The notes: generated from the letters alone by a model not told the origin. Positions 1-64,000 are shown, counted from the first letter of the stretch. The stretch: 64,000 nucleotides of DNA from Natrinema salaciae (GCF_900110865.1 NZ_FOFD01000001.1:62001-126000); one strand, 5' to 3'. A program made the numbers and translations.

Positions 1-186
1 AAGGACGGTGCCGCTGCGGCCGACGAACGGTTCGCCCTGCTCGTCCTCGTTGGCACCGGGCCCCTCGCCGACGAAGAGCAGGTCGGCGTCCTCGGGCCCG
101 GTACCGTCGACGATCCGGCTCCGAGATTCGACGAGCGCCGGACAGCGCGTACACTCCGTGACACAGAGGTCCTCCATCTCTCCCAT
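1..186 (-). CDS. Uracil-DNA glycosylase, family 4/5 type (3' part cut by window edge)
   Basis: This is the N-terminal ~62 residues of a gene that runs off the left edge on the minus strand. Two early cysteines (CTRC, residues 12-15) fit the 4Fe-4S ligands of family 4/5 uracil-DNA glycosylases. The nucleotide-binding stretch VGEGPGANEDEQGEPFVGRS follows and carries the family signature GE.PG..ED..G.PFVG. The enzyme removes uracil produced by cytosine deamination. The start was taken at the ATG (MGEMEDLC) because the Fe-S cysteines begin soon after it. The subtype cannot be decided without the C-terminal half. Recognition from motifs is firm. Confidence 0.85.
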   Translation of the reverse strand, partial: MGEMEDLCVTECTRCPALVESRSRIVDGTGPEDADLLFVGEGPGANEDEQGEPFVGRSGTVL

Positions 187-294
187 ACTGGTTGCTCAGG
201 CGGTCGCCTCCTACGTCTTTCGGGACGCACGCGTCGGCCGTGAGCGACCGGTATCCGCCGCTGGCGGAGGACGCGGATCGGTTTCGGCGGCTCG

Positions 295-873
295 TCACCG
301 TGAGTCGAGCGATCGAGCGTACGCGTACGAATCGGCCGCTCGGGCCGCCGACCGTGCGACGCGGATCGGCTCGGGACGGCCGCCGTCGGGCGTGAACGCA
401 CGGACGACCGCGTCCGCGTCGGCGGGCTCGAGACCGACGTGTCTGACGTAGACGGTTTCGTCGTTGACCGACAGGTCGCGTCGCTCCGGCAGCGCCCGAT
501 AGGTCGCGAGCCGCTCCGCGAGGTCGGGTCCGGAGAACGCCGCTCGGAGGCCGTCCTCGAGGCCGTCGCTCGCCTCGAACGTGACGGCGATCACTGGCCG
601 ATCGATCGCCTCGGAAATACGCGAGGGCTCGAGGACGTTGTACCACGCGGGGGCGACGGCGCCGAGCAGGACGTACCGGACGTCCGGGCGGCCGAACTCG
701 TCGATCAGCCCGATGACCGCGTCGGTCGCGTCGGTCCCACCGACGGTACACGATCGATACGCGAGTCCGTCGAGGACGCGGTCGGCGCGAACGACGGCAC
801 CCGCGAGGGTGCTCCGATTCCCGCCGTCGCGGTACGATTCGGCGATCCCCAGCGCCCGCACCCCGGGCTTCAT
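295..873 (-). CDS. DUF99 / UPF0215 family protein
   Basis: A 192-residue protein matching the archaeal DUF99 (UPF0215) family, whose fold is related to endonuclease V. The recognisable parts are the N-terminal GVRALGIAESYR, the central RPDVRYVLLGAVAPAWYNV and IDRPVIAVTFEASDGLEDGL. No biochemical function is settled for the family, and a nucleic-acid role is suggested only by the fold. It lies on the same strand as the downstream DNA glycosylase. Its start is 3 nt beyond the stop of the small DUF5786 gene upstream, so co-transcription is likely. The length is normal and no defect is visible. Confidence 0.85.
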   Translation of the reverse strand: MKPGVRALGIAESYRDGGNRSTLAGAVVRADRVLDGLAYRSCTVGGTDATDAVIGLIDEFGRPDVRYVLLGAVAPAWYNVLEPSRISEAIDRPVIAVTFEASDGLEDGLRAAFSGPDLAERLATYRALPERRDLSVNDETVYVRHVGLEPADADAVVRAFTPDGGRPEPIRVARSAARAADSYAYARSLDSR

Positions 874-876
874 TCG

Positions 877-1053
877 TCAGTCGCTCTCGTCTTTGATTTC
901 CTTGAGTCGATCGAGTAACTCGTCGCTGGACGCACCGTTTTCGAACTCGATGGTTCCGTCGTGGCTGTTCTCTCCCGATTTTACTGCGTCGTCGTCGTCA
1001 AAATCAGCGTCGACATCCTGTTGCTCGGATTCGTCGTAGCTCCCGAATCCCAT
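877..1053 (-). CDS. DUF5786 family small acidic protein
   Basis: A 58-residue protein beginning MGFGSYDESEQQ and ending in a helical LLDRLKEIKD segment, with an Asp-rich centre. The N-terminal signature and size match the haloarchaeal DUF5786 family. The function is unknown. It has no membrane segment, cysteine or catalytic-looking motif. The gene stops 3 nt before the DUF99 gene starts on the same strand, so the two probably form an operon. Confidence 0.8.
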   Translation of the reverse strand: MGFGSYDESEQQDVDADFDDDDAVKSGENSHDGTIEFENGASSDELLDRLKEIKDESD

Positions 1054-1264
1054 ACGGTGTTCACTACGGGATTCCGGTTGAAAAATTTCGTGGTCACCAG
1101 TTTATGATGGTTTCTAAAGCAGCTAACACGTTAGAAAGAGGTCTCAGTACGAATGGTCTGTCCATCACGTATAAGAAATCAGGAACGTAATGGGGTACTC
1201 GAGCGGCGCCGTTCCGTCCTGCCTCGATGGCACCGTTTTTGCCGTCGGCCGTCGAGTAGCCGGT

Positions 1265-1876
1265 ATGGAGGTCTATCACGTCACCGAGGACGCGGAGACG
1301 TTCACGTGCAACGCCTACCTCGCCGTCGGCGACCGGACCACGCTGGTCGACGCCGGTGCGATGGACGGCGTCGTCGACGAGATCCGCGACCACGTCGACG
1401 AGCTCGAGGCCGTGGTCCTGACCCACCAGCACGGCGATCACGTCGCCCAGCTCGAGGCCGTCTGCGACGCCTTCGACCCCGCGGTGTACGCCTACGACGA
1501 TCATCCGACGCGGACCCACGCGATCGACGACGGCGAGACGGTCCGGATCGGCGACGAGGCGTTCGACGTCGTCTTCACTCCGGGCCACGCCGACGATCAC
1601 GTCTCGCTGGTCTCCGAGTCGTCGCTGTTCTCCGGCGACGTCGTCGTCCACGACGACGGCGCGTTCGACTACGGCAGCTTCGGTCGCACCGACATGGCCG
1701 GGCAGTCCCGCGAGCGTCTCATCGAGAGTATCCGCGACCTGCTCGAGCGCATGCCCGAGCGCGTCGAGCACATGTACGCGGGTCACGGCGGCGTCTTTCA
1801 CGGCGACGTGCGCGACGTCGTCGAGACGGCGCTCGAGCGGGCCGAACGGCGCGAACCGAAGTACCCCGACGAGTGA
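1265..1876 (+). CDS. MBL-fold metallo-hydrolase
   Basis: A 203-residue metallo-beta-lactamase-fold hydrolase. The metal motif THQHGDH (residues ~57-63), the second histidine site in FTPGHADDHVS, the aspartate in FSGDVVV and the late YAGHGG histidine appear in the right order for a binuclear glyoxalase II-like site. The substrate is unknown. An upstream in-frame ATG (1190) would add 25 residues of non-conserved sequence. The start at MEVYHV was preferred because the first beta strand follows immediately. It stands alone on the plus strand between minus-strand genes. Confidence 0.88.
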   Translation: MEVYHVTEDAETFTCNAYLAVGDRTTLVDAGAMDGVVDEIRDHVDELEAVVLTHQHGDHVAQLEAVCDAFDPAVYAYDDHPTRTHAIDDGETVRIGDEAFDVVFTPGHADDHVSLVSESSLFSGDVVVHDDGAFDYGSFGRTDMAGQSRERLIESIRDLLERMPERVEHMYAGHGGVFHGDVRDVVETALERAERREPKYPDE

Positions 1877-1966
1877 GGCCGGTGGCTCTCGCCGCGGTGA
1901 ACCGAGCGCCGAGCGGCCGCTGGTCGTCGCCCGGTGAGAGAACCGATATGAGAAGAGAGCGCTCGA

Positions 1967-2116
1967 TTATGCGGCGCGCGGCTCCTTCGCCTTGGGGCGA
2001 AGCTTCGCGTAGCCGCACTTGCGGCATCGGTTGGCTCGCTTGGAGTTGCGAGCGTTACAGCGCATGCAGATCATCTTCTCGAGCATCCGTTTCTCAGCGG
2101 CGTCGAAACTGGCCAT
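1967..2116 (-). CDS. rpl40e: 50S ribosomal protein L40e
   Basis: A 49-residue basic protein with a C4 zinc ribbon: CMRC near residues 17-20 and CRKC near 31-34, ending KLRPKAKEP. Length, charge and cysteine spacing are those of archaeal L40e, a component of the large ribosomal subunit. The start ATG ([11 protein letters not shown]) gives the canonical N-terminus. It is transcribed in the same direction as tsr3, which lies 178 nt downstream. Confidence 0.95.
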
Positions 2117-2294
2117 ACCCGCCCTTTGCGCGTAGTGCATTTAACCGCTGTGATCCGGCCAGGGGGATCGATTCCCGCGGCGACGATGACGACGATCGAG
2201 AGGGATGGAGGGTCGGTGGACGGCGCTCGGGCCGGCACTGCGACCCGCGGTCGGCGGCGACCGCTGGCGACGGGAGTACGAGGCCGCTACGCCG

Positions 2295-2798
2295 TCACTC
2301 TTCGTCGGCCAGGTACTCCTCCTGGACCGCGACGACGTCGCTCGAGTCGGTACACTCGCTGTATCGGCGCAGCGGCTCCTCGTTGAGCGTCAGGAAGGTC
2401 TCGCCCCAGCGGAACGGCTCGAGCAGGTCCGCGGCCAGTTCCCAGTCGTCGAAGATACAGGCCGCGCCGGCGAGCGCTTCGACGGTGGTCAGCCGGAACG
2501 GGCGGCCGTAGTTGATCGGGTTCGCGGCGACGAGGAAGGGGAGCGCCCGGTGGACGCCGCGCATGCGGAACGACGCCGCCTCGGCGGACTCCCACGAGCA
2601 ATCGAGGGCGACCAGCGTTCCCAGCCCCGCCTCGAGATCGGCCGGCGAGAGCGCCCGCTCGGCGTGGGGGTTGAGGACGACCCCGTACGGTACCTGGCCC
2701 ATCGACCGGTAGAGGGTCGCCTTGTCGAACTTCTCGAGGCGACGCGCGGTACACTTCTCGGGGTCGTCGTCGCCCTCGTAGTAGACGTGACACTCCAC
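2295..2798 (-). CDS. tsr3: rRNA aminocarboxypropyltransferase Tsr3 (DUF367)
   Basis: A 167-residue protein of the Tsr3/DUF367 family. These SAM-dependent enzymes transfer the 3-amino-3-carboxypropyl group to a small-subunit rRNA pseudouridine. Visible signatures are LDCSWESAE, followed by [17 protein letters not shown] and [10 protein letters not shown], the conserved core. It is slightly shorter than eukaryotic homologues, as usual in archaea. It lies downstream of L40e on the same strand, so ribosome-related genes cluster here. Confidence in the family is high; the target site is inferred from homology. Confidence 0.9.
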
Positions 2799-2864
2799 GA
2801 ACGCGACTAGGGCCCACCGGGAGAAAAGGACCGCGGAACGCGAGCGGACCCGCTGTCGCCGCGG

Positions 2865-4664
2865 CTACTCGTCGTGGATCGACTCGCCACGGTTGAGGCG
2901 TGCGGCGATCGTGAAGGTCTGCTCGGCCTGTCGCCGGGTCGGGAAGTGTGCGGCCATGTACCGGGCGGTCGCGATCAGCGGAACCCGCTGGCGGCGCTCG
3001 AGGTCGCGGTCGGTGCGGTCCGTCGGTTCGGCGGCGCTCGCGGCGAGATCGAACTGCCGGAACGCCGCCTCGAGGTTCTGGAGGGTGTGGAAGCCGGCGT
3101 CCTCGCGCAGGAGTCCGTGACCGAGCGTTCGCTTCAGGCGCGCGGGGTCGCCGCCGCAGTCGACGTACTCGGCGACGAGTCGCCCCGCGTCGTTCACTGC
3201 GCCCTCCCTGTCGAAGGTCTCGAGGAGGTCCTCGAGGATCGCCTCGGCGTCGCGGCCGGTGTCGTTCGCCCCGGGTTCGGGGATCGGTGCCGGCGGCGTG
3301 TTGAGGAATCGGTCGAGGTAGACGTTGAGGGCGGCGTCGAAGACGCCGCGGTAGAGTTCGATCGCGTCCGTCCGCCGCGCGCTCTGGTGGACGGCATTGG
3401 CGTACGTAAACGTGTGGTGGACCGTGTTCCAGTCGGCGAACTCGTTGGCCGTGCCGAACTGGGCGACGCGCGTCGCGGCGGCGTGGGCCACCTCCCCCGC
3501 GAGGGCGTCGGTCGTCGCCCCCTCGCGAACGGCCGTTGCGAGCGCGTCGACGATCGCGTCGGGGTCGTCCGATCGCAGGGTCTCCTGCAGTCCCGCCGGC
3601 GGCGACCACGACGCCCCGTCCCCTTCGCGCGCGAGGCGCTCGAGCCCGCCGGTCGCCGTCACGTCGCCCCCGTAGACGTCCTCGAGCAGCGTGACGAGGT
3701 CGACCGGCTGTCGCCACGCGGATCGTTCGTCGCTCCGGTCGGCGGTCACGAGCGGGTCGACCAGGCTCGCCAGCGTTCTCTCGGCGTGGTCCCACCCGAC
3801 GTGCTCGAGGCTCTCGAAGGCCGTGTTGGCGAAGTCGAGCACGTGTCCGCTCGAGAGGTACGGGTGGTCGGTCGCGGCGGCGAACAGGAGTTCGGCGACC
3901 TCGGCCTCGGATCGACCCGTCGCGATGGCCGTTCGGAGGCAGCGTTCCGCGCCGTCGGCGTCGCGAACCTCGACGGCGTCCCGGAACCAGGATTTCAGCC
4001 GATCGAAGGCGACCTCGTCGGTCGAAAACGACGGCTGCTCGAAATGCGGCGGCTGATCGGCACAGTCGTCCGCGACGTGGCGAACGCCGGTGTACAGCGC
4101 TCGCTTTCGGTCGTCGGGGGCGAGATCGTCGATCACGTTCGCCATGCACCCGAGGATCGTTAATCCCGATCCCCACCCCGACTCCCGGTACGTGGTCCCG
4201 AAGGCGAGAGTCGTCGCCATCGGGTCGCGATAGTCGACGCCGGCGTCAAGTAGCCCGATCGTCGACTTCGCGACGACGAGCCGCAGGTTCTCCTCGAGCC
4301 CCGTCTCGAGGCGATCCGCCCAGTGCTCGTCGGGCGGTAACTCCCGGGACGGGTTCGGGTTCACGTAGACGGTCCCGTCTCGGATCGCGGTCGGGTACGT
4401 TCGGACGTCGTCGGCCCAGGGATCGAACGTGTCGCCACAGGAGAGTTCGAACCGGGCGTGGTGCCAGTGACAGGTGAGAATCCCGTCCTCGACGCTCCCC
4501 TCGGCGAGAGGAAACCCCATGTGCGGACAGCGGTTGTCGACCGCCCGAACCTCGTCCTCGTGGTGGAACAACACGATCGCCGCGCCATCGATCGTGACCA
4601 GTTCGCGGCCCGTCGCCTCGAGGTCGTCCAGCGGAACAGCCGGCCGGAATTCGTCCGTCGTCAT
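2865..4664 (-). CDS. Rieske [2Fe-2S] protein with large uncharacterised C-terminal region
   Basis: A 599-residue protein. Residues ~5-105 form a Rieske domain with both cluster motifs, C-P-H (NRCPHMGFPLAEGS) and C-x2-H (CHWHHARF). The remaining ~490 residues are all-helical in appearance and contain many His and Asp residues, for example PHFEQPSF and TVHHTFTYANAVHQS. I do not recognise them as a ring-hydroxylase catalytic domain, since the usual 2-His-1-carboxylate pattern is not evident. It may be an oxygenase-like or electron-transfer fusion. The start MTTDEF was chosen over an upstream ATG (4685). No signal peptide is visible, so it is likely cytoplasmic. Confidence 0.75.
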   Translation of the reverse strand: MTTDEFRPAVPLDDLEATGRELVTIDGAAIVLFHHEDEVRAVDNRCPHMGFPLAEGSVEDGILTCHWHHARFELSCGDTFDPWADDVRTYPTAIRDGTVYVNPNPSRELPPDEHWADRLETGLEENLRLVVAKSTIGLLDAGVDYRDPMATTLAFGTTYRESGWGSGLTILGCMANVIDDLAPDDRKRALYTGVRHVADDCADQPPHFEQPSFSTDEVAFDRLKSWFRDAVEVRDADGAERCLRTAIATGRSEAEVAELLFAAATDHPYLSSGHVLDFANTAFESLEHVGWDHAERTLASLVDPLVTADRSDERSAWRQPVDLVTLLEDVYGGDVTATGGLERLAREGDGASWSPPAGLQETLRSDDPDAIVDALATAVREGATTDALAGEVAHAAATRVAQFGTANEFADWNTVHHTFTYANAVHQSARRTDAIELYRGVFDAALNVYLDRFLNTPPAPIPEPGANDTGRDAEAILEDLLETFDREGAVNDAGRLVAEYVDCGGDPARLKRTLGHGLLREDAGFHTLQNLEAAFRQFDLAASAAEPTDRTDRDLERRQRVPLIATARYMAAHFPTRRQAEQTFTIAARLNRGESIHDE

Positions 4665-4787
4665 ATGGGATCGGTTGCCACACAACGACGTAAGCGTTCG
4701 CTGAACGCAGTTGTTGTAGCACGCATGACACGTCCGGACCAGTCAGCAGAGTGGCACGCTTTTGGTGATCGCGACGAAAGGGCGGAT

Positions 4788-5111
4788 ATGGATGCGGCCG
4801 CTCTCGTTCGGCGGTACTACGACGCACTCGACGAACACGCGTACGACGCGCTCGAGCGACTCCTCTCGCCCGACTTCGTCCAGCGCCGTCCCGACCGGAC
4901 GTTCGAGGACCGCGCGGCGTTCGTCGCGTTCATGCGCGCGGAGCGGCCGAACCCCGACACCAGCCACGAACTCGAGTCGGTGATCGTCGAGGCCGATCGC
5001 GTCGCGGTCCGCGGCCGCGTGATCGACGACGGGACGACGCTCTTCGAGTTCGCGGACTTCTTCGCGATCGAGGCCGGGAAGATACGCCGTCTCGAGACGT
5101 ACTCGCGGTGA
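4788..5111 (+). CDS. NTF2/SnoaL-like small protein
   Basis: A protein of 107 residues from MDAAALV, or 128 if the upstream in-frame ATG at 4725 is used. The pattern RRYYDALDEHAYDALERLLSPDF, then RTFEDRAAFVAFM and the closing strand TLFEFADFFAIEAGKI, is typical of the cone-shaped SnoaL/NTF2-like fold, which serves many enzymes and binding proteins. No substrate can be assigned. The short start was preferred because the first helix of the fold begins there. The gene is divergent from the Rieske gene, so a shared control region is possible. Confidence 0.7.
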   Translation: MDAAALVRRYYDALDEHAYDALERLLSPDFVQRRPDRTFEDRAAFVAFMRAERPNPDTSHELESVIVEADRVAVRGRVIDDGTTLFEFADFFAIEAGKIRRLETYSR

Positions 5112-5190
5112 CGTCGGTGTATCCGTCACGCCGATCGATTGGGGAGCCGTTCGATGGACGTCCCGACCGCACGTTGCGCGCGGGGAGAGG

Positions 5191-5200
5191 GTTTATTTAA
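5191..5200 (+). promoter_or_regulatory. TATA-like promoter element of the SpoIIM-like gene
   Basis: GTTTATTTAA lies 20-29 nt before the ATG at 5221 and matches a haloarchaeal TATA box. At this distance the transcript would start at or next to the ATG, so the mRNA is probably leaderless. Confidence 0.6.
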
Positions 5201-5220
5201 TTGATACACTAAGGGCGGGT

Positions 5221-6750
5221 ATGGCTCTCTCGGACTTCGTTACCGCCGTCGTCGCCGTTCTGCGTCGCCGGCCGGCAGATCTCCTGCCGATGTACGTCCT
5301 CGGCGTCGCCGTCACCGCGATCGTTCGCGTCGTTCCGTTCGTCGCGATCGCGATCGCCTACATCGTTCTCGCGACGACCGGGCGACTCGAGTCGATTCGA
5401 ACGGCGCTGACCGAACTGGGATCGCCGCCGACGGACCCGAACGCCGATCCCGAGGCGTTCGAGACGTGGGCTAACGGTCTCGAGCCGATCGTCGATCAGC
5501 TACTGACGCCACAGCTCGTCGTCCTCGGTCTCGGAACGGTCCTCGTGAGCGTCCTGCTGTTCGCGCTGCTGTCCGCTGGCGTCGCCGCAGGACAGCTCAC
5601 AGCCTGTTACAGCCGGTTGCGAGACAACCGCGGACTGCTGGCCGGCGTCGACGGCGCTCGGCGCTACTGGCTGCGGTTTCTCGGGCTCTTCCTGCTCGAA
5701 CTGCTCTGCTGGATCGCGGTGCTCGTCACCGTCGGCTTCGGGGCGGTGCTGCTCGCCGGAGCCGGCTCGCTCGCGACCGGCTCGATGGTCGTCGCACCCC
5801 TCGCCGTCCTGCTGGCGATGCTCGTCGCGCTCGTCGTCCTGCTCGTCGTCCGGGCGCTGTTCGCGTTCGCACCGGTCGCGGTCGTCGTCGACGACGCGGG
5901 CGTCTTCGCGTCGCTGTGGCGCGCTGCCGGGTTCGTCCGCAGACAGCCGGTCGACGCGCTCTTCTACTACATCGTCGCTCTCGTGGCGCTGGTCGGCGTC
6001 TCGAGTGTCGTCGGCCTCCTCTCGCTCGTCGATGTCGTCACGATCGGCTCGCTCGTCTCCACGCTCGTCTTGCTTCCCGCCCTGGATCTGTTGAAGACGG
6101 CCATCTACTGTGGCTACCGGGATCGATTGGCCCCGCCGGAGCCGCCGACCGAATCGCTTCGCCAGCAGCTTCGGGGCGGGCTCCGACGCGGCTGGACGGA
6201 GATGACGTCGTTCGTCCGCGCGACGCCGGGGACGCACGCGCTCGTCGTCGGCCTCGCACTCCTCGGATTCTGGGTCGGCTGGATGGCCGCCGAGCCGTTC
6301 GTCGGCACGTTCGAGGCGTCGATCGCGACCAGACTCGAGGGATGGCTCCCGCCGGCGATGGCGCTCGAACTGTTCGGCAACAATTGGCTCGTCGCGCTCA
6401 CGACGGCCTACGCCGGCGTCGCGTTCGCGATCCCGGCGGTCATCTCGTTGCTGTTCAACGGCATCGCCATCGGGATCGCCGCCCGTCTCGAGGTCGATCC
6501 GACGGAACTGGCAGCGTTCATGGTCCCCCACGGCATCGTCGAGATTCCGGCGATTCTGATCGCCAGCGCGCTCGGGATTTCCGTCGGCGCGACCGCCTGG
6601 CGAACGTGGCAGGGCCGTGCGAGCCGAACCGACTTCGCGGACGCGCTCGAGCGGGCGTTCTGGGTACTGGTCGGGATCGGGATCCTGCTCGCGATCGCGG
6701 CGGTGATCGAAGGGTTCGTGAGCCCGTACTATTACCGGCTGTTCCTGTAG
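5221..6750 (+). CDS. SpoIIM (DUF95) family membrane protein with extra N-terminal membrane domain
   Basis: A 509-residue polytopic protein. The first ~300 residues hold about five or six hydrophobic segments around ~20, ~100, ~160-200 and ~240-290, ending in a RDRLAPPEPP linker. The C-terminal ~200 residues match the stage II sporulation protein M/DUF95 family: FWVGWMAAEPF, the LFGNNWLVAL motif and NGIAIGIAA, then a PHGIVEIPA motif and a final transmembrane helix. Archaeal SpoIIM proteins have no link to sporulation; roles in membrane remodelling or cell surface are only proposed. The N-terminal domain resembles haloarchaeal integral-membrane regions often fused to it. Confidence 0.8.
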   Translation: MALSDFVTAVVAVLRRRPADLLPMYVLGVAVTAIVRVVPFVAIAIAYIVLATTGRLESIRTALTELGSPPTDPNADPEAFETWANGLEPIVDQLLTPQLVVLGLGTVLVSVLLFALLSAGVAAGQLTACYSRLRDNRGLLAGVDGARRYWLRFLGLFLLELLCWIAVLVTVGFGAVLLAGAGSLATGSMVVAPLAVLLAMLVALVVLLVVRALFAFAPVAVVVDDAGVFASLWRAAGFVRRQPVDALFYYIVALVALVGVSSVVGLLSLVDVVTIGSLVSTLVLLPALDLLKTAIYCGYRDRLAPPEPPTESLRQQLRGGLRRGWTEMTSFVRATPGTHALVVGLALLGFWVGWMAAEPFVGTFEASIATRLEGWLPPAMALELFGNNWLVALTTAYAGVAFAIPAVISLLFNGIAIGIAARLEVDPTELAAFMVPHGIVEIPAILIASALGISVGATAWRTWQGRASRTDFADALERAFWVLVGIGILLAIAAVIEGFVSPYYYRLFL

Positions 6751-6847
6751 GACGACCGGTATCGTTGCGGGCAGTCGCGTCGACGACGTCGCCGCATCCG
6801 GGTCAGCGGGCCGACCCGCTCGCAGTGACGCTGCGGGCTGGCGTGCT

Positions 6848-8224
6848 CTACTGGTAGGCCTCGAATTCCTCGCCGAACAGCAGGAAGTACGCGGTTCCGA
6901 CGACGCCGATACCGGTCGCGAGACCGAACGCGACCCGCGGATCGCCGGCGAACAGCTCGGCGCCGGTCAGCGGGTTCGAGAAGCCGCTCCAGAGCAGTCC
7001 GCCGATCGCGGCGCTCGGGATGACGATCAGGTTCCGCAGGAGGTAGTACGCGCCGGTCACGCGTCCGCCCGCGCCTCGCTCGGCGGGGCCGACGATCAGC
7101 GCCTTGTGCGCCGGCAGCCCCGCGAACCGCAGCCCGGAGAAGGCAAAGAGCGCCGCGAGGACGCCGGCGTCGTCGGGCGCGGAGATCAGCATGATCGGAA
7201 AGACCGCGTAGACGGCGAAGCCGATCGCGACGACCGGTTTGAGTCCGACGCGTTCGGCCGCCTTGGCGACCGGAATCATCGTCAGCAACGCGACGACCAT
7301 CTCGATTCCCAGCAACACGCCGAAGTACGACTGCGGCGAGAGGTCGACGGTGCCGACCGCGGGAAGGGACAGCGAGAGTCCGACGCCGAGAAATCGAGTC
7401 ACGACGATGACGAAGAAGACGTACACCATCCCGTTGGCGAAGCGGACGAGCGTGTCGGCCACCAGCAGGGGCCGGAGTTCGTCGGGCATCGTCCGGAGAT
7501 CGGTACGCAGCTGGGAGACGCCCTCGAACCGCTTGCCGAGATCGTCTTCGTCGGGCCTGTAGAGGACGTGTTGGACGATCGTTCCGAGGACGCCGAAGAC
7601 GACCGCGACGAACAGGATCAGCTGGAACGCGGTGCGGATCTCGCCGTCACTCGAGCCGAACGGATAGAAGAGCGCGGCGGCGACCAGCGGGCCGACGAGA
7701 AACGCGGTCCTGCGGAACGTTTCCGTGCTCGCGAAGCCGGCGGCCAGCTGCGAGGGCGGTACTGCCTGCTTGACGATCGCGAAGGTCGCCCCGAGTCCGA
7801 AGGACTTCCAGCCCTGCGCGAGGAGCAAGCCGAGGAAGATCGCGACTACCGCCAGCGACGTCGAGCCGATCGAGACGTCGGCGACGACGGGGGCGGCCAA
7901 CCAGACCGCGAAGCCGACCGTCGAGCAGAGGCCGAACGCGGTCAGGGCGTATCGCGAGCCGATCCGGTCCGAGATCGCCCCGCCCGGATAGGGGTAGACG
8001 GCGCTGATGACGTTCCCGAACGAGCCGAACAGACCGATGACGAACGCCGATGCGCCCAGCGCCGACAGGTACTCGGCCATGTACCGGTTGGTCATCTGAA
8101 AGCCGAGGCTGAACGCGAACATCGCCGCCGAGAGGACGAGCACGTCGCGCTCGAGCGCGAAAAACTGCCGGAACGGGTCCAGCGGATCGGCCGCCCCCTC
8201 CGGAGAGTCCTGCTCGAGGCTCAT
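6848..8224 (-). CDS. MFS transporter
   Basis: A 458-residue major facilitator superfamily protein with about twelve hydrophobic segments and the central cytoplasmic loop near residues 210-240. The loop-2/3 signature is visible as GGAISDRIGSRYALT, the MFS motif A variant D-R-x-G-x-R. Helix 1 starts near residue 32 after an acidic cytoplasmic N-terminus. The substrate cannot be predicted. The gene stands alone, convergent with the SpoIIM-like gene and divergent from the DUF502 gene. Length and topology are intact. Confidence 0.88.
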   Translation of the reverse strand: MSLEQDSPEGAADPLDPFRQFFALERDVLVLSAAMFAFSLGFQMTNRYMAEYLSALGASAFVIGLFGSFGNVISAVYPYPGGAISDRIGSRYALTAFGLCSTVGFAVWLAAPVVADVSIGSTSLAVVAIFLGLLLAQGWKSFGLGATFAIVKQAVPPSQLAAGFASTETFRRTAFLVGPLVAAALFYPFGSSDGEIRTAFQLILFVAVVFGVLGTIVQHVLYRPDEDDLGKRFEGVSQLRTDLRTMPDELRPLLVADTLVRFANGMVYVFFVIVVTRFLGVGLSLSLPAVGTVDLSPQSYFGVLLGIEMVVALLTMIPVAKAAERVGLKPVVAIGFAVYAVFPIMLISAPDDAGVLAALFAFSGLRFAGLPAHKALIVGPAERGAGGRVTGAYYLLRNLIVIPSAAIGGLLWSGFSNPLTGAELFAGDPRVAFGLATGIGVVGTAYFLLFGEEFEAYQ

Positions 8225-8403
8225 ACGGTTCGCTACTCGTCTTCCCGGCTTGAAAGTTGGTTCGTCGGCCGCGTCGACTCCCGAATCGGGACCGGGTCGT
8301 CACGACGAGCGGGTTCCGTGGTCCACCGCTCGGGGCACTCGATCCCGCGACGGTGATACGACAAAGGGAAGGGCTCATTAGCCAGTAGTGTGAGTTGCAG
8401 GAC

Positions 8404-9090
8404 ATGGCTTCGTGGAAACGGGATTTCGCGAGCGGGCTGATCGTTCTGGTCCCGATTCTCATCACGCTCTACGCGATTTACTGGCTCTACGGGCTCGTTG
8501 CCGGTATCACGCCGGGTCTCATTCTCGAACCAGGCGCGCTCGAACCGCTCATTCCGGGCACGAGTGAACAGGCCGGACAAACGCGCAGGCAACTCGCCCA
8601 GTTTCTCCGGGTGATCGTCGCCCTGACGGTGTTCATCATCCTCACGTTCTCGGTGGGGTATCTCATGCGGACGACCGTCGGCGGGCTGGTCGAACGACTC
8701 GTCGACAACGTCGCCAACCGCGTCCCCGTGATCCGGGTCGTCTACAACGCCTCGAAGATGGCCGCCGAGACGGCGTTCGGCGAGCAGGAATCGCTGCAGA
8801 AACCGGTCAAGCTCGAGACCTGGGAGGGGCTCCGGATGACGGCGTTCAAGACCGGCAAGGTGGCCGACGACGGTCGCGAGGTGCTCTTCTTGCCCACGTC
8901 GCCGAACATCACGACCGGCTACGTCGTCGAGGTCGAACCCGAGCGAATCACCGAACTCGACGAGGACGTCGAGGACGCGCTCACCCGCGTGCTGAGCGCC
9001 GGGTTCGGCGACGCCAACCGCCGCGGCATGGACGCCGGCATTTCCATCGACGTGGTCGACGAGGCGAGAACCGACCGCGCCGACGACTAG
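8404..9090 (+). CDS. DUF502 family membrane protein
   Basis: A 228-residue protein with two N-terminal hydrophobic segments (about residues 10-40 and 70-95), followed by a soluble domain. The signatures SGLIVLVPILITLYAIYWLY, NRVPVIRVVYNASKM and FLPTSPNITTGYVVEV are those of the DUF502 family. The family is widespread in bacteria and archaea with no established function. The start at MASWKRDF was chosen over an ATG 9 nt upstream because it gives the conserved N-terminus. Its promoter region is shared with the divergent MFS gene. Confidence 0.88.
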   Translation: MASWKRDFASGLIVLVPILITLYAIYWLYGLVAGITPGLILEPGALEPLIPGTSEQAGQTRRQLAQFLRVIVALTVFIILTFSVGYLMRTTVGGLVERLVDNVANRVPVIRVVYNASKMAAETAFGEQESLQKPVKLETWEGLRMTAFKTGKVADDGREVLFLPTSPNITTGYVVEVEPERITELDEDVEDALTRVLSAGFGDANRRGMDAGISIDVVDEARTDRADD

Positions 9091-9197
9091 CGACCGATCG
9101 CGATCGCTGCGGCGCGATCGGACGAGCAAAATCCGCCCGCCGAACGAAGCGAGGCGCGGCCGTGAGCGTGTGTCGTTCTACCCAGAACCCGTCGGGG

Positions 9198-10136
9198 TCA
9201 CTCTATGTCGACGTACTCGAACCACTCGTCGTACTCCTCGGGGGCCTGTTCGAGGATGTCGAAGAACCGCTGCTGGATGTCCTCGGTGACGGGGCCGCGG
9301 GAGCCGTCGCCGATGACGACGTTGTCGACCTTCCGGATGGGTGTCACTTCTGCCGCCGAGCCGGTGAAGAACAGCTCGTCGGCGGTGTTGAGTTCGCCGC
9401 GGGAGATGGAGACGTCGTCGTGAACGGCGTATCCCAGTTCCTCGGCGATCCGGATCACGGTGTCACGAGTGATGCCGTCGAGGATCGACTCCGAGAGGCC
9501 CGGCGTGTAGAGTTCGTCGTCGCGCACGAGGAAGACGTTCTCACCGGGGCCTTCGGCGACGTTGCCCTCCTTGTTGAGGACGATCGCCTCCGCGTAGCCG
9601 TTTCGGCGGGCCTCCTCGCCCGCGAGCATGCTGTTGACGTAGAGACCGGTGGTCTTGGCATTCGTCGGGATCTGGCTCGAGGCGTGTTTCCGCCACGAGG
9701 AGATCATCACGTCGATACCGTCCTCGAGGGCGTCCTCGCCGAGATAAGTCCCCCACGGCCAGGCGGCGATGGCGGTACGGGTGGGGCAGTCTTTGGGGCT
9801 GACGCCCAGCGAGTTGTAGCCGTAGTAGGCGATCGGCCGGACGTAACAGGACGGCAGCTCCTGTCGCCGGATGAGCGTTTTGGTCGCCTCGGTGAGCTCC
9901 GCGGGCGTGTGGTCGATCTCCATCTCGTACGGCTTCGCGGACTGGTAGAGCCGCTCCAAGTGCTCCTCCCACCGGAAGAGCGCGGGCCCGTTTTCGGTAT
10001 CGTAACAGCGCGCTCCTTCGAAGACTCCCGTTCCGTAGTGGAGCCCGTGCGTGAGCACGTGGATCTGCGCGTCGTCCCAGTCGACGAACTCGCCGTCCAT
10101 CCAGATCGTGTCGACGTCCATCTCGTCGAATCCCAT
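9198..10136 (-). CDS. ilvE: Branched-chain amino acid aminotransferase IlvE
   Basis: A 312-residue fold-type IV PLP enzyme that interconverts branched-chain 2-oxo acids and leucine, isoleucine or valine with glutamate. Key regions are HVLTHGLHYGTGVFEG near the N-terminus, the catalytic lysine context NAKTTGLYVNSMLA, then EAIVLNKEGNVAEGPGENVF and FFTGSAAEVTPI. The start MGFDEMDVD lies just upstream of the conserved I-W-M-D-G-E-F segment. A further 49-codon open extension upstream looks non-coding. It is a single gene on the minus strand, 180 nt from the winged-helix gene. Confidence 0.95.
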   Translation of the reverse strand: MGFDEMDVDTIWMDGEFVDWDDAQIHVLTHGLHYGTGVFEGARCYDTENGPALFRWEEHLERLYQSAKPYEMEIDHTPAELTEATKTLIRRQELPSCYVRPIAYYGYNSLGVSPKDCPTRTAIAAWPWGTYLGEDALEDGIDVMISSWRKHASSQIPTNAKTTGLYVNSMLAGEEARRNGYAEAIVLNKEGNVAEGPGENVFLVRDDELYTPGLSESILDGITRDTVIRIAEELGYAVHDDVSISRGELNTADELFFTGSAAEVTPIRKVDNVVIGDGSRGPVTEDIQQRFFDILEQAPEEYDEWFEYVDIE

Positions 10137-10316
10137 AATCGAGAGTGTTGAAAGCCACTGTACTAAGTGTTCGCGGTTTCGGGTTCGACGATCGAGGCGG
10201 AGATCGAGCGACCCGTCGCCGTTCCACGACGACTCGACACGCTGTCGGTCGCCCCGATTGCGGAGTCGGATCGCCTCGACCACGACAGTGACGGGGCCGA
10301 AACCGGTCCCGGACGC

Positions 10317-10844
10317 TTACCGCGAGTCGGCCGGATTCTCGAGCAGGCCGTCGACGAGGCGGGTGAACCGATCGACCAGCCGGTCCGGTACGGTGGGGGT
10401 AACCTCTGCGAGCAGTTGCGCGGTTTGCTCGGGGGTGGCGAGCGAGAGCGTCACGCGGTTGCGGTCGTCGTAGGTCTTCGTGACGATGTCGCCCTCGATC
10501 AGGTGGTCGAGGTGGTACTCGAGCGTGCTGCGGGCGATGTCGAGTTTCGCCGCAACCGTGTCGGGTCGGCTCGGTTCGTGCTCGATCAGGTAGACGACGA
10601 TCTCGCGGACCGTCTCGCGCCGAAACAGCGCGAGTGCGGTCCGCTCCCACGGGTCGTACTGCGGCGGGTAGTAGTGAGTCTGTCCGTACCACTCCTCGCG
10701 GACGAGGTCGTCGGCGTCGATCAGCCGACGGACGTGATACTGGATCTGCCCCGGTGCGTACGCCGACTCTCTGACGAGTTCGTTGAAGTGGATACCGGCG
10801 TTGGCCTGTACGTGGGCTCTGATCTGGTCTCGAGTGTCGCTCAT
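10317..10844 (-). CDS. Tandem winged-helix transcriptional regulator
   Basis: A 175-residue protein with two predicted winged-helix units. The first covers residues ~1-65 (GIHFNELVRESAYAPGQIQY, then HVRRLIDADDLV) and the second ~75-150 (RPDTVAAKLDIARSTLEYHL, then DHLIEGDIV). This ArsR/MarR-like double-wHTH arrangement is common among haloarchaeal regulators. No ligand-binding domain is present. It is divergent from the small membrane protein at 11073, with a 228-nt shared intergenic region, and such pairs often mark a regulator and its target. That pairing is inference. Confidence 0.82.
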   Translation of the reverse strand: MSDTRDQIRAHVQANAGIHFNELVRESAYAPGQIQYHVRRLIDADDLVREEWYGQTHYYPPQYDPWERTALALFRRETVREIVVYLIEHEPSRPDTVAAKLDIARSTLEYHLDHLIEGDIVTKTYDDRNRVTLSLATPEQTAQLLAEVTPTVPDRLVDRFTRLVDGLLENPADSR

Positions 10845-11072
10845 TGGAATCGGTCTGTATCCGGTGGCTCTCTGTGGAGCGAACGGCGACTGCTACCGAC
10901 ACCTAGCCGTGTGTTCCTGATAACGCCTTTTGATCGTTCCCGACGGCTGAGAACGGGTCGTCGGTCGTCGACCCCGTCTTCGAGACCGCGGTGGCGAGCG
11001 GCCGCCGGAACGGGACGCAGTGACACGACCGAAGCACATAGATACCGTCATCGACGATGTACGGTCGTATCG

Positions 11073-11441
11073 ATGGATCACACGAGTCCGTTCGAAATGT
11101 CGTGGCTCGATCCACAACTCGCCCCGGTGTTACTGGTCGTGCTCGTCCTCGCAGTCGTCGGGACGACACTCCTCTTTTGTTGCGGCGTCGTGGCGTACTC
11201 CCGGCGGCGATCGTTCCGGTATCTGCTGATCACGGTCGTGCTCGGCCTCCTCGTCACGCGGTCGGTCATCGGCCTCGGCACCGCGTTCGGACTCGTTCCG
11301 ATGACGATCCACCACCTCGTCGAGCACGGCTTCGATTTCACCATCGCCGTGCTCATCCTCTACGCGGCGTATCGGAGCGGACCGGTCGGTGATACCGACG
11401 CGGAACCCGATCCAGCGGCTTCGAAAACGGACGGCGACTGA
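11073..11441 (+). CDS. Small membrane protein (DUF7471-like), divergent from wHTH regulator
   Basis: A 122-residue protein with three hydrophobic helices (about residues 15-40, 50-70 and 80-100) and an acidic C-terminal tail. Cysteines sit at the end of helix 1 (LLFCCGVVAYSRRR). It resembles the haloarchaeal DUF7471 family usually found next to a tandem winged-helix protein, as here. The function is unknown; membrane sensing or signalling to the regulator is a possibility only. The start at MDHTSPFEM follows a non-coding open stretch and fits the leader-free pattern of neighbouring genes. Confidence 0.65.
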   Translation: MDHTSPFEMSWLDPQLAPVLLVVLVLAVVGTTLLFCCGVVAYSRRRSFRYLLITVVLGLLVTRSVIGLGTAFGLVPMTIHHLVEHGFDFTIAVLILYAAYRSGPVGDTDAEPDPAASKTDGD

Positions 11442-11450
11442 GTGCCTGCC

Positions 11451-12161
11451 CTACCCGAGTCGCTCGAGCACGTCTCGCCCCTCGAGGTAGGCGAACCCGT
11501 ACCGATCCGCGTAGGCGCGAGCGTCGGCGGGGGAAAGCGCGTCGCCGGTCTCGTCGTCGAGCATCTCGCAGACGACGACGGCGGGCGTGAGGTCGGCCGC
11601 TTCGGCGAGGGCGACGCCGAGTTCGGTGTGTCCCTCGCGCTGACCGAGCAGGTCGGGCGCGGCTTTGAGCAGGTGAACGTGGCCCGGAACGCGGAACTCG
11701 TCGGCGAACGCCGTGTTCCCGGGTGCGGCGGCGGCCTCGCCGAGCGCTCGGATGGTCGTCGAGCGGTCGTCGTCGGTGATTCCGGTGTAGGTATCGCGGT
11801 GGTTGACCGTCAGCGAGAACGACGAGCGGTCGTCGTAGCCGAGTTCGTGGTCGGCCGTCGCGGGGTGGTCGACCGCCTCCGAATAGAAGGGGAGATCGAA
11901 CGCCGCCGCCACCTCGTGGCCCAGTGCGACGCAGACCAGCCCGCCGGCGTCGTTGCGCAGTCTGGCGACGGCCTCGGGCGTGACGGCGTCGGCGTGGTAG
12001 ATCAGGTCCGTCTCGCCCTCGCGGTCGGCCGCGTCGTGGACGAGTATCGGCTCGCCCGCTCGCAGGGACTCGAGGGCGTGCTCGAACGAATTCGCGGCCG
12101 CGTTCGCGCCGGCCGCGCCGCCGTCAGCGTTCGATTGTGGCCCGGCGTGGTGACCAGTCAT
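11451..12161 (-). CDS. ribB: 3,4-dihydroxy-2-butanone-4-phosphate synthase RibB
   Basis: A 236-residue enzyme that makes the four-carbon unit of riboflavin from ribulose 5-phosphate. The acidic metal motif [13 protein letters not shown] and the ANHRDTYTG-like stretch ([19 protein letters not shown]) are clear, as are the PGHVHLLKA and GHTELGVAL segments of the active site. It overlaps the upstream ribK gene by 4 nt (ATGA), so the two are translationally coupled as a riboflavin/FMN operon. The low-complexity N-terminus (residues 1-25, Gly/Ala/Asn) is a haloarchaeal extension. Confidence 0.95.
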
Positions 12162-12865
12162 TCCCGATCACCCACCGAGACGGTGACGTGGTCGCCGTCC
12201 TCGAGGGCGAGTTCCTCGCGGAGCTTGTCGGAGGCGATGACCTCGAGCTGGTCGTCGTCGTGGTGGGTTCGTTCGGGGGCGATCGTGTAGGCGTCGTCGT
12301 AGGTCTCGCCGTCGGCGGTCTCGATCGTCGCGGGGTAGCAGACCGCGGGGCCGTAGGTGCGCTCGTCCGACTCCCAGCCGTCGATCGGGACGGGCTCGAG
12401 CGAGGCCATTGCGCTGCGGCGGCGCACGCTCTCCTCGCGAAGGTCGACGTTCAGCGTCCCGGGGAACGGCTCGAAGCCGAGTCGCTCCTCGAACTGCCGT
12501 TTGTATCCCGACAGGGAGATGTAGTGGCGGCCCTCGCCCATCCCGCTGGTGACGGTCCCCTCGAGTGTGATCCGCGAGTCGGTCTCGAAGATGCGACGGT
12601 AGTCTTCGTACTCGGCGCGGAGCGTCCCCTCGCCGGTCTCGGTTATCGCGACCCACTGGCCGTCGCTGACCGTGTCGCGCTCGAGCAGCTCGGCGCTCTC
12701 GAGGCGCTGGAGCCGCCGCGAGGCGGTCTGGTTCGATGCGTCGAGACGGTCCGCGAGGTGAGAACAGGAGATCTTGACGTCGCCCTCGAGTCCACCCTCG
12801 AGTGCGAGGAGTTTGAGCACGGCGAGTTCGTCGTGCCCGACGGCGGACTCGGCTATCACTGACAT
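12158..12865 (-). CDS. ribK: CTP-dependent riboflavin kinase with N-terminal winged-helix domain
   Basis: A 235-residue protein. Residues ~1-90 form a winged helix ([20 protein letters not shown]), and ~95-230 form the archaeal CTP-dependent riboflavin kinase domain ([16 protein letters not shown], then FPGTLNVDL and a C-terminal [10 protein letters not shown] strand). It phosphorylates riboflavin to FMN using CTP. The winged helix suggests it may also regulate transcription, as proposed for RbkR-type proteins. It precedes ribB with a 4-nt overlap. The start at [10 protein letters not shown] fits the short distance to the HTH. Confidence 0.93.
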
Positions 12866-13029
12866 ACACGCACGTATATCCCATACCGGTAAAAGCATAT
12901 CGAATGTGGAATGCGTCACGAAACTGTGACGCAGTTCACGAACGTTTTCCGCGTACTCGGAGGTTGGAGACCGGGTGCAAAAAGCCACCGATCCGACGGG
13001 TCCGGTCGGGGTCGGCAGCGGCGCGGGAG

Positions 13030-13866
13030 CTACAGGGCGCGTCGGATGTAGTCCGCGATTGCAGCGACGCGGTCGGGATCGTAGGTCCAGAACCCGTCCC
13101 AGACCCGCGGCTCCGTCTCGAGACAGACCAGCGCTGCGGGCCCGGTGTTCGACCCGCCGTCGTCGTCGGAGCCGTCGAGGCCGGCACCGTCGTCGGGTTC
13201 GTAGACGACGAACCACCCGTCTCGGTACTCTTCGTCGCTGCCGGTGTGTTCCGTCACGTCGAGATCGACCGTCGTCCCGTCGTCGACTCCGTAGACGTGG
13301 GTGTCGACGTCGGTCGCCGCGAGGTCGGCGTACACGTCCCTCGTTCCGATCTCGTCGCCGATCCGCGAGAGCCGCTGGAACGCGCTGTGAAGCGTTCCGC
13401 TGCCCGTCGCCCAGGCGCGCTGCTCGATGTAGCGGGAGACCAGGATCAGGAGCAACTTCTCCTTGTGCGAGAGCGGATACCCGCGGAGACGCAGCCGCGT
13501 CTCGTCGAGGGTCGCCAGCACGGCCGGCAGGTCGATCTCCGCCACGCCGCGCGCCCCCGTGACGAACAGATCGGAGTTGATCGCGAGGATCGCATCGTAC
13601 AGCGCGGCCATCGGGGACGCCGCGATCGGCCGGCCCTCCTCGAGCAGGACGGCCGTATCGCCGTCTCGCTCGAGCGGGGCGCGTATCCGCGGGTCGAGAT
13701 CCGAATCGGGTGGAATCGTCTCGCCCGGTTCGACGGTGATCGGCTGCTCCGCGAACGTCTCGGCGAGCATCTCCGTCAGAGGGCCCGTCGCGTCGTCGTT
13801 GACGACCGCGATCGTCCGGTCGGGCGAACCGACGTCGTCGATGAACGCTCGAAGAGTCACTTGCAC
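13030..13866 (-). CDS. DICT sensory domain-containing protein
   Basis: A 278-residue soluble protein resembling haloarchaeal DICT-domain proteins, a domain proposed to sense light or other signals. The central region with [20 protein letters not shown] and the C-terminal [18 protein letters not shown], in which aromatic residues follow a strand, support the family. An acidic Gly/Ser loop (about residues 228-241) interrupts the domain and is probably a lineage insertion. No output domain or membrane segment is present. It is transcribed on the same strand as taw1, 91 nt downstream of it. Confidence 0.75.
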
Positions 13867-13957
13867 ACGTTCTTCGTTGCGGTACGTAACTGTTCTCGCC
13901 GTCGGCCTGCGGCCACGGTGACTCCGCGGGCGAGCGGCCGGCGTCCGATCTCCACGA

Positions 13958-14992
13958 TCAGTCGCCGGTGACCGGATCTCGGTCCCAGAACTCGCTGCCC
14001 TTCTTCAGTTTCGGCACCCACGTGTCCGCCGTCTTCGCGAGGAGCGCGACGCGCGAGGCGGGCACGCCCTTGACCTCGTCGAAGCCGGGCATGTACTCCC
14101 CGACGTCTTCGGCGAACGCGACGACCTCCTCGTGCTCGGGCATCGCGGACCGGTCGAGGCGACCCTGCGAGTGGCCGACGTGCATGTACGCCTTCAGTTC
14201 GACGTAGTCGGGATCGGCCTGCTGGTAGAACCCGGCGTACCAGTCCGGATTGCGCATGTTCTCGCCCTTGACGAGCGTCGTCCGGAGCACGGTCCGGGTC
14301 TCGTCTTTCGCCGCGAGGACGTCCATCGTCTCGAGCAGCTTCTCCCAGGCGTCGTCCTCCATCGCGCCGACGACCTGGTCGAACGTGTGCCGCTCGGGGG
14401 CGTCGACGCTGACGTAGAGCTGCGTCGGATCGCACTCCCGGAGGACGTCGGGACGGGTCCCGTTCGAGACGAGGAACGTGGTGATATCCCGGTCGTGGAA
14501 GGCTTCGATGAGTTCGGGTAGGTAGGGATAGAGCGTCGGTTCGCCGTCCAGGGAGATGGCCACGTGGCGGGGCTCCATCGCCTGCTCGAAGACCTCGCGG
14601 GGGACCGCCTCGTTGCCGCCAAAGCCCGAGAGCAGTTTCTTCTGGAGATCGATCGAGGCGTCGACGACCGCTTCGGGGTCGTCCCACTCGACGTCGTCCA
14701 TCTCGTAGGAGTGGCCCTTGTGATCGCGCCAGCAGAAGACACAGCGCTCGTTACACCGGACGACCGGCGTCATCTGAATGCAGCGATGGGACTCGATCCC
14801 GTAGAAGATGTTCTTGTAACACTTCCCCTCGCCCCGCATGGCGTTGGCCGTCCAGCCGCAGGTCTGGGCGGCCGTGTGGTTCTCGCTGTGATAGTCCGGA
14901 CTCGAGACCTGCGCCGGCCCGCCGGCGTCGCCGTCGCCGGTGTCACGGCCGTCGCTGGCTCCGTCGCGCCCGGGATTCGCGGAGTCGCTCAT
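13958..14992 (-). CDS. taw1: tRNA 4-demethylwyosine synthase Taw1 (TYW1)
   Basis: A 344-residue radical-SAM enzyme that converts N1-methylguanosine-37 of tRNA-Phe to 4-demethylwyosine. The SAM cluster motif C80-x3-C84-x2-C87 (CNERCVFCWRD) is present. Three further cysteines (about C45, C58 and C71) fit the second Fe-S cluster of archaeal Taw1. The core strands SLDGEPTLYP and VSVDAPERHTFD are typical. The first ~30 residues are a disordered Gly/Asp/Ser extension. Length agrees with archaeal members. It acts in the wyosine pathway in the cytoplasm. Confidence 0.94.
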   Translation of the reverse strand: MSDSANPGRDGASDGRDTGDGDAGGPAQVSSPDYHSENHTAAQTCGWTANAMRGEGKCYKNIFYGIESHRCIQMTPVVRCNERCVFCWRDHKGHSYEMDDVEWDDPEAVVDASIDLQKKLLSGFGGNEAVPREVFEQAMEPRHVAISLDGEPTLYPYLPELIEAFHDRDITTFLVSNGTRPDVLRECDPTQLYVSVDAPERHTFDQVVGAMEDDAWEKLLETMDVLAAKDETRTVLRTTLVKGENMRNPDWYAGFYQQADPDYVELKAYMHVGHSQGRLDRSAMPEHEEVVAFAEDVGEYMPGFDEVKGVPASRVALLAKTADTWVPKLKKGSEFWDRDPVTGD

Positions 14993-15043
14993 GTTGTCAG
15001 CCGTTGTGCGGGCGCGGGCAAAAGGTGTGTGGTGTCCGGCCAG

Positions 15044-15373
15044 CTATTCGTCGTGTCCCTCGCCCGGGGCGTCGCCGGGATCGTCCGGGAGCGCGTGCGG
15101 ATCGGCGGCTTCGTCGCCGTGCTTCGTGTCGTCCCGCTCGAAGAGATACAGTGCGGGCCCTGCGAGCACGATTACGAGCAGTCCCGGAATCGGCACGTCC
15201 GGCGGTGCCAGATAGATCCCCAGCCCGCTGCCACACGTGGCGAAGACGAGTCCCCCCCACAGGCCCGGCCTCGAGACCCCGATCCGGCTTGCGTCCCGGT
15301 AGACGGCGGCCGCACAGCCGAAGACGATCGCGATCCCGACGACGGCGACGGCGAGCCCCTGCAGCGGAATCAT
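15044..15373 (-). CDS. Small membrane protein of unknown function
   Basis: A 109-residue protein with three hydrophobic stretches (about residues 5-25, 37-54 and 62-77) and a hydrophilic acidic tail with several His residues. One short loop reads AVYRDASRIGVSRPGLWGG, which resembles loops of haloarchaeal small multi-pass proteins without pointing to a family I can name. It lies 51 nt downstream of taw1 on the same strand and may be co-transcribed. Hydrophobic pattern and codon usage support a real gene. Confidence 0.6.
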   Translation of the reverse strand: MIPLQGLAVAVVGIAIVFGCAAAVYRDASRIGVSRPGLWGGLVFATCGSGLGIYLAPPDVPIPGLLVIVLAGPALYLFERDDTKHGDEAADPHALPDDPGDAPGEGHDE

Positions 15374-15598
15374 ACCTCGAGCTATGCCGCCGGCCGCAAG
15401 TCAGTGTAGCGATTCACCGGACCGTTCGCCGCGAATCGCCCGCCCCGGTGCGGCCGACGGGATACGGAAACGGCGGACCCGCGTTCCGAACGGGGGCTGC
15501 GAGCGACGACGCCGCGGCTCGGGCCCGACGGCGCTCGCGGCCGGCGACTTCCGTACGAAAGCCTCGGCCTCTTCCCGACTCCGGCGCTATCGTCAGGT

Positions 15599-15964
15599 AT
15601 GATTGGCGCGTACACGATCGGCAAGAAAGCGGTCAGTTTCGGCTACAAACGCTACGGCATCCCGGGAGCCGTCGCCTCGGGCGGTGCGGCGCTGGCGGGC
15701 TACCTGATCGTTCGGCGAGCCCTGAAATCGTCGACGAACGGCGAGAACGTCGACTCCGCGATCGACGCGGGCGAGATCCAGTCCGCGGTCGAAGAGAAGG
15801 GACTGAGCGCGGTGACCGACAGGGGAACCCTCGATCGGGCGATCGACGAAGAGAACGTCGGTTCCGCCGTCGATATGGGCGACGTGCAGTCGTCGGCCGA
15901 GGACGAAACCGACGAGGTCGCCGATAGCGCGGGCGACGGCGACTCGAGCACCGGCGGGAACTGA
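15599..15964 (+). CDS. Hypothetical haloarchaeal protein with one hydrophobic segment
   Basis: A 121-residue protein. Residues ~1-40 include a Lys/Tyr-rich start (IGKKAVSFGYKRYGIPG) and a single hydrophobic Gly/Ala helix, followed by ~80 acidic residues with a loose repeat of the form V-D-S-A-I-D-x-G-x-I-Q-S-A-V. The repeated E-x-V-x-S-A-V-D pattern suggests a coiled or repetitive tail exposed to solvent. No family was recognised. It stands alone on the plus strand with good haloarchaeal codon usage. Confidence 0.6.
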   Translation: MIGAYTIGKKAVSFGYKRYGIPGAVASGGAALAGYLIVRRALKSSTNGENVDSAIDAGEIQSAVEEKGLSAVTDRGTLDRAIDEENVGSAVDMGDVQSSAEDETDEVADSAGDGDSSTGGN

Positions 15965-16025
15965 CGGTCGAGGTCCCGCTTCGCCGGCGGTCGCCCGCCG
16001 GTAGCCGTCGCTTCTCGAGCGCGTC

Positions 16026-16169
16026 TCACCGCTGCCAGAACGTATCGGCGCAGTCGTAGACGACGCCGTGGTGCGGGCAGACGTACTTGCAGTGGCGTTT
16101 GTACATCGGCGTCTCGCAGGCGGGACACGGGCGTCCGCCGACGGCGTCCTCGTCGTCGGTGTCGACCAT
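16026..16169 (-). CDS. Small zinc-finger protein (HVO_2523-like)
   Basis: A 47-residue protein with CPAC (residues ~15-18) and a second cluster HCKYVCPHHGVVYDC, giving at least four Cys plus His zinc ligands in a single zinc ribbon. The sequence and length resemble the haloarchaeal HVO_2523-type small zinc-finger proteins. Such proteins often bind nucleic acids or protein partners. The start ATG (MVDTDDEDAVG) was chosen because it immediately precedes the finger. Confidence 0.75.
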   Translation of the reverse strand: MVDTDDEDAVGGRPCPACETPMYKRHCKYVCPHHGVVYDCADTFWQR

Positions 16170-16329
16170 CGTCCGAACGATCGTCGCCGACCGTGCTAAA
16201 CCCTTCGCGACCGGAGCGCGGCACTGCGTCGCGACCGCTCCTCGACGGGGTGTCGCGACGAAAACCCTGACACTGAAACCGACGTAAAAACCGACCCGGG
16301 CTACTCCTCGCGGTGCGAGCCGCGACGGC

Positions 16330-19300
16330 TCAGCACTCGCTCCAGCCGCAGGACTCGCAGGTCTTGCAGCCTTCCGAGAAGTACAGCGACATTGAGCCGC
16401 AGTCGGGACACTCCGGCGATTCGCCGGCGTCGATGAGGTCCTGTGTCGTGTCGTCGTCGGCGGCCGCCGACGCGCCGCCCTCCGCGGCGGCCGCACCGCC
16501 GTCGGTCTTCGGGCCGTCGTACTCGGCGGCGTCCGCGTCCGCCGACTCCTCGAGCGTCTGCTGTTTCGGGTACGGCTTGTCGATCTCGTTCTCGAGGTAC
16601 CGGCGCATCGCGGTGCCGATGGCGTCCGGGATCGACTGGATCTGTTCGCCCTTGTCCCAGGCGACCTTCGGGGAGCGGGTCCCGCAGAGTTCGTCGACGA
16701 TCTCCTCGGGGTCGACGCCGGAGCGCAGCGAGGTCGAGATGACCTTCGCCAGCGCCTCGGTGAAGGAGTTCGTGAAGCCCCCGGAGTGGCCGATGTTCGC
16801 GAACAGTTCGAACGGCTGGCCGGTCTCGGGGTCCTCGTTGATCGTCACGTAGATCTTCCCGTAGCCGGTGTCGATGCGCTGGCTGACGCCCTGCAGGGCG
16901 TCGGGCCGTTCGCGCTTCTCGGTGAAGTCGACCTGGATGGGGTCCTGCGCGTCTCCGTCGAGGAGCCCGTCGCCCTCCACTTCGAGAACGTCCTGGACCT
17001 CCTCGCTCTCGAGGAAGGTCTCGAGGCCGCCGAAGATCTCGTCGATCTGCTCGACCAGGGCCTGCGCGGCCTCGGTCTCGTCGGCGAAGTCGGCGTTGTC
17101 CGCGCGCGTGGTCAGCACCTGCTTGCTGCGGGTGCCGTCGCGGTAGTAGGTGACGCCCTTGCCGCCGTTCTCGTAGACCCACTCGAAGACCTCCTTGGCG
17201 TCTTCGAGCGTGGAGTCGTTGGGCGCGTTGACCGTCTTCGAGATGGCGGAGTCGACGCCGTTCTGACAGGCACACTGGACCGCGGCGTGTTGCTTCGCGG
17301 TGAGGTCGCTGGTGATGACGAACAGTTCGCCGATCGCGTCCGGCACCGTCGACAGTCCCTCGACGCCGTCGAACTGGTTCGTCGCCATCTGCTCCTGGGC
17401 TTCCGCCTTGACGGCGTCGACGTCGATGTCGTTGGCCTCGAGCGTCCGCAGGAAGTAGTCGTCGAACTCGACGAGCATCTCGTCGCCCTGAACGTCGTCG
17501 GTGACGTTCTTGTAGTAGGCGACGTTGTAGATGGGCTCACAGCCGCCCGTCGTGTTGCCGACCATCGAGGTCGTCCCCGTCGGGGCGATGGTCGTCACGT
17601 TGTGGTTGCGGATCGGGAAGCCGTCCGCCCAGTCGTCGGCGTCCTCGCCGGTCTGGCGCTCGAACCACTCGCGGTACTCCGTCGGGTTCGCGTACTTCGA
17701 CTCGTCCCAGTCGTTGAAGGTGCCGCGTTCGGTGGCGAGTTCGCGGCTCGTGGCCTTCGCGCCGTGGTTGATGTGGGTCATCAGCTGGCTGGCGACCTCG
17801 TTGCCCTCGTCGCTGCCGTACTTGATCCCGAGCTGGACGTACAGCTGGGCCAGCCCCATGACGCCGAGTCCGATCTTGCGCATGTCGCGGACCTTCTCCT
17901 CGATCTCCTCGACCGGGAAGTCCGACATCGTGACGACGTTCTCCAAAAAGCGCGTGCCGTACTCGATGCGCTCGTCGAACTCCGCGTAGTCGATGGCCTC
18001 CTCGAGGAAGGCGGAAACGGCCGCCTCCTGGGAGTCGTACTCGTCGCCGTGCTCGTCGGACCAGACGCGCCAGTCGGGGGCGTCCGTGTCCGCCAGCGTC
18101 GAGAGGTTGATGTGGCCGAGGTTACAGGCCTCGTACTCCTCGAGCGGCTGTTCCCCGCATGGGTTTGTTGCAAGGATTCTGTGCTCGGATTTTTCTCCGA
18201 CATCGAAGGAGTGCTCCTTGTTCACTCGCTCGAGGTAGATGACGCCGGGCTCGCCGTTCTCGTGGGCACCCTCGACGATGCGCTCCCAGACGAGTTCCGC
18301 GGGAACGGAGAGCGGTTCGCCGACCTCGACGTGCTCGCCGAGGTCGTACCGGCTGTACATCTCCTTGGTCTCCTCGGTGGCGATATGGGGCTCTTCCGTG
18401 CGCGGGTTGGTGAACGTGTACTCCTCGCCGTTCTGGACGGCCGCCATGAAGTCGTCGGTGACGCCGACGGAGATATTGAAGTTCGAGAGATGCCCCTCGA
18501 CGGCGTTTCGAAGGTGTTTGGGCACGCGACCGTCCTCGTCGATCAGGTCGCGGGCCTCCTCGAGGGCTTCGCTAAAGCTCGTGTAGGTGTAGTCGTCGGG
18601 GTCGTTGAGACGGAGACAGTGGGCCAGCGAGACGTCCTTGTTCTTGGCGTGGATGAACTCGATGACGTCGGGGTGGGAGACGCGCATGATGCCCATCTGG
18701 GCACCGCGTCGGGTCCCGCCCTGCGCGATGGTCTCGCAGAGCTGGTCGTAGGTCCGCATGAAGGTGATCGGGCCGGAGGCGATGCCGCCGGTCGAGCCGA
18801 CCGAGTCGCCGTAGGGACGAAGCTGCCAGAAGCCGTAGCCGACGCCGCCGCCGGACTGGAAGACTTCCGCCGCCTTCTTGGCCGTCTCGTGGATGTCCGA
18901 GAGGTCGTCGTCGGGCGACATGACGAAACAGGCCGAGAGCTGCTGGAGCTCGTTGCCCGCGTTCATCAGCGTCGGCGAGTTCGGCATAAAGGAGAGCGAC
19001 TCCATCCCGTCGGTAAAGGTCTCGGCGACGTCTTCGACGTGGGCCCGTATCTCGTCGGGGAGTTCGGGGACGGTCGTGTCGTAGGCGAACTTGTTGACGT
19101 TGCGCTCGGTCAGCGTCGTCTCGACGTCGTCGTCGGCCGTGACGCCCTCGCCGAAGACCTCCTCGGCGAGCTCGTCTCGGCGCGGATGGTCGGGCTTCAG
19201 CTGGTCGGGGGAGACCGTGATCTCGCGATCCCGTTTCTCGGCCTCGTAGACGGCCTCGGCCAGCGCGATGTTCTTGCCGACGCGATCGAAGAGATCCTCC

Positions 19301-19458
19301 TGCGTCTCGATCAGATCGCCGTCGGCGTCCTTCCGGAGATAGCGGGCCGGGAGAATGTTGTGATAGGCGTTGTCGGTCAAGCGCTCCTCGAGCGTGTCCC
19401 CGTCGGTGCGCTTGATCGGTAGTGTGAGATCCGCCGCGGAAAGTTCGCTGTCGCTCAT
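16330..19458 (-). CDS. nrdJ: Adenosylcobalamin-dependent (class II) ribonucleotide reductase
   Basis: A 1042-residue class II reductase that makes deoxyribonucleotides using vitamin B12 instead of a tyrosyl-radical subunit. Hallmarks are the cysteine in [26 protein letters not shown], the catalytic loop [20 protein letters not shown] and the phosphate-binding [10 protein letters not shown]. The C-terminal zinc ribbon reads [11 protein letters not shown] then [12 protein letters not shown]. No intein interrupts these motifs, although inteins are common in such genes. A TTTTATGA box lies about 110 nt upstream. The gene stands alone. It links functionally to corrin supply, not to the R2-like protein at 54 kb. 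Confidence 0.96.
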   Translation of the reverse strand: [1042 protein letters not shown]

Positions 19459-19892
19459 GCGCGCGTCACCTCGCTGCTGTCCTGCTGCCGCATATCGATT
19501 CTGGCGTGAGTCCGGCTCCTTGCTCTAATCATTCGTGACGAAGGTTCGGTATTCATGCATCCATCATAAAACGTGGTGTTGTTGTCCCACTTTTCTTGTA
19601 GTAATGCAAATTTGGTTGCAAAGATGTATCTGTAACGTTTCCATTCCGATTCTGTCGCGGCCGCCAAGACGGCCGGTTTCGCGGTCAACGATACCTACGT
19701 CCCCGACCGCCTTAACGATTTTCAGACCGAAGTGAAAGTGACTGTAACCGACGCAACTCGGTCGCTGTCGTGCGGTTTTCTCGTTTGCAGATGAGACCAG
19801 TACGCGACACTGTCCGGCTCTCGTGTCACTCGTCGTCACGAGTCAGTCAGATATCCAGAAAGATTACGTCCCTGCAGTGCGGGGAGTTGCGT
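19459..19892. other. Intergenic region between nrdJ and a small membrane gene
   Basis: This 434-nt divergent region holds control DNA for both flanking genes. A TTTTATGATGG box (minus strand, about 19562-19572) could drive nrdJ with an ~80-nt leader. A short open frame reaching into it from 19455 on the minus strand has non-haloarchaeal composition and was not called. No RNA gene or repeat was seen. Confidence 0.4.
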
Positions 19893-20078
19893 ATGATCGA
19901 TGCACTGTTATCAGCACCACCTATCCTGCTGGTGCTCGCCGGACTCGCCGCTTTCGCAGTCGCCGTCATCGCGATCCGAATCGCGATCAAACTGGCCGTT
20001 CGAGTCGGTATCGTCGCCGCAGTTGTTCTCGCCGCGCTCTACGCGGTCGGCAAACTCGAGTTGCTGCCCGGTATCTAA
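19893..20078 (+). CDS. Very small hydrophobic membrane protein
   Basis: A 61-residue protein that is almost entirely hydrophobic, with two adjoining helices (about residues 8-28 and 34-56) separated by a short charged turn (RIAIK). The start at MIDALLSAPP was chosen because the in-frame sequence upstream is arginine- and serine-rich and non-coding in character. The family is unknown. It lies between nrdJ and the trp operon, facing away from nrdJ. Confidence 0.55.
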   Translation: MIDALLSAPPILLVLAGLAAFAVAVIAIRIAIKLAVRVGIVAAVVLAALYAVGKLELLPGI

Positions 20079-20188
20079 GCGGGCGGTCGGAACGGCCGAC
20101 CGGTTGGCTGTCGACGTGGACTCCGAAAAAACGCCGTTCGCTTTCGTCTCGCATCGCCTCGCCCGATTCGACCGACGAGAACCCCCGT

Positions 20189-20824
20189 CTAGACGCTCGA
20201 GAGGAAGTTCTCGATCACGTCGTGTCCCTTCGCGGTAAGGACGCTCTCGGGGTGGAACTGCACGCACTCGAGCGGGTACTCCCGGTGGCGCACCCCCATG
20301 ACGAGCGTTTCGCCGTCGTGGTCCGCGGTCGCCGTCACCGCGAGACAGTCGGGCACCTCGGTCGCGACCAGCGAGTGGTACCGGCCCGCCCGGAACCCCT
20401 GCTCGAGGCCGTCGAAGACGCCCGCGCCGTCGTGGTCCACCGCGGCGGCCTTCCCGTGGATCGGTTCGGGTGCGCGACCGACGGTACCGCCGTACTCGTA
20501 GACGGCGGCCTCGAGGCCGAGGCAGACGCCGAGCGTCGGTATCTCGGGCGAGAGTTCCCGGAGCACGTCCATCGTGACGCCGACGTCGCGGTCGTTCTTC
20601 GGGTGACCCGGTCCCGGGCTGATGACGATCGCGTCGGGGTCGACGGCGCGCACGTCCGCGAGCGACGCCGTGTTCTTCAGGACCTCGGTTTCGGTCCCGG
20701 CCTGCTGGCTGACGTACTCGACGAGATTGTACGTGAAGGAGTCGTAGTTGTCGACGAACAGGACCGTGACGGGGTCCGCGTCGCCGTCGGTCCGCCGGTC
20801 GTCGTCCACCGCCGTCGCGCTCAT
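20189..20824 (-). CDS. trpG: Anthranilate synthase glutamine amidotransferase subunit TrpG
   Basis: A 211-residue class I glutamine amidotransferase that feeds ammonia to TrpE. FVDNYDSFTYNLVEY, the PGPGHP motif, the nucleophile loop GVCLGLEAAV (catalytic Cys present, with L-E in place of the usual H-Q) and the His/Glu pair in QFHPESVL complete the triad. Its ATG overlaps the trpE stop (ATGA), which couples their translation and balances subunits. It is the last gene of a trpD-trpF-trpE-trpG operon. The first ~20 residues are a disordered extension. Confidence 0.95.
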   Translation of the reverse strand: MSATAVDDDRRTDGDADPVTVLFVDNYDSFTYNLVEYVSQQAGTETEVLKNTASLADVRAVDPDAIVISPGPGHPKNDRDVGVTMDVLRELSPEIPTLGVCLGLEAAVYEYGGTVGRAPEPIHGKAAAVDHDGAGVFDGLEQGFRAGRYHSLVATEVPDCLAVTATADHDGETLVMGVRHREYPLECVQFHPESVLTAKGHDVIENFLSSV

Positions 20825-22602
20825 CGCCCCACCTCCGGCGTCGCACCGGGTTCGTCGTCCGGCGTCGACTCGTCGGCGGGGCGTTCGATCTCCTCGAGCG
20901 CCGCGAGGACGCCGCCCATCTTCTTCTCGGTCTCCTCGTACTCGGCGGCGGGGTCGCTGTCGGCGACCAGGCCCGCGCCGGCCTGGACGGTGATCCGATC
21001 TCGCTCGTCGTCGGCTCCCGGGTCGTCCTCCCCCGAGCCCTCGTTCGCGGCGCGTCGCGCCGCGCAGTCCTCGACAGTGGCCGTTCGAATCACGATCGCG
21101 AAGTCCGCGTCGCCCGACCAGGAGTAGTAGCCGACGCCGCCCCCGTAGAGGCCGCGGGGAGTCGACTCGAGGTCGTCGATGATCTCCATCGCCCGGATCT
21201 TCGGCGCGCCCGAGAGAGTCCCGGCGGGGAACGAGGCTCGAGTGGCGTCGAACGCGTCGGGAGCCTCGGTCTCCCGGGCTGGCGACCCGTGATCGGCGAC
21301 GGCCGAATCCTCCGCCAACGTCCCGGTCACCGTCGACTCGATATGCTGGACGTGACTGTACTTCAGGACGTTCATGAACTCGTCGACGCGAACCGAGCCG
21401 GGTTCCGACACGCGTCGAACGTCGTTGCGCGCGAGATCGACCAGCATCGTGTGTTCGGCCCGTTCTTTGCCGTCGGCCAGCATCTCGCCCGCGAGCCGGC
21501 GGTCCTCGACGGGACTCGAGCCCCGGTCGCAGGTGCCGGCGATCGGATTCGACATGACCTCGCGCCCGCGAACTGAAATCAGGGTCTCGGGGCTGGCCCC
21601 GACGACGGTCAGGTCGTCGTGGTCGAGCAGGTACATGTACGGCGACGGGTTCACCTCCCGCATCGCCTCGTAGAAGCCGAGGGGATCGACCTCGCCGTAG
21701 AGCTCCCGCGTCCGGGAGACGACGCCCTGGTAGATGTCCCCATCGAGGACGTGCTCTTTGGCCCGCCGGACGCTCTCTTCGTACTCCGCCCTGGGTCCGG
21801 CGACCTCCTCCTCGCGGACGAACCCGCCCGTTTCGGGCGGCTCGGCACCGCAAAGCGTCGTCGCGACCGCGGCAGCCTCGTCTCGGAGCGCGTCGTAGAC
21901 CGCGTCCGGGTCGTCGTCGGCCTCGAGCACTGGCGTGAAGACCAGCGAGACCGTCCCGTCGCGCTCGTCGAACGCCAGCGTCTTCGTCGTCAGGAGGAAC
22001 TGCGCATCGGGAAACCGCGAGTCGGGGCGCTCGAGACCGACCTCCTCGAGCCAGAGGTCGTAGACGGCGTCGTACGCGAGAAAGCCGACCAGGCCGCCCT
22101 CCAGATGCTGGCGGTCGTGGTCGGGGACGTTCTCGAGGCGGACGTCCGGCATGGCGGCCCGGAGCGCGTCGACGGTGTCGCCGGCCGCGTCGGTCTCGAT
22201 CGCGTCGAGCGGGGCGTTCTCGGACAGCGCCTCGACGGTCGCCTCGCCGGACTCGACCGTCACGACGGCCTCGGGATCGTACCCCACGTAGGAGTAGCGC
22301 GCGTGGCGCTCCGCGCCCGCGCTGCTCGGCCGGAACGCGCCGTCCGGATCGCTCGAGGGCGTCTTCTCCGCGCTCTCCAGCAGGAAGGCGTACGGTGAGC
22401 GCTCGCGATCGGTCGCGTCCGATCGGCCGGTGAGGGCGGCGTAGGCGGCCAGCGGCGTCGTGTCACACTCGAGCGTTGCGACGGTGCGGACGACGGCGGG
22501 TCGCTCCGCCCGGTCCGCGCTCGTACCCGCGTACTCGCGGAACGCCTCCCGGTCGATGTCGAACGTCGGTCGGTCGGCCACCACGGGTTCGGAGTCCTGC
22601 AT
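20821..22602 (-). CDS. trpE: Anthranilate synthase component I TrpE
   Basis: A 593-residue chorismate-binding enzyme producing anthranilate together with TrpG. The core signatures are present: PSPYMYLLDHDDL, then GTCDRGSSPVEDRRLAGEML, the conserved LVDLARNDVRRV and the C-terminal FPAGTLSGAPKIRAMEIID. It is longer than bacterial TrpE because of acidic Ser/Asp insertions and a disordered C-terminal tail after the GAGLVADSDP motif. It starts 5 nt downstream of the trpF stop and overlaps trpG by 4 nt. Confidence 0.95.
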   Translation of the reverse strand: MQDSEPVVADRPTFDIDREAFREYAGTSADRAERPAVVRTVATLECDTTPLAAYAALTGRSDATDRERSPYAFLLESAEKTPSSDPDGAFRPSSAGAERHARYSYVGYDPEAVVTVESGEATVEALSENAPLDAIETDAAGDTVDALRAAMPDVRLENVPDHDRQHLEGGLVGFLAYDAVYDLWLEEVGLERPDSRFPDAQFLLTTKTLAFDERDGTVSLVFTPVLEADDDPDAVYDALRDEAAAVATTLCGAEPPETGGFVREEEVAGPRAEYEESVRRAKEHVLDGDIYQGVVSRTRELYGEVDPLGFYEAMREVNPSPYMYLLDHDDLTVVGASPETLISVRGREVMSNPIAGTCDRGSSPVEDRRLAGEMLADGKERAEHTMLVDLARNDVRRVSEPGSVRVDEFMNVLKYSHVQHIESTVTGTLAEDSAVADHGSPARETEAPDAFDATRASFPAGTLSGAPKIRAMEIIDDLESTPRGLYGGGVGYYSWSGDADFAIVIRTATVEDCAARRAANEGSGEDDPGADDERDRITVQAGAGLVADSDPAAEYEETEKKMGGVLAALEEIERPADESTPDDEPGATPEVGR

Positions 22603-22607
22603 AGCGA

Positions 22608-23258
22608 TTACGGCTCCGCCGGTCGGCGGGCGTTCTTGGCTCGGTCGACGAACGATCGCACGGCCTCGGCGTCCTTGACGCCGCCGCGCTCCTCGACGCC
22701 GCTGGCCACGTCGACGGCGAACGGCTCGACGGTGCGAACTGCGTCGCCGACGTTCGCCGGCGTGAGTCCGCCAGCGAGGATCAGCGGCGACTCGAGAGCC
22801 GCGGTCGCCGTTCTGGTCCGGTCCCAGTCGTGGGTCCGCCCGGTCCCGCCGCCGCCGTCTTCGCCGGGCGTGTCGACGACGAGCGCGTCGACGACGTCGT
22901 CGTAGGTCTCGGCAGTCCTCGCGTCGTCGGCGTCGACCGCGAGCAGGATCTCCGTCTCCAGCTTCGCGCGCAGGTAGGCGAGATCGCCGGGGCGAATGCC
23001 GCCGTGGATCTGGATCGCATCGGGCTCGACCGCCTCGATCAGCTCGATCGCGTCTTCGGGCCCGGCGGGCATCGTCACGAGCACGCTCGTCACGAACGGC
23101 GGGGTCGCCGCTGCGAGCGCCGCGGCCCGCTCGGTCGACACCTCGCGCGGCGTCTCGACGGGGACGTCACAGATGATACCGACCGCGTCCGCACCCGCGT
23201 CGACGGCCGCCTCGAGATCGGCTTCGGTGGTCAGCCCGCAGACCTTGACGCGGGTCAT
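22608..23258 (-). CDS. trpF: Phosphoribosylanthranilate isomerase TrpF
   Basis: A 216-residue (beta/alpha)8 enzyme of tryptophan synthesis. The N-terminal catalytic cysteine strand VKVCGLTTEADLEAA, the IQIHGGIRPGDLAYLR strand, the catalytic aspartate in VVDTPGEDGGGGTGRTHDW and the phosphate-binding LILAGGLTPANV and VDVASGVEERGGVKD are all visible. Its start overlaps the trpD stop by 4 nt and it ends 5 nt before trpE, so it is an interior operon gene. Confidence 0.94.
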   Translation of the reverse strand: MTRVKVCGLTTEADLEAAVDAGADAVGIICDVPVETPREVSTERAAALAAATPPFVTSVLVTMPAGPEDAIELIEAVEPDAIQIHGGIRPGDLAYLRAKLETEILLAVDADDARTAETYDDVVDALVVDTPGEDGGGGTGRTHDWDRTRTATAALESPLILAGGLTPANVGDAVRTVEPFAVDVASGVEERGGVKDAEAVRSFVDRAKNARRPAEP

Positions 23259-24271
23259 CGTCCCTCCGGCCTGGCCGTCGCGCCGCGGAGCCGCTCGAGT
23301 TTCCGCGCCGCCTCGCCGGAGTCGATCGCTTCGCGAGCGGCGTCGGCTCCCGCCCCGAGCGACTCGGCCTCGCCGGCGACGTAGATCGCCGCGCCGGCGT
23401 TCGCGAGGATGACGTCCCGCTTCGCGCCGGTCACGTCGCCCTCGACGATGCCGCGCATGTCGGCCGCGTTCTCCTCGGGTGTGCCGCCCGAAATGTCCTC
23501 GATGTCGTGGCGATCGAGCCCGAGATCCGCCGGCTCGAGGGAGATCGTTTCGACCGAGTTCCCCTCGACCTCCGCGGCGACCGTCTCGCCGTGGACGGCG
23601 ATTTCGTCGGTCCCCGCGCCGTGGACGACCAGCGCGCGCTCGACGGCCATTCGCGACAGCGCGTCCGCGAGCACGGGGACGAGGTCGGGGTCGTAGACGC
23701 CGACGACCTGCGCGTCCGCCCCGGCGGGATTCGTGAGCGGACCGAGCACGTTAAAGATCGTCCGCATCCCGAGTTCCTTGCGCGGTCCGATGACGGCCTT
23801 CATCGCCGGGTGAAACACCGGCGCGAGCATGAAGCCGATGCCGTCGTCCTCGATGGCCGTCTCGACGGCCGGCGGTTCGGCTTCGACGTTCACGCCGACC
23901 GCCTCGAGCACGTCCGCGCTGCCCGACGACGACGAGACGGAGTAGTTGCCGTGTTTGGCGACCGGTACGCCCGCGCCGGCGGCGACGATCGCGCTCGTCG
24001 TCGAGACGTTGATCGTGTCGTAGTCGTCCCCACCCGTGCCACAGGTATCGACGAGCGGTTCCCGATCGGGCGAGATGGTCCTGGCCGCGTCGCGCATTCC
24101 CTCGGCGAAGCCGGCGATCTCGGCTTCCGTCTCCCCTTTCGCGCGCAGCGCCGTCAGCAGCGCGCCGATCTGTGCCTCCGTCGCATCCTCGAAAACGGCC
24201 GTCGACGCCGCTCGAGCGTCCGATTGCGTGAGATCTTCCCCGTCAGCAACTCGTTCGACGTATTCCTGCAT
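23255..24271 (-). CDS. trpD: Anthranilate phosphoribosyltransferase TrpD
   Basis: A 338-residue enzyme joining anthranilate and PRPP. The PRPP motif DTCGTGGDDYDTINVST and the KHGNYSVSSSSGSADVLEA segment are diagnostic; GPLTNPAGAD and the H-G-A-G-T-D-E loop follow. It is the first gene of the operon. The start at MQEYVERVADG was preferred over an ATG 44 codons upstream, which would add sequence of non-coding character. The upstream 187 nt before tRNA-Val carry the promoter. Confidence 0.95.
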   Translation of the reverse strand: MQEYVERVADGEDLTQSDARAASTAVFEDATEAQIGALLTALRAKGETEAEIAGFAEGMRDAARTISPDREPLVDTCGTGGDDYDTINVSTTSAIVAAGAGVPVAKHGNYSVSSSSGSADVLEAVGVNVEAEPPAVETAIEDDGIGFMLAPVFHPAMKAVIGPRKELGMRTIFNVLGPLTNPAGADAQVVGVYDPDLVPVLADALSRMAVERALVVHGAGTDEIAVHGETVAAEVEGNSVETISLEPADLGLDRHDIEDISGGTPEENAADMRGIVEGDVTGAKRDVILANAGAAIYVAGEAESLGAGADAAREAIDSGEAARKLERLRGATARPEGR

Positions 24272-24320
24272 AGTGATCACCAATGTACGTAGTTGTCTTA
24301 CAATGCCCAAATCAGTACAT

Positions 24321-24330
24321 CGACTTAAGC
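24321..24330 (-). promoter_or_regulatory. Possible promoter box of the trp operon
   Basis: On the minus strand GCTTAAGTCG lies about 50 nt before the trpD start. It is a weak match to a haloarchaeal TATA box and would give a ~25-nt leader. No clear attenuator or operator palindrome was seen in this interval. Confidence 0.3.
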
Positions 24331-24458
24331 GTATCGGAGAGAGCCGTGCGGGCGACTCGCGTACGGCGACCGATTCGAAACCTTCAATTGTGGTGGCGGG
24401 CAACGAACGAGTGCAGTCAGGAAGCGTGGCACCGAGGTCACGCAGACCGATACCAGGC

Positions 24459-24533
24459 GGGTTGGTGGTCTAGTCTGGTTATGACACCTCCTTGACATGG
24501 AGGAGGCCGGCAGTTCAAATCTGCCCCAACCCA
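24459..24533 (+). tRNA. tRNA-Val (anticodon GAC)
   Basis: This 75-nt sequence folds as a full cloverleaf. The acceptor stem GGGTTGG pairs with CCAACCC plus an A discriminator. The anticodon stem CCTCC/GGAGG encloses loop TTGACAT with anticodon GAC. The T-stem GGCAG/CTGCC encloses TTCAAAT. It has no intron and no encoded CCA. It is a candidate integration target, because a diverged copy of its 3' end lies 90 nt downstream. Confidence 0.93.
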
Positions 24534-24623
24534 CTACTTCTGTCGCGAGCAACTCCGCGAGCGACGAAATCGTAATGTTAGGCTGATTTGGATCAGGGAG
24601 TGCAGCGAAGCGGAACGACCGTG

Positions 24624-24645
24624 GTTCAAATCTGTCCCGACCCAC
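24624..24645 (+). repeat. Diverged direct repeat of the tRNA-Val 3' end (att-like)
   Basis: This 22-nt stretch repeats the T-loop and 3' acceptor end of tRNA-Val (24513-24534) with two substitutions (C to T and A to G). The intervening ~90 nt do not form a second tRNA. A copied tRNA 3' end is the usual scar of tyrosine-recombinase integration, so this may be a relict attachment site. An aborted tRNA duplication is the alternative. Confidence 0.6.
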
Positions 24646-24792
24646 CGAGAATGTCGCTCTCGCCATATCCGTGAACGGCGAGGTTTTCTTCCGCGATTCG
24701 TCGTACGTGACCGACTGTCGCCGCTGCTACGGGTTTGGGTCGGATGTCGGTCGTCGAACGCTCGACGTTTCGGGAGACGACCTCGGGTCCGA

Positions 24793-25245
24793 TTATCGCC
24801 CGTCCTCGAATCCGTCGTCGGTAACGGACTGGCTTTCGGGGTTGTGGTTGACGATCCACTGGTGGACGTTCGACGGTTCCCCGACGACTCGCCACTGAAC
24901 GAACGCCTGATGGCCGAGCCGCGGACCCAGTTCGCGCACCATCTCGTCGTACTGCGCCCGGAACGTCATCAGCGCATACCGGGCCTCGAATACCGTCCTG
25001 GCTTTCGACCGAGCACGCTCTTCGTCACCGTCCCCGTCGGTATCGAGCAACGCATCGAGGTACGCCCGTCGTATATCGTCGCTCGTCACCGCCTCGAGTC
25101 GGTCGAGGTCGAGAACATCGTAGTACGTTGTCGCATCCGACCACTCGTCTACCGCCGTCAGTTCATCAGTCGGCGACGAACCGTCGAGAGCGGTATCGAG
25201 GCCCCATTCGGCATCGTTTGCGAACGGATCGGGAACGTCGTCCAT
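24793..25245 (-). CDS. J-domain-like protein lacking the HPD motif
   Basis: A 150-residue acidic protein. Residues ~40-105 read like a DnaJ J-domain: YYDVLDLDRLEAVTSDDIRR starts helix II, and the later FEARYALMTFRAQYDEMVRE matches helices III-IV. The HPD tripeptide needed to stimulate Hsp70 is missing; the loop reads LLDTDGDGDEE. The C-terminal ~45 residues (QAFVQWRVVGEPSNVHQWIV) match nothing I know. It sits 14 nt downstream of a gene encoding many DnaJ-type zinc motifs, so the pair looks like a dismantled DnaJ. The J-like assignment is a reading of pattern, not a search result. Confidence 0.55.
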   Translation of the reverse strand: MDDVPDPFANDAEWGLDTALDGSSPTDELTAVDEWSDATTYYDVLDLDRLEAVTSDDIRRAYLDALLDTDGDGDEERARSKARTVFEARYALMTFRAQYDEMVRELGPRLGHQAFVQWRVVGEPSNVHQWIVNHNPESQSVTDDGFEDGR

Positions 25246-25259
25246 GGGTTTGTAACCTG

Positions 25260-26576
25260 TCAGAAGAGGTTTCGGACTCGGTCGATCAATCCCGGTGCCT
25301 CCGGTTCGGGATACCGCGTATAGTGAATTTCGTCGTTCAGTTCGCGGACCCTGAAGTTCTGCTCACCGTAATCGTAGGTCAGTTCCCGAATCGCCACGTA
25401 GCGAAGCTCCGATCGAACGTACGTCCCGTCCCCGACCCGGTCGATGTCGATTTCCGTGGCCTCCCTCGCGGCGGTCGTTCCGGCCCGTGTTTCGACCTCG
25501 AGATAGACCGGTTCGGATCTCACCCAGTCCGGGTTCGTGATTCCGTGAGGGAGTTGCCCGACGGTGACGTCAGCCGTATCGGGTCGAATGGTCGTGCGCC
25601 GGACGGCGATACTGTGGGTTTCCCGATCCCCCTCGCAGACAGAACAGGTCACGGTTCCGTCGGGACAATCGGGACACGACCGTTCTCCGCTTCCATCACA
25701 GGATTTGCACGCGACGTGCCCGACCTTCGCACACGTTTCGCAGGGGAGTGATCCGGTGCCCGAACACTCTCCGCACGCTTGCCGTTGACTGCCGCCGCAA
25801 TCGTGACACGTGGTTCGACGGCGGGTAGCGCCCCGTCCGCGACACTCCGGGCAGGTGTTCTTGACGGCGACGACACCGCCCGACGAGAACCAGCCGCCGG
25901 AACAGCGTGAACACGAAACCCGTTCGTCTCCCCTCATCAGTTTCCCCTCCCCCTGACACTGCGAACACGTCTCTTTGACCCGAATTACCCCATCCGTACA
26001 GTTCGGACAGTCGTCTTCTATCGTCAGCTCACCGTCTCCATCGCAGGTGTCGCACGACACGTCCTGTTGTCCCTCGCATTCGGAGCACGTGAACTCCCCC
26101 GCCCCTCGGCAGTCCGGGCACGACTTCGAACCGGCACCGCCACAGCTATCGCACTCGATGACAGCGTCGCCTTCACAGCGCTCGCAGTCCCACTCCGGCG
26201 TCCCGTCGCACTCCGAACAGGTGCCGTAATCGTGGGCGAGTATGCTTCGGAACTCTTTGCCGAGGCAATCCTCGAATTCGCCGGTCGAGACGGTGCCTGC
26301 GGGCGGATCGATGAACTCCTCCCGGTGGAAATCCTCGTCCCGCAGCTCGTCCTCCTCCTTCCAGCTCCGTCTGTTGAATCCTTCGGCCGCCGTCCCGCGG
26401 AGAACGAGGATATCGTTCGGTTCGCGCGGTGTCGCTTCCTCCAGGAAGTTATCCGGCAGCTCCTCGCTCCGTTCCGCCTCCAGTCGAGCGAGGATTTCCG
26501 TCGGACTCGAATGCGTTTCGAACAGTTCGTTCCGGGACTGACCCAGAAGGAGGTCCCCGTTCAGCTGCGAACTCAT
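25260..26576 (-). CDS. Large multi-zinc-motif protein resembling expanded DnaJ cysteine-rich region
   Basis: A 438-residue protein. Residues ~120-314 contain sixteen CxxC motifs, many as CxxCxGxG (CDSCGGAG, CPDCRGAG, CPECRGRG, CKSCDGSG), the unit of the DnaJ zinc-binding region. DnaJ carries four such units; sixteen would bind about eight zincs. Residues 1-115 are hydrophilic, and the C-terminal ~115 residues (after SIAVRRTTIRPDTADVTVG) resemble a beta-rich substrate-binding domain. It is the first gene of the operon with the J-like gene. A TATA-like box lies ~25 nt upstream. A role in protein folding or disulphide chemistry is an inference. Confidence 0.65.
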   Translation of the reverse strand: MSSQLNGDLLLGQSRNELFETHSSPTEILARLEAERSEELPDNFLEEATPREPNDILVLRGTAAEGFNRRSWKEEDELRDEDFHREEFIDPPAGTVSTGEFEDCLGKEFRSILAHDYGTCSECDGTPEWDCERCEGDAVIECDSCGGAGSKSCPDCRGAGEFTCSECEGQQDVSCDTCDGDGELTIEDDCPNCTDGVIRVKETCSQCQGEGKLMRGDERVSCSRCSGGWFSSGGVVAVKNTCPECRGRGATRRRTTCHDCGGSQRQACGECSGTGSLPCETCAKVGHVACKSCDGSGERSCPDCPDGTVTCSVCEGDRETHSIAVRRTTIRPDTADVTVGQLPHGITNPDWVRSEPVYLEVETRAGTTAAREATEIDIDRVGDGTYVRSELRYVAIRELTYDYGEQNFRVRELNDEIHYTRYPEPEAPGLIDRVRNLF

Positions 26577-26598
26577 ACCCTCTCCGAAGTATAACAGA

Positions 26599-26607
26599 TA
26601 TTAAAAC
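26599..26607 (-). promoter_or_regulatory. TATA-like box of the zinc-motif/J-like operon
   Basis: Read on the minus strand, GGTTTTAATA lies about 25-30 nt before the ATG at 26576, the position expected for a short-leader haloarchaeal transcript. A purine-rich GGAGAGGG directly before the start may act as a Shine-Dalgarno sequence. Confidence 0.5.
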
Positions 26608-26952
26608 CTTCTTCCCGTTCGACTAGTTCCGATCGAATGTCCTGCAAGGAATATTAACTCGCTCGTTCACGTTGTTTGTCACTAACATTTGCGTTACCGG
26701 TTCCATCGGGTACCCATCCCGAACCGGGCATTCGGTTCAGAACAGTCTCCGAACCGATCACAGTGGTGCTTCTCGGCCAACTCCCGGCGGCGGACGCGGT
26801 CACGCGATCGTTCTCGGTTCGACCGGGCTTTCGGCGGCCGACGAGTGACGAGTCGACTTCAGTCCGCGAACCGAGCGGTTCTTCTTCCCCCGGAAGACTG
26901 GTCTATCGAAACGTCTGACCGGAAGAATTGTCATTGTTTTCCACGGTATTTG

Positions 26953-26958
26953 TTTATG
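26953..26958 (+). promoter_or_regulatory. TATA-like box of the selenium-binding protein gene
   Basis: TTTATG lies 25-30 nt before the ATG at 26983. This spacing predicts a transcript starting at or close to the start codon. Confidence 0.5.
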
Positions 26959-26982
26959 CTTTTGGTCGTCGTAAGATAGGAC

Positions 26983-28383
26983 ATGAGCTCTCACTCAGAA
27001 CGCTCCGACGAGAGTCACGTCCACGACGGCCACCACGAACACCACGCCGACGCGGTGGGATACGCGACGCCGCAGGCCGCCATCGAGGAGTCGCCTCGAG
27101 AAACGGTCGCCTACGTCCCGACGTTGTACGTCGGGACCGAGACGGACGCCGCGGACATGCTAGCCGTCGTCGACGTCGATCCGGATTCGTCGACGTACTG
27201 CGAGGTCGTCGACAGGATCGAGATGCCGACCAAGGGCGACGAGCTCCACCACTTCGGCTGGAACGCCTGCTCGTCGTCCTGCCACGTCGAGGGCGCGGAG
27301 CGCCGGTACCTCGTCGTTCCGGGGAACCGCTCGTCTCGCATCCACATCATCGACGCCGCCGATCGCGACAACCCCGAACTCGTCGACGTGATCGAGCCCG
27401 AGGCGGTCTTCGAGTACGATCTCTCGGCGCCCCACACCGTCCACTGCATCCCGGACGGGAAGATCATGATCAGTATGCTCGGCAACGCCGACGGCGAGCT
27501 CCCGGGCGGGTTCCTCCTCCTCGACGAGGACTTCGAGATCGAGGGCCGCTGGGATACGCCCGGTGACATCGGAATGAACTACGACTTCTGGTACCAGCCG
27601 CGCCGGAACGTGATGATCTCCTCCGAGTGGGCCGCGCCGAAGACCTACCAGCCGGGGTTCGACCTCGAGGACGTCGAGGCCGGAAAGTACGGCCACCGAC
27701 TCAACGTCTGGAACTGGGAGGACCGAACGGTCGAGCAGACGATCGATCTCGGCGAAGCGGGGATGGTTCCGCTCGAGGTGCGGTTCCTCCACAGCCCGGT
27801 GGCCGATCACGCCTACGTCGGCGCCGCGCTCTCGTCGAACATGTTCCACCTGTACAGAGCGGACGGCGAGTGGCGCGCGGAGAACGTCATCGACGTGGAG
27901 TCCCGCGAACACGAGGACTGGGATATGCCGGTTCCCGGCCTCATCACGGACCTCCTGGTTTCGATGGACGACCGCTACCTGTTCTTCGCGAACTGGCTCC
28001 ACGGGGACGTCCGCATGTACGACATCTCCGACCCGGCGAGCCCGCGCCTGACGGACACGCTCTCCGTGGGGGGGCTCTTCGGGGACGTTCGCGAGGTGCA
28101 GGACCGACCGATCAACGCCGGACCGCAGATGCTCCAGCTCTCGCTCGACGGCGAGCGGCTCTACTTCACGACGTCGCTGTACTCGACCTGGGACGACCAG
28201 TTCTTCCCCGACGAAGGGAAGCAGGGGTCCGTGATGCTGAAAGCCGACGTGAATCCGCGTACCGGATCGATGACGCTCGACGAGACGTTCCTCGTCGACT
28301 TCGGGACGCTCCCGGAGGGGCCGGCACGAGCCCACGAAATCCGGTGGCCCGACGGCGACTGCACGAGCGACGTCTGGATGTAG
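26983..28383 (+). CDS. Selenium-binding protein SBP56 family (methanethiol oxidase-like)
   Basis: A 466-residue beta-propeller protein of the SBP56 family. Conserved segments include HHFGWNACSSSCH, then SAPHTVHCIPDGKIMISMLG, FWYQPRRNVMISSEW and the late GPQMLQLSLDGERLYFT. Bacterial members oxidise methanethiol to formaldehyde, hydrogen peroxide and sulphide using copper, and the His-rich N-terminus here (HDGHHEHHAD) suits metal binding. Family length is normal. It is followed by a ZIP-like membrane protein that might supply or export a metal, which is inference from context. Confidence 0.92.
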   Translation: MSSHSERSDESHVHDGHHEHHADAVGYATPQAAIEESPRETVAYVPTLYVGTETDAADMLAVVDVDPDSSTYCEVVDRIEMPTKGDELHHFGWNACSSSCHVEGAERRYLVVPGNRSSRIHIIDAADRDNPELVDVIEPEAVFEYDLSAPHTVHCIPDGKIMISMLGNADGELPGGFLLLDEDFEIEGRWDTPGDIGMNYDFWYQPRRNVMISSEWAAPKTYQPGFDLEDVEAGKYGHRLNVWNWEDRTVEQTIDLGEAGMVPLEVRFLHSPVADHAYVGAALSSNMFHLYRADGEWRAENVIDVESREHEDWDMPVPGLITDLLVSMDDRYLFFANWLHGDVRMYDISDPASPRLTDTLSVGGLFGDVREVQDRPINAGPQMLQLSLDGERLYFTTSLYSTWDDQFFPDEGKQGSVMLKADVNPRTGSMTLDETFLVDFGTLPEGPARAHEIRWPDGDCTSDVWM

Positions 28384-28507
28384 CGCGTGTAGAGCGACGG
28401 CCCAGCCGACTTCGGCCGGCTGTCGGCCCTCGAGTACGGCTGCTTCGCTCGAGCCGCGGACGGCGACCGCGAACGAAGGTCACCAGCAACGGAGCGCAAC
28501 CGACGAT

Positions 28508-29287
28508 ATGGAACTGACTCGGAGCACTGGAACCGGTGGAAGACGGGCGATAGCGACCGCATTCGTCGCGCTCGCTGCACTCGCCCTCTGGCCCGCGGCC
28601 GTCGAGGCCCACGGCATCAGCGCGGGCGAGGGAAGTCACGGTCCCGCAGTCCCGTTCGTCGCGGCGGTCGGCCTCTCGGCGCTGCTCAGCCTCTTCGTCG
28701 GACTCGCGATCGTCTCGTACTACCGCCCCCGCGTCGCTCGGAGCGGTCGCGGAGCCACGACGCGGAGAGAAGTAGCGGTACTGCTCGTCGCGCTCGGACT
28801 CGCGGCGTCGCTCGCGGCCCTCACGCAGCAGTGGCTCCCGACGGTCGCGGCCGGGGCGCTCGGCAGTACAGTCGCGTGGATCGGTCGCACACGCGGGATC
28901 ACGCCACACGCCGGCTGTGCGGACGCAGCCCTCGGCGCGATACTGACCCATCGCGCCGTCGAAGGGATACTCGTCGCGGGGATCTACGCGACGAACGCCT
29001 CCTTCGGATTGCTCGCACTGTCCCTCTTGACGGTACACGCGATCGCCGAGGCGGCCGCAGTCGGCGGACTGTACGCGCCGGTGAGCCGCGGCTGGGGAAT
29101 CTGGAGCGTCGTCGCGATTCAACTCAGCTTCGTCGCCGGGGCCGTCGCCGGTGATCTCTTCGCGTGGGTCCTCCCGCCAGCGCTCGTCAGCGCGCTCCTC
29201 GCGAGCGTCGGCGGTGTCCTTTTCGTCGCAGGTGCGACGGAGATTCGCGTGGTTGTGATTCGCAACCGAGACCGCCTCGAGGCGTAG
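28508..29287 (+). CDS. ZIP-like membrane protein, probable metal transporter
   Basis: A 259-residue protein with an N-terminal hydrophobic segment ending V-E-A-H-G (residues ~15-36, possibly cleaved) and about six further helices. Two helices carry the H-x3-E pattern of ZIP metal transporters: H148-R-A-V-E152 and H177-A-I-A-E181, the latter followed by AAAVGGLYAP like the ZIP motif E-G-x-A-V-G. Overall similarity to ZIP proteins is weak, so this is a tentative call. It follows the selenium-binding protein gene by 124 nt on the same strand. Confidence 0.55.
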   Translation: MELTRSTGTGGRRAIATAFVALAALALWPAAVEAHGISAGEGSHGPAVPFVAAVGLSALLSLFVGLAIVSYYRPRVARSGRGATTRREVAVLLVALGLAASLAALTQQWLPTVAAGALGSTVAWIGRTRGITPHAGCADAALGAILTHRAVEGILVAGIYATNASFGLLALSLLTVHAIAEAAAVGGLYAPVSRGWGIWSVVAIQLSFVAGAVAGDLFAWVLPPALVSALLASVGGVLFVAGATEIRVVVIRNRDRLEA

Positions 29288-29329
29288 CCTCGAACCGAAC
29301 CGCGCTTGCCCGTGCGTGCGGGACCGCGC

Positions 29330-30406
29330 TCAGTCGAGCGACTCCCAGGTGGCGGACGCGGTGACGCGGCCGTCCGCGACCTCGACCGTGCTCTCGGCGG
29401 CGGACGAGCCCAGGGACTCCTCGAGCGCGTCCGCGTCCGCATCGCCGAGGATCGCCGCGAACTCGCCGGTCGCCTGCGTCCCGTCCTCGTCGAGCGTGAG
29501 CGAGCCGACGCCGCCCTCGAGCCCCTCGAGTTCGCTGTACTCCGCATCGAACCCGTCCTGACTGCCGTTCTCGATATCGGAGAAATTGCCACCGCCGTCG
29601 CCGGCGGTCTCCGTCGCGTCGGGCTCGAACTCGTTTCCGTACCCGCCGACGACGAAGTCGCCGTGGCCGGCCTGCGAGACGAGCCAGTCGAAGGCCTCGA
29701 GCTCGTCGGTCGCCCGTTCCACGTCGCCCGCGGCGGCCTCGATCGGGGTCCGAATCGCGCCGGTCGGATCGTCCGTATCCCCGCCGGCGGTGAAGACGAG
29801 GGCGCTATCGCCGACGGCGATCGAACCGTTGCCCTCCCCGTCGACCGGCGTGTAGACGGGGTAGTCGCCGATCTCGTCGGTCCGCTCGTACTGTTCGGTA
29901 AACGAGAAGCCCTCCGGTTCGGTCGTCAGCGTCTCGTCGACCTCCGCGGTATCGATATCGCCGGTCAGAACGACGGCCTCGTTCGTCGAGATCATCGCGT
30001 CGACGCTCGAGTCCATGGACTCGGTCCCGCCGGCTTGCTCTTCCGACTGCCCGTAGTCCACCATTCCCTCGAGTCCGTACGCGCTGAGCCCGAAGCTGAC
30101 GACGATGGCCGCGGCCACCGTTCCGGCCATCGGAAGACCGACCATCGGATCCGCCTGTACGTCCGTATTCGATTCGCCGCCCGTGCTTTCGTTTCCGGTG
30201 TCCGCGTTCTCGAAGGTGGTCAAATCGACGTAGACGTAGCCGACGCCGCCGTCGTCGTCCGCGGCGAGCCATCGGGTGTACGCCGGCGGCTCGTCGCCGC
30301 CTCCCGTTCCGTTTCCGTTCTCCTCGTTCGAGCCGAGACAGCCGGCGACGCCGGTCGCCAGCGAAGCGCCCGCGAGCTTCAGTACGTTGCGGCGGTTACT
30401 CCCCAT
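29330..30406 (-). CDS. Secreted lipoprotein of unknown function (Tat/lipobox)
   Basis: A 358-residue protein beginning MGSNRRNVLKLAGASLATGV, a twin-arginine-type signal, followed by the lipobox A-G-C-L. The mature part is acidic and appears to alternate strands; GYVYVDLTTFENAD, ALVFTAGGD and TLDEDGTQATGEFAAILGDA suggest repeated beta-alpha units. It probably sits on the outer face of the membrane. No enzyme motif is visible. The start was taken at MGSNRR because the 26 codons upstream do not fit a signal sequence. Family unknown. Confidence 0.75.
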   Translation of the reverse strand: MGSNRRNVLKLAGASLATGVAGCLGSNEENGNGTGGGDEPPAYTRWLAADDDGGVGYVYVDLTTFENADTGNESTGGESNTDVQADPMVGLPMAGTVAAAIVVSFGLSAYGLEGMVDYGQSEEQAGGTESMDSSVDAMISTNEAVVLTGDIDTAEVDETLTTEPEGFSFTEQYERTDEIGDYPVYTPVDGEGNGSIAVGDSALVFTAGGDTDDPTGAIRTPIEAAAGDVERATDELEAFDWLVSQAGHGDFVVGGYGNEFEPDATETAGDGGGNFSDIENGSQDGFDAEYSELEGLEGGVGSLTLDEDGTQATGEFAAILGDADADALEESLGSSAAESTVEVADGRVTASATWESLD

Positions 30407-30526
30407 GATACCACACGATACGTGTAATCCGTGATGAAACTTCCTGTAACGAGCGCGTTTCGGGTGCGGTAGCGGTCGGCTCACGTACCGGCCGAGTCCA
30501 TCAGCGACTGCCGACGAGACGTCCGT

Positions 30527-30736
30527 TCATCCGTTCCTGAGCAGCGCCCCGACGACGAGAACGACTGCGGTGAGCAGGACGAGGAGGAGTATCAGTTTCG
30601 AGATCGCCTGTGCCGACGGCGAACCGACGTTACCGACGACGGTAAAACCGGCGGCGAGAACGACGATGTTCGTCCCGAGAAGCAGGTTCGTCGTCTTCCG
30701 TTTCTCCGTCCAGGATCGGGCTCCGTCCGACGACAT
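30527..30736 (-). CDS. Small two-helix membrane protein
   Basis: A 69-residue protein with a charged N-terminus (SWTEKRKTTN) and two hydrophobic helices (residues ~19-38 and ~46-66). No motif or family was recognised. Codon usage is haloarchaeal. It lies 120 nt upstream of the lipoprotein gene on the same strand, so co-transcription is possible. Confidence 0.5.
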   Translation of the reverse strand: MSSDGARSWTEKRKTTNLLLGTNIVVLAAGFTVVGNVGSPSAQAISKLILLLVLLTAVVLVVGALLRNG

Positions 30737-30886
30737 CGATCGCTCGTACTCGAGCGATTACTGTTAGTGTTCCGACAGTTGACGCCCCGCTGCGGGTGAT
30801 CCGGTCGAGCGCGAAGGGAATGCGACCTCGAGGCACAGCGGAGCCAGATCGTGCGGTACAAACCCGCGAGTCGATTCGACCGCGGT

Positions 30887-31795
30887 ATGGAAGTCCTCGG
30901 CCGGCTGCTGGCGCTGCTCGTCGTGTTGCTGGTCGGTGCCGGAGCGCGGACGACCGGGGTGCTCGACGAGCGCCGAACCGAACTGTTGAACGCCGTCGCC
31001 TACTACGTCGCGCTTCCGGCGCTGATCTTCGTCTCGACGTACGACCGATCGGTCGTCGCGCTCCTCTCGCCCGCGCTGCTCGGCGGCCTGCTGTTCGTGT
31101 TGCTCGCGACCGCTGGGCTAGCCTGGCTCGTCCACCGGCGGCGGGACTCGAGGGCACACCGGAGCGTCGCGATCGTCCAGTCGTATCACTCGAATCTGGG
31201 CTACCTGGGACTGCCGCTGGTCGCCGCAACGTTCGATCCGGCGGTGACGGCGGTCGCGAGCGTCGTACTCGGCGTCGTCACCCTGACCCAGTTGCCGCTG
31301 ACGATTCTCGTGCTCTCGCGGCTCAACGGTGCCGGCGCCTCGATCCGGCGGGAGTTGCGCGGCCTCGCGACCAATCCCGTCCTGCTGACGCTGCTCGCCG
31401 GACTCGCCGCCGGATCGATCGGACTCGCGGTTCCGTCGCCCGTCGCCACCGGCCTCGATGCCGTCGGCTCGCTCGCGTTACCGGTCGCGCTGCTCTGCGT
31501 CGGGGCGTCCCTGCAGATCGACCAGCCCTCGATCGACGTCGGTGCGGCCGCGGCCGTCGTCGCCCTCAAAATCTGTCTGATGCCCGCCATCGCGTGGCTC
31601 GTCTTCTCCGCGCTCCCCGTCGATCCGGCGACGTTCACCGCCAGCGTGGTGATGCTCGGGACGCCGACGGCCGTCTCGACGTTCGTCTTCGCGAGCGAAC
31701 TCGGCGGCGACCGGGAGTTCGCGTCGCTGAACGTCTTCGTCACGACGCTCGCATCGGTGGCGACGCTGTTCGTCCTCATCACGCTCGTCGGTTGA
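30887..31795 (+). CDS. AEC family transporter
   Basis: A 302-residue membrane protein with about ten hydrophobic segments, matching the auxin efflux carrier (AEC) family. NAVAYYVALPALIFVSTYD in the second segment, then QSYHSNLGYLGLPLVAATFD and the C-terminal MLGTPTAVSTFVFASELGGD, are the family landmarks: two inverted five-helix halves with a broken helix at each GxP. Archaeal members are thought to export small organic acids or amino acids, but the substrate cannot be read here. The start MEVLGRLLALL was preferred over one 12 codons upstream because the first helix begins there. Confidence 0.88.
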   Translation: MEVLGRLLALLVVLLVGAGARTTGVLDERRTELLNAVAYYVALPALIFVSTYDRSVVALLSPALLGGLLFVLLATAGLAWLVHRRRDSRAHRSVAIVQSYHSNLGYLGLPLVAATFDPAVTAVASVVLGVVTLTQLPLTILVLSRLNGAGASIRRELRGLATNPVLLTLLAGLAAGSIGLAVPSPVATGLDAVGSLALPVALLCVGASLQIDQPSIDVGAAAAVVALKICLMPAIAWLVFSALPVDPATFTASVVMLGTPTAVSTFVFASELGGDREFASLNVFVTTLASVATLFVLITLVG

Positions 31796-31884
31796 GCGCC
31801 GCCTTCCCGTCGAAACCGGCTGGTGATACGCTTCTCGAGCGGGAACCTGACCCGAATCGCGACTCGCCACTCGCCACTCGTTCG

Positions 31885-32574
31885 CTATCGCGAGAAGAAT
31901 CGCTTGAGTCGACCGAGTAGTCCGGGCGACGCGTCCCCGTCCTCGTCGGTTCCGTCGGTTGCCGCGTCGCGATCGATCGAACCGGCGAGCGGGCCGGCGT
32001 CGTCGGACAGGCCGTCCCGACCGCTGGCACCGCCGCTCTGGGTCGTCTCGAGGTCGTCCAGCGAGAGGTCGACATCGTCGATCTCCGGGGTCGACTCGCG
32101 CCCTTCGCCGGCCTCGGCCGCGCGGACGTCCGCGCCGGTGACGGTTCCGTCCTCGATGCGAGCGGCGAGTTCGTCGACCGACGCGTCCTCGGGAAGCGAG
32201 GACGCCGCCGCGTCGATCGCGGCCGCCTCGTCCGCTGCTGCGCCGTCGTCGGCCCCGATATCGGCCCCCTCGTCGGCCGTCTGCTCACTTTCGTCGACCG
32301 CGGTCGCCGCCGTCTCGGCCGGTTCGGTCTCGGTCGTCACCGGCTCGGTCGACCCGGTCGTCGTGGCAGTCGCGTCGGTCGAGTCCGTCGGTTCCGGTTC
32401 TGGTTCCGATTTCGCGTCGTTCAGCGACTCGAGAATGTCGTCGACGCTTTCGTCGGAGACGACGCGCTGGGGACCGCCGCTCGGTTCGAGCGCGTCACCG
32501 TCGCCCGAGCCGCGGTCGTCGGTCGCGGCGCTCTCGTCGGCTCCGGAGGGGCCGGCTGATCGCTCGTCGCTCAT
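31885..32574 (-). CDS. Acidic low-complexity protein with amphipathic C-terminus
   Basis: A 229-residue protein dominated by Asp, Glu, Ser, Thr and Ala. Two short ordered-looking pieces stand out: SDESVDDILESLNDAKSE (residues ~40-57) and ASVDELAARIEDGTVTGADV (residues ~135-154). The last residues GLLGRLKRFFSR form a basic amphipathic helix that could bind a membrane or nucleic acid. It has no signal peptide or catalytic motif. The rest is probably disordered. It is located between the AEC and YihY genes, with unknown function. Confidence 0.6.
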   Translation of the reverse strand: MSDERSAGPSGADESAATDDRGSGDGDALEPSGGPQRVVSDESVDDILESLNDAKSEPEPEPTDSTDATATTTGSTEPVTTETEPAETAATAVDESEQTADEGADIGADDGAAADEAAAIDAAASSLPEDASVDELAARIEDGTVTGADVRAAEAGEGRESTPEIDDVDLSLDDLETTQSGGASGRDGLSDDAGPLAGSIDRDAATDGTDEDGDASPGLLGRLKRFFSR

Positions 32575-32661
32575 GGTGGGGATCTGTCGCTGCCGAGGAC
32601 ATAATCTTTCCCCTGTCCCGGGCGTTCAGGAAACGAGACCGAAACGGGGCTCGAGCGCGTC

Positions 32662-33444
32662 CTACTCGGCGAGCGGGGGCCGCGATCGGACGACGTTGAG
32701 AACGGCACCGACGAGGATGATGATGCCGGCGAAGTAGAGCCAGGTGACGAACAGGAGGACGACGCCGACGGCCCCGTAGGCCTCGTACTGCGCGGCGTTT
32801 GCCGCGTACAGCTGGAACCCCACCTGGAGGACCGTCCAGCCGACCGCGGCGAAGATCGCGCCCGGAAGGATCTCGGCGAGGCCGACGGGGATCGGCGGGA
32901 GAACGTAGTAGACCGGGAGGAAGACGAGGACGAGACCCACCAGCAGCGTGAGCCAGCCCAACAGGCCGACGAACGGGACGGTGTTCGCGACGATCCTGAG
33001 TGCAGCGCCGATGCCGACCATCAGGGCGAGCGCGCCCGCCCCGGCGACGATCACCGTGAGGCCGTCCCTGATCTGATCGACGAGCGTGTCCTCCGCCACC
33101 TCGTCGTAGACCCTGTCGAACGCGAGACTCAGCCCGCGAAACACCTTGAGCGCGCCCCAGGCGGCGACCAGCAGCGCGACGATCGTCGCCTCGGCGCGAC
33201 CGGACTCGGTCGTCAGCGCGTCGGTAACGAGGTCCTCGCCCGACGCCGGGAGGAAGTCGCCCGCGGCGGTGATCAGTCGCTGGGCGGCCTGTTCGCCGCC
33301 CAGCAGTGAGCCGACGACGAGGGCGAGCAGCACCATCGGAATCAGCGAGACGAAGGCGTAGTAGGCGAAGCCGGCCGCGAGAAATGTCAGGTCGCGATCG
33401 CTCGCCGTCCGATAGATCGCGGTGAGCGTCTCCGGGAGTTCCAT
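32662..33444 (-). CDS. YihY/BrkB family membrane protein
   Basis: A 260-residue protein with six hydrophobic segments, matching YihY/virulence factor BrkB. The N-terminal DLTFLAAGFAYYAFVSLIPM and the ILPGAIFAAVGWTVLQVGFQ stretch with its LYAANAAQYEAYGAVGVVLL continuation are the family core. The family is sometimes mislabelled ribonuclease BN, and its real function in archaea is unknown. Length is normal. It lies between the acidic protein gene and the CAP-domain gene, all on the minus strand. Confidence 0.9.
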   Translation of the reverse strand: MELPETLTAIYRTASDRDLTFLAAGFAYYAFVSLIPMVLLALVVGSLLGGEQAAQRLITAAGDFLPASGEDLVTDALTTESGRAEATIVALLVAAWGALKVFRGLSLAFDRVYDEVAEDTLVDQIRDGLTVIVAGAGALALMVGIGAALRIVANTVPFVGLLGWLTLLVGLVLVFLPVYYVLPPIPVGLAEILPGAIFAAVGWTVLQVGFQLYAANAAQYEAYGAVGVVLLFVTWLYFAGIIILVGAVLNVVRSRPPLAE

Positions 33445-33601
33445 ACGGTCTGTACGACGGTCAGGCCCAATAACCTGTAAGTCGTTCGCAGTTCCTGTGG
33501 CCGCTGCGGGGCTGCCGTTCCCGTCGCACCTCTCGTCGCTCGAGACGGTTCGGTCGTCGATCGGTCCCCGTTCGCGATGCGCGTCCGGGTCGTGGCGACG
33601 G

Positions 33602-34345
33602 TCACCACTCGCGACAGAAGTTCTGGCCCGCGTAGACCGAGCCGTCGTCGGCGATGTAGACCCCGACGCCCGCTCGGTCCCAGCGGGGCGTCTCGCCCTC
33701 CTCGAGGATCGCCGCGCGGTGGTCCGTGGAGTTCATCCACTGGTCGACCAGCCCGGTCGCGAGCCTCTCGGCGGTTCGGTACCGGACGACGCCGCCGCCG
33801 CCGGGTCGCTCGACGCGCCGGTCGACCCACGTCATGGCGATGTTCTCGCCGTACCCTCGACAGTAGCCGTCGACGTCCTGAAACCGGTCGTACGGCCCCT
33901 CCCCGTCGGGGTTCCGGTGTGCGAAGTACTCGCGACGGGCCATGTCGCCGCTGTGGGCGCGCGCGACGGACGCCACGGTCCCGTCCCACGCGAGCGGCTC
34001 GAGGCCGTGATCGGCCCGACGCTCGTTGATCTCGGCGTGGACGAAGTCCTCTACGGTCGGAGAGCGGACGAGTTCGACGGTTGTCCGGTAGCTCGAGTTG
34101 CCCGGATCGTCCGGATCGGCCACCGCGGGGTTGCGCTCGCCGGCTGGCGGCGGATCGGCGTTCGGCGACGGGCCGCCCTCGAGATCGAGGCCGTCGATGA
34201 TCTGGGGGGCGAACAGGGCGGTGCCGAGCGCGAGCGAGCAGACGAGGAGGACCGCGACGAGAAAGTTCACCAGCCCGCGAAGCAGCGCGCGGTCGCGACT
34301 CCCGTCCGGCTCGGTCCCCGCCGGTTCCGACCGCCGACCGTCCAT
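33602..34345 (-). CDS. CAP-domain (SCP/PR1-like) membrane-anchored protein
   Basis: A 247-residue protein with one transmembrane helix near the N-terminus (residues ~25-50), a Pro/Asp/Gly linker, then a CAP domain (residues ~95-247). The domain reads HAEINERRADHGLEPLAWDG, then ARAHSGDMARREYFAHRNPD and YGENIAMTWV, and ends with YAGQNFCREW. The two histidines (ARAHS and FAHR) and two glutamates of the CAP cavity are in place. The domain is probably extracellular. CAP proteins bind lipids or act on surfaces, and the archaeal role is unknown. Confidence 0.87.
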   Translation of the reverse strand: MDGRRSEPAGTEPDGSRDRALLRGLVNFLVAVLLVCSLALGTALFAPQIIDGLDLEGGPSPNADPPPAGERNPAVADPDDPGNSSYRTTVELVRSPTVEDFVHAEINERRADHGLEPLAWDGTVASVARAHSGDMARREYFAHRNPDGEGPYDRFQDVDGYCRGYGENIAMTWVDRRVERPGGGGVVRYRTAERLATGLVDQWMNSTDHRAAILEEGETPRWDRAGVGVYIADDGSVYAGQNFCREW

Positions 34346-34426
34346 TACGTCGACTGTTCGACTGTGGGCACAAGACTGTCGCGATCGATCACAGTCAGTG
34401 AGACGGGGCTGTCAGCGTGGCTATGA

Positions 34427-34759
34427 TTACGGGGTCGGCGTCCCCGGCCCGCCGACGTCGGCGCAGTCACCGAAGATCGTCTCGTGAATCCCGACGACGA
34501 GTCCGGGAACCACCGCCATGAAGAGGTGTTCCTCGAGCGGAATGCCGGCGATATCGATCCCCGTCCGGAGAGTGATGTCGAAGACGCCGACGGCGAGGGT
34601 GTACCGGTCCCAGACGTAGGCGATAGGGTACAGCGCGAGGATCGTGATCGCCGCCTTTCGGAGCGCGTTCGCGCGACGGAGCAAGAGGACGGCGACGGTT
34701 CCCCAGACGAGCTCCGTGACGAGGTAGGTGTACCGACCGAAGACGCTGATATCGAGCAT
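34427..34759 (-). CDS. Single-repeat lycopene-cyclase-like membrane protein
   Basis: A 110-residue protein with about three hydrophobic segments. RTGIDIAGIPLEEHLFMAVV carries the P-x-E-E-H motif of the heterodimeric (CrtYc/CrtYd) lycopene cyclase domain, and DRYTLAVGVFDI matches the segment that precedes it. Functional haloarchaeal lycopene cyclases contain two such repeats fused in one chain; this gene has one. It may be a paralogue with another role, or half of a pair. The start MLDISVFGRYTYL agrees with the family N-terminus better than an ATG nine codons upstream. No carotenoid gene is adjacent. Confidence 0.65.
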   Translation of the reverse strand: MLDISVFGRYTYLVTELVWGTVAVLLLRRANALRKAAITILALYPIAYVWDRYTLAVGVFDITLRTGIDIAGIPLEEHLFMAVVPGLVVGIHETIFGDCADVGGPGTPTP

Positions 34760-34865
34760 CGGGAGCCGATTCGACGCCTGCAGCAAAAATCCCCCGGGCT
34801 GATCCTCCCTGGATAAAACGGGCAGTACGTTAAATACCTCTGCGCCAGTACATCCTTACAGAAGG

Positions 34866-36023
34866 ATGAATATCGCTGATATCGCCACCACGGAGTTCAT
34901 CGAAGTCGACGTTGGTACACGTATGGGGAAAGTCCGTTCCATGTTCGAGGACGGCAATCCCAAGGGAATTATCGTCACCGACGACGGGGCGTACGAGGGC
35001 GTCATCAGCGAGCGGGAGGTCCTCCAGTCCCACGTCGAGGACGACGCCAAGGTGGCGGCGCTCACCAAACCGAGCCGAAGCACGCCGTCGCCCAAGGTCG
35101 ACCGTCAGGAAGACGTCCGAGAGACCGCGCGCGTGCTCGTCGAGAGCAACGCCAAAGTCGCGCCTGTCTTCGAGAACGGCGACCTCTGGGGCGTCATCAG
35201 CGACGACGCCATCCTCGAGGCCGTCCTCGAGAACCTCGACGCGCTGACCGTCGAAGACATCTACACCGCCGATCCGGTCACGCTGACCGAGGACGACGGG
35301 ATCGGGAAGGCGATCAACCTCCTGCGCGAGCACGGCATCTCCCGACTGCCGATTCTCAACGAGAACGGCTACCTCTCGGGCGTCGTGACGACCCACGACA
35401 TCGCCGACTTCGTCATCCGCAAGAGCAACACGACGACCACCGGCGACCGGGTCGGCGACTCCCAGCGGATGCTCGACGTCCCGGTCTACGACATCATGAA
35501 CAGCCCCGTCGAGACGACGACGCTCGACGCCACCGCCAAGGAGGCCGTCGAAGCGATGCTCAAGGACGATTACGCGGGGCTGATGGTCACGCCGGAGGAC
35601 GACGACCGGGTCGTCATCGGCGTCATCACCAAGACGGACGTCCTGCGCGCGCTGACGTTCACCGAGGAGAAACACATGGACGTCCAGATCACGAACATCT
35701 CGATGCTCGACACCATCACCCGGGAGTCGATCGTCCAGAGCATCGAGGAGGTCTCGGACAAGTACGCCGACATGCAGGTGCTACACGCCCACGTCCGCTT
35801 CCACGAGCACAACGAGAAGCTCCGGGGCACCCCGCTCGTGCAGTGTCAGATCCGCCTGCGCACCAACAAGGAACAGGTCGCCGGCACCGGCGAGGGGTAC
35901 GGCTCGGAGAACGCCTTCCGCGTCGCGCTCGACAAACTCGAGCGCAACGTCCTGGAGCTCAAGGGCGTCACCAGCGACGAGGAGTACCGCGGACAGCTAC
36001 TGCGGAAACTCAATCAGATCTAG
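34866..36023 (+). CDS. CBS-domain protein with ribosome-hibernation-like C-terminal domain
   Basis: A 385-residue soluble protein. Residues ~1-265 hold four CBS motifs in two Bateman pairs, each ending in GVIS-, GVVT- or GVIT-type strands (for example NGYLSGVVTTHDIADFV), and would bind adenine nucleotides. Residues ~270-385 (MDVQITNISMLDTITRESI, later GEGYGSENAFRVALDKLE) resemble the HPF/RaiA fold, with alternating strands and a basic final helix. This combination would couple energy state to ribosome dormancy; that function is inferred. A strong GAAGG Shine-Dalgarno sequence precedes the ATG and a TTAAAT box lies ~35 nt upstream. Confidence 0.82.
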   Translation: MNIADIATTEFIEVDVGTRMGKVRSMFEDGNPKGIIVTDDGAYEGVISEREVLQSHVEDDAKVAALTKPSRSTPSPKVDRQEDVRETARVLVESNAKVAPVFENGDLWGVISDDAILEAVLENLDALTVEDIYTADPVTLTEDDGIGKAINLLREHGISRLPILNENGYLSGVVTTHDIADFVIRKSNTTTTGDRVGDSQRMLDVPVYDIMNSPVETTTLDATAKEAVEAMLKDDYAGLMVTPEDDDRVVIGVITKTDVLRALTFTEEKHMDVQITNISMLDTITRESIVQSIEEVSDKYADMQVLHAHVRFHEHNEKLRGTPLVQCQIRLRTNKEQVAGTGEGYGSENAFRVALDKLERNVLELKGVTSDEEYRGQLLRKLNQI

Positions 36024-36142
36024 CGGGCAGTCGAGTCGCGACGCGGTCTCGCGACCGGCGGCGTCGCATTTTCACCCGCTGAAACGGCAGTAACGGACAA
36101 TTATCGGCCAGCGACTGCCGGGGATCGCCGACCCGACCGGCT

Positions 36143-36883
36143 TCAGGATCGTCTCGTCTCGTCCCCTCCCTCGAGGCCGGTATCCGTGATTCGGAACTGC
36201 ACGGACTCGCCGGCCGGTTTCGAGCGGTGCTTCTCGAGGGTGGCGCGTCGGTTGCCGCCGCGGAAGCGCTCGAGGCGGACGACGGCACCGGTCCAGTGCT
36301 CTAGCGTATTCCCGCCCAGCGCTCGCGTGCGATCCGAGTCGGGATCGGCGAAGACCTGGTTGGTCAGGACGACCGCCAGCTCGTGTTTGCGGGCCAGCGA
36401 GAGCAGATGCGTCACCTGCCGGGCGACGCTGCGCAACGCCTCGCCCTCGTCGCCGTCGGCGGTTCGCTCGAGCCGGTAGAAGCCGGTCGCGCTGTCGAGG
36501 ACGATCAGGTCCGCGCGCTCGGCGAACTCCTCGGCGTCGCGGACGGCCTCGGCCTGTTCATCGAAGTCGAGCGCGTCTTCGATGACGATTCGCGAGGCGA
36601 CGGCTTCGACGTCGGCGGGCTCCCCGCCGTCGCCGGCTCGAGCCGGTCGGCCGTCGACGGTGGCCTCGAGCAGTTGCCGGAAGCGGTCGACCGAGACGCC
36701 CTCGGTGTCGATGTAGACCGCCGTGCCGCCGTCGACGGCCGTCTGGACGGCCGCCGACAGCGCGATGTTCGTCTTCCCGGCGGCCGGGGGACCGTACAAC
36801 TGCGTGACGGTGCCGCGTTCGAACCCCCCATCGAGCAGCTCGTCGACCGGACCACAGCCGGTTGGAATCGCCTCGTCGGTCAC
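36143..36883 (-). CDS. radB: DNA repair and recombination protein RadB
   Basis: A 246-residue RecA-fold ATPase that modulates RadA in archaeal recombination. The N-terminal CGPVDELLDGGFERGTVTQL, the Walker A GPPAAGKTN, the AVYIDTEGVS strand, the Walker B LIVLDSATGFY and the late LAVVLTNQVFAD motif define RadB. It lacks the N-terminal helix-hairpin domain of RadA, as RadB should. The start is a GTG (VTDEAIPTGCG), chosen because the ATG far upstream (37147) would add a long basic region of non-coding character. It is convergent with the CBS gene. Confidence 0.93.
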   Translation of the reverse strand: MTDEAIPTGCGPVDELLDGGFERGTVTQLYGPPAAGKTNIALSAAVQTAVDGGTAVYIDTEGVSVDRFRQLLEATVDGRPARAGDGGEPADVEAVASRIVIEDALDFDEQAEAVRDAEEFAERADLIVLDSATGFYRLERTADGDEGEALRSVARQVTHLLSLARKHELAVVLTNQVFADPDSDRTRALGGNTLEHWTGAVVRLERFRGGNRRATLEKHRSKPAGESVQFRITDTGLEGGDETRRS

Positions 36884-37472
36884 GGTTCGAGTTGGCAGGG
36901 TACGCGCAAAAAGGCCCCGGAACGAACCGGGTACGACCCACGCCAGGGACGGTGCGACTCGCCGCCCCGTCTCGGACTGCCGACCCGAGCGGCGGCGGAC
37001 GCGGACCGTCCCGCGGTGAGCCGGTGAGGCGTGCGAGGACTTCGGTCGGCGAACGACGCGGGAGAGCAGGGCCGTCGAAGCTCGACGCTGGGGGCAGTTC
37101 GAAGCGACTCGACTGCTCACTCCGCACGCGTCTCCGAGGGGGGCCATCGGTATCTGTCGAATTCCGCGGTAGCAGTCGCTCGTGGGTAGTTGAGAGACGG
37201 GGTAGGTCAGTCAGGTGAACGCGCGTGGAAACCACGTGCGCTGAAAGGTAACTGTCTGACCGTGCCGTCACCCCGACCTTTCCGGCATCGGTACAAAACA
37301 CCTCCGGTACACGGTTCCAAATCGATCGCGCGACGGCGACGGATTCTACCGACCGAAGGGGACCGATACAGCGGGACGACGAAGGGGCAGCGAGCAGTTT
37401 CCTCTCCCGGCGCGCACGGACCGGAGTGCAACCGTCGACACACCTATCCGTTCGCTCGTCTACCCAGCGCCA
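36884..37472. other. Divergent 589-nt intergenic region with a hairpin
   Basis: No credible gene was seen between radB and the DUF457-like gene. Open frames here are arginine-rich shadows. The main structure is the stem at 37206-37260. The remainder is GC-rich DNA containing the radB upstream region and the promoter of the gene at 37473. Confidence 0.45.
37206..37260. other. Strong two-stem hairpin, possible structured RNA
   Basis: The outer arms GTCAGTCAG (37206-37214) and CTGTCTGAC (37252-37260) pair over nine positions with one T:T mismatch. Inside, CGCGCGTGG (37220-37228) pairs with CCACGTGCG (37232-37240), nine pairs including one G:T, closed by an AAA loop. The internal loop is asymmetric (5 nt against 11 nt). 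No H/ACA or C/D box was found. It could be a small RNA, a leader element or a protein-binding cruciform. The strand of transcription is unknown. Confidence 0.5.
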
Positions 37473-38027
37473 ATGTGGCCGTGGGGACACCTCGCCATCG
37501 CCTACCTCGTTTACACGCTCTACTCGCGGGTCCGATACGGACGGTCGCCGCGCGCGCTCCCGGCGATCGCAGTCGCGATCGGCTCGCAGTTCCCGGACCT
37601 GATCGACAAACCGCTCGCGTGGGAACTGGGGCTACTCTCGAGCGGGCGGTCGCTCGCGCACTCGATCACTGTCGCCTCGCTACTGATTCCGGTCGTGTAC
37701 GCCGTCGGCGTCCGCGTCGGTCATCGAGAGAGCGCGGCGGCGTTCGCGATCGGCCACGTCACGCACCTCGTTACCGATCTCCCGCCGATGCCGTTTCGCG
37801 GCGACTTCGACGGTGCGACGTATCTGTTCTGGCCCTTCCTCGGACCCCCGGAGTACGGCGAATCCGGCGGCGTTCTCGTTCTGTTCTCGAGACATTCGTT
37901 CAGCATCCGTAACACCGTCCAACTCGCGGTGTTCGCCATCGCGATCGTCGTCTGGTATCGCGATCGCGTCCCCGGGCTCGGGTTCGCGTGGCGATCGGTG
38001 CGGCGATACGTCCCGCTGGGAGAGTAG
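37473..38027 (+). CDS. YdjM/DUF457-like membrane-bound metal-dependent hydrolase family
   Basis: A 184-residue membrane protein with about four hydrophobic segments. The pattern WPWGHLAIAYLVYTLYSRVR, then VAIGSQFPDLIDKPLAW, SLAHSITVASLL and IGHVTHLVTDLPPMPFRGDF matches DUF457/YdjM-type proteins, with histidines and aspartates (H6, Q-F-P-D, H, H-x2-H-x3-D) at the membrane face forming a phospholipase C-like metal site. The substrate is unknown, possibly a phospholipid. The first Met lies directly before the first conserved histidine, supporting this start. Confidence 0.82.
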   Translation: MWPWGHLAIAYLVYTLYSRVRYGRSPRALPAIAVAIGSQFPDLIDKPLAWELGLLSSGRSLAHSITVASLLIPVVYAVGVRVGHRESAAAFAIGHVTHLVTDLPPMPFRGDFDGATYLFWPFLGPPEYGESGGVLVLFSRHSFSIRNTVQLAVFAIAIVVWYRDRVPGLGFAWRSVRRYVPLGE

Positions 38028-38828
38028 CGGCGGATCACTCCGCGGGAGTCGAGGCGACCGTCGTGGCCTCGTCCAACGGACCCGCCCGTCGAGACCCGCG
38101 TACCGCCGCGTCCCGTCGAATCGACCGAGAAACGTGACCACCTGCGGTTCGACAAAAAGGCGTGGACTCGCGACCGCGGCCGGCACGTTGAGCCCTGTTC
38201 GCGGGCCACGACCGACCGTTTACCGATTCAATAGCGAATTGTGGCACTCGAACGGCATCGAGCGACCGCACGCAGTCCGCGCATTTGGCCGCGTTTTCCG
38301 TGGAGACGAGTCTCCGAAGAACGCGGTCCGACTCACAGTATTTTCCCGGGATTGCGTCTCCTTGGCGGGAACTAGTTCGTTCGGTTCGAAGTGCTGTGAT
38401 CGCTCGGTCGCGTACTCGTTTCCCGACCCGTCGAAACCGATCGCCGAACTCGCCGGCGGACGGTGCCGCTTCGACGGGCCATCTCGTCTCGGTGAGTCGC
38501 TCGAGCGGCGCAGCGACACCGTTTCCGGGGCGAGTAACCACCGCAGTAGTGACCGTCTCGAGAGCCTTCCCTCCGTCCGAACGGACCGGGTCGACGAGGG
38601 CGAACGGGACTCGGCTCGATACCCGCTTCACAGCCAGTTCTTCGCACTGTCGTCTATTGGTATGGGCGCTGTACAGGGAGCGCCGACGGGATCACGTTGC
38701 GGTATTCTACTATTGGGAACCCGCGTCTCACGTCGACGGCCACCACACGCTCGCGCGATGTCGATTTCGAAGCGGCGCGAAACCGACGAGCGCGACACTT
38801 TATTTTTGGTGGGGGCGAAGTCCGACCT
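38028..38828. other. 801-nt gene-poor stretch
   Basis: I see no gene I can support here. A 198-codon open frame on the minus strand (38035-38631) has high Arg/Thr and none of the acidity of neighbouring proteins, so it was treated as chance. The DNA near 38220-38420 is less GC-biased than its surroundings and may be decayed sequence. The TATA box for the next gene is at its right end. Confidence 0.4.
38799..38807 (+). promoter_or_regulatory. TATA box of the RuvC-fold gene
   Basis: TTTATTTTT lies 22-30 nt before the GTG at 38829. A transcript from it would begin at the start codon, which supports the choice of the leaderless GTG over upstream ATGs. Confidence 0.6.
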
Positions 38829-39608
38829 GTGATCGTCGTCGCCACGGCAGACTTCGAGGTGTACCACGACGTCGTCAACGAGCTTCGGGACCGCGGAACG
38901 ACGTTTACAACCGTCGAGCCCGACGAAGCGCTGCCGGACGGTGCCACCGTCGTCGTTACCGGGGCCGACCACGCCGACACCTTCACGGACGTGACGACGA
39001 TCGTCGCCGACCCGGACGACCCCCGACGTGCGGTCGATCAGGCCCTGGCCGCGGTTCGCGGCGACGGCGGCCGAACGGTCATCGGCGTCGATCCGGGCCG
39101 GAAACCCGGCATCGCCGTCCTCGCGGGCGAGACCGTCGTCGCGGCCTTTCACGTACCGCTCGGCGACGCCGTCGACGTGATCCAGCGCGAGGCCGCCGAA
39201 GCCCCGTCGCCGGTCGTCCGAATCGGGGACGGCTCCCGGCTCGAGAGCGCGAAACTGGTCAACGAACTCGACTCCGTCACCGTCGAACTCGTGGACGAGA
39301 CCGGGACGACTCCCTATCTGGGTACGGGCACCCGTGGAATGGGCGACGTGCTCGCCGCGGTCAACATCGCCCGACTCGAGGGGGAGGTCGTCGACGCCCG
39401 CGAGATCGAGCCGACGGAGGGGGAGATTCAGGTCATCAAGGACCGCTCTCGCGAACGGAGCGAGCGGAACCGAGCGATCGACGAGGTGCTCGCGCGCCGG
39501 GTCGCTGCGGGCGAGTTGACCGTCGACGAGGCGCTCGCCGAACATCGAGGCGACGGGGCGGGATCGGCGACCGAACCGACGAACTCGGACGACTCCGACG
39601 AGTCGTAG
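38829..39608 (+). CDS. RuvC/RNase H-fold protein, archaeal
   Basis: A 259-residue acidic protein with a GTG start placed by the TATA box. After an N-terminal ~80-residue alpha/beta domain, the segment VIGVDPGRKPGIAVLAGE carries the strand-Asp-Pro-Gly signature of RuvC-like nucleases. Further acidic residues in VVRIGDGSRLESAKLV and TGTRGMGDVLAAVNIARLE could complete a metal site. Similar uncharacterised archaeal proteins are annotated as putative resolvase-fold proteins. The C-terminal ~50 residues are a charged helix and disordered tail. A nuclease function is inferred only from the fold signature. Confidence 0.65.
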   Translation: MIVVATADFEVYHDVVNELRDRGTTFTTVEPDEALPDGATVVVTGADHADTFTDVTTIVADPDDPRRAVDQALAAVRGDGGRTVIGVDPGRKPGIAVLAGETVVAAFHVPLGDAVDVIQREAAEAPSPVVRIGDGSRLESAKLVNELDSVTVELVDETGTTPYLGTGTRGMGDVLAAVNIARLEGEVVDAREIEPTEGEIQVIKDRSRERSERNRAIDEVLARRVAAGELTVDEALAEHRGDGAGSATEPTNSDDSDES

Positions 39609-39824
39609 CCGATCATCGAGGCGAACCGATCTCGAAACGTGCCGCGGTCGGGTCGTATCGAAACGGCGTCTCGGAACCGAACGGACGGCCGTCGCTGCCA
39701 GTACCCGTGACCGACGCCCGGCTCGAGGACGGAATCGGTCTCGAGCGGGACTCGAGTATTGCGGCAAAAGAAACGGAAGTGGTCTGTCACGTCGGTCGAA
39801 AACCGACCGTGTGACGGGGTGGAA

Positions 39825-41372
39825 TTACGCGCCTACCCAGACGTTCGTCGACGCGACGGACGTGAGCTGGATGTTCTCGTTCTCCTGCATCGTGATCTGC
39901 GAACTCCCGGCGCTGCCGTTGTCGGCGGCGACCGCGAGGGACGTGTGCTGCTGGTTCAGGTTCTCCTGCGAGATGAACTGGTACTGTTCGATCGCAGCAC
40001 TCGCTTCCTGCTCACCGTCGTTCGTCTGCGTGGCGTTGGAGTCGAAGTCGTACGACATGCCAGGCGTAGCGCCCGAGTTGCCGTCGATGGTGACCGTCGT
40101 GCTCGAGGTTCGGGCGACGTCGTCGGAGACGTACCCGGGGCTCGCATAGACGTTCAGCGCGTCGGCGTAGCCGATCTGGGCGTTGTAGTTCTGCTGGTAG
40201 GCGAGCTGGACGGCGGTGGCCTCGCTCCCGTTCTCTGCGATGGCCATCGCGCTGTTCTGCAGGTTGATGTTCCGCTGTTCGACGCCCTGCTCCTGAGCGA
40301 CGCCGGCGGTCGCCGTCTGCTCGGTTCCGTCGTCGCCTTTCTTGTCGGGCTTGTGCGTCTCGGTCTCGGTCGAGAGCATGTCGCTGCTGACGTCGCCCGC
40401 GGTCGCGACGTTCATTCCGGCCGAGGACGCGAGCAGGTTCGAGGCGTCGGCGCTTCCGAGCTGGGTGTTGAGGTTGCTCTGGTCGGTGAACTGGATCGCC
40501 GTCGCGGTGCTGTTGGCACCGACCGCGATGGCGACGGCACCGCGCTGTTCGTTGAGGTTGGCCTGTTCGACGTCCTGTTGCTGCGTGAGCAGCGAGTCGG
40601 CGTCCTGGCCCACGCTCGGCCCGTGGTCGCCGGACTTGTCCTTCTTGTGACCGAATTCGCCGTCACCGAGGTAGACGTTGGACGCGTTGGCGACGCCTTC
40701 CTGCAGGTTCTCGTTGCGCTGGTAGGACTGCTGGACGGCGGTCGCGTCGCTGTCGTTGACGGCGAGGGCGAACGCGGTGCTCTGGTTGTTGTAGTTAACC
40801 TGCGCGACGTCCTGCGACTGGGTCACAGCGGCGAGGGCCTCCTGGGTGACCGTCTCGTCGCCCTTCTTGTCTTTGACGCCCCAGCCGTCGAACTGCTGAT
40901 CGCCACCGTTGCCGATGATGATGTTGACGTTACCGACGTTCTCGAACTGGGTTTCCGCGCTCTGCAGGCGGTTCGCGGCCGTGGCCGACCCGCGCTGCTC
41001 GTTGTCGTTGTACTGGTTCGACTCCTGGATGGCGGTCGCTTCGCCACCGTCGATCGAGATCGACACCGCGGAGCCCTGCTCGTTGAGGTTGACCTGATCG
41101 ACGTCCTGGTACTGAATAACCTGCGCCGTCGAGTCGGCCGTGTCACCCGCGTGCTGATCGACGTACTCCTCGAGGGACATGTCGCTGAGGTCCGCGCCGA
41201 AGACCAGGTACAGCTCCTCACCGTCCTCGAGCGCGTGAACGGTTCCGTTCTCGAGGTCGCCGTCGCCGCCAGCCGTGGCGGCCGGGGCCCCGACCGCCAC
41301 CATGGACAGGGCGACCATACAGGTCAGAAGGAGTGTCGTAGCTTGTGATCGTCTCGTCGTGTCGTTTGTCAT
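39825..41372 (-). CDS. Secreted Q/N-rich protein with five curlin-like repeats
   Basis: A 515-residue protein. Residues 1-34 are a Sec-type signal (LLLTCMVALSMVAVGAPAAT). After ELYLVFGADLSDMSLEEYV come five ~50-residue cores at about 86-134, 183-232, 262-312, 357-407 and 461-510. Each follows Q-x4-Q-x-N-x-N-x-Q, then A-x-A, then A-T-A-x-Q-x3-Q-x-N-x-N-x-Q, like two curlin rungs of a beta-solenoid. Lys/Asp linkers (KDKKGD, HKKDKSGD, KPDKKGDD) separate several of them. It lacks cysteine in the mature part. An extracellular fibre role is inferred. It is divergent from three smaller Q/N-rich secreted genes. Confidence 0.7.
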   Translation of the reverse strand: MTNDTTRRSQATTLLLTCMVALSMVAVGAPAATAGGDGDLENGTVHALEDGEELYLVFGADLSDMSLEEYVDQHAGDTADSTAQVIQYQDVDQVNLNEQGSAVSISIDGGEATAIQESNQYNDNEQRGSATAANRLQSAETQFENVGNVNIIIGNGGDQQFDGWGVKDKKGDETVTQEALAAVTQSQDVAQVNYNNQSTAFALAVNDSDATAVQQSYQRNENLQEGVANASNVYLGDGEFGHKKDKSGDHGPSVGQDADSLLTQQQDVEQANLNEQRGAVAIAVGANSTATAIQFTDQSNLNTQLGSADASNLLASSAGMNVATAGDVSSDMLSTETETHKPDKKGDDGTEQTATAGVAQEQGVEQRNINLQNSAMAIAENGSEATAVQLAYQQNYNAQIGYADALNVYASPGYVSDDVARTSSTTVTIDGNSGATPGMSYDFDSNATQTNDGEQEASAAIEQYQFISQENLNQQHTSLAVAADNGSAGSSQITMQENENIQLTSVASTNVWVGA

Positions 41373-41472
41373 TGATCGTTTGATATGGGTCGTGATGGTC
41401 TTTCGTTTCTGAGTCTATGCGACGCAAACCATCCTATCCGCATGAGTCCCTTTGTTATCGACACGTTGGGGG

Positions 41473-41482
41473 CCATATGAAG
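41473..41482 (-). promoter_or_regulatory. CTTCATATGG motif shared with the fourth gene's upstream region
   Basis: CTTCATATGG, embedded in GGCC(G)CTTCATATGG(C/G)C, lies ~100 nt upstream of the large Q/N-rich gene. The same decamer occurs at 44949-44958, 166 nt before the gene at 45124. It may be a common regulator site; two occurrences are weak support. Confidence 0.35.
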
Positions 41483-41798
41483 CGGCCTAGTGATCCGTAG
41501 GATGCTGCTTACACGGGGAAACCGTCGCCTTCGATCGGCTGCTGTGACACCCGGTTCCGGATGTTCTTCCGGACTGATCCTTCACGAATCGTCGAAGCCA
41601 TGGCCAGAATACACTGTTTTGGACCTGGACAGGTGGTCGCGAGATCGTTTCGAAAATAGAATCACCGGCTTTCCGGGTGATCGATGAGCGACGATCGGAA
41701 CATATCGGATATTTCGGGGACGGAGCGGTCGCATGGGACGTCGAAACCGCAGTTGACGGCTGCGATCGGGTCGTCGTTTCGGCGACCAGTTTCCGATT

Positions 41799-42072
41799 AG
41801 CGTCGGTGAACGATCGCACCACGACCATCAGGTGGTTCGTCCGTGACTCTAATGCCGGATTCGTCACGAAACCGTTTGCCGGGTTCAAATGCGTCGCCGT
41901 CAATAGCAGTGACTGGGCACCGCGACACGACGGGGGCCCGGGAGGTGACCGCTCCCACACGGGGAGCGACAGCGCCGTCACTCGAGGCGCGGCCTCTTCG
42001 TGGATCTCTACGGAATACCCCGTCTGTGGTTCGCACGCGTGCTGCCCGAGACGAAACACGGTGACACACGAA
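41799..42072 (+). repeat. Upstream block, copy 1 of a segmental duplication
   Basis: This block aligns along most of its length with 43295-43569. Shared stretches include GTCACTCGAGGCGCG, GGTTCGCACGCGTGCTGCCC and ACGAAACCGTTT. It directly precedes the first small Q/N-rich gene, so gene and upstream DNA were duplicated together. Confidence 0.75.
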
Positions 42073-42474
42073 ATGAAACGTACACACACACTCGCGCTGA
42101 TGATCGCGCTGATCGGTGGTCTCGCACTCGTCGGATTCGCCGGCTCGGCAGCCGCACAGCCAGATACTGACGTCGATGCGCTCAACCCCGAGGTCGACAT
42201 CGACCAGGACGCCGACGCGGACACCACGATCGAGACCAACCAGGAAAATAGCAACTCACAGACCCAGGTAGCGGCGTCGTTCAGCAGTTCCGATGAGAGC
42301 TACGCGACGACGACCGCGATCCAGGGTCAGGACGTCGACCAGGACAACGTCAACGTGGTCAACGACGTGAACACGATCGCGGCGAACCAGGCTAACGATA
42401 ACGAAGCCGAGAACGACTTCGAACTCGACGTCAGAATTGGCCCGCCGGGACAGGTATTCGACAACGCGGGATAG
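42073..42474 (+). CDS. Small secreted Q/N-rich protein, tandem paralogue 1
   Basis: A 133-residue protein. Residues 1-28 are a signal peptide (KRTHTLALMIALIGGLALVG, then an A-A-A-type cleavage site). The mature part is Asp/Asn/Gln/Ser-rich and cysteine-free: DVDALNPEVDIDQDADADTT, then a Q-E-N-S-N-S-Q-T-Q segment, GQDVDQDNVNVVNDVNTIAA and ANQANDNEAENDFELDV. The Q-D-V-D-Q-D-N-V-N pattern echoes the repeat core of the divergent 515-residue protein. It is paralogous along its full length to the gene at 43570. A minor fibre subunit or nucleator is a guess by analogy to curli. Confidence 0.7.
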   Translation: MKRTHTLALMIALIGGLALVGFAGSAAAQPDTDVDALNPEVDIDQDADADTTIETNQENSNSQTQVAASFSSSDESYATTTAIQGQDVDQDNVNVVNDVNTIAANQANDNEAENDFELDVRIGPPGQVFDNAG

Positions 42475-43569
42475 AGAGCTCGAACGATCCCTTCTAATCC
42501 GTAATCTTTCGGTTTTTTCGGCCGAGTTCGAACAAGTCGCGGCGGACCGTGATCACATCCCACCTCGTAGTACCCGCGGTGACGGCGGTAGTTACTTCCC
42601 ACCGGCCGGGCGTCGGATGCTCTCCGTCCGGTCGAGTACTCCGCTCGTTCTCTGCCGGCCGGTGTGAACCCCGAACGAGCAGTTCACCTCGCGTCCGATC
42701 GCCTGCGGGTGGTCGATCGCACTGGATCGGGGCCGGTGGCCGATCGAGAACGCTGTCTGACGCCAACGTGAAGCGCTCCGCTGCTGATCGGTCGATGCGA
42801 CCAGTCCGCGAAACACGGACGAGACTGCCTCGAATACCGAAGCGACTGGTCGAGTGCGTGGAAACGGAGGGACTACGATAACGGCAATCGCCGTCTGCGA
42901 GCGCGCTCGAGTGGGATCACGGACAGCAGTGACCACCTCTCGACGCGGAGCTGCGTCCGGTGACGACCCGAGGCTCCGAGATCACGATTTTCGAACGTGG
43001 ACCGCGGAAACAGCCCTCGTTACACCGGCTGGGATCTTCGTTCGGCGAGACGGAACGGTCGACTTCGATCATCGGGCGTCAGATTCCAGATTCGATCATG
43101 GGTTCGTCGGCGAGTTTCCCGTACTACTAGAATAGACGTTCCAGGGCACGGAGAACCCGGTTGTAGCACCGAACTACTCGTTCAGTAGGCCAGCCAGGCA
43201 ACGTGTGTCTACTGGTTATGGCCGCTCCAGCAGCGAGCGAAACCACAACGGAACAGGAGAGATGGGATGTCGTTCGGATGACAAGGGTCCGGCTAGGGTC
43301 GGTGAAAGATCGATCTATGGCCGTAGGCACCCCCGACAGCGTCTCTAATGCCAAATTCGACACGAAACCGTTTCCCGGATTGAAATGGGCCGCCGTCGAT
43401 AGCAGCGACTGGGCACTGCGACACAAAAGGGCACCAGGAGGTGGCCGCTCTCGTGACGAGCGACAGCGCCGTCACTCGAGGCGCGCCCTCTTCGGTGACC
43501 CTCCGCTGAACCCCGTTGTGGTTCGCACGCGTGCTGCCCGTGACGAACGACGGAACACGGTGATACTGA
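42475..43569. other. Non-coding region between the two tandem paralogues
   Basis: These 1.1 kb hold the downstream flank of paralogue 1 (a T-run near 42513 could end its transcript), a block at 42672-42735 repeated at 44150-44222, and the duplicated upstream block of paralogue 2 (43295-43569). Open frames present here are short and arginine-rich on both strands, and none was supported. Confidence 0.5.
43295..43569 (+). repeat. Upstream block, copy 2 of a segmental duplication
   Basis: This is the diverged counterpart of 41799-42072, placed at the same position relative to its gene. Conserved parts cluster near the gene start and around the ACGAAACCGTTT and GACAGCGCCGTCACTCGAGG stretches, suggesting control sequence or a long leader under constraint. 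Confidence 0.75.
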
Positions 43570-43959
43570 ATGAAACGCACATACACACTCGCACTGATGG
43601 TCGCACTGATCGGCGGCCTCGCACTCGTCGGCTTCGCCGGCTCGGCAGCCGCACAACCGGATACGGACGTCGACGCGCTCAACCCCGAGGTCAACATCGA
43701 CCAAGACTCGAACGCGACCACCATAATCGAGACCGACCAGGAAAATAGCAACTCGCAGAGTCAGACAGCGTGGTCGTACAGTAGCTCCGACGAGAGCTAC
43801 GCGGAGACGACCGCCCTCCAGGGGCAGGACGTCGACCAGGACAACGTCAACGTCGTCGATAACGTAACCACGATCGCGGCGAACCAGGCCAACGATACCG
43901 AGGCAGAGAACGACTTCGAATTCGACGTCGACCTCGGGTTCGGTGACAACGTCGGATAG
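43570..43959 (+). CDS. Small secreted Q/N-rich protein, tandem paralogue 2
   Basis: A 129-residue protein closely matching paralogue 1 from the signal peptide (KRTYTLALMVALIGGLALVG) to the end. Differences sit in the middle, where WSYSSSDESYAETTALQGQD replaces an ASFSSSDESYATTT-type segment, and in the C-terminus (DFEFDVDLGFGDNVG). Gln, Asn and Asp positions are kept better than the rest, and cysteine is absent. Both copies have intact frames and signals, so both are probably functional. Export is by Sec, judged from the n-h-c signal pattern. Confidence 0.7.
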   Translation: MKRTYTLALMVALIGGLALVGFAGSAAAQPDTDVDALNPEVNIDQDSNATTIIETDQENSNSQSQTAWSYSSSDESYAETTALQGQDVDQDNVNVVDNVTTIAANQANDTEAENDFEFDVDLGFGDNVG

Positions 43960-45123
43960 CGACCGTCGGTAGAAAAGCCAGATAACAGCTCGCTCCGTTC
44001 ATTTTTCACGGACGTCGGTCACATCTCACACAGCGTCCGTAAATTGCCACACATCGTAGTGCTGACGAGAAGGACCGTCTCGTAATCCGCTCTTTCGAGT
44101 TCGACTGCGCTGCGGGCGAGACGAGTACCGACTCCATCGGTCGATACGAACCTCGAGCGAAGAGTCGGTCTCTCGTCCCATCGCCTGTGCGTGGTCGACA
44201 ACACTGGATCGAGGTCGGTGTTCGCCGCTCAATGTCCCTCGTCCCACGATGCGACCATTGCAGGCGCGTCGATCGTATCGTTCGTGCCTCTCGGCGCACA
44301 CGCTCGGTCGCACGGAGGCGGGCGACGACACCTCGACGGATACCTTGGACGGGAGCATTCCGGTTCCCGAGCTACCATCGTCGTTCGCGGATTGTCCGAG
44401 CACGGCGTATGGATCTCGATAGTGGTCGTTCACACCTCGCCGTTGACCGCCGATCACTCTCCAGTGGACCACGTTTCCGTGGTGTTCGATCTGACGGACG
44501 GCTTCGCCAGTCCGATTCAGTGCCCAGAATAGGGTACCCACTCCCCAGTTCACCGACCGCTCCATACCACCGCCCGACTGCCGAGCGACACGTACCCGAC
44601 CCGTTCACGGACAGCCTCCGTGACTGGAACCGGTCGAGAACCGCGCTCGTTCGTCTGGGGGAACCGTACTCGAACTCGAGCGTGAAGCCCTGTGGTGGTT
44701 CGACCAGTGATTGTCGGTATCTCTCGGTAGCCGTACAGATAGGCGCTGCTAGCAACGCCATACTTCTGCGGTGAGCCTCTCTGAAGCGGGGGATCGTCTG
44801 TAATGCGGGACGACCAGCAGTCACGGGTTGATATTCCATTGGTAATTTCGTTACACGATCCGTTCAAACTAGAGTCGGTGTGTAGTTCCACCCATAATTT
44901 CACCCCGATCGATGTAGCACGTGACTATCCCCTTGAACGGTATTTGGCCTTCATATGGGCTGCTGCGGTCGATTTCGACCGGGCGATGTGCCACTGTGAT
45001 ATGGGTGCTCGTGGTGACACGGTTTGCAGCTGGTGTGGTGGTTCGCGCCGATTCGTGTCCTATCGGATCGTGTTCCCATACACGTGCGCACAGGCCCAGA
45101 AAATACAGAGATCTACTCAAACT
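43960..45123. other. Non-coding region before the fourth Q/N-rich gene
   Basis: These 1.16 kb contain the downstream block (44150-44222) shared with 42672-42735 and a T-run near 44003. The last ~340 nt, richer in AT, carry the CTTCATATGG motif (44949-44958) and the upstream region of the gene at 45124. No open frame with haloarchaeal character was found. Confidence 0.45.
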
Positions 45124-45924
45124 ATGAAACGGACAATCACGGTACTACTGACGCTCGCGCTCATTACCAGTGCGGCGTTCGTGGGACTCGCTGGGACAGC
45201 TGCTGCAGGCGGTGCAGACGACCATCACGATGACCATGGAGATACTGACGATCTCCGGATCGCGAGTTCCAACATCGATCAGTCGCAAGGCGTCTCACAG
45301 ACGAACGATATAGAACAGAACGCCGCCCAATTCAACAACCAGGAAGCGACCGGAATCGACATCGGCGAAATCGTAAACGATGGCGACGGGAACGGTGATA
45401 ACGGCGATGGCGGTGAGGCCGCTATCGAAACGATCACCTGGTATCGGAACCTGGGGCAGTCGGGTAACATCCAACAACTCGCCCAGGCGACCTGGAACGG
45501 CGAGCAGTTCGTGATCACCACCGCTACGCCGAACATCGACGTCTCGGTGAGCGTCGAGGAGACGAACAGTGCGGACGACCCGACTGAAGTCGACTGGGAA
45601 TACACCATCCCCGGACAGGGAGAAGGACGGGCACCTGACTTCGTGCGGGTGACCTCCAACGGAGATACGTGTGACTTCGACGTCACCGGCGAGGAATCGC
45701 CGTTCACCGGAACGGTTACGGTGTGTGAACCGACCGACGGGGGCAACGGTGATGGCAACGGTAACGGCGACGGTGCCGGGTCCGATGACAGTTTCACCGG
45801 AACCACCGGTGATCAGACGATCAACCAAGTGTTAGAGCAGAACGCCGACGCGGACAACTCGAACTCACAGAACGCCGAGGCGAGCTCCTGGAACGGGATC
45901 CTCAACTCGATCACCGCCGGCTGA
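45124..45924 (+). CDS. Secreted Q/N-rich protein with central globular segment
   Basis: A 266-residue protein with the signal KRTITVLLTLALITSAAFVG and an A-A-A-type cleavage site, then a His/Asp stretch (DDHHDDHGDTDD). A first Q/N segment (NIDQSQGVSQTNDIEQNAAQ) and a last one (INQVLEQNADADNSNSQNAE) frame a beta-rich middle with two cysteines (DTCDFDVTG and TVTVCEPTD) that could form a disulphide. A Gly/Asn/Asp linker (GGNGDGNGNGDGAGSDD) precedes the last segment. Signal and end segments relate it to the three neighbouring proteins. The role is unknown; a fibre-tip or anchor protein is conceivable. Confidence 0.65.
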   Translation: MKRTITVLLTLALITSAAFVGLAGTAAAGGADDHHDDHGDTDDLRIASSNIDQSQGVSQTNDIEQNAAQFNNQEATGIDIGEIVNDGDGNGDNGDGGEAAIETITWYRNLGQSGNIQQLAQATWNGEQFVITTATPNIDVSVSVEETNSADDPTEVDWEYTIPGQGEGRAPDFVRVTSNGDTCDFDVTGEESPFTGTVTVCEPTDGGNGDGNGNGDGAGSDDSFTGTTGDQTINQVLEQNADADNSNSQNAEASSWNGILNSITAG

Positions 45925-45954
45925 GCGTCTCACTCTCGGCCGAATTCGACTCCA

Positions 45955-45961
45955 TTTTTTT
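45955..45961 (+). terminator. T-run terminator after the fourth Q/N-rich gene
   Basis: Seven consecutive T residues lie 31 nt after the stop codon, as in archaeal T-rich termination signals. No stem precedes them, as is usual in archaea. Confidence 0.5.
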
Positions 45962-46123
45962 ATCGAACCGCTCCATCCCACACCGATAGTCCGTCAGTTG
46001 TTGTCAGGGAACCGCTAGTCGACCGCCAATCCGCGTTCTGAAGACAGATCGATGGCATCTTGGGTCGATCGGTCTCGCTCGAGGCGACGTCGTCCAGGTA
46101 CGTGATTCTCACTGCGGTGGCGG

Positions 46124-47455
46124 TCACTCCGCCGCGTCGTCGGAACGGGCGAGCCGTTCCGCCCGTTCCATCACGACCCGGACCGGGTGCCCGGTCGCTC
46201 GAGCGACCGCCTTCGCGTCGTCGAACTCGGCGCTGACGTCGTAGACGGTCCCCTCGGTATCGCTCGCGATTTTCACGGTGACGTCGTACTCCTCGCCGTC
46301 GATCTCGAGCGTCACGGGCTCGAACTCCCGGTTCGCGATCCACCGATGCGTAACCCCCGCGTCACGGACGCCGAGCGTTCCGGTCTCTTCGGCCAGTCGC
46401 CGAGCGACGCGCGCCCGATCCGCGGGCTTGCAGACGACCTTCACGAGGTGACCCGGCCGGGACTTCTTCATCGTCGCGGGCAGGATCGTCACGTCTCGAG
46501 CGCCCGCGTCCGCCAGCGTGTCCTGTAGTCCGCCGAGCACCTCCGGCGTCGCGTCGTCGAGGTTGGTCTCGAGGACCGCGATGTCGTCCGTCACGAGTTC
46601 GCCGCGATTCTCGCCGGTTCCGACCAGTACGCGCAGCACGTTCGGGTGCGGGTCGAGGTCGTAGCCGCCCGCACCGTACCCCGATCCCTCGAGTTCGAGT
46701 GCGGGAAGCGAGTCGACGCCGTCGGCGACGTGGCCGAGGATCGCCGCCCCGGTGGGCGTGAGCAGTTCCGCGTCGACCGGGCCGCCGCACAGCGACCAGT
46801 CGGCCCGCTCAGCGAGTTCGACGACGGCCGGCGTCGGCACGGGGTACTCGCCGTGGCTCATCGACACCGTCCCCCCGCCGGTCGCGAGCGGCGTCGTGAC
46901 GACGCGGTCAGGCGCTATGTCGTGCAGCAGCGCCGCGGCTCCGACGACGTCCGCGATCGCGTCGTCGGCCCCGACCTCGTGAAAGTGAATCTCCTCGAGC
47001 GCCTCCCCGTGGACGCTGGCCTCTGCCTCGCCGAGCAGTTCGAAGATCGCGAGCGCGTCGCGCTCGACCGGCGACTCGAGACCCATCTCCGTGACGATCT
47101 CGCGGACTTCGGGATAGCGTCGATGGGGACCGTGGCCTTCGGCGCGGACGCCGTCGTGGTCGTGATCGTGGTCGTGGTCGTCCTCGGTGTGAGTGTGGCC
47201 GCCCTCGGTGTGGTCGTGGTCGTCCGCTGATTCCTCGTGCGCGTGGGAACTGGAGTCGGCACCGGCGTCCGTCAGAAACACGTCGACCGCCGTCGCGGCG
47301 ATACCGCTCTTGTGGGCCGTTTCGATCCGATACTCCACCTCGAGCGCCTCGGTCACCGGCTCGAGGGCGTCGGGATCGGCACCGGCGTCGAGGAGGGCGG
47401 CGAGGATCATGTCGCCGCTGGCACCCATGCGGCCGTCGAAGGCGAGAACTCGCAT
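46124..47455 (-). CDS. larC: Nickel-pincer cofactor biosynthesis protein LarC
   Basis: A 443-residue protein of the LarC family, the CTP-dependent nickel cyclometallase that inserts Ni into the pincer cofactor of lactate racemase-type enzymes. The N-terminal DGRMGASGDMILAALLDAGA, the EEIHFHEVGADDAIADVVGA centre and the VLETNLDDATPEVLGGL and MKKSRPGHLVKVVC segments are diagnostic. Residues ~71-111 are a His/Asp/Glu-rich insertion that could hold nickel. Neither larB nor larE is adjacent. The start MRVLAFDGRMG was chosen over an ATG 27 codons upstream. Confidence 0.9.
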   Translation of the reverse strand: MRVLAFDGRMGASGDMILAALLDAGADPDALEPVTEALEVEYRIETAHKSGIAATAVDVFLTDAGADSSSHAHEESADDHDHTEGGHTHTEDDHDHDHDHDGVRAEGHGPHRRYPEVREIVTEMGLESPVERDALAIFELLGEAEASVHGEALEEIHFHEVGADDAIADVVGAAALLHDIAPDRVVTTPLATGGGTVSMSHGEYPVPTPAVVELAERADWSLCGGPVDAELLTPTGAAILGHVADGVDSLPALELEGSGYGAGGYDLDPHPNVLRVLVGTGENRGELVTDDIAVLETNLDDATPEVLGGLQDTLADAGARDVTILPATMKKSRPGHLVKVVCKPADRARVARRLAEETGTLGVRDAGVTHRWIANREFEPVTLEIDGEEYDVTVKIASDTEGTVYDVSAEFDDAKAVARATGHPVRVVMERAERLARSDDAAE

Positions 47456-47668
47456 GCCTACGCACCGGAGCGGAAGACGCAAAAAGCCTCCTGTCCTACT
47501 CCGTGCAGCGGCGATGTCGATAGAGCCAAAACCCACCGAGGCCGGTACCTCTTTGTAGCCGCCGGTCCCAATTATCTATGACAGCGACTAGCACAGGTAA
47601 ATGACTCGCGTTAGCAAAAAGCCTATCCGCTCACGAATCGGAGTTATCGACATCGTCGTCCCCAAATC

Positions 47669-49897
47669 ATGAACGAAGTCCAACTGGAGGTTGCGAAGGC
47701 GTACCCGAACGACTCGGGTCGTGGTATCGCCCGACTCGACCCGGACACGCTGTTGCATCTGAAGCTCAGTCCGGGCGACATCATCGAAATCGAGGGTGCA
47801 GATACGACTGCCGCGAAGGTCTGGCGTGCGGACCGGCAGGACTGGAACACGGACACCGTCCGTATCGACGGCTTCACCCGCCAGAACGCCGACGTCGGCA
47901 TCGGCGAACGGGTGACGATTCGTAAAGCCGAAGCGACGAAAGCCGACAAACTGGTGCTCGCACCGCCCGAGGAGGCGTCGGTCCAGTTCGGTTCCGACGC
48001 CGCCGGCATGGTGAAACGCCAGATCCTGAAGCGCCCGGTCGTCGGTCGCGACATCGTCCCCGTGATGTCCTCGACGAACCACCCGTTCATGCGGTCGCCC
48101 GGCCAGGCGATTCCCCTGATCGCCGTCGAAACCGAACCCGAAGGCGTCGTTCTCATCACCGAGGACACCGACGTCGAACTCCGCGAGGAACCTATCTCGG
48201 GCTTCGAGAAGACCGGCGGCGGGATCACGTACGAGGACATCGGCGGTCTGCAAAACGAGATCCAGCGGGTCCGGGAGATGGTCGAACTCCCGATGAAACA
48301 CCCGCAGATCTTCAAGAAGCTCGGGATCGAGCCGCCCCAGGGCGTGCTCTTGCACGGTCCGCCAGGGACCGGGAAGACGCTGCTCGCCAAAGCCGTCGCC
48401 AACGAGACCTCCGCCAGTTTCTTCTCTATCGCAGGCCCGGAGATCATCTCGAAGTACTACGGCGAGTCCGAACAGCAACTCAGGGAGATTTTCGAGGACG
48501 CAACCGAGGAGTCGCCGTCGATCATCTTCATCGACGAACTCGACTCCATCGCCCCGAAACGCGAGGACGTCACCGGCGAGGTCGAACGCCGCGTCGTCGC
48601 CCAGCTGCTGACGATGATGGACGGCCTCGAGTCACGGGGCCAGGTCATCGTCATCGCGGCGACCAACCGCGTCGACAGCGTCGATCCGGCGCTCCGTCGA
48701 CCGGGTCGGTTCGACCGGGAGATCGAGATCGGCGTCCCGGACGAGACGGGACGGGAGGAGATCCTGCAGATCCACACCCGCGGGATGCCCCTCTCGGACG
48801 ACGTCAACCTCGGTCACCTCGCCGACGAGACCCACGGCTTCGTCGGTGCCGACATCGAGAGTCTGACGAAGGAAGCGGCGATGAAGGCGCTCCGGCGCTA
48901 CCTGCCGGAGATCGATCTCGACGAGGAGGACATCCCGCCGAGCCTGATCGACAGGATGATCGTCAAGCGGGAGGACTTCCGCGGCGCGCTGAACGAGGTC
49001 GAGCCGTCGGCGATGCGGGAGGTCCTCGTCGAACTGCCGAAGATCTCCTGGGACGACGTCGGCGGCCTCCACGAGGCGAAAGACCAGGTGAAAGAATCCG
49101 TCGAGTGGCCGCTCTCGAACCCCGAACGGTTCAGCCGGCTGGGCGTCGACCCGCCGGCCGGCGTCCTGCTGTACGGGCCACCGGGCACCGGGAAGACCCT
49201 CATGGCCAAGGCCGTCGCCAACGAGACGAACGCCAACTTCATCTCCGTGCGGGGCCCGCAACTCCTCTCGAAGTGGGTCGGCGAATCGGAGAAAGCCATC
49301 CGCCAGACCTTCCGCAAGGCGCGGCAGGTCTCGCCGACGGTCATTTTCTTCGACGAGCTCGACGCACTCGCGCCGGGCCGGGGCGGTGAAACCGGCTCGA
49401 ACGTCTCCGAGCGGGTCGTCAACCAGCTCCTGACCGAACTCGACGGGCTCGAGGAGATGGAGAACGTGATGGTCATCGGTGCGACCAACCGTCCGGACAT
49501 GATCGACCCCGCGCTGCTGCGCTCCGGCCGATTCGACCGGCTGGTCATGATCGGGCAGCCCGACATCGACGGCCGCGAGAAGATCCTCGAGATCCACACC
49601 CAGGACACGCCGCTGGCCGCGGACGTCACGCTGCGCGAGATCGCCGAGATCACGGACGGCTACGTCGGGAGCGACCTCGAGTCGATCGCCCGCGAGGCGG
49701 CCATCGAGGCGCTGCGCGAGGACGAGGAGGCGGACATCGTCGAGATGCGCCACTTCCGCCAGGCCATGGAGAACGTCCGGCCGACGATCACGGACGACAT
49801 CCTCGACTACTACGAGCAGATCGAAGAGGAGTTCCAGGGCGGCACGAGCGGCCCCGATCCGACGGGTCGTCGCGGGAGCCGCATCGGCTTCCAGTAG
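47669..49897 (+). CDS. cdc48: Cdc48/VAT-type AAA+ ATPase, paralogue 1
   Basis: A 742-residue protein with the N-terminal double-psi barrel and 4-alpha/beta domain (residues ~1-190) and two AAA modules. Each module has Walker A GPPGTGKT; Walker B is IIFIDELD in D1 and VIFFDELD in D2, and arginine fingers lie in RRPGRFDR and RSGRFDR. It unfolds ubiquitin-like-tagged or other substrates and hands them to the proteasome. The C-terminus lacks an HbYX motif ([10 protein letters not shown]), although it ends in an aromatic-containing tail. Length is standard and no intein is present. Confidence 0.95.
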
Positions 49898-49939
49898 GCC
49901 CATCTGCCACTATCGTTTTATATTTTATATAGAAGACAT

Positions 49940-50461
49940 TCAGGGATTAGTAGTAGTGTTCTGAGCAACAGAGGAATTGGTGAACCTGTTGACTTTCTTG
50001 CGATATTCACTCACCTCTTCTGGGTCAATATATTCAATAGACCACATTAGTGAACCTCCTTTGGGGTGAATGTGCCCATGGAGTCCGATGTAATCACTCT
50101 CTTTCGTTTCGTCTATATTAGTAGAGAATCTTCTATCTATCCCGTTGATTTCTGCAGATACTTCATACATATTTGCTTCCTCTACCCAATCTCCGGACAG
50201 ATATTCCTGGTATGGTGGAAGTGGATTAGATTCCTTCTCCCATTCCCGTTCACTTGATCCGAGCGTTACTATTTCAGTCACAGGCTCCCGCTCATCTGCA
50301 CGAACTGTCACTTTCACATGTATCTTTTCCTTATCCGTATTAACAATTGTCACATATACTAAATGTATATCATTAGAGCAGACGTACGACTGGCAGCCAG
50401 AGAGGATAGGTAGCGATCCGACAATACAGGCGCTAACAACTGATCTTCGGGTATATTTCAT
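49940..50461 (-). CDS. AT-rich lipoprotein gene of unknown function
   Basis: A 173-residue protein with signal KYTRRSVVSACIVGSLPILS and lipobox S-G-C-Q. The mature part (HLVYVTIVNTDKEKIHVKVT, later PLPPYQEYLSGDWVEEANMY) looks like a small beta-sandwich with Lys, Ile and Asn far above the local average. Codon and base composition are strongly AT-rich, unlike both flanking cdc48 genes, which indicates horizontal transfer. The following 220 nt upstream are equally AT-rich. No family was recognised. It is convergent with cdc48, with a 42-nt gap. Confidence 0.7.
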   Translation of the reverse strand: MKYTRRSVVSACIVGSLPILSGCQSYVCSNDIHLVYVTIVNTDKEKIHVKVTVRADEREPVTEIVTLGSSEREWEKESNPLPPYQEYLSGDWVEEANMYEVSAEINGIDRRFSTNIDETKESDYIGLHGHIHPKGGSLMWSIEYIDPEEVSEYRKKVNRFTNSSVAQNTTTNP

Positions 50462-51113
50462 TTTAGTGCGTTAATTATTCACCATGGTACACAACTATTC
50501 GATCCATTGTACCACAATTATTCTTTTTCAAACATATTTTCGTATCTTCACCTTATTACTAAACCTATTGTTTGGCTTATTAGTGTGGTATTATAAACAT
50601 TTTGCGTGCCGGGACCGATTTATATTCTTGACAAATATCAATATTTGGTTAAATTATTAAAATTCATACTTGGCAGTCACGATTAGAGATGCTGTTTGCC
50701 TCATCGGAACCGTTCGTCCATATCATCCGCCACCGGGCACACTGTCGCTCGCATTGGGAGAGCCAGCACCGGCCGTTAGCGCGGACGGTCCCGTCAAAAT
50801 CTGGACGACCGCCGAAGTCTCGGGTCGCCTCGTCGCGACCGAGCGGCTATGGACCACCGACGGCGACATCGCGACCGTTGCCGTCGACTGACTCGTTACC
50901 GAGCCCGACACACGATACCGAATCGCGGCTCGAACCGAGGTCCCGACGACGGCTTCCGGCTGCGTTCCGCGCTCCGAGCGGCCGACGACTCTCGGTCTTC
51001 GGTACCGGCGACGAACTGCGCTCGTTGGAACCGGACGCGGACGATCGTGACGGCATTGACCGAGCGACCGACGCTGACGAACCGCCCTCGGATCGCCGGC
51101 CCGAGACTCGACT
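50462..51113. other. AT-rich intergenic region and gene remnant
   Basis: The left ~220 nt are very AT-rich and contain an inverted repeat TGGTACA/TGTACCA (50485-50514) next to the lipoprotein start, plus the palindrome at 50632-50647 beside a TTTATATTC box. GC rises sharply near 50690. A frame at 50670-50891 ending RLVATERLWTTDGDIATVAVD has coding character but no good start, and may be the tail of a lost gene. Nothing else is supported. Confidence 0.4.
50632..50647. promoter_or_regulatory. 16-bp palindrome CAAATAT-CA-ATATTTG beside a TATA-like box
   Basis: Two perfect 7-bp arms are separated by 2 nt, lying ~10 nt downstream of TTTATATTC. The form suits a dimeric repressor site. No intact gene follows within a normal leader distance. 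Confidence 0.4.
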
Positions 51114-53342
51114 CTAGGGCCGGTCGGTCCCCTCGCGAGCGGCCTCGAGGTGCCGCCGCTCGATCCGGACCTCCGACGCCTTCTCGTTTGCCGTCTCGGG
51201 GTCGTACTCGTCGGCGACTTCACGGATCGCCCGCATCGAGGCGTTCCTGACCAGCGCCTCGAGGTCGGCCCCGGTGTAGCCCTCGAGTTCGGCGGCGAGT
51301 TCGGCGACGTCGACGTCGTCGGCGAGGGGTTTCCCCTCGGTGTGGACCGCGAGGATCTTTTCTCGAGCCTCGAGATCGGGTTCGCCGACGAAGACGTGCG
51401 TGTCGAGTCTGCCCGGCCGAAGCAAGGCGGGATCGATCTGGTCCTTGCGGTTGGTCGCGGCCAGTACGACGAGATTGGGGTTCTCCCGCATGCCGTCGAG
51501 TTCGGTCAGGAGCTGCGAGACGACGCGCTCGGTGACCTCGTGGCCCTCGCCGCGGGCGGCCGTGATCGCATCGATCTCGTCGAAGAAGACGATCGACGGG
51601 GCCGACTGCCGGGCACGCTCGAACACCTCGCGGATCGCCTTTTCGCTCTCGCCGACGTACCGGTCGACGATCTCGGGGCCATCGACGCGGACGAAGTTGA
51701 CGTCCGTCTCGCCCGCCAGTGCGCGAGCGAGCAACGTCTTGCCCGTTCCGGGCGGGCCGTACAGCAGGACGCCGGAGGGCGGATCGGTGTTCGTCGCTTC
51801 GAAGAGCCGGTCGTAGGTCAGCGGCCACTCGACGGACTCGCGGAGCGTCTGCTTCGCCGCCTCGAGGCCGCCGACGTCCGAGAAGTCGGTGGTCGGCGAC
51901 TCGGCGACGTACTCGCGCATGGCGGACGGTTCGATGGACGCGAGCGCGGCGTCGAAGTGGGTCTTCCGAACCGTCGGGTTTCGGTTCCAGTCGCGCCGGT
52001 CGTCGGCGTCGGTCGGACGATCGCGGATCGCGGCCATCGCGGCCTCGCTCGCGACGGCGTCCAGATCCGCCCCGACGAAGCCGTGGGTCCGTCGCGCGAT
52101 CCCGTCGACGTCGACGTTGTCAGCGAGGGGCATCCCACGGGTGTGGACCTCGAGAATTTCCCGGCGACCCTCCTCGTCGGGGACCCCGATCTGAATCTCG
52201 CGATCGAAGCGACCGCCGCGCCGGAGCGCGGGATCGATCGTATCGACGCGGTTCGTCGCGCCGATGACGATCACCTCGCCACGAGCGTCGAGCCCGTCCA
52301 TCAGCGTCAGCAGTTGGCCGACGATCCGGTTTTCGGCGTCCCCCTCGTCGTCGCGCGTGCCGGCGATCGAGTCGATCTCGTCGAAGAAGACGATCGTCGG
52401 GGCGTTCGCTTCGGCCGTCTCGAACACCTCGCGGAGGCGTTCCTCGCTCTCGCCTTTGTACTTCGACATGATCTCCGGCCCCGAGATCGTCTCGAAGTGG
52501 GCGTCGACCTCGTTGGCGACGGCGCGGGCGATCAGCGTCTTGCCGGTGCCCGGCGGGCCGTACAGCAGGACGCCCGACGGCGGCTCGACGCCGAGTCGCC
52601 GGAACAGCTCCGGTTCCGAGAGGGGGAGTTCGATCATCTCGCGGACGAGTTCGAGTTCCTCGTCGAGCCCGCCGATGTCCTCGTACGTGACGCCGGAGTT
52701 CGCTGCCGGTTCGTCCGCCTCCGTCTCGGAGCCGGGTTCGTGACTCGGCGTGGCTCCCGGCGAGTCGCTCGAGCCCCGGGTTCGATCGCCGGTGGCGGAC
52801 GCGGTCGCGGTGCCGCCCGGTCCCGCGTCGGCGGCGGCGATCCGGATCGTCGTCTCGGCCGTGATCCGAACGTCGCCGGCGGGGTCCGTGTCGGTGACCC
52901 GGAACGGCTGCTGATCGATCCCCTCGATCCGGATCTGTTCGCCGGCGCGCACCGGTCGATTGCGAAGGTTCGTCGTCGCCTCGCGTTCGGCGGCGCGGCG
53001 CTGTTTGTCGGGGAGCCCCGGCGGCGCGATCAGCGTGACCCGATCGGCGTCGGTGATGGTCGACTTGTCTTTCGCCCGGACCGACACCGAGTCACCGACG
53101 TGGACGCCGGCGTTCGCACGGGTGTCACCGTCGATCTGTACGGCGGTTTCCGGGACCGACTGATCCGCGGGCCACATCTTGGCGACCGTCGTCTCGTCGC
53201 CCTCGATCACGACGGTATCGCCGCTGAGAACCCCGAGCTTTCGCCGCGCCGGCTCGGGAATTCGCGCGACGCCCCGACCGGCGTCCCCTTTCTCCGCAGC
53301 GCGAACAGACAGCGTCACGCCGTCCGATTCCGACGAACTCAT
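51114..53342 (-). CDS. Cdc48/VAT-type AAA+ ATPase, paralogue 2
   Basis: A 742-residue Cdc48-like protein with N-domain (residues ~10-185), an unusual Gly/Ser/Thr/Glu linker (about residues 190-235) and two AAA modules. Both Walker A motifs read GPPGTGKT and both Walker B motifs IVFFDEID; arginine fingers are in RRGGRFDR and RPGRLDTH. It differs from the paralogue 1.2 kb away by the linker and by lower conservation in D1-D2 spacing (a TDADDRRDWNRNPTVRKTHF segment). Haloarchaea commonly carry several Cdc48 copies, so substrate specialisation is likely. The start MSSSESDG was chosen over an ATG 18 codons upstream. Confidence 0.93.
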   Translation of the reverse strand: MSSSESDGVTLSVRAAEKGDAGRGVARIPEPARRKLGVLSGDTVVIEGDETTVAKMWPADQSVPETAVQIDGDTRANAGVHVGDSVSVRAKDKSTITDADRVTLIAPPGLPDKQRRAAEREATTNLRNRPVRAGEQIRIEGIDQQPFRVTDTDPAGDVRITAETTIRIAAADAGPGGTATASATGDRTRGSSDSPGATPSHEPGSETEADEPAANSGVTYEDIGGLDEELELVREMIELPLSEPELFRRLGVEPPSGVLLYGPPGTGKTLIARAVANEVDAHFETISGPEIMSKYKGESEERLREVFETAEANAPTIVFFDEIDSIAGTRDDEGDAENRIVGQLLTLMDGLDARGEVIVIGATNRVDTIDPALRRGGRFDREIQIGVPDEEGRREILEVHTRGMPLADNVDVDGIARRTHGFVGADLDAVASEAAMAAIRDRPTDADDRRDWNRNPTVRKTHFDAALASIEPSAMREYVAESPTTDFSDVGGLEAAKQTLRESVEWPLTYDRLFEATNTDPPSGVLLYGPPGTGKTLLARALAGETDVNFVRVDGPEIVDRYVGESEKAIREVFERARQSAPSIVFFDEIDAITAARGEGHEVTERVVSQLLTELDGMRENPNLVVLAATNRKDQIDPALLRPGRLDTHVFVGEPDLEAREKILAVHTEGKPLADDVDVAELAAELEGYTGADLEALVRNASMRAIREVADEYDPETANEKASEVRIERRHLEAAREGTDRP

Positions 53343-53437
53343 ACGCGTTCCTTTCGCGCCGGTCGCCTTGAGAATTGTCCCATCGGGACGGTGCAATCGA
53401 TCGCGACCGAGACCGAGCCGCGATCGGTCGGCGTCGG

Positions 53438-54070
53438 CTACAGCGCGTTCTCGAGCAGTCGATCGATCCCGCGTCGTAGCCGTTCGGAGGCAGACGGTGC
53501 CGAAATTCCGAGGCGATCGCCGACGTCCTCGGTCGACGCCTCACGGGGGACCGCGAAGTATCCCGCCTCGTGGGCCGCGGTCAGCGCCTCGTACTGTTCG
53601 CGGGTGAGGCCGAACGGTGGGTCGTCCGTCGACGGTTCTCGAGTGAGCCGCTCGAGTTTGAAGGTCCCGCCGCGGTCCGTACAGAACGTCCGGTACTCCG
53701 CGAGCGCCTCCCTGTCGGGAAATCGCGCTCGCCCCCACCAGCCGTCGACGGTCACGATTCCGCCCAGCGGCGTGGTTCCGAGTTCGACGTACTTTCGGTA
53801 GATCGGCAGCGGCGGATCCCGAAGCTTGATCCGATACAGCGCGCCTCCGTCCGCGTCGGTGAGCGTCGTGCACGTTTCGACCGTGGGATCGGCCGCGAGC
53901 GCCTCGGGAAGCGCGCCGTCGTCGTCGACCGCTCGACAGAGAACGATCGGTCGATCCGGGTCGACGACGAGTATGCGTTCGATGTAGAGCGTACTCCCCG
54001 GCACTGCCGCGACCGTCTCCGTCAACGGCAAGTCGGGAGAGTTGAGCTGAAACTCTGCGACGAGGCCCAT
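53438..54070 (-). CDS. Bat-type HTH (HTH_10) transcriptional regulator
   Basis: A 210-residue regulator of the bacterioopsin-activator type. The N-terminal ~150 residues form the BAT-associated domain (VAEFQLNSPDLPLTET, VDGWWGRARFPDREALAEYR). The C-terminal HTH_10 reads LTREQYEALTAAHEAGYFAV, continuing PREASTEDVGDRLGISAPSA and ERLRRGIDRLLEN. No PAS or GAF sensor is present. It is divergent from the R2-like oxidase gene, with its own TTTAAGTA box about 25 nt before the start, so regulation of that gene is plausible. Confidence 0.9.
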   Translation of the reverse strand: MGLVAEFQLNSPDLPLTETVAAVPGSTLYIERILVVDPDRPIVLCRAVDDDGALPEALAADPTVETCTTLTDADGGALYRIKLRDPPLPIYRKYVELGTTPLGGIVTVDGWWGRARFPDREALAEYRTFCTDRGGTFKLERLTREPSTDDPPFGLTREQYEALTAAHEAGYFAVPREASTEDVGDRLGISAPSASERLRRGIDRLLENAL

Positions 54071-54157
54071 ACACCGCTTTCGACCGGCATCCTACTTAAA
54101 CTCCCTAATGTATGAGATACAGGTTGATCGGCCGACGACGCGTACGTTCGGGTGAGT

Positions 54158-55060
54158 ATGAGCACTGACGGCCTCCCTGCGATGCAACTCGAGACGGGAA
54201 CTCGATCGCACAACTACTACCGAAACGCAGTCGAGAAACACTGGGACCCGCACGAGATCGATCTCGAGGCGGACCTCGAGGGGGCCGCCGAACTGCCGGA
54301 GCCGGCGTTCGAGGGCCTCAAGCAGTCGCTCGCGCTGTTCGGCGCTGGCGAGGAGTCGGTGACGGAGGACCTCGCGCCGCTGGCGGTCGTGCTGGAGGAC
54401 ATCGGCGATCAGATGTTCATCACGACGCAGCTCTACGAGGAGTCGAAACACACCGACTTCTTCGATCGCTACTGGCGAGAGGTGATCCACGCCGAAGAGA
54501 AACGGCGCGGGCAGGAGCTCTCGTCGCCGACGGACGAGCGGTGGTTCAGCGAGCCCTACGACGAGCTCTTCGAGCGCAACGAGCGGGCGATGGCGCGACT
54601 CCTCGAGGCGGACACGCCGGAGAACCGCGCGAAGGCCCACTGCCACTACCACCTGACGATCGAAGGAATTCTGGCCCAGACCGGCTACTACGGGCTCACC
54701 CTCGCGTACGGTGAGAACGAACCCGAACTGCCCGACCTGCCGGGGCTGGTCGAGGGGCTCAAGCTGATCCGCAGCGACGAGGGACGCCACGTCGGCTTCG
54801 GGATGGCGAAACTCAAATCGCTCGTGAGCGAGGGACAGGTCGAGTCCGACCTCCTCCGCGAAACCATCGACGAACTCGTTCCCCTCGTCCAGGAGAGCCT
54901 GACGAGCGACGAGGGGGCCAGTACCGAGGGCGGCCCCGGTCCGAGCCCGTCCGATCTGGCCGACTACGCGTACACGAAACACGAACAGCGGATGCAACAG
55001 ATCACCAGTGCGAGCGAGGAGATCCCGGACGTCGACGAGCTGACCGAACTCGAGGCGTAA
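54158..55060 (+). CDS. R2-like ligand-binding oxidase
   Basis: A 300-residue ferritin-fold protein of the R2lox group. The six metal ligands can be placed as a glutamate in G-E-E-S (about 65-66), E95-x2-H98 in YEESKHTDFF, E169 in HLTIEG and E208-x2-H211 in DEGRHVGFG, the pattern of a Mn/Fe site. R2lox proteins bind a long-chain fatty acid and are not ribonucleotide reductase subunits, which agrees with the separate class II reductase here. A GTG two codons upstream is an alternative start. A disordered Gly/Pro/Ser stretch (~255-270) precedes the last helix. Confidence 0.88.
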   Translation: MSTDGLPAMQLETGTRSHNYYRNAVEKHWDPHEIDLEADLEGAAELPEPAFEGLKQSLALFGAGEESVTEDLAPLAVVLEDIGDQMFITTQLYEESKHTDFFDRYWREVIHAEEKRRGQELSSPTDERWFSEPYDELFERNERAMARLLEADTPENRAKAHCHYHLTIEGILAQTGYYGLTLAYGENEPELPDLPGLVEGLKLIRSDEGRHVGFGMAKLKSLVSEGQVESDLLRETIDELVPLVQESLTSDEGASTEGGPGPSPSDLADYAYTKHEQRMQQITSASEEIPDVDELTELEA

Positions 55061-55146
55061 TCAGCGGCTCCCGGGAGTACGACGAGCCGATACGCGTTGC
55101 AGCGACCGGAGAAACGCCTTTTGTCGTTCGTGTTCCATCGGGAACC

Positions 55147-55281
55147 ATGGTCGTCCAGACAGAACGCGACGACGTCACCTGGTACGAGTGCGAGACCTGC
55201 GGGCTCCTCTTCGACGAGAAGTCGGACGCGACGGAACACGAGAAACGGTGCGACGGCTCCGACCCGACCTACATCCAGTAG
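55147..55281 (+). CDS. Small zinc-finger protein (DUF7128-like)
   Basis: A 44-residue protein: MVVQTERDDVTWYECETCGL, then LLFDEKSDATEHEKRCD. The C-x2-C plus H-x4-C spacing is a single C2HC-type finger. The sequence agrees with the haloarchaeal small-protein family listed as DUF7128. The function is unknown. It stands alone, convergent with the 55283 gene. Confidence 0.75.
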   Translation: MVVQTERDDVTWYECETCGLLFDEKSDATEHEKRCDGSDPTYIQ

Positions 55282-55282
55282 C

Positions 55283-55528
55283 TCAGTCGAGCCGGTCGCG
55301 GTGCTCGGCGGCGAGGTCGCGCGCTCCCTCGAGCGTGTGGGTTTCCGTCCACCGGACGCGGTCGCCGTCGCCGTAGGCCAACGCGGTCTTGAGTTCGTCC
55401 CGGAGGACGCCGTGATCGACCGCCAGCACCGCTCCGGAGCCGTCGCCGAGTTCGTAGACGCCGGGTCGATCCGGGGCGGCGGCGACCGTCTCACGCTCGA
55501 GGTCGCGCCAGGGTTTCTGCAGCGGCAT
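55283..55528 (-). CDS. Small protein with GIY-YIG-like N-terminus
   Basis: An 81-residue protein. The stretch AAPDRPGVYELGDGSGAVLA resembles the first strands of a GIY-YIG or DUF7508-type domain, but the later catalytic Arg and Glu of GIY-YIG nucleases are not evident, so a binding role is more likely. It overlaps the stop of the DUF5796 gene by one nucleotide (TGATG), so the two are translated together. Confidence 0.6.
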   Translation of the reverse strand: MPLQKPWRDLERETVAAAPDRPGVYELGDGSGAVLAVDHGVLRDELKTALAYGDGDRVRWTETHTLEGARDLAAEHRDRLD

Positions 55529-55959
55529 CAGTCGGCGCTCTCGACGAGTTCGTAGGCGTGTTCGCTGAGCTCGTCCTCGGCGAAGACGAACACCCGGCCG
55601 TCGACGACCGAGAGATCGGCCTCGACGCGGATCGAATAGGCCTCGGTCGCGACGGTCACGCCCGGAAACAGTTCCTCCTCGTCGTCGCGCTCGAGCATCA
55701 CGCGGCCGACGCCGGTCGTCTCGAGGATGTCGTCGTGGGTGTTCCGGTCGTTGACGTACGTCATGACGCCCTCGACGCCGTCGGGGTCGGTGACGAGGAC
55801 GTGGACTTCCTTCCCCGGTGGCGTGGTCAGCGGCCCCTCGACGGGTTTCGGCGGACCGTGGTAGAACACGTCCCGGCCGTCGTGGTACTCGACGACCACC
55901 CCGCCGTCGACGAGATCGACGCCGATCGTACTCGGAGCGACGTTGTTGCGCGCGCTCAT
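55528..55959 (-). CDS. DUF5796 family protein
   Basis: A 143-residue soluble acidic protein with the pattern APSTIGVDLVDGGVVVEYHD, then DVFYHGPPKPVEGPLTTPPG and HVLVTDPDGVEGVMTYVNDR, matching haloarchaeal DUF5796. It looks all-beta. The function is unknown. It is the first gene of a two-gene operon with the small protein at 55283. The length is typical. Confidence 0.8.
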   Translation of the reverse strand: MSARNNVAPSTIGVDLVDGGVVVEYHDGRDVFYHGPPKPVEGPLTTPPGKEVHVLVTDPDGVEGVMTYVNDRNTHDDILETTGVGRVMLERDDEEELFPGVTVATEAYSIRVEADLSVVDGRVFVFAEDELSEHAYELVESAD

Positions 55960-56103
55960 CGATCGACCATTCGGGCGGATCGGGGAAAAGGGGTGCGTTC
56001 TGCCGCTCGTCCAGTCGAGTGCCAGCTTCGAACCGCCGGGGAAACGGGGCCAGGACTTGCACGGACCGTCAGCCGTAAGTACACCCTCTGAGAGTGTTCG
56101 AGT

Positions 56104-56976
56104 ATGGATGGCCGTGCCGTCGCTCCCGCAGCCGGGACCGTACTCAACGCGCTCGCGACCGGGACGGGATCGGCGTTCGCGATCGATCTCGAGACGACGG
56201 CGACGGTCGAGCTCACCGACGACGGCGCGGTCGTCGGCGAGATCGCCGGACAGCCCGAGGCCGACGCGACGCTCATCGAGCGCTGTACCGCGATGACGAT
56301 CGCCGAGTACGCCGAACGGGCAGGACTGGACGAGTCGACCGTCGGCGCTCGCGTCGAGACCGAGAGCGAGGTCCCGATGGCCGCTGGACTGAAGAGTTCC
56401 AGCGCCGCGGCCAACGCCACGGTGCTCGCGACGCTGGACGCCCTCGAGGTCGCCGATTCCGTCGAGCGGATCGAGGCCTGCCGGCTCGGCGTCCGGGCCG
56501 CCCGCGACGCCGGCGTGACGGCCACGGGCGCGTTCGACGACGCCAGCGCGAGCATGCTCGGCGGCGTGACGGTGACCGACAACACGAGCGACGCGCTACT
56601 CGTCCGCGACGAAATCGATTGGCAGGCGGCCGTCTACACGCCGCCCGAACAGGCATACAGCGCCGACGCCGACGTCTCGGCCTGCGAGCGCGTCGCCCCG
56701 ATGGCCGCCCTCGTCGAAGAGCTCGCGCTCGATGGCCGCTACGGCGAGGCCATGACGGTCAACGGCTTCGCCTTCTCGGCCGCGCTCGGGTTCTCGACCG
56801 ACCCCATGATCGAGGCCCTGCCCGACGTCACCGGCGTCTCGCTCTCCGGCACCGGTCCGAGCTACGTCGCCGTCGGCGATCGGAACTCGCTCGAGGCGGT
56901 CCGAGACCGATGGGACGAACGGGACGGAACGACACGACTACTGCGGACGCGAACGGACGGAACACGAACGATATGA
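56104..56976 (+). CDS. aroK: Archaeal shikimate kinase (GHMP family)
   Basis: A 290-residue GHMP-superfamily kinase that phosphorylates shikimate, the archaeal replacement of bacterial AroK. The ATP loop PMAAGLKSSSAAANA, the N-terminal DGRAVAPAAGTVLNAL and the C-terminal VSLSGTGPSYVAVG motif are the three GHMP signatures. It overlaps the chorismate mutase gene by 4 nt (ATGA), giving an aromatic amino acid operon. The length is normal. It complements the trp operon 32 kb away. Confidence 0.94.
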   Translation: MDGRAVAPAAGTVLNALATGTGSAFAIDLETTATVELTDDGAVVGEIAGQPEADATLIERCTAMTIAEYAERAGLDESTVGARVETESEVPMAAGLKSSSAAANATVLATLDALEVADSVERIEACRLGVRAARDAGVTATGAFDDASASMLGGVTVTDNTSDALLVRDEIDWQAAVYTPPEQAYSADADVSACERVAPMAALVEELALDGRYGEAMTVNGFAFSAALGFSTDPMIEALPDVTGVSLSGTGPSYVAVGDRNSLEAVRDRWDERDGTTRLLRTRTDGTRTI

Positions 56977-57308
56977 CTCGAGACCACACTGACGCGACGA
57001 CGGACGGCGGGACCGACGAGGAGGATCGCACCCCCGAAGAGATGGACCTCGACGAGCTTCGCGAGGAGATCCGGACCATCGACCAGGAGATCGTCGAACT
57101 GATCGCCCAGCGGACGTACGTCGCGGACACGATCGCCGCGGTCAAAGACGAACAGGGACTCCCGACGACCGACGAGAAGCAGGAACAGCAGGTCATGGAG
57201 CGGGCAGGCGACAACGCCGAACAGTTCGACGTCGACGCAAACCTCGTGAAGGCGATCTTTCGGCTGTTGATCGAACTGAACAAGGTGGAACAGCGGGAGA
57301 GCCGATAG
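56973..57308 (+). CDS. aroQ: Chorismate mutase, AroQ type
   Basis: A 111-residue all-helical enzyme converting chorismate to prephenate. The conserved MDLDELREEIRTIDQEIVEL continues to IAQRTYVADTIAAVKDEQGL (Arg and Lys of the active site), and PTTDEKQEQQVMERA carries the later Glu/Gln. The first ~20 residues are a disordered acidic extension. The extreme 3' end (57276-57308, ELNKVEQRESR) recurs in partial form four times downstream and appears to be the attachment site of an integrative island. The native reading frame is intact, so integration restored it. Confidence 0.94.
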   Translation: MTRDHTDATTDGGTDEEDRTPEEMDLDELREEIRTIDQEIVELIAQRTYVADTIAAVKDEQGLPTTDEKQEQQVMERAGDNAEQFDVDANLVKAIFRLLIELNKVEQRESR

Positions 57309-57335
57309 CTCGAAATTCGGCATTAAAAGCCGTAT
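57276..57335 (+). repeat. Attachment-like repeat, copy 0 (intact aroQ 3' end and flank)
   Basis: The core begins CTGAACAAGGTGGAACAGCG within codons for L-N-K-V-E-Q-R-E-S-R. The following flank includes TTCGGCAT (57316-57323), and TCTTCCG lies 85 nt after the core start. These flank features recur at matching distance in copies D and B, which fixes this copy as the reference. Confidence 0.8.
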
Positions 57336-57486
57336 GGACCCCGTTTAGCCCTCAAAATAATCTTCCGATAGCTGCTCTTTCGATCCAGGCTCGGTGAAAA
57401 ACACCATCTCCGGTTTCGGTGGCTCCGAAGGAGGTGGTAGGGACAAGAGGGAAATCGTTTTGCCCCCGCACTCACAATGTACACAC

Positions 57487-57807
57487 ATGAGTTCCGAGTC
57501 AAAGAAGAAGCGCGTCCAGTTCCGTGCACCGAGGGGGCTGGTAGACCGAGCCGACGCGCTCGCTGCGGTGTTCGAGACGGATCGGACGGACATCCTCATC
57601 TCCGCGCTTCGGGACTACCTGCGGGACGCCGCGCACTCCGACGAGGTGAAACAGGAGATCGCGGAGGCCTTTTACGACGACGACATCACGTTTGAGGAAC
57701 TGAAAGATCTCGTCGGGCACGAGGAAGCCGCCAACTTCCGACTGCTGAAGGAGCAACTGACCGACGAATTCGTGGACGAGGTCGCGGAGGAACTGGCCGA
57801 CTCATAG
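57487..57807 (+). CDS. Ribbon-helix-helix/UPF0175-like antitoxin
   Basis: A 106-residue protein. A basic N-terminal strand (KKKRVQFRAPRG) and two helices (LVDRADALAAVFETDRTDIL) form a ribbon-helix-helix DNA-binding unit. The C-terminal half (AEAFYDDDITFEELKDLVGH) resembles the UPF0175 antitoxin tail that pairs with DUF3368 PIN-like toxins. Its stop is directly followed by the ATG of such a toxin, confirming the pair. The start MSSESKKK was chosen over an ATG 31 codons upstream. It probably binds its own promoter. Confidence 0.75.
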   Translation: MSSESKKKRVQFRAPRGLVDRADALAAVFETDRTDILISALRDYLRDAAHSDEVKQEIAEAFYDDDITFEELKDLVGHEEAANFRLLKEQLTDEFVDEVAEELADS

Positions 57808-58347
57808 ATGGTTCTGATAGTCGCCGACACGTCGGCTCTCGTAAGTCTCGGGACGGTGGCGGGGGGCTCACCGAATCCACTCGACCTCCTCCTCGATTCA
57901 CACACCGTGGTCGTCCCAGAGCAGGTCATCGACGAACTCACCGAGACTGCATCCTACGACGACGCATCCGGTGAGGCGGCACAGGCGGTTCTCGACCGTA
58001 GCTCTACGTTCGAGACTCGTTCCGTCGAACTGGACGAGACGTTCCCCCTGGACGATGGCGAGAACGCGGCGGTCACGCTGGCGAACGATATCGACGCCGT
58101 GCAACTGCTCTGTGACGAGTTCAATCGACTTGCGCTCGTCCACGCCTCGCTAGCCGAGACCCGCCTCGTCACGACGCCCATCCTCCTCACCGCGCTGGTT
58201 CGCAACGACGCGATCTCGCCTGACGCTGCCGACGAGTTCTTGGCCGAGATGAGTGACGCTCGCAGTTGGTCGTCAAACACCTACGTCGAGCGGGCGCAGT
58301 CCACGCTTCGACAGCAACGCGATAACGAGCAACCCGATCCGAAGTGA
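57808..58347 (+). CDS. PIN/DUF3368-like toxin
   Basis: A 179-residue protein with PIN-domain landmarks: VADTSALVSLGTVAGG (first Asp), PEQVIDELTE (Glu), a DDGENAAVTLAND helix and a later NDIDAVQLLCDEFNRLA segment. DUF3368 proteins are PIN-fold ribonucleases neutralised by UPF0175 antitoxins, and the zero-gap junction with the preceding gene supports that pairing. One variation: the last acidic pair of classical PIN domains is shifted. It is the first cargo gene pair after aroQ in the island. Confidence 0.75.
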   Translation: MVLIVADTSALVSLGTVAGGSPNPLDLLLDSHTVVVPEQVIDELTETASYDDASGEAAQAVLDRSSTFETRSVELDETFPLDDGENAAVTLANDIDAVQLLCDEFNRLALVHASLAETRLVTTPILLTALVRNDAISPDAADEFLAEMSDARSWSSNTYVERAQSTLRQQRDNEQPDPK

Positions 58348-58658
58348 TCGACTCGTTAGACACGCGATAGCCGATCGGACCGACTCTCCGTATAGCAGGG
58401 CACCTCATTTAAATATGGCACGGATATACACCCTCTGTATCCTGACTTCTATCGTATTGGGCGTGTGGTTGGACACTATTTCCCAAGAATCCATTATGGA
58501 CTTCAGCGACTTGAACAAGGTGTCTCAACGACGTAACAGGGAGGAATCAGCAGACGGCGGCCAGTTTCAGGAGTAGACACATCTTCGAAAACACCCTATT
58601 TAAATAGGGATTTATTGCAAAAGAACCGAAACCGCACGACAGCGGAGACTATCCGTTT
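58348..58658. other. Spacer between toxin gene and possible integrase remnant
   Basis: This spacer holds aroQ-repeat copy A (58496-58540) and a short AT-rich stretch. A frame crossing the copy has no start signal and was not called. Nothing else is supported. Confidence 0.45.
58496..58540 (+). repeat. Attachment-like repeat, copy A (diverged)
   Basis: The sequence runs ATGGACTTCAGCGACTTGAA followed by CAAGGTGTCTCAACGACG. The second half matches the aroQ core with several substitutions. The first half and ~20 nt before it match copy C, not aroQ, so A and C share an element-derived arm. Confidence 0.6.
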
Positions 58659-58883
58659 TCAGATGTACAACGGGTACATCTTCTCTCGGTACAGTTGTTC
58701 CACGTCCTCGTAGTAGGTGTGGACATAGTGGTCGAGCGCATCGTGGGCCCGACCAATCGATGTGTCCGTCACGTCTCCTCTCATGTACTTCACGTGTTCA
58801 TGGTTGATGCTGTCCAAGTCGTTCACAGTGTCGGAGGACAGGCTTTCTGAGTTTAGATATGCCGGAGAGTGGGAGTGGGCAAC
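58659..58883 (-). pseudogene. Possible 3' remnant of a tyrosine recombinase/integrase
   Basis: A 74-codon open frame without a plausible start ends at 58659. The end reads INHEHVKYMRGDVTDTSIGR and then HDALDHYVHTYYEDVEQLYR, which resembles from memory the C-terminus of haloarchaeal integrases, where the catalytic Tyr lies in an H-T-Y-Y context. Upstream the frame is not coding in character. If correct, it is the truncated integrase of an inserted element next to repeat copy A. A search is needed, because the match rests on pattern memory. Confidence 0.45.
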
Positions 58884-59153
58884 CGAAGGCGGTCTGGGTT
58901 ACAATGAACTCTCGGATTCGTGAGGGCGGGGGATTCGTTCTGGGTTGAGGGGGCACGGGGCGTTCTGGACTGTGCGCGTTGCCTGCATAGTGCGACCGCG
59001 AACAGCCCATCACGCCCCGTGTGATAGTGCAAGAGTTTCTGTAGAGAGGGGGCCAGTCGGGGCGGGAGCCTGAAAAGTCTTGAAGGAGCACTATAACGAG
59101 ATGTCGGAGACGGAGAGGATGGAGCAATATCCTCTAGGTCGCACCCAGACCGA

Positions 59154-59825
59154 CTACCCGTTACTGTACTCCCACATCCCCTCGCCACGCTCGATGGCAC
59201 TCGACTCTGCGTTAGCGAGTTCGTCGCGGTACTTCGACTCCACATCGACGGTACGGGCGAGGCCGAGACCGATGAGTTTCTGACTCATGTTCCAGACGCT
59301 ATCTTGCCCCCGTCCGCCCCCGTACTCGTGGTGGATGAAGACGAGTCGATTGCCGTTCTCGTCAGTCTCAGGAGTGGTAGGGTCGATTTCGACCTCGACA
59401 TCCTCGCGCCAGATTTCCGCCTGACCCAAGCGCCGCGCCTTGTAGCCGAAGTCAGCAAGGCGTGCCGTCTGGTTGGACTCGTACCCGAACGCCTCGTAGT
59501 CAACCTCGTCCTTCTCTTCCGCAGGCGCGTCGATACCTGCGAGGCGAACCGTCTCGGTCGTGCCGTCCTCGTACTCGACCTCATAGGTGTCGCCAGTGAG
59601 GACATCGGAGACGTAGACAGGTATCCTCTCAGATTCTGGCTCGTCTTCGGTTGAGGTGGAGGAATTCTCGTCGTTCTGTGTGTTGGTCTCTCCAGCATCT
59701 TCGCTGTCCTCGGTGTCTGGGTCGGCCGTGTCGGAATCGGGCTCACTGTCGCCCGTACATCCTGCAACAAGGATACTTGTCGCCGAACCGACTACCGAAA
59801 GGTAATCTCGTCTATCGAATCTCAT
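59154..59825 (-). CDS. Thermonuclease-family (SNase-like) lipoprotein
   Basis: A 223-residue protein with a signal (RFDRRDYLSVVGSATSILVA) and lipobox A-G-C-T, then an acidic Ser/Thr/Glu linker (residues ~25-65). The SNase domain follows: DVLTGDTYEVEYEDGTTETV, continuing RLAGIDAPAE (Arg and Asp of the catalytic centre), and IGLGLARTVDVESKY near the end. The second catalytic Arg region is present in the ARRLGQAEIWRED loop. It probably degrades nucleic acid outside the cell. It lies inside the island and its composition is nearer to AT than core genes. Confidence 0.85.
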   Translation of the reverse strand: MRFDRRDYLSVVGSATSILVAGCTGDSEPDSDTADPDTEDSEDAGETNTQNDENSSTSTEDEPESERIPVYVSDVLTGDTYEVEYEDGTTETVRLAGIDAPAEEKDEVDYEAFGYESNQTARLADFGYKARRLGQAEIWREDVEVEIDPTTPETDENGNRLVFIHHEYGGGRGQDSVWNMSQKLIGLGLARTVDVESKYRDELANAESSAIERGEGMWEYSNG

Positions 59826-59899
59826 GACCTATCAAATAGGTATTATATTTGTTATATAATCTTTTCGAAACATTGTGCGGAGTGTCGCATCGATAATAT

Positions 59900-60232
59900 T
59901 TATTTCCGGGATTCGGGAGAGAGACGGATGATGTCGTCCCAAATCGGCGCATCGTGTGATTCTGAGAGGTCGAGAGCTTGTACGCACGCTTCCTCTCCGT
60001 TCGGGAACGAGACCCATGACTCGACGACCGGCCGGTCACCCTCTTCGTTCTCTGGCTCTCGGAGAACCACATCATGAGCCCGGTCGCCCTCGTTGAGGTC
60101 CAGGTTGTCGTCATCAGACGGCACGCAATAGACCACGACGTGGATGAGGTCGACGGGTCGGTCGTCAACGATGTGGTCACTGCTGATATGGTCTGAGACG
60201 TGGCCCGCGGTTCCCGACGGGTCAAGGGTCAT
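59900..60232 (-). CDS. Hypothetical acidic protein of the island
   Basis: A 110-residue protein starting MTLDPSGTAGHVSDHISSDH. It has mixed strands and loops (RPVDLIHVVVYCVPSDDDNL and SWVSFPNGEEACVQALDLSE) and a clear acidic bias, so it is probably a real haloarchaeal protein. An ATG 26 codons upstream (60310) would add hydrophobic sequence and was not preferred. No family was recognised. It ends 74 nt before the start of the SNase-like gene. Confidence 0.5.
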   Translation of the reverse strand: MTLDPSGTAGHVSDHISSDHIVDDRPVDLIHVVVYCVPSDDDNLDLNEGDRAHDVVLREPENEEGDRPVVESWVSFPNGEEACVQALDLSESHDAPIWDDIIRLSPESRK

Positions 60233-60330
60233 GGCTGATTGTTCGAGGAGTTGAACGATAACGCCTGGGGCGAAGTTGGGTAGGTCTACAGAGAAAGCGG
60301 AAAAGTACACAAGACCGTGTAACGTGAGTT

Positions 60331-60455
60331 ATCGAACTGAACAAAGTTGAGCAACGTGAAAGCAGGTGGCCGAATTCGACTGTTTCAGACCTTCTATTGT
60401 CGATCGGGTGTCTGATTCTTCTTCCGGCAGTTGCTCTTTCGTTCCTCAATCGGTG
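60331..60455 (+). repeat. Attachment-like repeat, copy B (with aroQ downstream flank)
   Basis: This copy starts ATCGAACTGAACAAAGTTGA and codes for I-E-L-N-K-V-E-Q-R-E-S-R in the same frame as aroQ. TCTTCCG follows 84 nt after the core start, against 85 nt in copy 0, and the next TTGCTCTTTCG also matches. It is the copy with the longest retained flank, so it is a real duplicate and not chance. Confidence 0.8.
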
Positions 60456-60607
60456 ACAGATGACACGGCTCCATAGCCGTCCGGGGTCACTGAATCAAAG
60501 AGAGCCCACGTGGCGGAGATCGAGGCATCACGAAAATCAACGTCCGTGAATCCTTCAGCTGACAGGAGTCTCGTGCTGCATACAGAGGGTGTGTCCATCG
60601 AATCGGA

Positions 60608-61261
60608 TCAGGGACGGATATGCTTGAATACGCGGGATTCGATTTTCTGGAGATGCTCACCCACGGTGGCAACAGAACAGTCCAGTCGTTCCGCGATATC
60701 ACTATGGGTCGCCTGCCGTGGAACGTCGTAGTATCCGAGGGACAGAGCGACATCCAGCACCTCTCGTTGGCGGTCGGTCAACAGGGCTACGATGTGTCCT
60801 CCTGCGTCCGGATACGGGCCGATACGCTCGATAGTCACGTCGAGTTGCGGCGGCACGTCAGCAAGCGCCTCTCGTAACACATCGTTCGTCTCGCCAAGCA
60901 TCTCCACGCTGAGCCGTCCGTCGCTGGTACTCCCGATCGGGAAATTGAAGAACACCTCGTGGATTCGGGGGAGCTCTAAGAACCGCTTCATGGCAGGCGG
61001 TGGCCGAGCGTGTATATACACGAGCCCGTTCTGTGGCTCCTCGCTGGAGATACTGTACCCGAGTACGTCCGTGTGGTCACCCAGCAATCGTCTCGCTTCG
61101 TCGAGGTCACCTCGGAGCCGACCAAGCAGGATGACGGTTTCATCCGCGAGGACGTTGAGATGGTAGATTTGCTCTCTTTCGAATTCCGAGTCCGCACCGA
61201 ACATTCTGTATGCGATGTGTGAACTCTCTGGTTGGTCGAGCGTGAAGGTGACAGCCCGCAT
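60608..61261 (-). CDS. HTH_10-type transcriptional regulator
   Basis: A 217-residue protein. The C-terminal HTH_10 reads LTDRQREVLDVALSLGYYDV, continuing PRQATHSDIAERLDCSVATV and GEHLQKIESRV. The N-terminal ~150 residues form a ligand- or signal-binding domain like that of Bat-family proteins without PAS or GAF units. It is divergent from the deiodinase-like gene with a 131-nt shared region, so it probably regulates that gene. It lies inside the island. Confidence 0.85.
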   Translation of the reverse strand: MRAVTFTLDQPESSHIAYRMFGADSEFEREQIYHLNVLADETVILLGRLRGDLDEARRLLGDHTDVLGYSISSEEPQNGLVYIHARPPPAMKRFLELPRIHEVFFNFPIGSTSDGRLSVEMLGETNDVLREALADVPPQLDVTIERIGPYPDAGGHIVALLTDRQREVLDVALSLGYYDVPRQATHSDIAERLDCSVATVGEHLQKIESRVFKHIRP

Positions 61262-61392
61262 GCGCTAGTCGACCTCCGTCTCGATGCTCTCTGGATTCAT
61301 TGCCCGTAGTTCGCTCCGCTTTGACTTATATACTACCGATAATGCTAGGCAGTCTCCAGACCTGTCTCGTCACCCTACTCACTGGTAGAACC

Positions 61393-62133
61393 ATGGCTGA
61401 GTCACGAACAGGTCCGACGGGAGACGAACCGACGAATCAATCGTATAACTACAGGAATTTTAGCCCGGAATACTACGACTTCAGAAGCTTCGATGGGCCC
61501 GAGCCGGGCGACGACGCCCCCAATTTCGAAGCTGTAACGCTGGAAGGAGAGACGGTCGAATTTTCGGATTTCAGGGGGAGTTGGGTCGTCCTGGAGACCG
61601 GCAGCATCACGTGTCCCATCACGGATTCGAAAGTCCACGTGATGGACGAACTCCAGAAGCAGTTCGAAGACGTGGTGTTCATCCTGCTGTATACGAGGGA
61701 GGCTCATCCAGGAGAACACTTTGAGGCTCACGACTCGTTGGAAGCCAAACTCGAACGAGCACGGACGTTTGCAGCCGAGTACGACGTTGAGCGCACCGTC
61801 CTCGTGGACGACGTTGAAGGAACCGCCCACAGGAAATACGGGGGGATGCCGAACTCGGTACACATCGTGAACCCCGATGGCGTGGTCGTGATGCGAGGCG
61901 ACTGGAACGACGTACGGACAGTGACGGAGGTACTCAAAAATAGGGACGAGAATAGAATCTACGAACGCGATATCTACCGGGGCAGCCCGGTATTCTTCAC
62001 ACAGAAGAAAGGGGCCACGAGAGTGCTAGCCAATGCAGGCCCACGGGCTGTTTGGGATTTCATCAGGAATGCGCCGGCACTCGCACTGATGCATCTGAAA
62101 AAAGAGTTCAGAAGTAAGCAGTCGAAAAGATAG
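61393..62133 (+). CDS. Deiodinase-like thioredoxin-fold protein
   Basis: A 246-residue protein. The core GDDAPNFEAVTLEGETVEFS is a redoxin start, and WVVLETGSITCPITDSKVHV with FILLYTREAHPGEHF matches the iodothyronine deiodinase family, in which the catalytic residue lies in G-S-x-T-(C/U)-P and the EAHP motif follows. Here the residue is Cys. No partner Cys (C-x2-C) is present. The C-terminal ~50 residues are basic (KKEFRSKQSKR). The start MAESRTGPTG was chosen over an ATG 31 codons upstream. The substrate is unknown; thyroid-hormone chemistry is not implied. Confidence 0.75.
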   Translation: MAESRTGPTGDEPTNQSYNYRNFSPEYYDFRSFDGPEPGDDAPNFEAVTLEGETVEFSDFRGSWVVLETGSITCPITDSKVHVMDELQKQFEDVVFILLYTREAHPGEHFEAHDSLEAKLERARTFAAEYDVERTVLVDDVEGTAHRKYGGMPNSVHIVNPDGVVVMRGDWNDVRTVTEVLKNRDENRIYERDIYRGSPVFFTQKKGATRVLANAGPRAVWDFIRNAPALALMHLKKEFRSKQSKR

Positions 62134-62892
62134 GGTATGGACGAGCGAGAGAGTGAGGAGGACACGCAGCGATCGTGGGGGTGTCGCTGGAAAGGGGAGA
62201 TGGCGGAGCGGAAACCGGGGGTGAATTTATTGAGTGTGGTGATGGGGAGGTGTGGATGTCGTCGGTGTCGGGGGAACGTATTGCGAGAAGCAAGTCAAGG
62301 AGCAGTTGCGGGAACGTCACAGACCCCTCCCGAGTCGTTAACAGTCGCTGGGGGTTGTCGTGTCGCACTTCTTTGCCAGCCTCTCCATCTACACTCGACT
62401 CTCACAGTACACCCATGCCAAAATCCTGGCTGTACAGAACGATTTGGTTCGTTTGAGCGGGCCTCGCTGGACTCCTTCCATATCACCATCATCGCGTATT
62501 TATAAGTGAATGCGTTTCAATGACTGTACCCATCGATAACGGCACTCTTGAATTCGAGATACTCCCTATTTTCAGGAGAACCGATCATGGATTTCATCTA
62601 CCTGAACGAAGTTGAGCAGCGGGAGAGCAGGTGAGGCCCAAAACACACGTATTAGTTGCTCCATCTCCCAAGTAGAAATTCAAAGTTCGTTTCTGAGGGA
62701 TTCTTCGCGTTCGGTCGGAGTCGATGAGCAGCCAGAAGACTGGAAACCCGTCCACGTCGAACACGTTCCAACAACACCGCCCGAATACTACGCTCAGTCT
62801 CGATGAGAGAAACACCGCGAAGCTAGCGGTCAGTTCCTACTGCTGTGTTCTCACCCAAAGACACAAGATTCTGTGTATGCATAGCTTTCTGT
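62134..62892. other. 759-nt region between deiodinase-like gene and VapBC-like pair
   Basis: This region holds repeat copy C (62587-62634) and DNA richer in AT after 62480. A 122-codon frame (62137-62505) is Cys/Arg/His-rich with no recognisable family and was not called. The sequence before copy C resembles that before copy A for about 20 nt. Confidence 0.45.
62587..62634 (+). repeat. Attachment-like repeat, copy C
   Basis: The sequence ATGGATTTCATCTACCTGAA continues with CGAAGTTGAGCAGCGGGAGA and ends in a stop, giving a 15-codon mini-frame, M-D-F-I-Y-L-N-E-V-E-Q-R-E-S-R. The second half is the aroQ end; the first half matches copies A and D. Confidence 0.75.
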
Positions 62893-63123
62893 ATGCCCAG
62901 TATCACTGTCAATGTCGATGACGACCTCAAAGACCGAATGGAGCAACATCCGGAGATCAACTGGAGCGAAGTCACCCGCCAGGCTATTCGGGAGAAGATC
63001 GAGACGCTGGACGTGATGGACGAACTCACGTCCGGAAGCGAACTCACCGAGAGCGACGTCGCGGAAATAGCCGACAAGATCAACGAGAGCGCACGCGATC
63101 GCGTCGAAGAGGAGTCGAAGTAG
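62893..63123 (+). CDS. VapB-like antitoxin
   Basis: A 76-residue protein: MPSITVNVDDDLKDRMEQHP then SEVTRQAIREKIETLDVMDE, an N-terminal ribbon-helix-helix with the family V-D-D-D-L-x-D-R-M pattern, followed by an acidic tail that would wrap the toxin. The start MPSITVN was chosen over an ATG 16 codons upstream that adds Cys/Phe-rich sequence. Its stop is 9 nt before the PIN toxin gene, as in VapBC operons. Confidence 0.85.
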   Translation: MPSITVNVDDDLKDRMEQHPEINWSEVTRQAIREKIETLDVMDELTSGSELTESDVAEIADKINESARDRVEEESK

Positions 63124-63132
63124 TCCCGACGA

Positions 63133-63549
63133 ATGAAGCTGATTATCGACGCCAATGTCATCATCTCAGCGCTCATTGCCGACTCGAAAACTCGTGAACT
63201 CATCGTTACGCTTGACCCAGATCTCCTGACACCCGAGTTCGTCCACGACGAAATCGAGAACTACACGGGGTTGATCGTCGATAAATCCGGGATGCATCCG
63301 GATCGAGTCGCGCAGTTCATCGACCTTCTGTTTCAGTATATCGAGGTTGTCCCCGCCAGCGAGTTCTATCCCTACATCGAGGAGGCCGACGCAGCGATCG
63401 GCGAAACTGATCCCGATGACGTGCTGTACGTCGCGTGTGCCCTCGCCAGTGACGCGGACATCTGGAGCGACGACACTGACTTCGAAGAACAAGCCGTCGT
63501 CGGGGCCCATTCGACGACCGACGTGATCGGCACGTTCGATACGCACTAG
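63133..63549 (+). CDS. PIN-domain VapC-like toxin
   Basis: A 138-residue PIN-domain ribonuclease. The four acidic positions are visible: D6 in IIDANVIISAL, a Glu in FVHDEIENYTG, an Asp in DPDDVLYVACALAS and the final pair in WSDDTDFEEQ. Such toxins cut tRNA or rRNA until the antitoxin is present. The position 9 nt after a VapB-like gene confirms the module. It is the last cargo of the island before copy D. Confidence 0.88.
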   Translation: MKLIIDANVIISALIADSKTRELIVTLDPDLLTPEFVHDEIENYTGLIVDKSGMHPDRVAQFIDLLFQYIEVVPASEFYPYIEEADAAIGETDPDDVLYVACALASDADIWSDDTDFEEQAVVGAHSTTDVIGTFDTH

Positions 63550-63686
63550 CTGACCGGTACTACCGATTGTAGGCTACGGCAGTTTTGTTTGTATATGTCG
63601 TCTAAGGATGCTGTACCCTGTCTTCACCAGGATGATTTTGTTACTATGGGTTGGTTTCTGATACTTCAGCTACGGATTTAAACCGC

Positions 63687-63744
63687 CTGAATAAGGTCGA
63701 GCAGCGAGAGAGCAGATAATCAGGTTCGGCATCTTCAGCCCGTG
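63687..63744 (+). repeat. Attachment-like repeat, copy D (outer border)
   Basis: CTGAATAAGGTCGAGCAGCG codes for L-N-K-V-E-Q-R and ends E-S-R-stop. TTCGGCAT follows 38 nt after the core start, against 40 nt in copy 0, so this copy keeps the original downstream flank of aroQ and marks the distal border of the array. Confidence 0.8.
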
Positions 63745-63909
63745 TATTGCTGGTCGATGCCGAAATTTTTCCTTGGAAGCAATTCCACTTGAACAGCAAT
63801 TAACTGTAGTTGTTATTGGCAGGCACCAACCTAATAGGCTCGAGCGTACGTCCGCTCTCTTCCGCGAGGAAGAGCTATATCTGCCGACTGAAGAGAGGTA
63901 ACATACAAC

Positions 63910-64000
63910 ATGACAACCCCGAAGAGATCGAAAAGACGGTCGAACGATCGGTCGAGGACGTCGGCTCTTGGCCGGGTGTGACAGTTGGAGAGCATCGGTT
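63910..64000 (+). pseudogene. Start of a coding region with apparent 1-nt frameshift, cut by window edge
   Basis: From the ATG at 63910 the frame stops after 23 codons of basic sequence. One frame over, from 63912, the reading is DNPEEIEKTVERSVEDVGSW then PGVTVGEHR, acidic and typical of haloarchaeal proteins, and open to the window end. Inserting one A into ACAACCCC would give M-T-N-P-E-E-I-E. This suggests a frameshifted gene or a base-call error. The end resembles a luciferase-like DUF5519 start, which is a weak guess. The ~165 nt between copy D and this ATG show nothing else. Confidence 0.4.

Follow-up and report, generated by a model that had tools for sequence, protein, structure and literature searches.

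Among the described systems, the one closest in architecture to the locus analysed here is FapC of Pseudomonas (PDB 9U4U, 9NQD), a secreted protein in which imperfect repeats of ~52-62 residues, joined by variable linkers, each form one cross-beta layer with conserved inward Asn/Gln residues; these residues are essential in the layers, and mutating them slows fibrillation (PMC12392863). The curlins CsgA/CsgB (PF07012; PMC10192328, PMC3521004) combine a Q/N ladder and beta-rich repeats with a division into major and minor subunits, the repeat being ~23 residues long, with the pattern N-x-psi-x-psi-x-Q and an X-G-X-X arc (PMC10192328). In archaea, the Methanospirillum sheath protein SH/MspA (PMC10593813, PMC6242892) is an extracellular amyloid-like beta-arch protein; by description it differs from the proteins reported below, as it forms giant rings and hoops, has a cap domain and belongs to a methanogen. 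Biofilms of Haloferax volcanii stain with amyloid dyes (PMC4180959).

The window, a 64,000-nucleotide stretch of the Natrinema salaciae genome, contains a gene for a 515-residue protein, QN1, divergent from three genes for smaller Q/N-rich proteins, S1, S2 and S3 (Table 1). Direct reading of the sequences placed a Sec-like signal peptide at the start of all four. Both elements of the original prediction were confirmed here: the large secreted protein with five Q/N-ladder cores, which could be mapped and exceeded shuffled sequences, and the three smaller secreted genes divergent from it, an arrangement conserved among relatives. The small proteins are parts of the QN1 system. Neighbouring genes are of housekeeping type (a RadB-like gene, a YdjM-type membrane protein, a LarC-type nickel insertion protein and Cdc48). 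Searches of Pfam and NCBIfam gave no match above the cut-off for any of the four proteins, and no description of the QN1 family was found in the published literature searched.

QN1 shares with FapC the general plan of imperfect repeats of ~50-60 residues (57 in the QN1 cores), variable linkers and conserved Q/N positions, mostly at 98-100% in QN1, whose side chains would likewise face inward. FapC differs in the number of layers, three as opposed to the five putative layers of QN1, and in its Gly-rich motif, GNxGxN..G..NqQN, where QN1 has Q-x3-Q-x-N-x-N-x-Q. FapC needs an outer-membrane export system. By analogy of design, we regard it as the nearest analogue of QN1.

Table 1. Features of the QN1 locus, with positions counted from the first nucleotide of the window.
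Feature	Position	Strand	Basis
QN1, 515-aa secreted five-core protein	39825..41372	-	ORF and orthologues
QN1 signal peptide, residues 1-34 (approximate)	41271..41372	-	direct reading; A-rich cleavage region conserved in A1
QN1 core 1, residues 81-139	40956..41132	-	core mapping, column profile, core-profile search
QN1 core 2, residues 179-237	40662..40838	-	core mapping, column profile, core-profile search
QN1 core 3, residues 258-316	40425..40601	-	core mapping, column profile, core-profile search
QN1 core 4, residues 354-412	40137..40313	-	core mapping, column profile, core-profile search
QN1 core 5, residues 457-515	39828..40004	-	core mapping, column profile, core-profile search
QN1 upstream element, CGATAACAAAG...GGATA....GGTTTGCG	41423..41460	-	conserved in 10 species
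S1 upstream element, CGAAACCGTTTGCCGGGTTCAAATG	41867..41891	+	cross-genus comparison; two copies in genome at 3 mismatches
S1, 133-aa secreted single core, halves ordered B-A	42073..42474	+	core-profile score and motif mapping
S1 half-unit B, residues 47-71	42211..42285	+	motif mapping
S1 half-unit A, residues 78-106	42304..42390	+	motif mapping
S2 upstream element	43363..43387	+	tandem-duplicate and cross-genus comparison
S2, 129-aa tandem paralogue of S1	43570..43959	+	core-profile score and motif mapping
S2 half-unit B, residues 45-69	43702..43776	+	motif mapping
S2 half-unit A, residues 79-107	43804..43890	+	motif mapping
S3 variant upstream element, GAACGGTATTTGGCCTTCATATGG, resembling that of L006d	44935..44958	+	cross-genus comparison
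S3, 266-aa secreted, single core split by inserted domain	45124..45924	+	core-profile score and motif mapping
S3 half-unit A, residues 47-68	45262..45327	+	motif mapping
S3 inserted domain with both cysteines	45415..45738	+	only copy in genome
S3 half-unit B, residues 239-257, weak	45838..45894	+	motif mapping

Each QN1 core of ~57 residues (59 profile positions) consists of two half-units of 27/28 residues. The half-unit motif Q-x3-Q-x-N-x-N-x-Q occurs 10 times in QN1; in 20,000 shuffled versions of the protein it averaged 0.0042 occurrences and never exceeded 1. Alignment of 359 cores from 72 relatives gave the consensus A-x-A-x-V-x-Q-x-Q-x-V-x-Q-x-N-x-N-x-Q-x-x-A-x-A-x-A for the first half, followed by a turn and then by A-x-A-x-Q-x-x-x-Q-x-N-x-N-x-Q-x-G-x-A-x-A-x-N. 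Conservation reaches 98-100% in most Q/N columns of this alignment and is lower in columns 17 and 19 (82% and 88%), while most columns between the conserved positions vary freely. Two sites break the alternation of conserved Q/N/A and variable positions: positions 19-22, where a two-residue bend follows position 19, and positions 27-31, near the turn. The linkers, roughly 20-45 residues long, are acidic (DE 0.22, QN 0.09), in contrast to the cores (DE 0.10, KR 0.02, QN 0.26); such low charge in the cores of a halophile protein suggests that they are probably buried or stacked. Within-genus comparison yielded a dN/dS of 0.18-0.24 for QN1, and strong purifying selection acts on the core pattern. 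The Q/N-richness of the proteins could raise the suspicion of a low-complexity or compositional artefact; this was ruled out by the shuffles, the dN/dS values and conservation in more than 20 genera, which leave it practically no probability.

The small proteins carry the same core in altered form. Their core-profile scores exceeded the best of 200 composition-preserving shuffles per protein: 8.2 against 4.2 bits for S1, 15.8 against 5.2 for S2 and, by a small margin only, 6.6 against 6.1 for S3; in genus g18, single-core proteins adjoining QN1 score 44-52 bits. S1 and S2 each consist of one core with swapped halves (order B-A), and their tandem duplication includes the upstream DNA. S3 has half A and a weak half B on either side of a two-cysteine domain of ~108 residues, of which no second copy was found in the rest of the genome. 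The kinship first seen in a shared Q-D-V-D-Q-D-N-V-N motif is upheld, and it extends beyond a motif to whole cores, permuted in S1/S2 and split in S3. The claimed near-absence of cysteine does not hold for S3, and the low cysteine content elsewhere is weak evidence, such content being usual in haloarchaea. Small secreted Q/N-rich genes lie divergent from QN1, at most 4.5 kb upstream, in 13 of the 16 full-length loci, and none was found downstream or farther out in these 16; a tblastn search added small genes at L010 and L019, and L004 has none. A wider set of 57 included 39 with a small gene.

Conserved elements precede the genes on both sides of the divergent region. Upstream of the small genes, a common CGAAACCGTTT-N-CCGG-N-TT-N-AAATG is found across genera ~180-205 bases before the start codon; the QN1 element occurs in a single copy in its own genome. 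With 3 mismatches allowed, QN1 and small-gene elements alike are confined to this locus in the genome. Given this conservation and restriction to the locus, the elements are putative dedicated promoters or operators.

Assignment of the system to curli, suggested by the Q/N ladder, was rejected. A secreted, Q/N-laddered set of related proteins in a conserved divergent locus is indeed present, and a large protein accompanied by smaller ones recalls the major and minor subunits of curli; furthermore, genuine Curlin_rpt proteins exist in a Natrialbaceae genus (g18). Against this, QN1 gave no Curlin_rpt match at E up to 10, PF07012 was missing from the families reported for the 72 QN1 relatives at E up to 1, real haloarchaeal curlin repeats scored no higher than shuffled sequences with the QN1 core profile, and profile-profile comparison with curlin by hhalign returned no alignment. 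The repeat grammar is also different: the half-units are 27/28 residues long, show mostly unbroken alternation and contain no X-G-X-X arc, and the number of cores is fixed at five. CsgG was found in none of 10 genomes, while 4 of 14 control genomes gave a match; as had been expected, an archaeon, lacking an outer membrane, has no need of it. A true curli system of bacterial origin is accordingly very improbable. The Curlin_rpt proteins of genus g18 (L047, L048) are separate from QN1: they too are secreted and built of repeats, come from the same archaeal family and are encoded in genomes that also carry QN1, and differ from it in their near-perfect 19-residue curlin repeats, to which the QN1 core profile gives no match.

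Two AlphaFold models of QN1, bearing on the beta-solenoid expected for the cores, were both of low confidence (mean pLDDT 50.7 and 46.3); in the first, block means reached 87 within the cores. A deeper alignment gave no better model, its confidence being lower. Both models contain long beta-strands in each core, and the predicted strands 79-98, 102-107 and 111-134 end where the alternation breaks. FapC, with its Greek-key cross-beta layers, was the top Foldseek match of both models, below significance in each case: 9u4u followed by CsgA 8c50 for one (E 1.3 and 2.0) and 9nqd for the other (E 0.097). VIA-align placed CsgA at Z 5.2 (rmsd 8.8) over 118 residues spanning 87-506, that is, all five cores, with Z 3.2 for FapC and 2.0 for a second CsgA comparison, all insignificant and compatible with other folds. 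The position of the two best-known bacterial functional amyloids at the head of the structural list is suggestive only; pectate lyases and a beta-helical antifreeze protein also appear among the weak neighbours. Searches of PDB sequences with the whole-QN1 and core profiles gave chance matches only, and FapC was unmatched at E up to 10.

A PGF-CTERM motif with a hydrophobic tail ends 8 of the 59 QN1 relatives inspected, two of which are named accordingly by NCBI, and divergent relatives carry Tat-type signals; QN1 of the window has neither. In archaeosortase substrates PGF-CTERM provides surface anchoring, which is therefore expected for these eight. The proposed division into a major subunit, paired minor subunits and an anchor stands in so far as a large protein is accompanied by smaller single-core relatives; an anchoring role for a small protein found no support, and in some relatives PGF-CTERM sits on the large protein.

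We give about an even chance to the locus encoding a FapC-like, layered cross-beta set of surface or matrix proteins built on one Gln/Asn core of ~57 residues. This reading is based on the secretion signals, the repeat structure, selection, the shared cores, the divergent locus and the upstream elements. Each core would form one layer that begins with a long strand, bends over two residues into a short strand and, beyond a turn, ends in a second long strand; A/Q/N side chains would line one face, and the variable residues would point to the other. The five QN1 layers would stack into a cross-beta block, with the acidic linkers forming outward loops, as they do in FapC; S1 and S2, each a swapped-half layer, and S3, a layer with an inserted domain, would join the QN1 blocks or insert between them by the same ladder, and the product may be a surface fibre or mesh. 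Stacking of the layers is moderately supported. From the sequences we infer that S1-S3 may co-assemble with QN1, that the set may polymerise and that it may have a role in biofilm. In favour of the layered set are ten half-units against a chance expectation of 0.004, strict alternation, low charge in the cores beside acidic linkers, recurrence of the cores in S1-S3 and in small relatives, small genes placed only divergently upstream, upstream elements unique to the locus and the effect of the Asn/Gln mutations in FapC; the agreement of modelled strand ends with the breaks in alternation, FapC as top match and the CsgA alignment over five cores point the same way. Poor models, insignificant structural matches and the absence of small genes from L004 count against it.

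The main rival, which we hold to be possible though doubtful, is that QN1 is a monomeric, non-polymerising beta-solenoid or beta-stack surface protein, such as an adhesin stalk or wall component, with the small proteins as accessories or end caps. Other beta-solenoid proteins surveyed did not polymerise (PMC10192328). The five cores are fixed in number and distinct in identity, orthologous cores being more alike (0.53-0.57) than different ones (0.38-0.47), so each of the five layers is old and conserved in its own right; Tat-type signals suggest export of a folded monomer, and the fixed cores together with the PGF-CTERM and Tat versions are as compatible with a surface protein complete as a monomer as with a subunit of a polymer. 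However, QN1 has no obvious C-terminal capping domain, ending in the window with core 5, and the genes beside it specify single-core proteins built on the same ladder, for which co-assembly is the easiest explanation. The weak resemblance to pectate lyases and the antifreeze protein, as well as the separate inserted domain of S3, which could bind something, would suit a secreted ligand-binding or enzymatic protein with the repeats as a binding scaffold, e.g., for polysaccharide or minerals. We consider such a function unlikely, as no catalytic family was matched and the invariant positions of the cores, nearly all of them Q, N, A or G lying on one face, do not make up a catalytic constellation.

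Extending the layered-set reading, we tentatively propose, at somewhat below an even chance, a haloarchaeal functional-amyloid system unrelated in sequence to bacterial amyloids, in which five-layer subunits and one-layer subunits, swapped in their halves or bearing a domain, would be expressed from dedicated divergent promoters and co-assemble outside the single-membrane cell without a dedicated exporter, the PGF-CTERM versions acting as surface nucleators. The QN1 set is a specific, testable candidate for the dye-stained haloarchaeal matrix, with a clear repeat code and a wide distribution in one family. If QN1 polymerises, it would be another independent Gln/Asn-laddered functional amyloid, one that works in molar salt with no outer-membrane machinery; should it not polymerise, the locus still represents a large undescribed family of surface proteins.

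A scan of the genome collection found 19 Natrialbaceae orthologues of QN1 with 52-86% identity, the closest in Natrinema. Matches at E<=0.001 were obtained in 102 of 391 members of the haloarchaeal class. A hand count restricted to listed genomes whose matches were both strong and long gave ~84 carriers among the 391 genomes, ~79 from Natrialbaceae and five from other families; the remaining matches, weak and mostly to the signal-peptide region, were left out of this tally. Weak matches of the class-wide search in family f4 (E 1e-4 to 1e-6), mostly to N-terminal residues of long ORFs, were likewise not taken as QN1. All 15 genomes matching the core profile have five cores per protein, and one of the genomes, G047, encodes two QN1-type proteins with ten cores; no match to the profile was obtained outside the family in a sample of the wider phylum. 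No QN1 relative was found among IMG/VR viral contigs, and in a tblastn search of 72,556 plasmid records QN1 was present on nine haloarchaeal megaplasmids only, where the copies are labelled by NCBI as hypothetical or PGF-CTERM proteins.

Genuine curlin repeat (PF07012) proteins with signal peptides were found in 4 of the 391 haloarchaeal genomes surveyed, all of them from a single Natrialbaceae genus (g18) and from no other; besides G181 and G192, these are G296 and G356. Their repeat unit is 19 residues long (NDADVDQRNKAFVDQDGKN), and no CsgG was found in those of the genomes bearing them that were tested. One archaeal protein with curli-like repeats has been mentioned previously (Dueholm, 2012; PMC3521004).

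Features of the QN1 region and curlin repeat proteins of genus g18
Feature	Location	Strand	Remarks
303-aa ORF, neighbour of QN1	window 38697-39608	+	
Upstream element, QN1	window 41423-41460	-	deep conservation; unique in genome
Upstream element, S1	window 41867-41891	+	deep conservation; confined to this locus in genome
Upstream element, S2	window 43363-43387	+	deep conservation; confined to this locus in genome
Secreted two-cysteine domain, insert within S3	window 45415-45738	+	
Curlin repeat protein	L047:1300-2037	-	genome G181; PF07012 E 2e-45, 10 stretches
Curlin repeat protein	L048:994-1617	+	genome G192; PF07012 E 1e-36, 8 stretches

The elements preceding the small secreted protein genes lie about 180 bases from the start codons. 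The duplication behind S1 and S2 (window 41600-43600) took in roughly 200-350 bases of upstream DNA, and related small-gene copies form a tandem row of four at locus L006.

Pfam searches gave no match for S3, and none at E 0.001 for the ORF adjoining QN1. Cysteine-bearing domains that look similar to the S3 insert, appended or inserted, occur in single-core proteins at L006:2791-3579 and L011:1498-2337.
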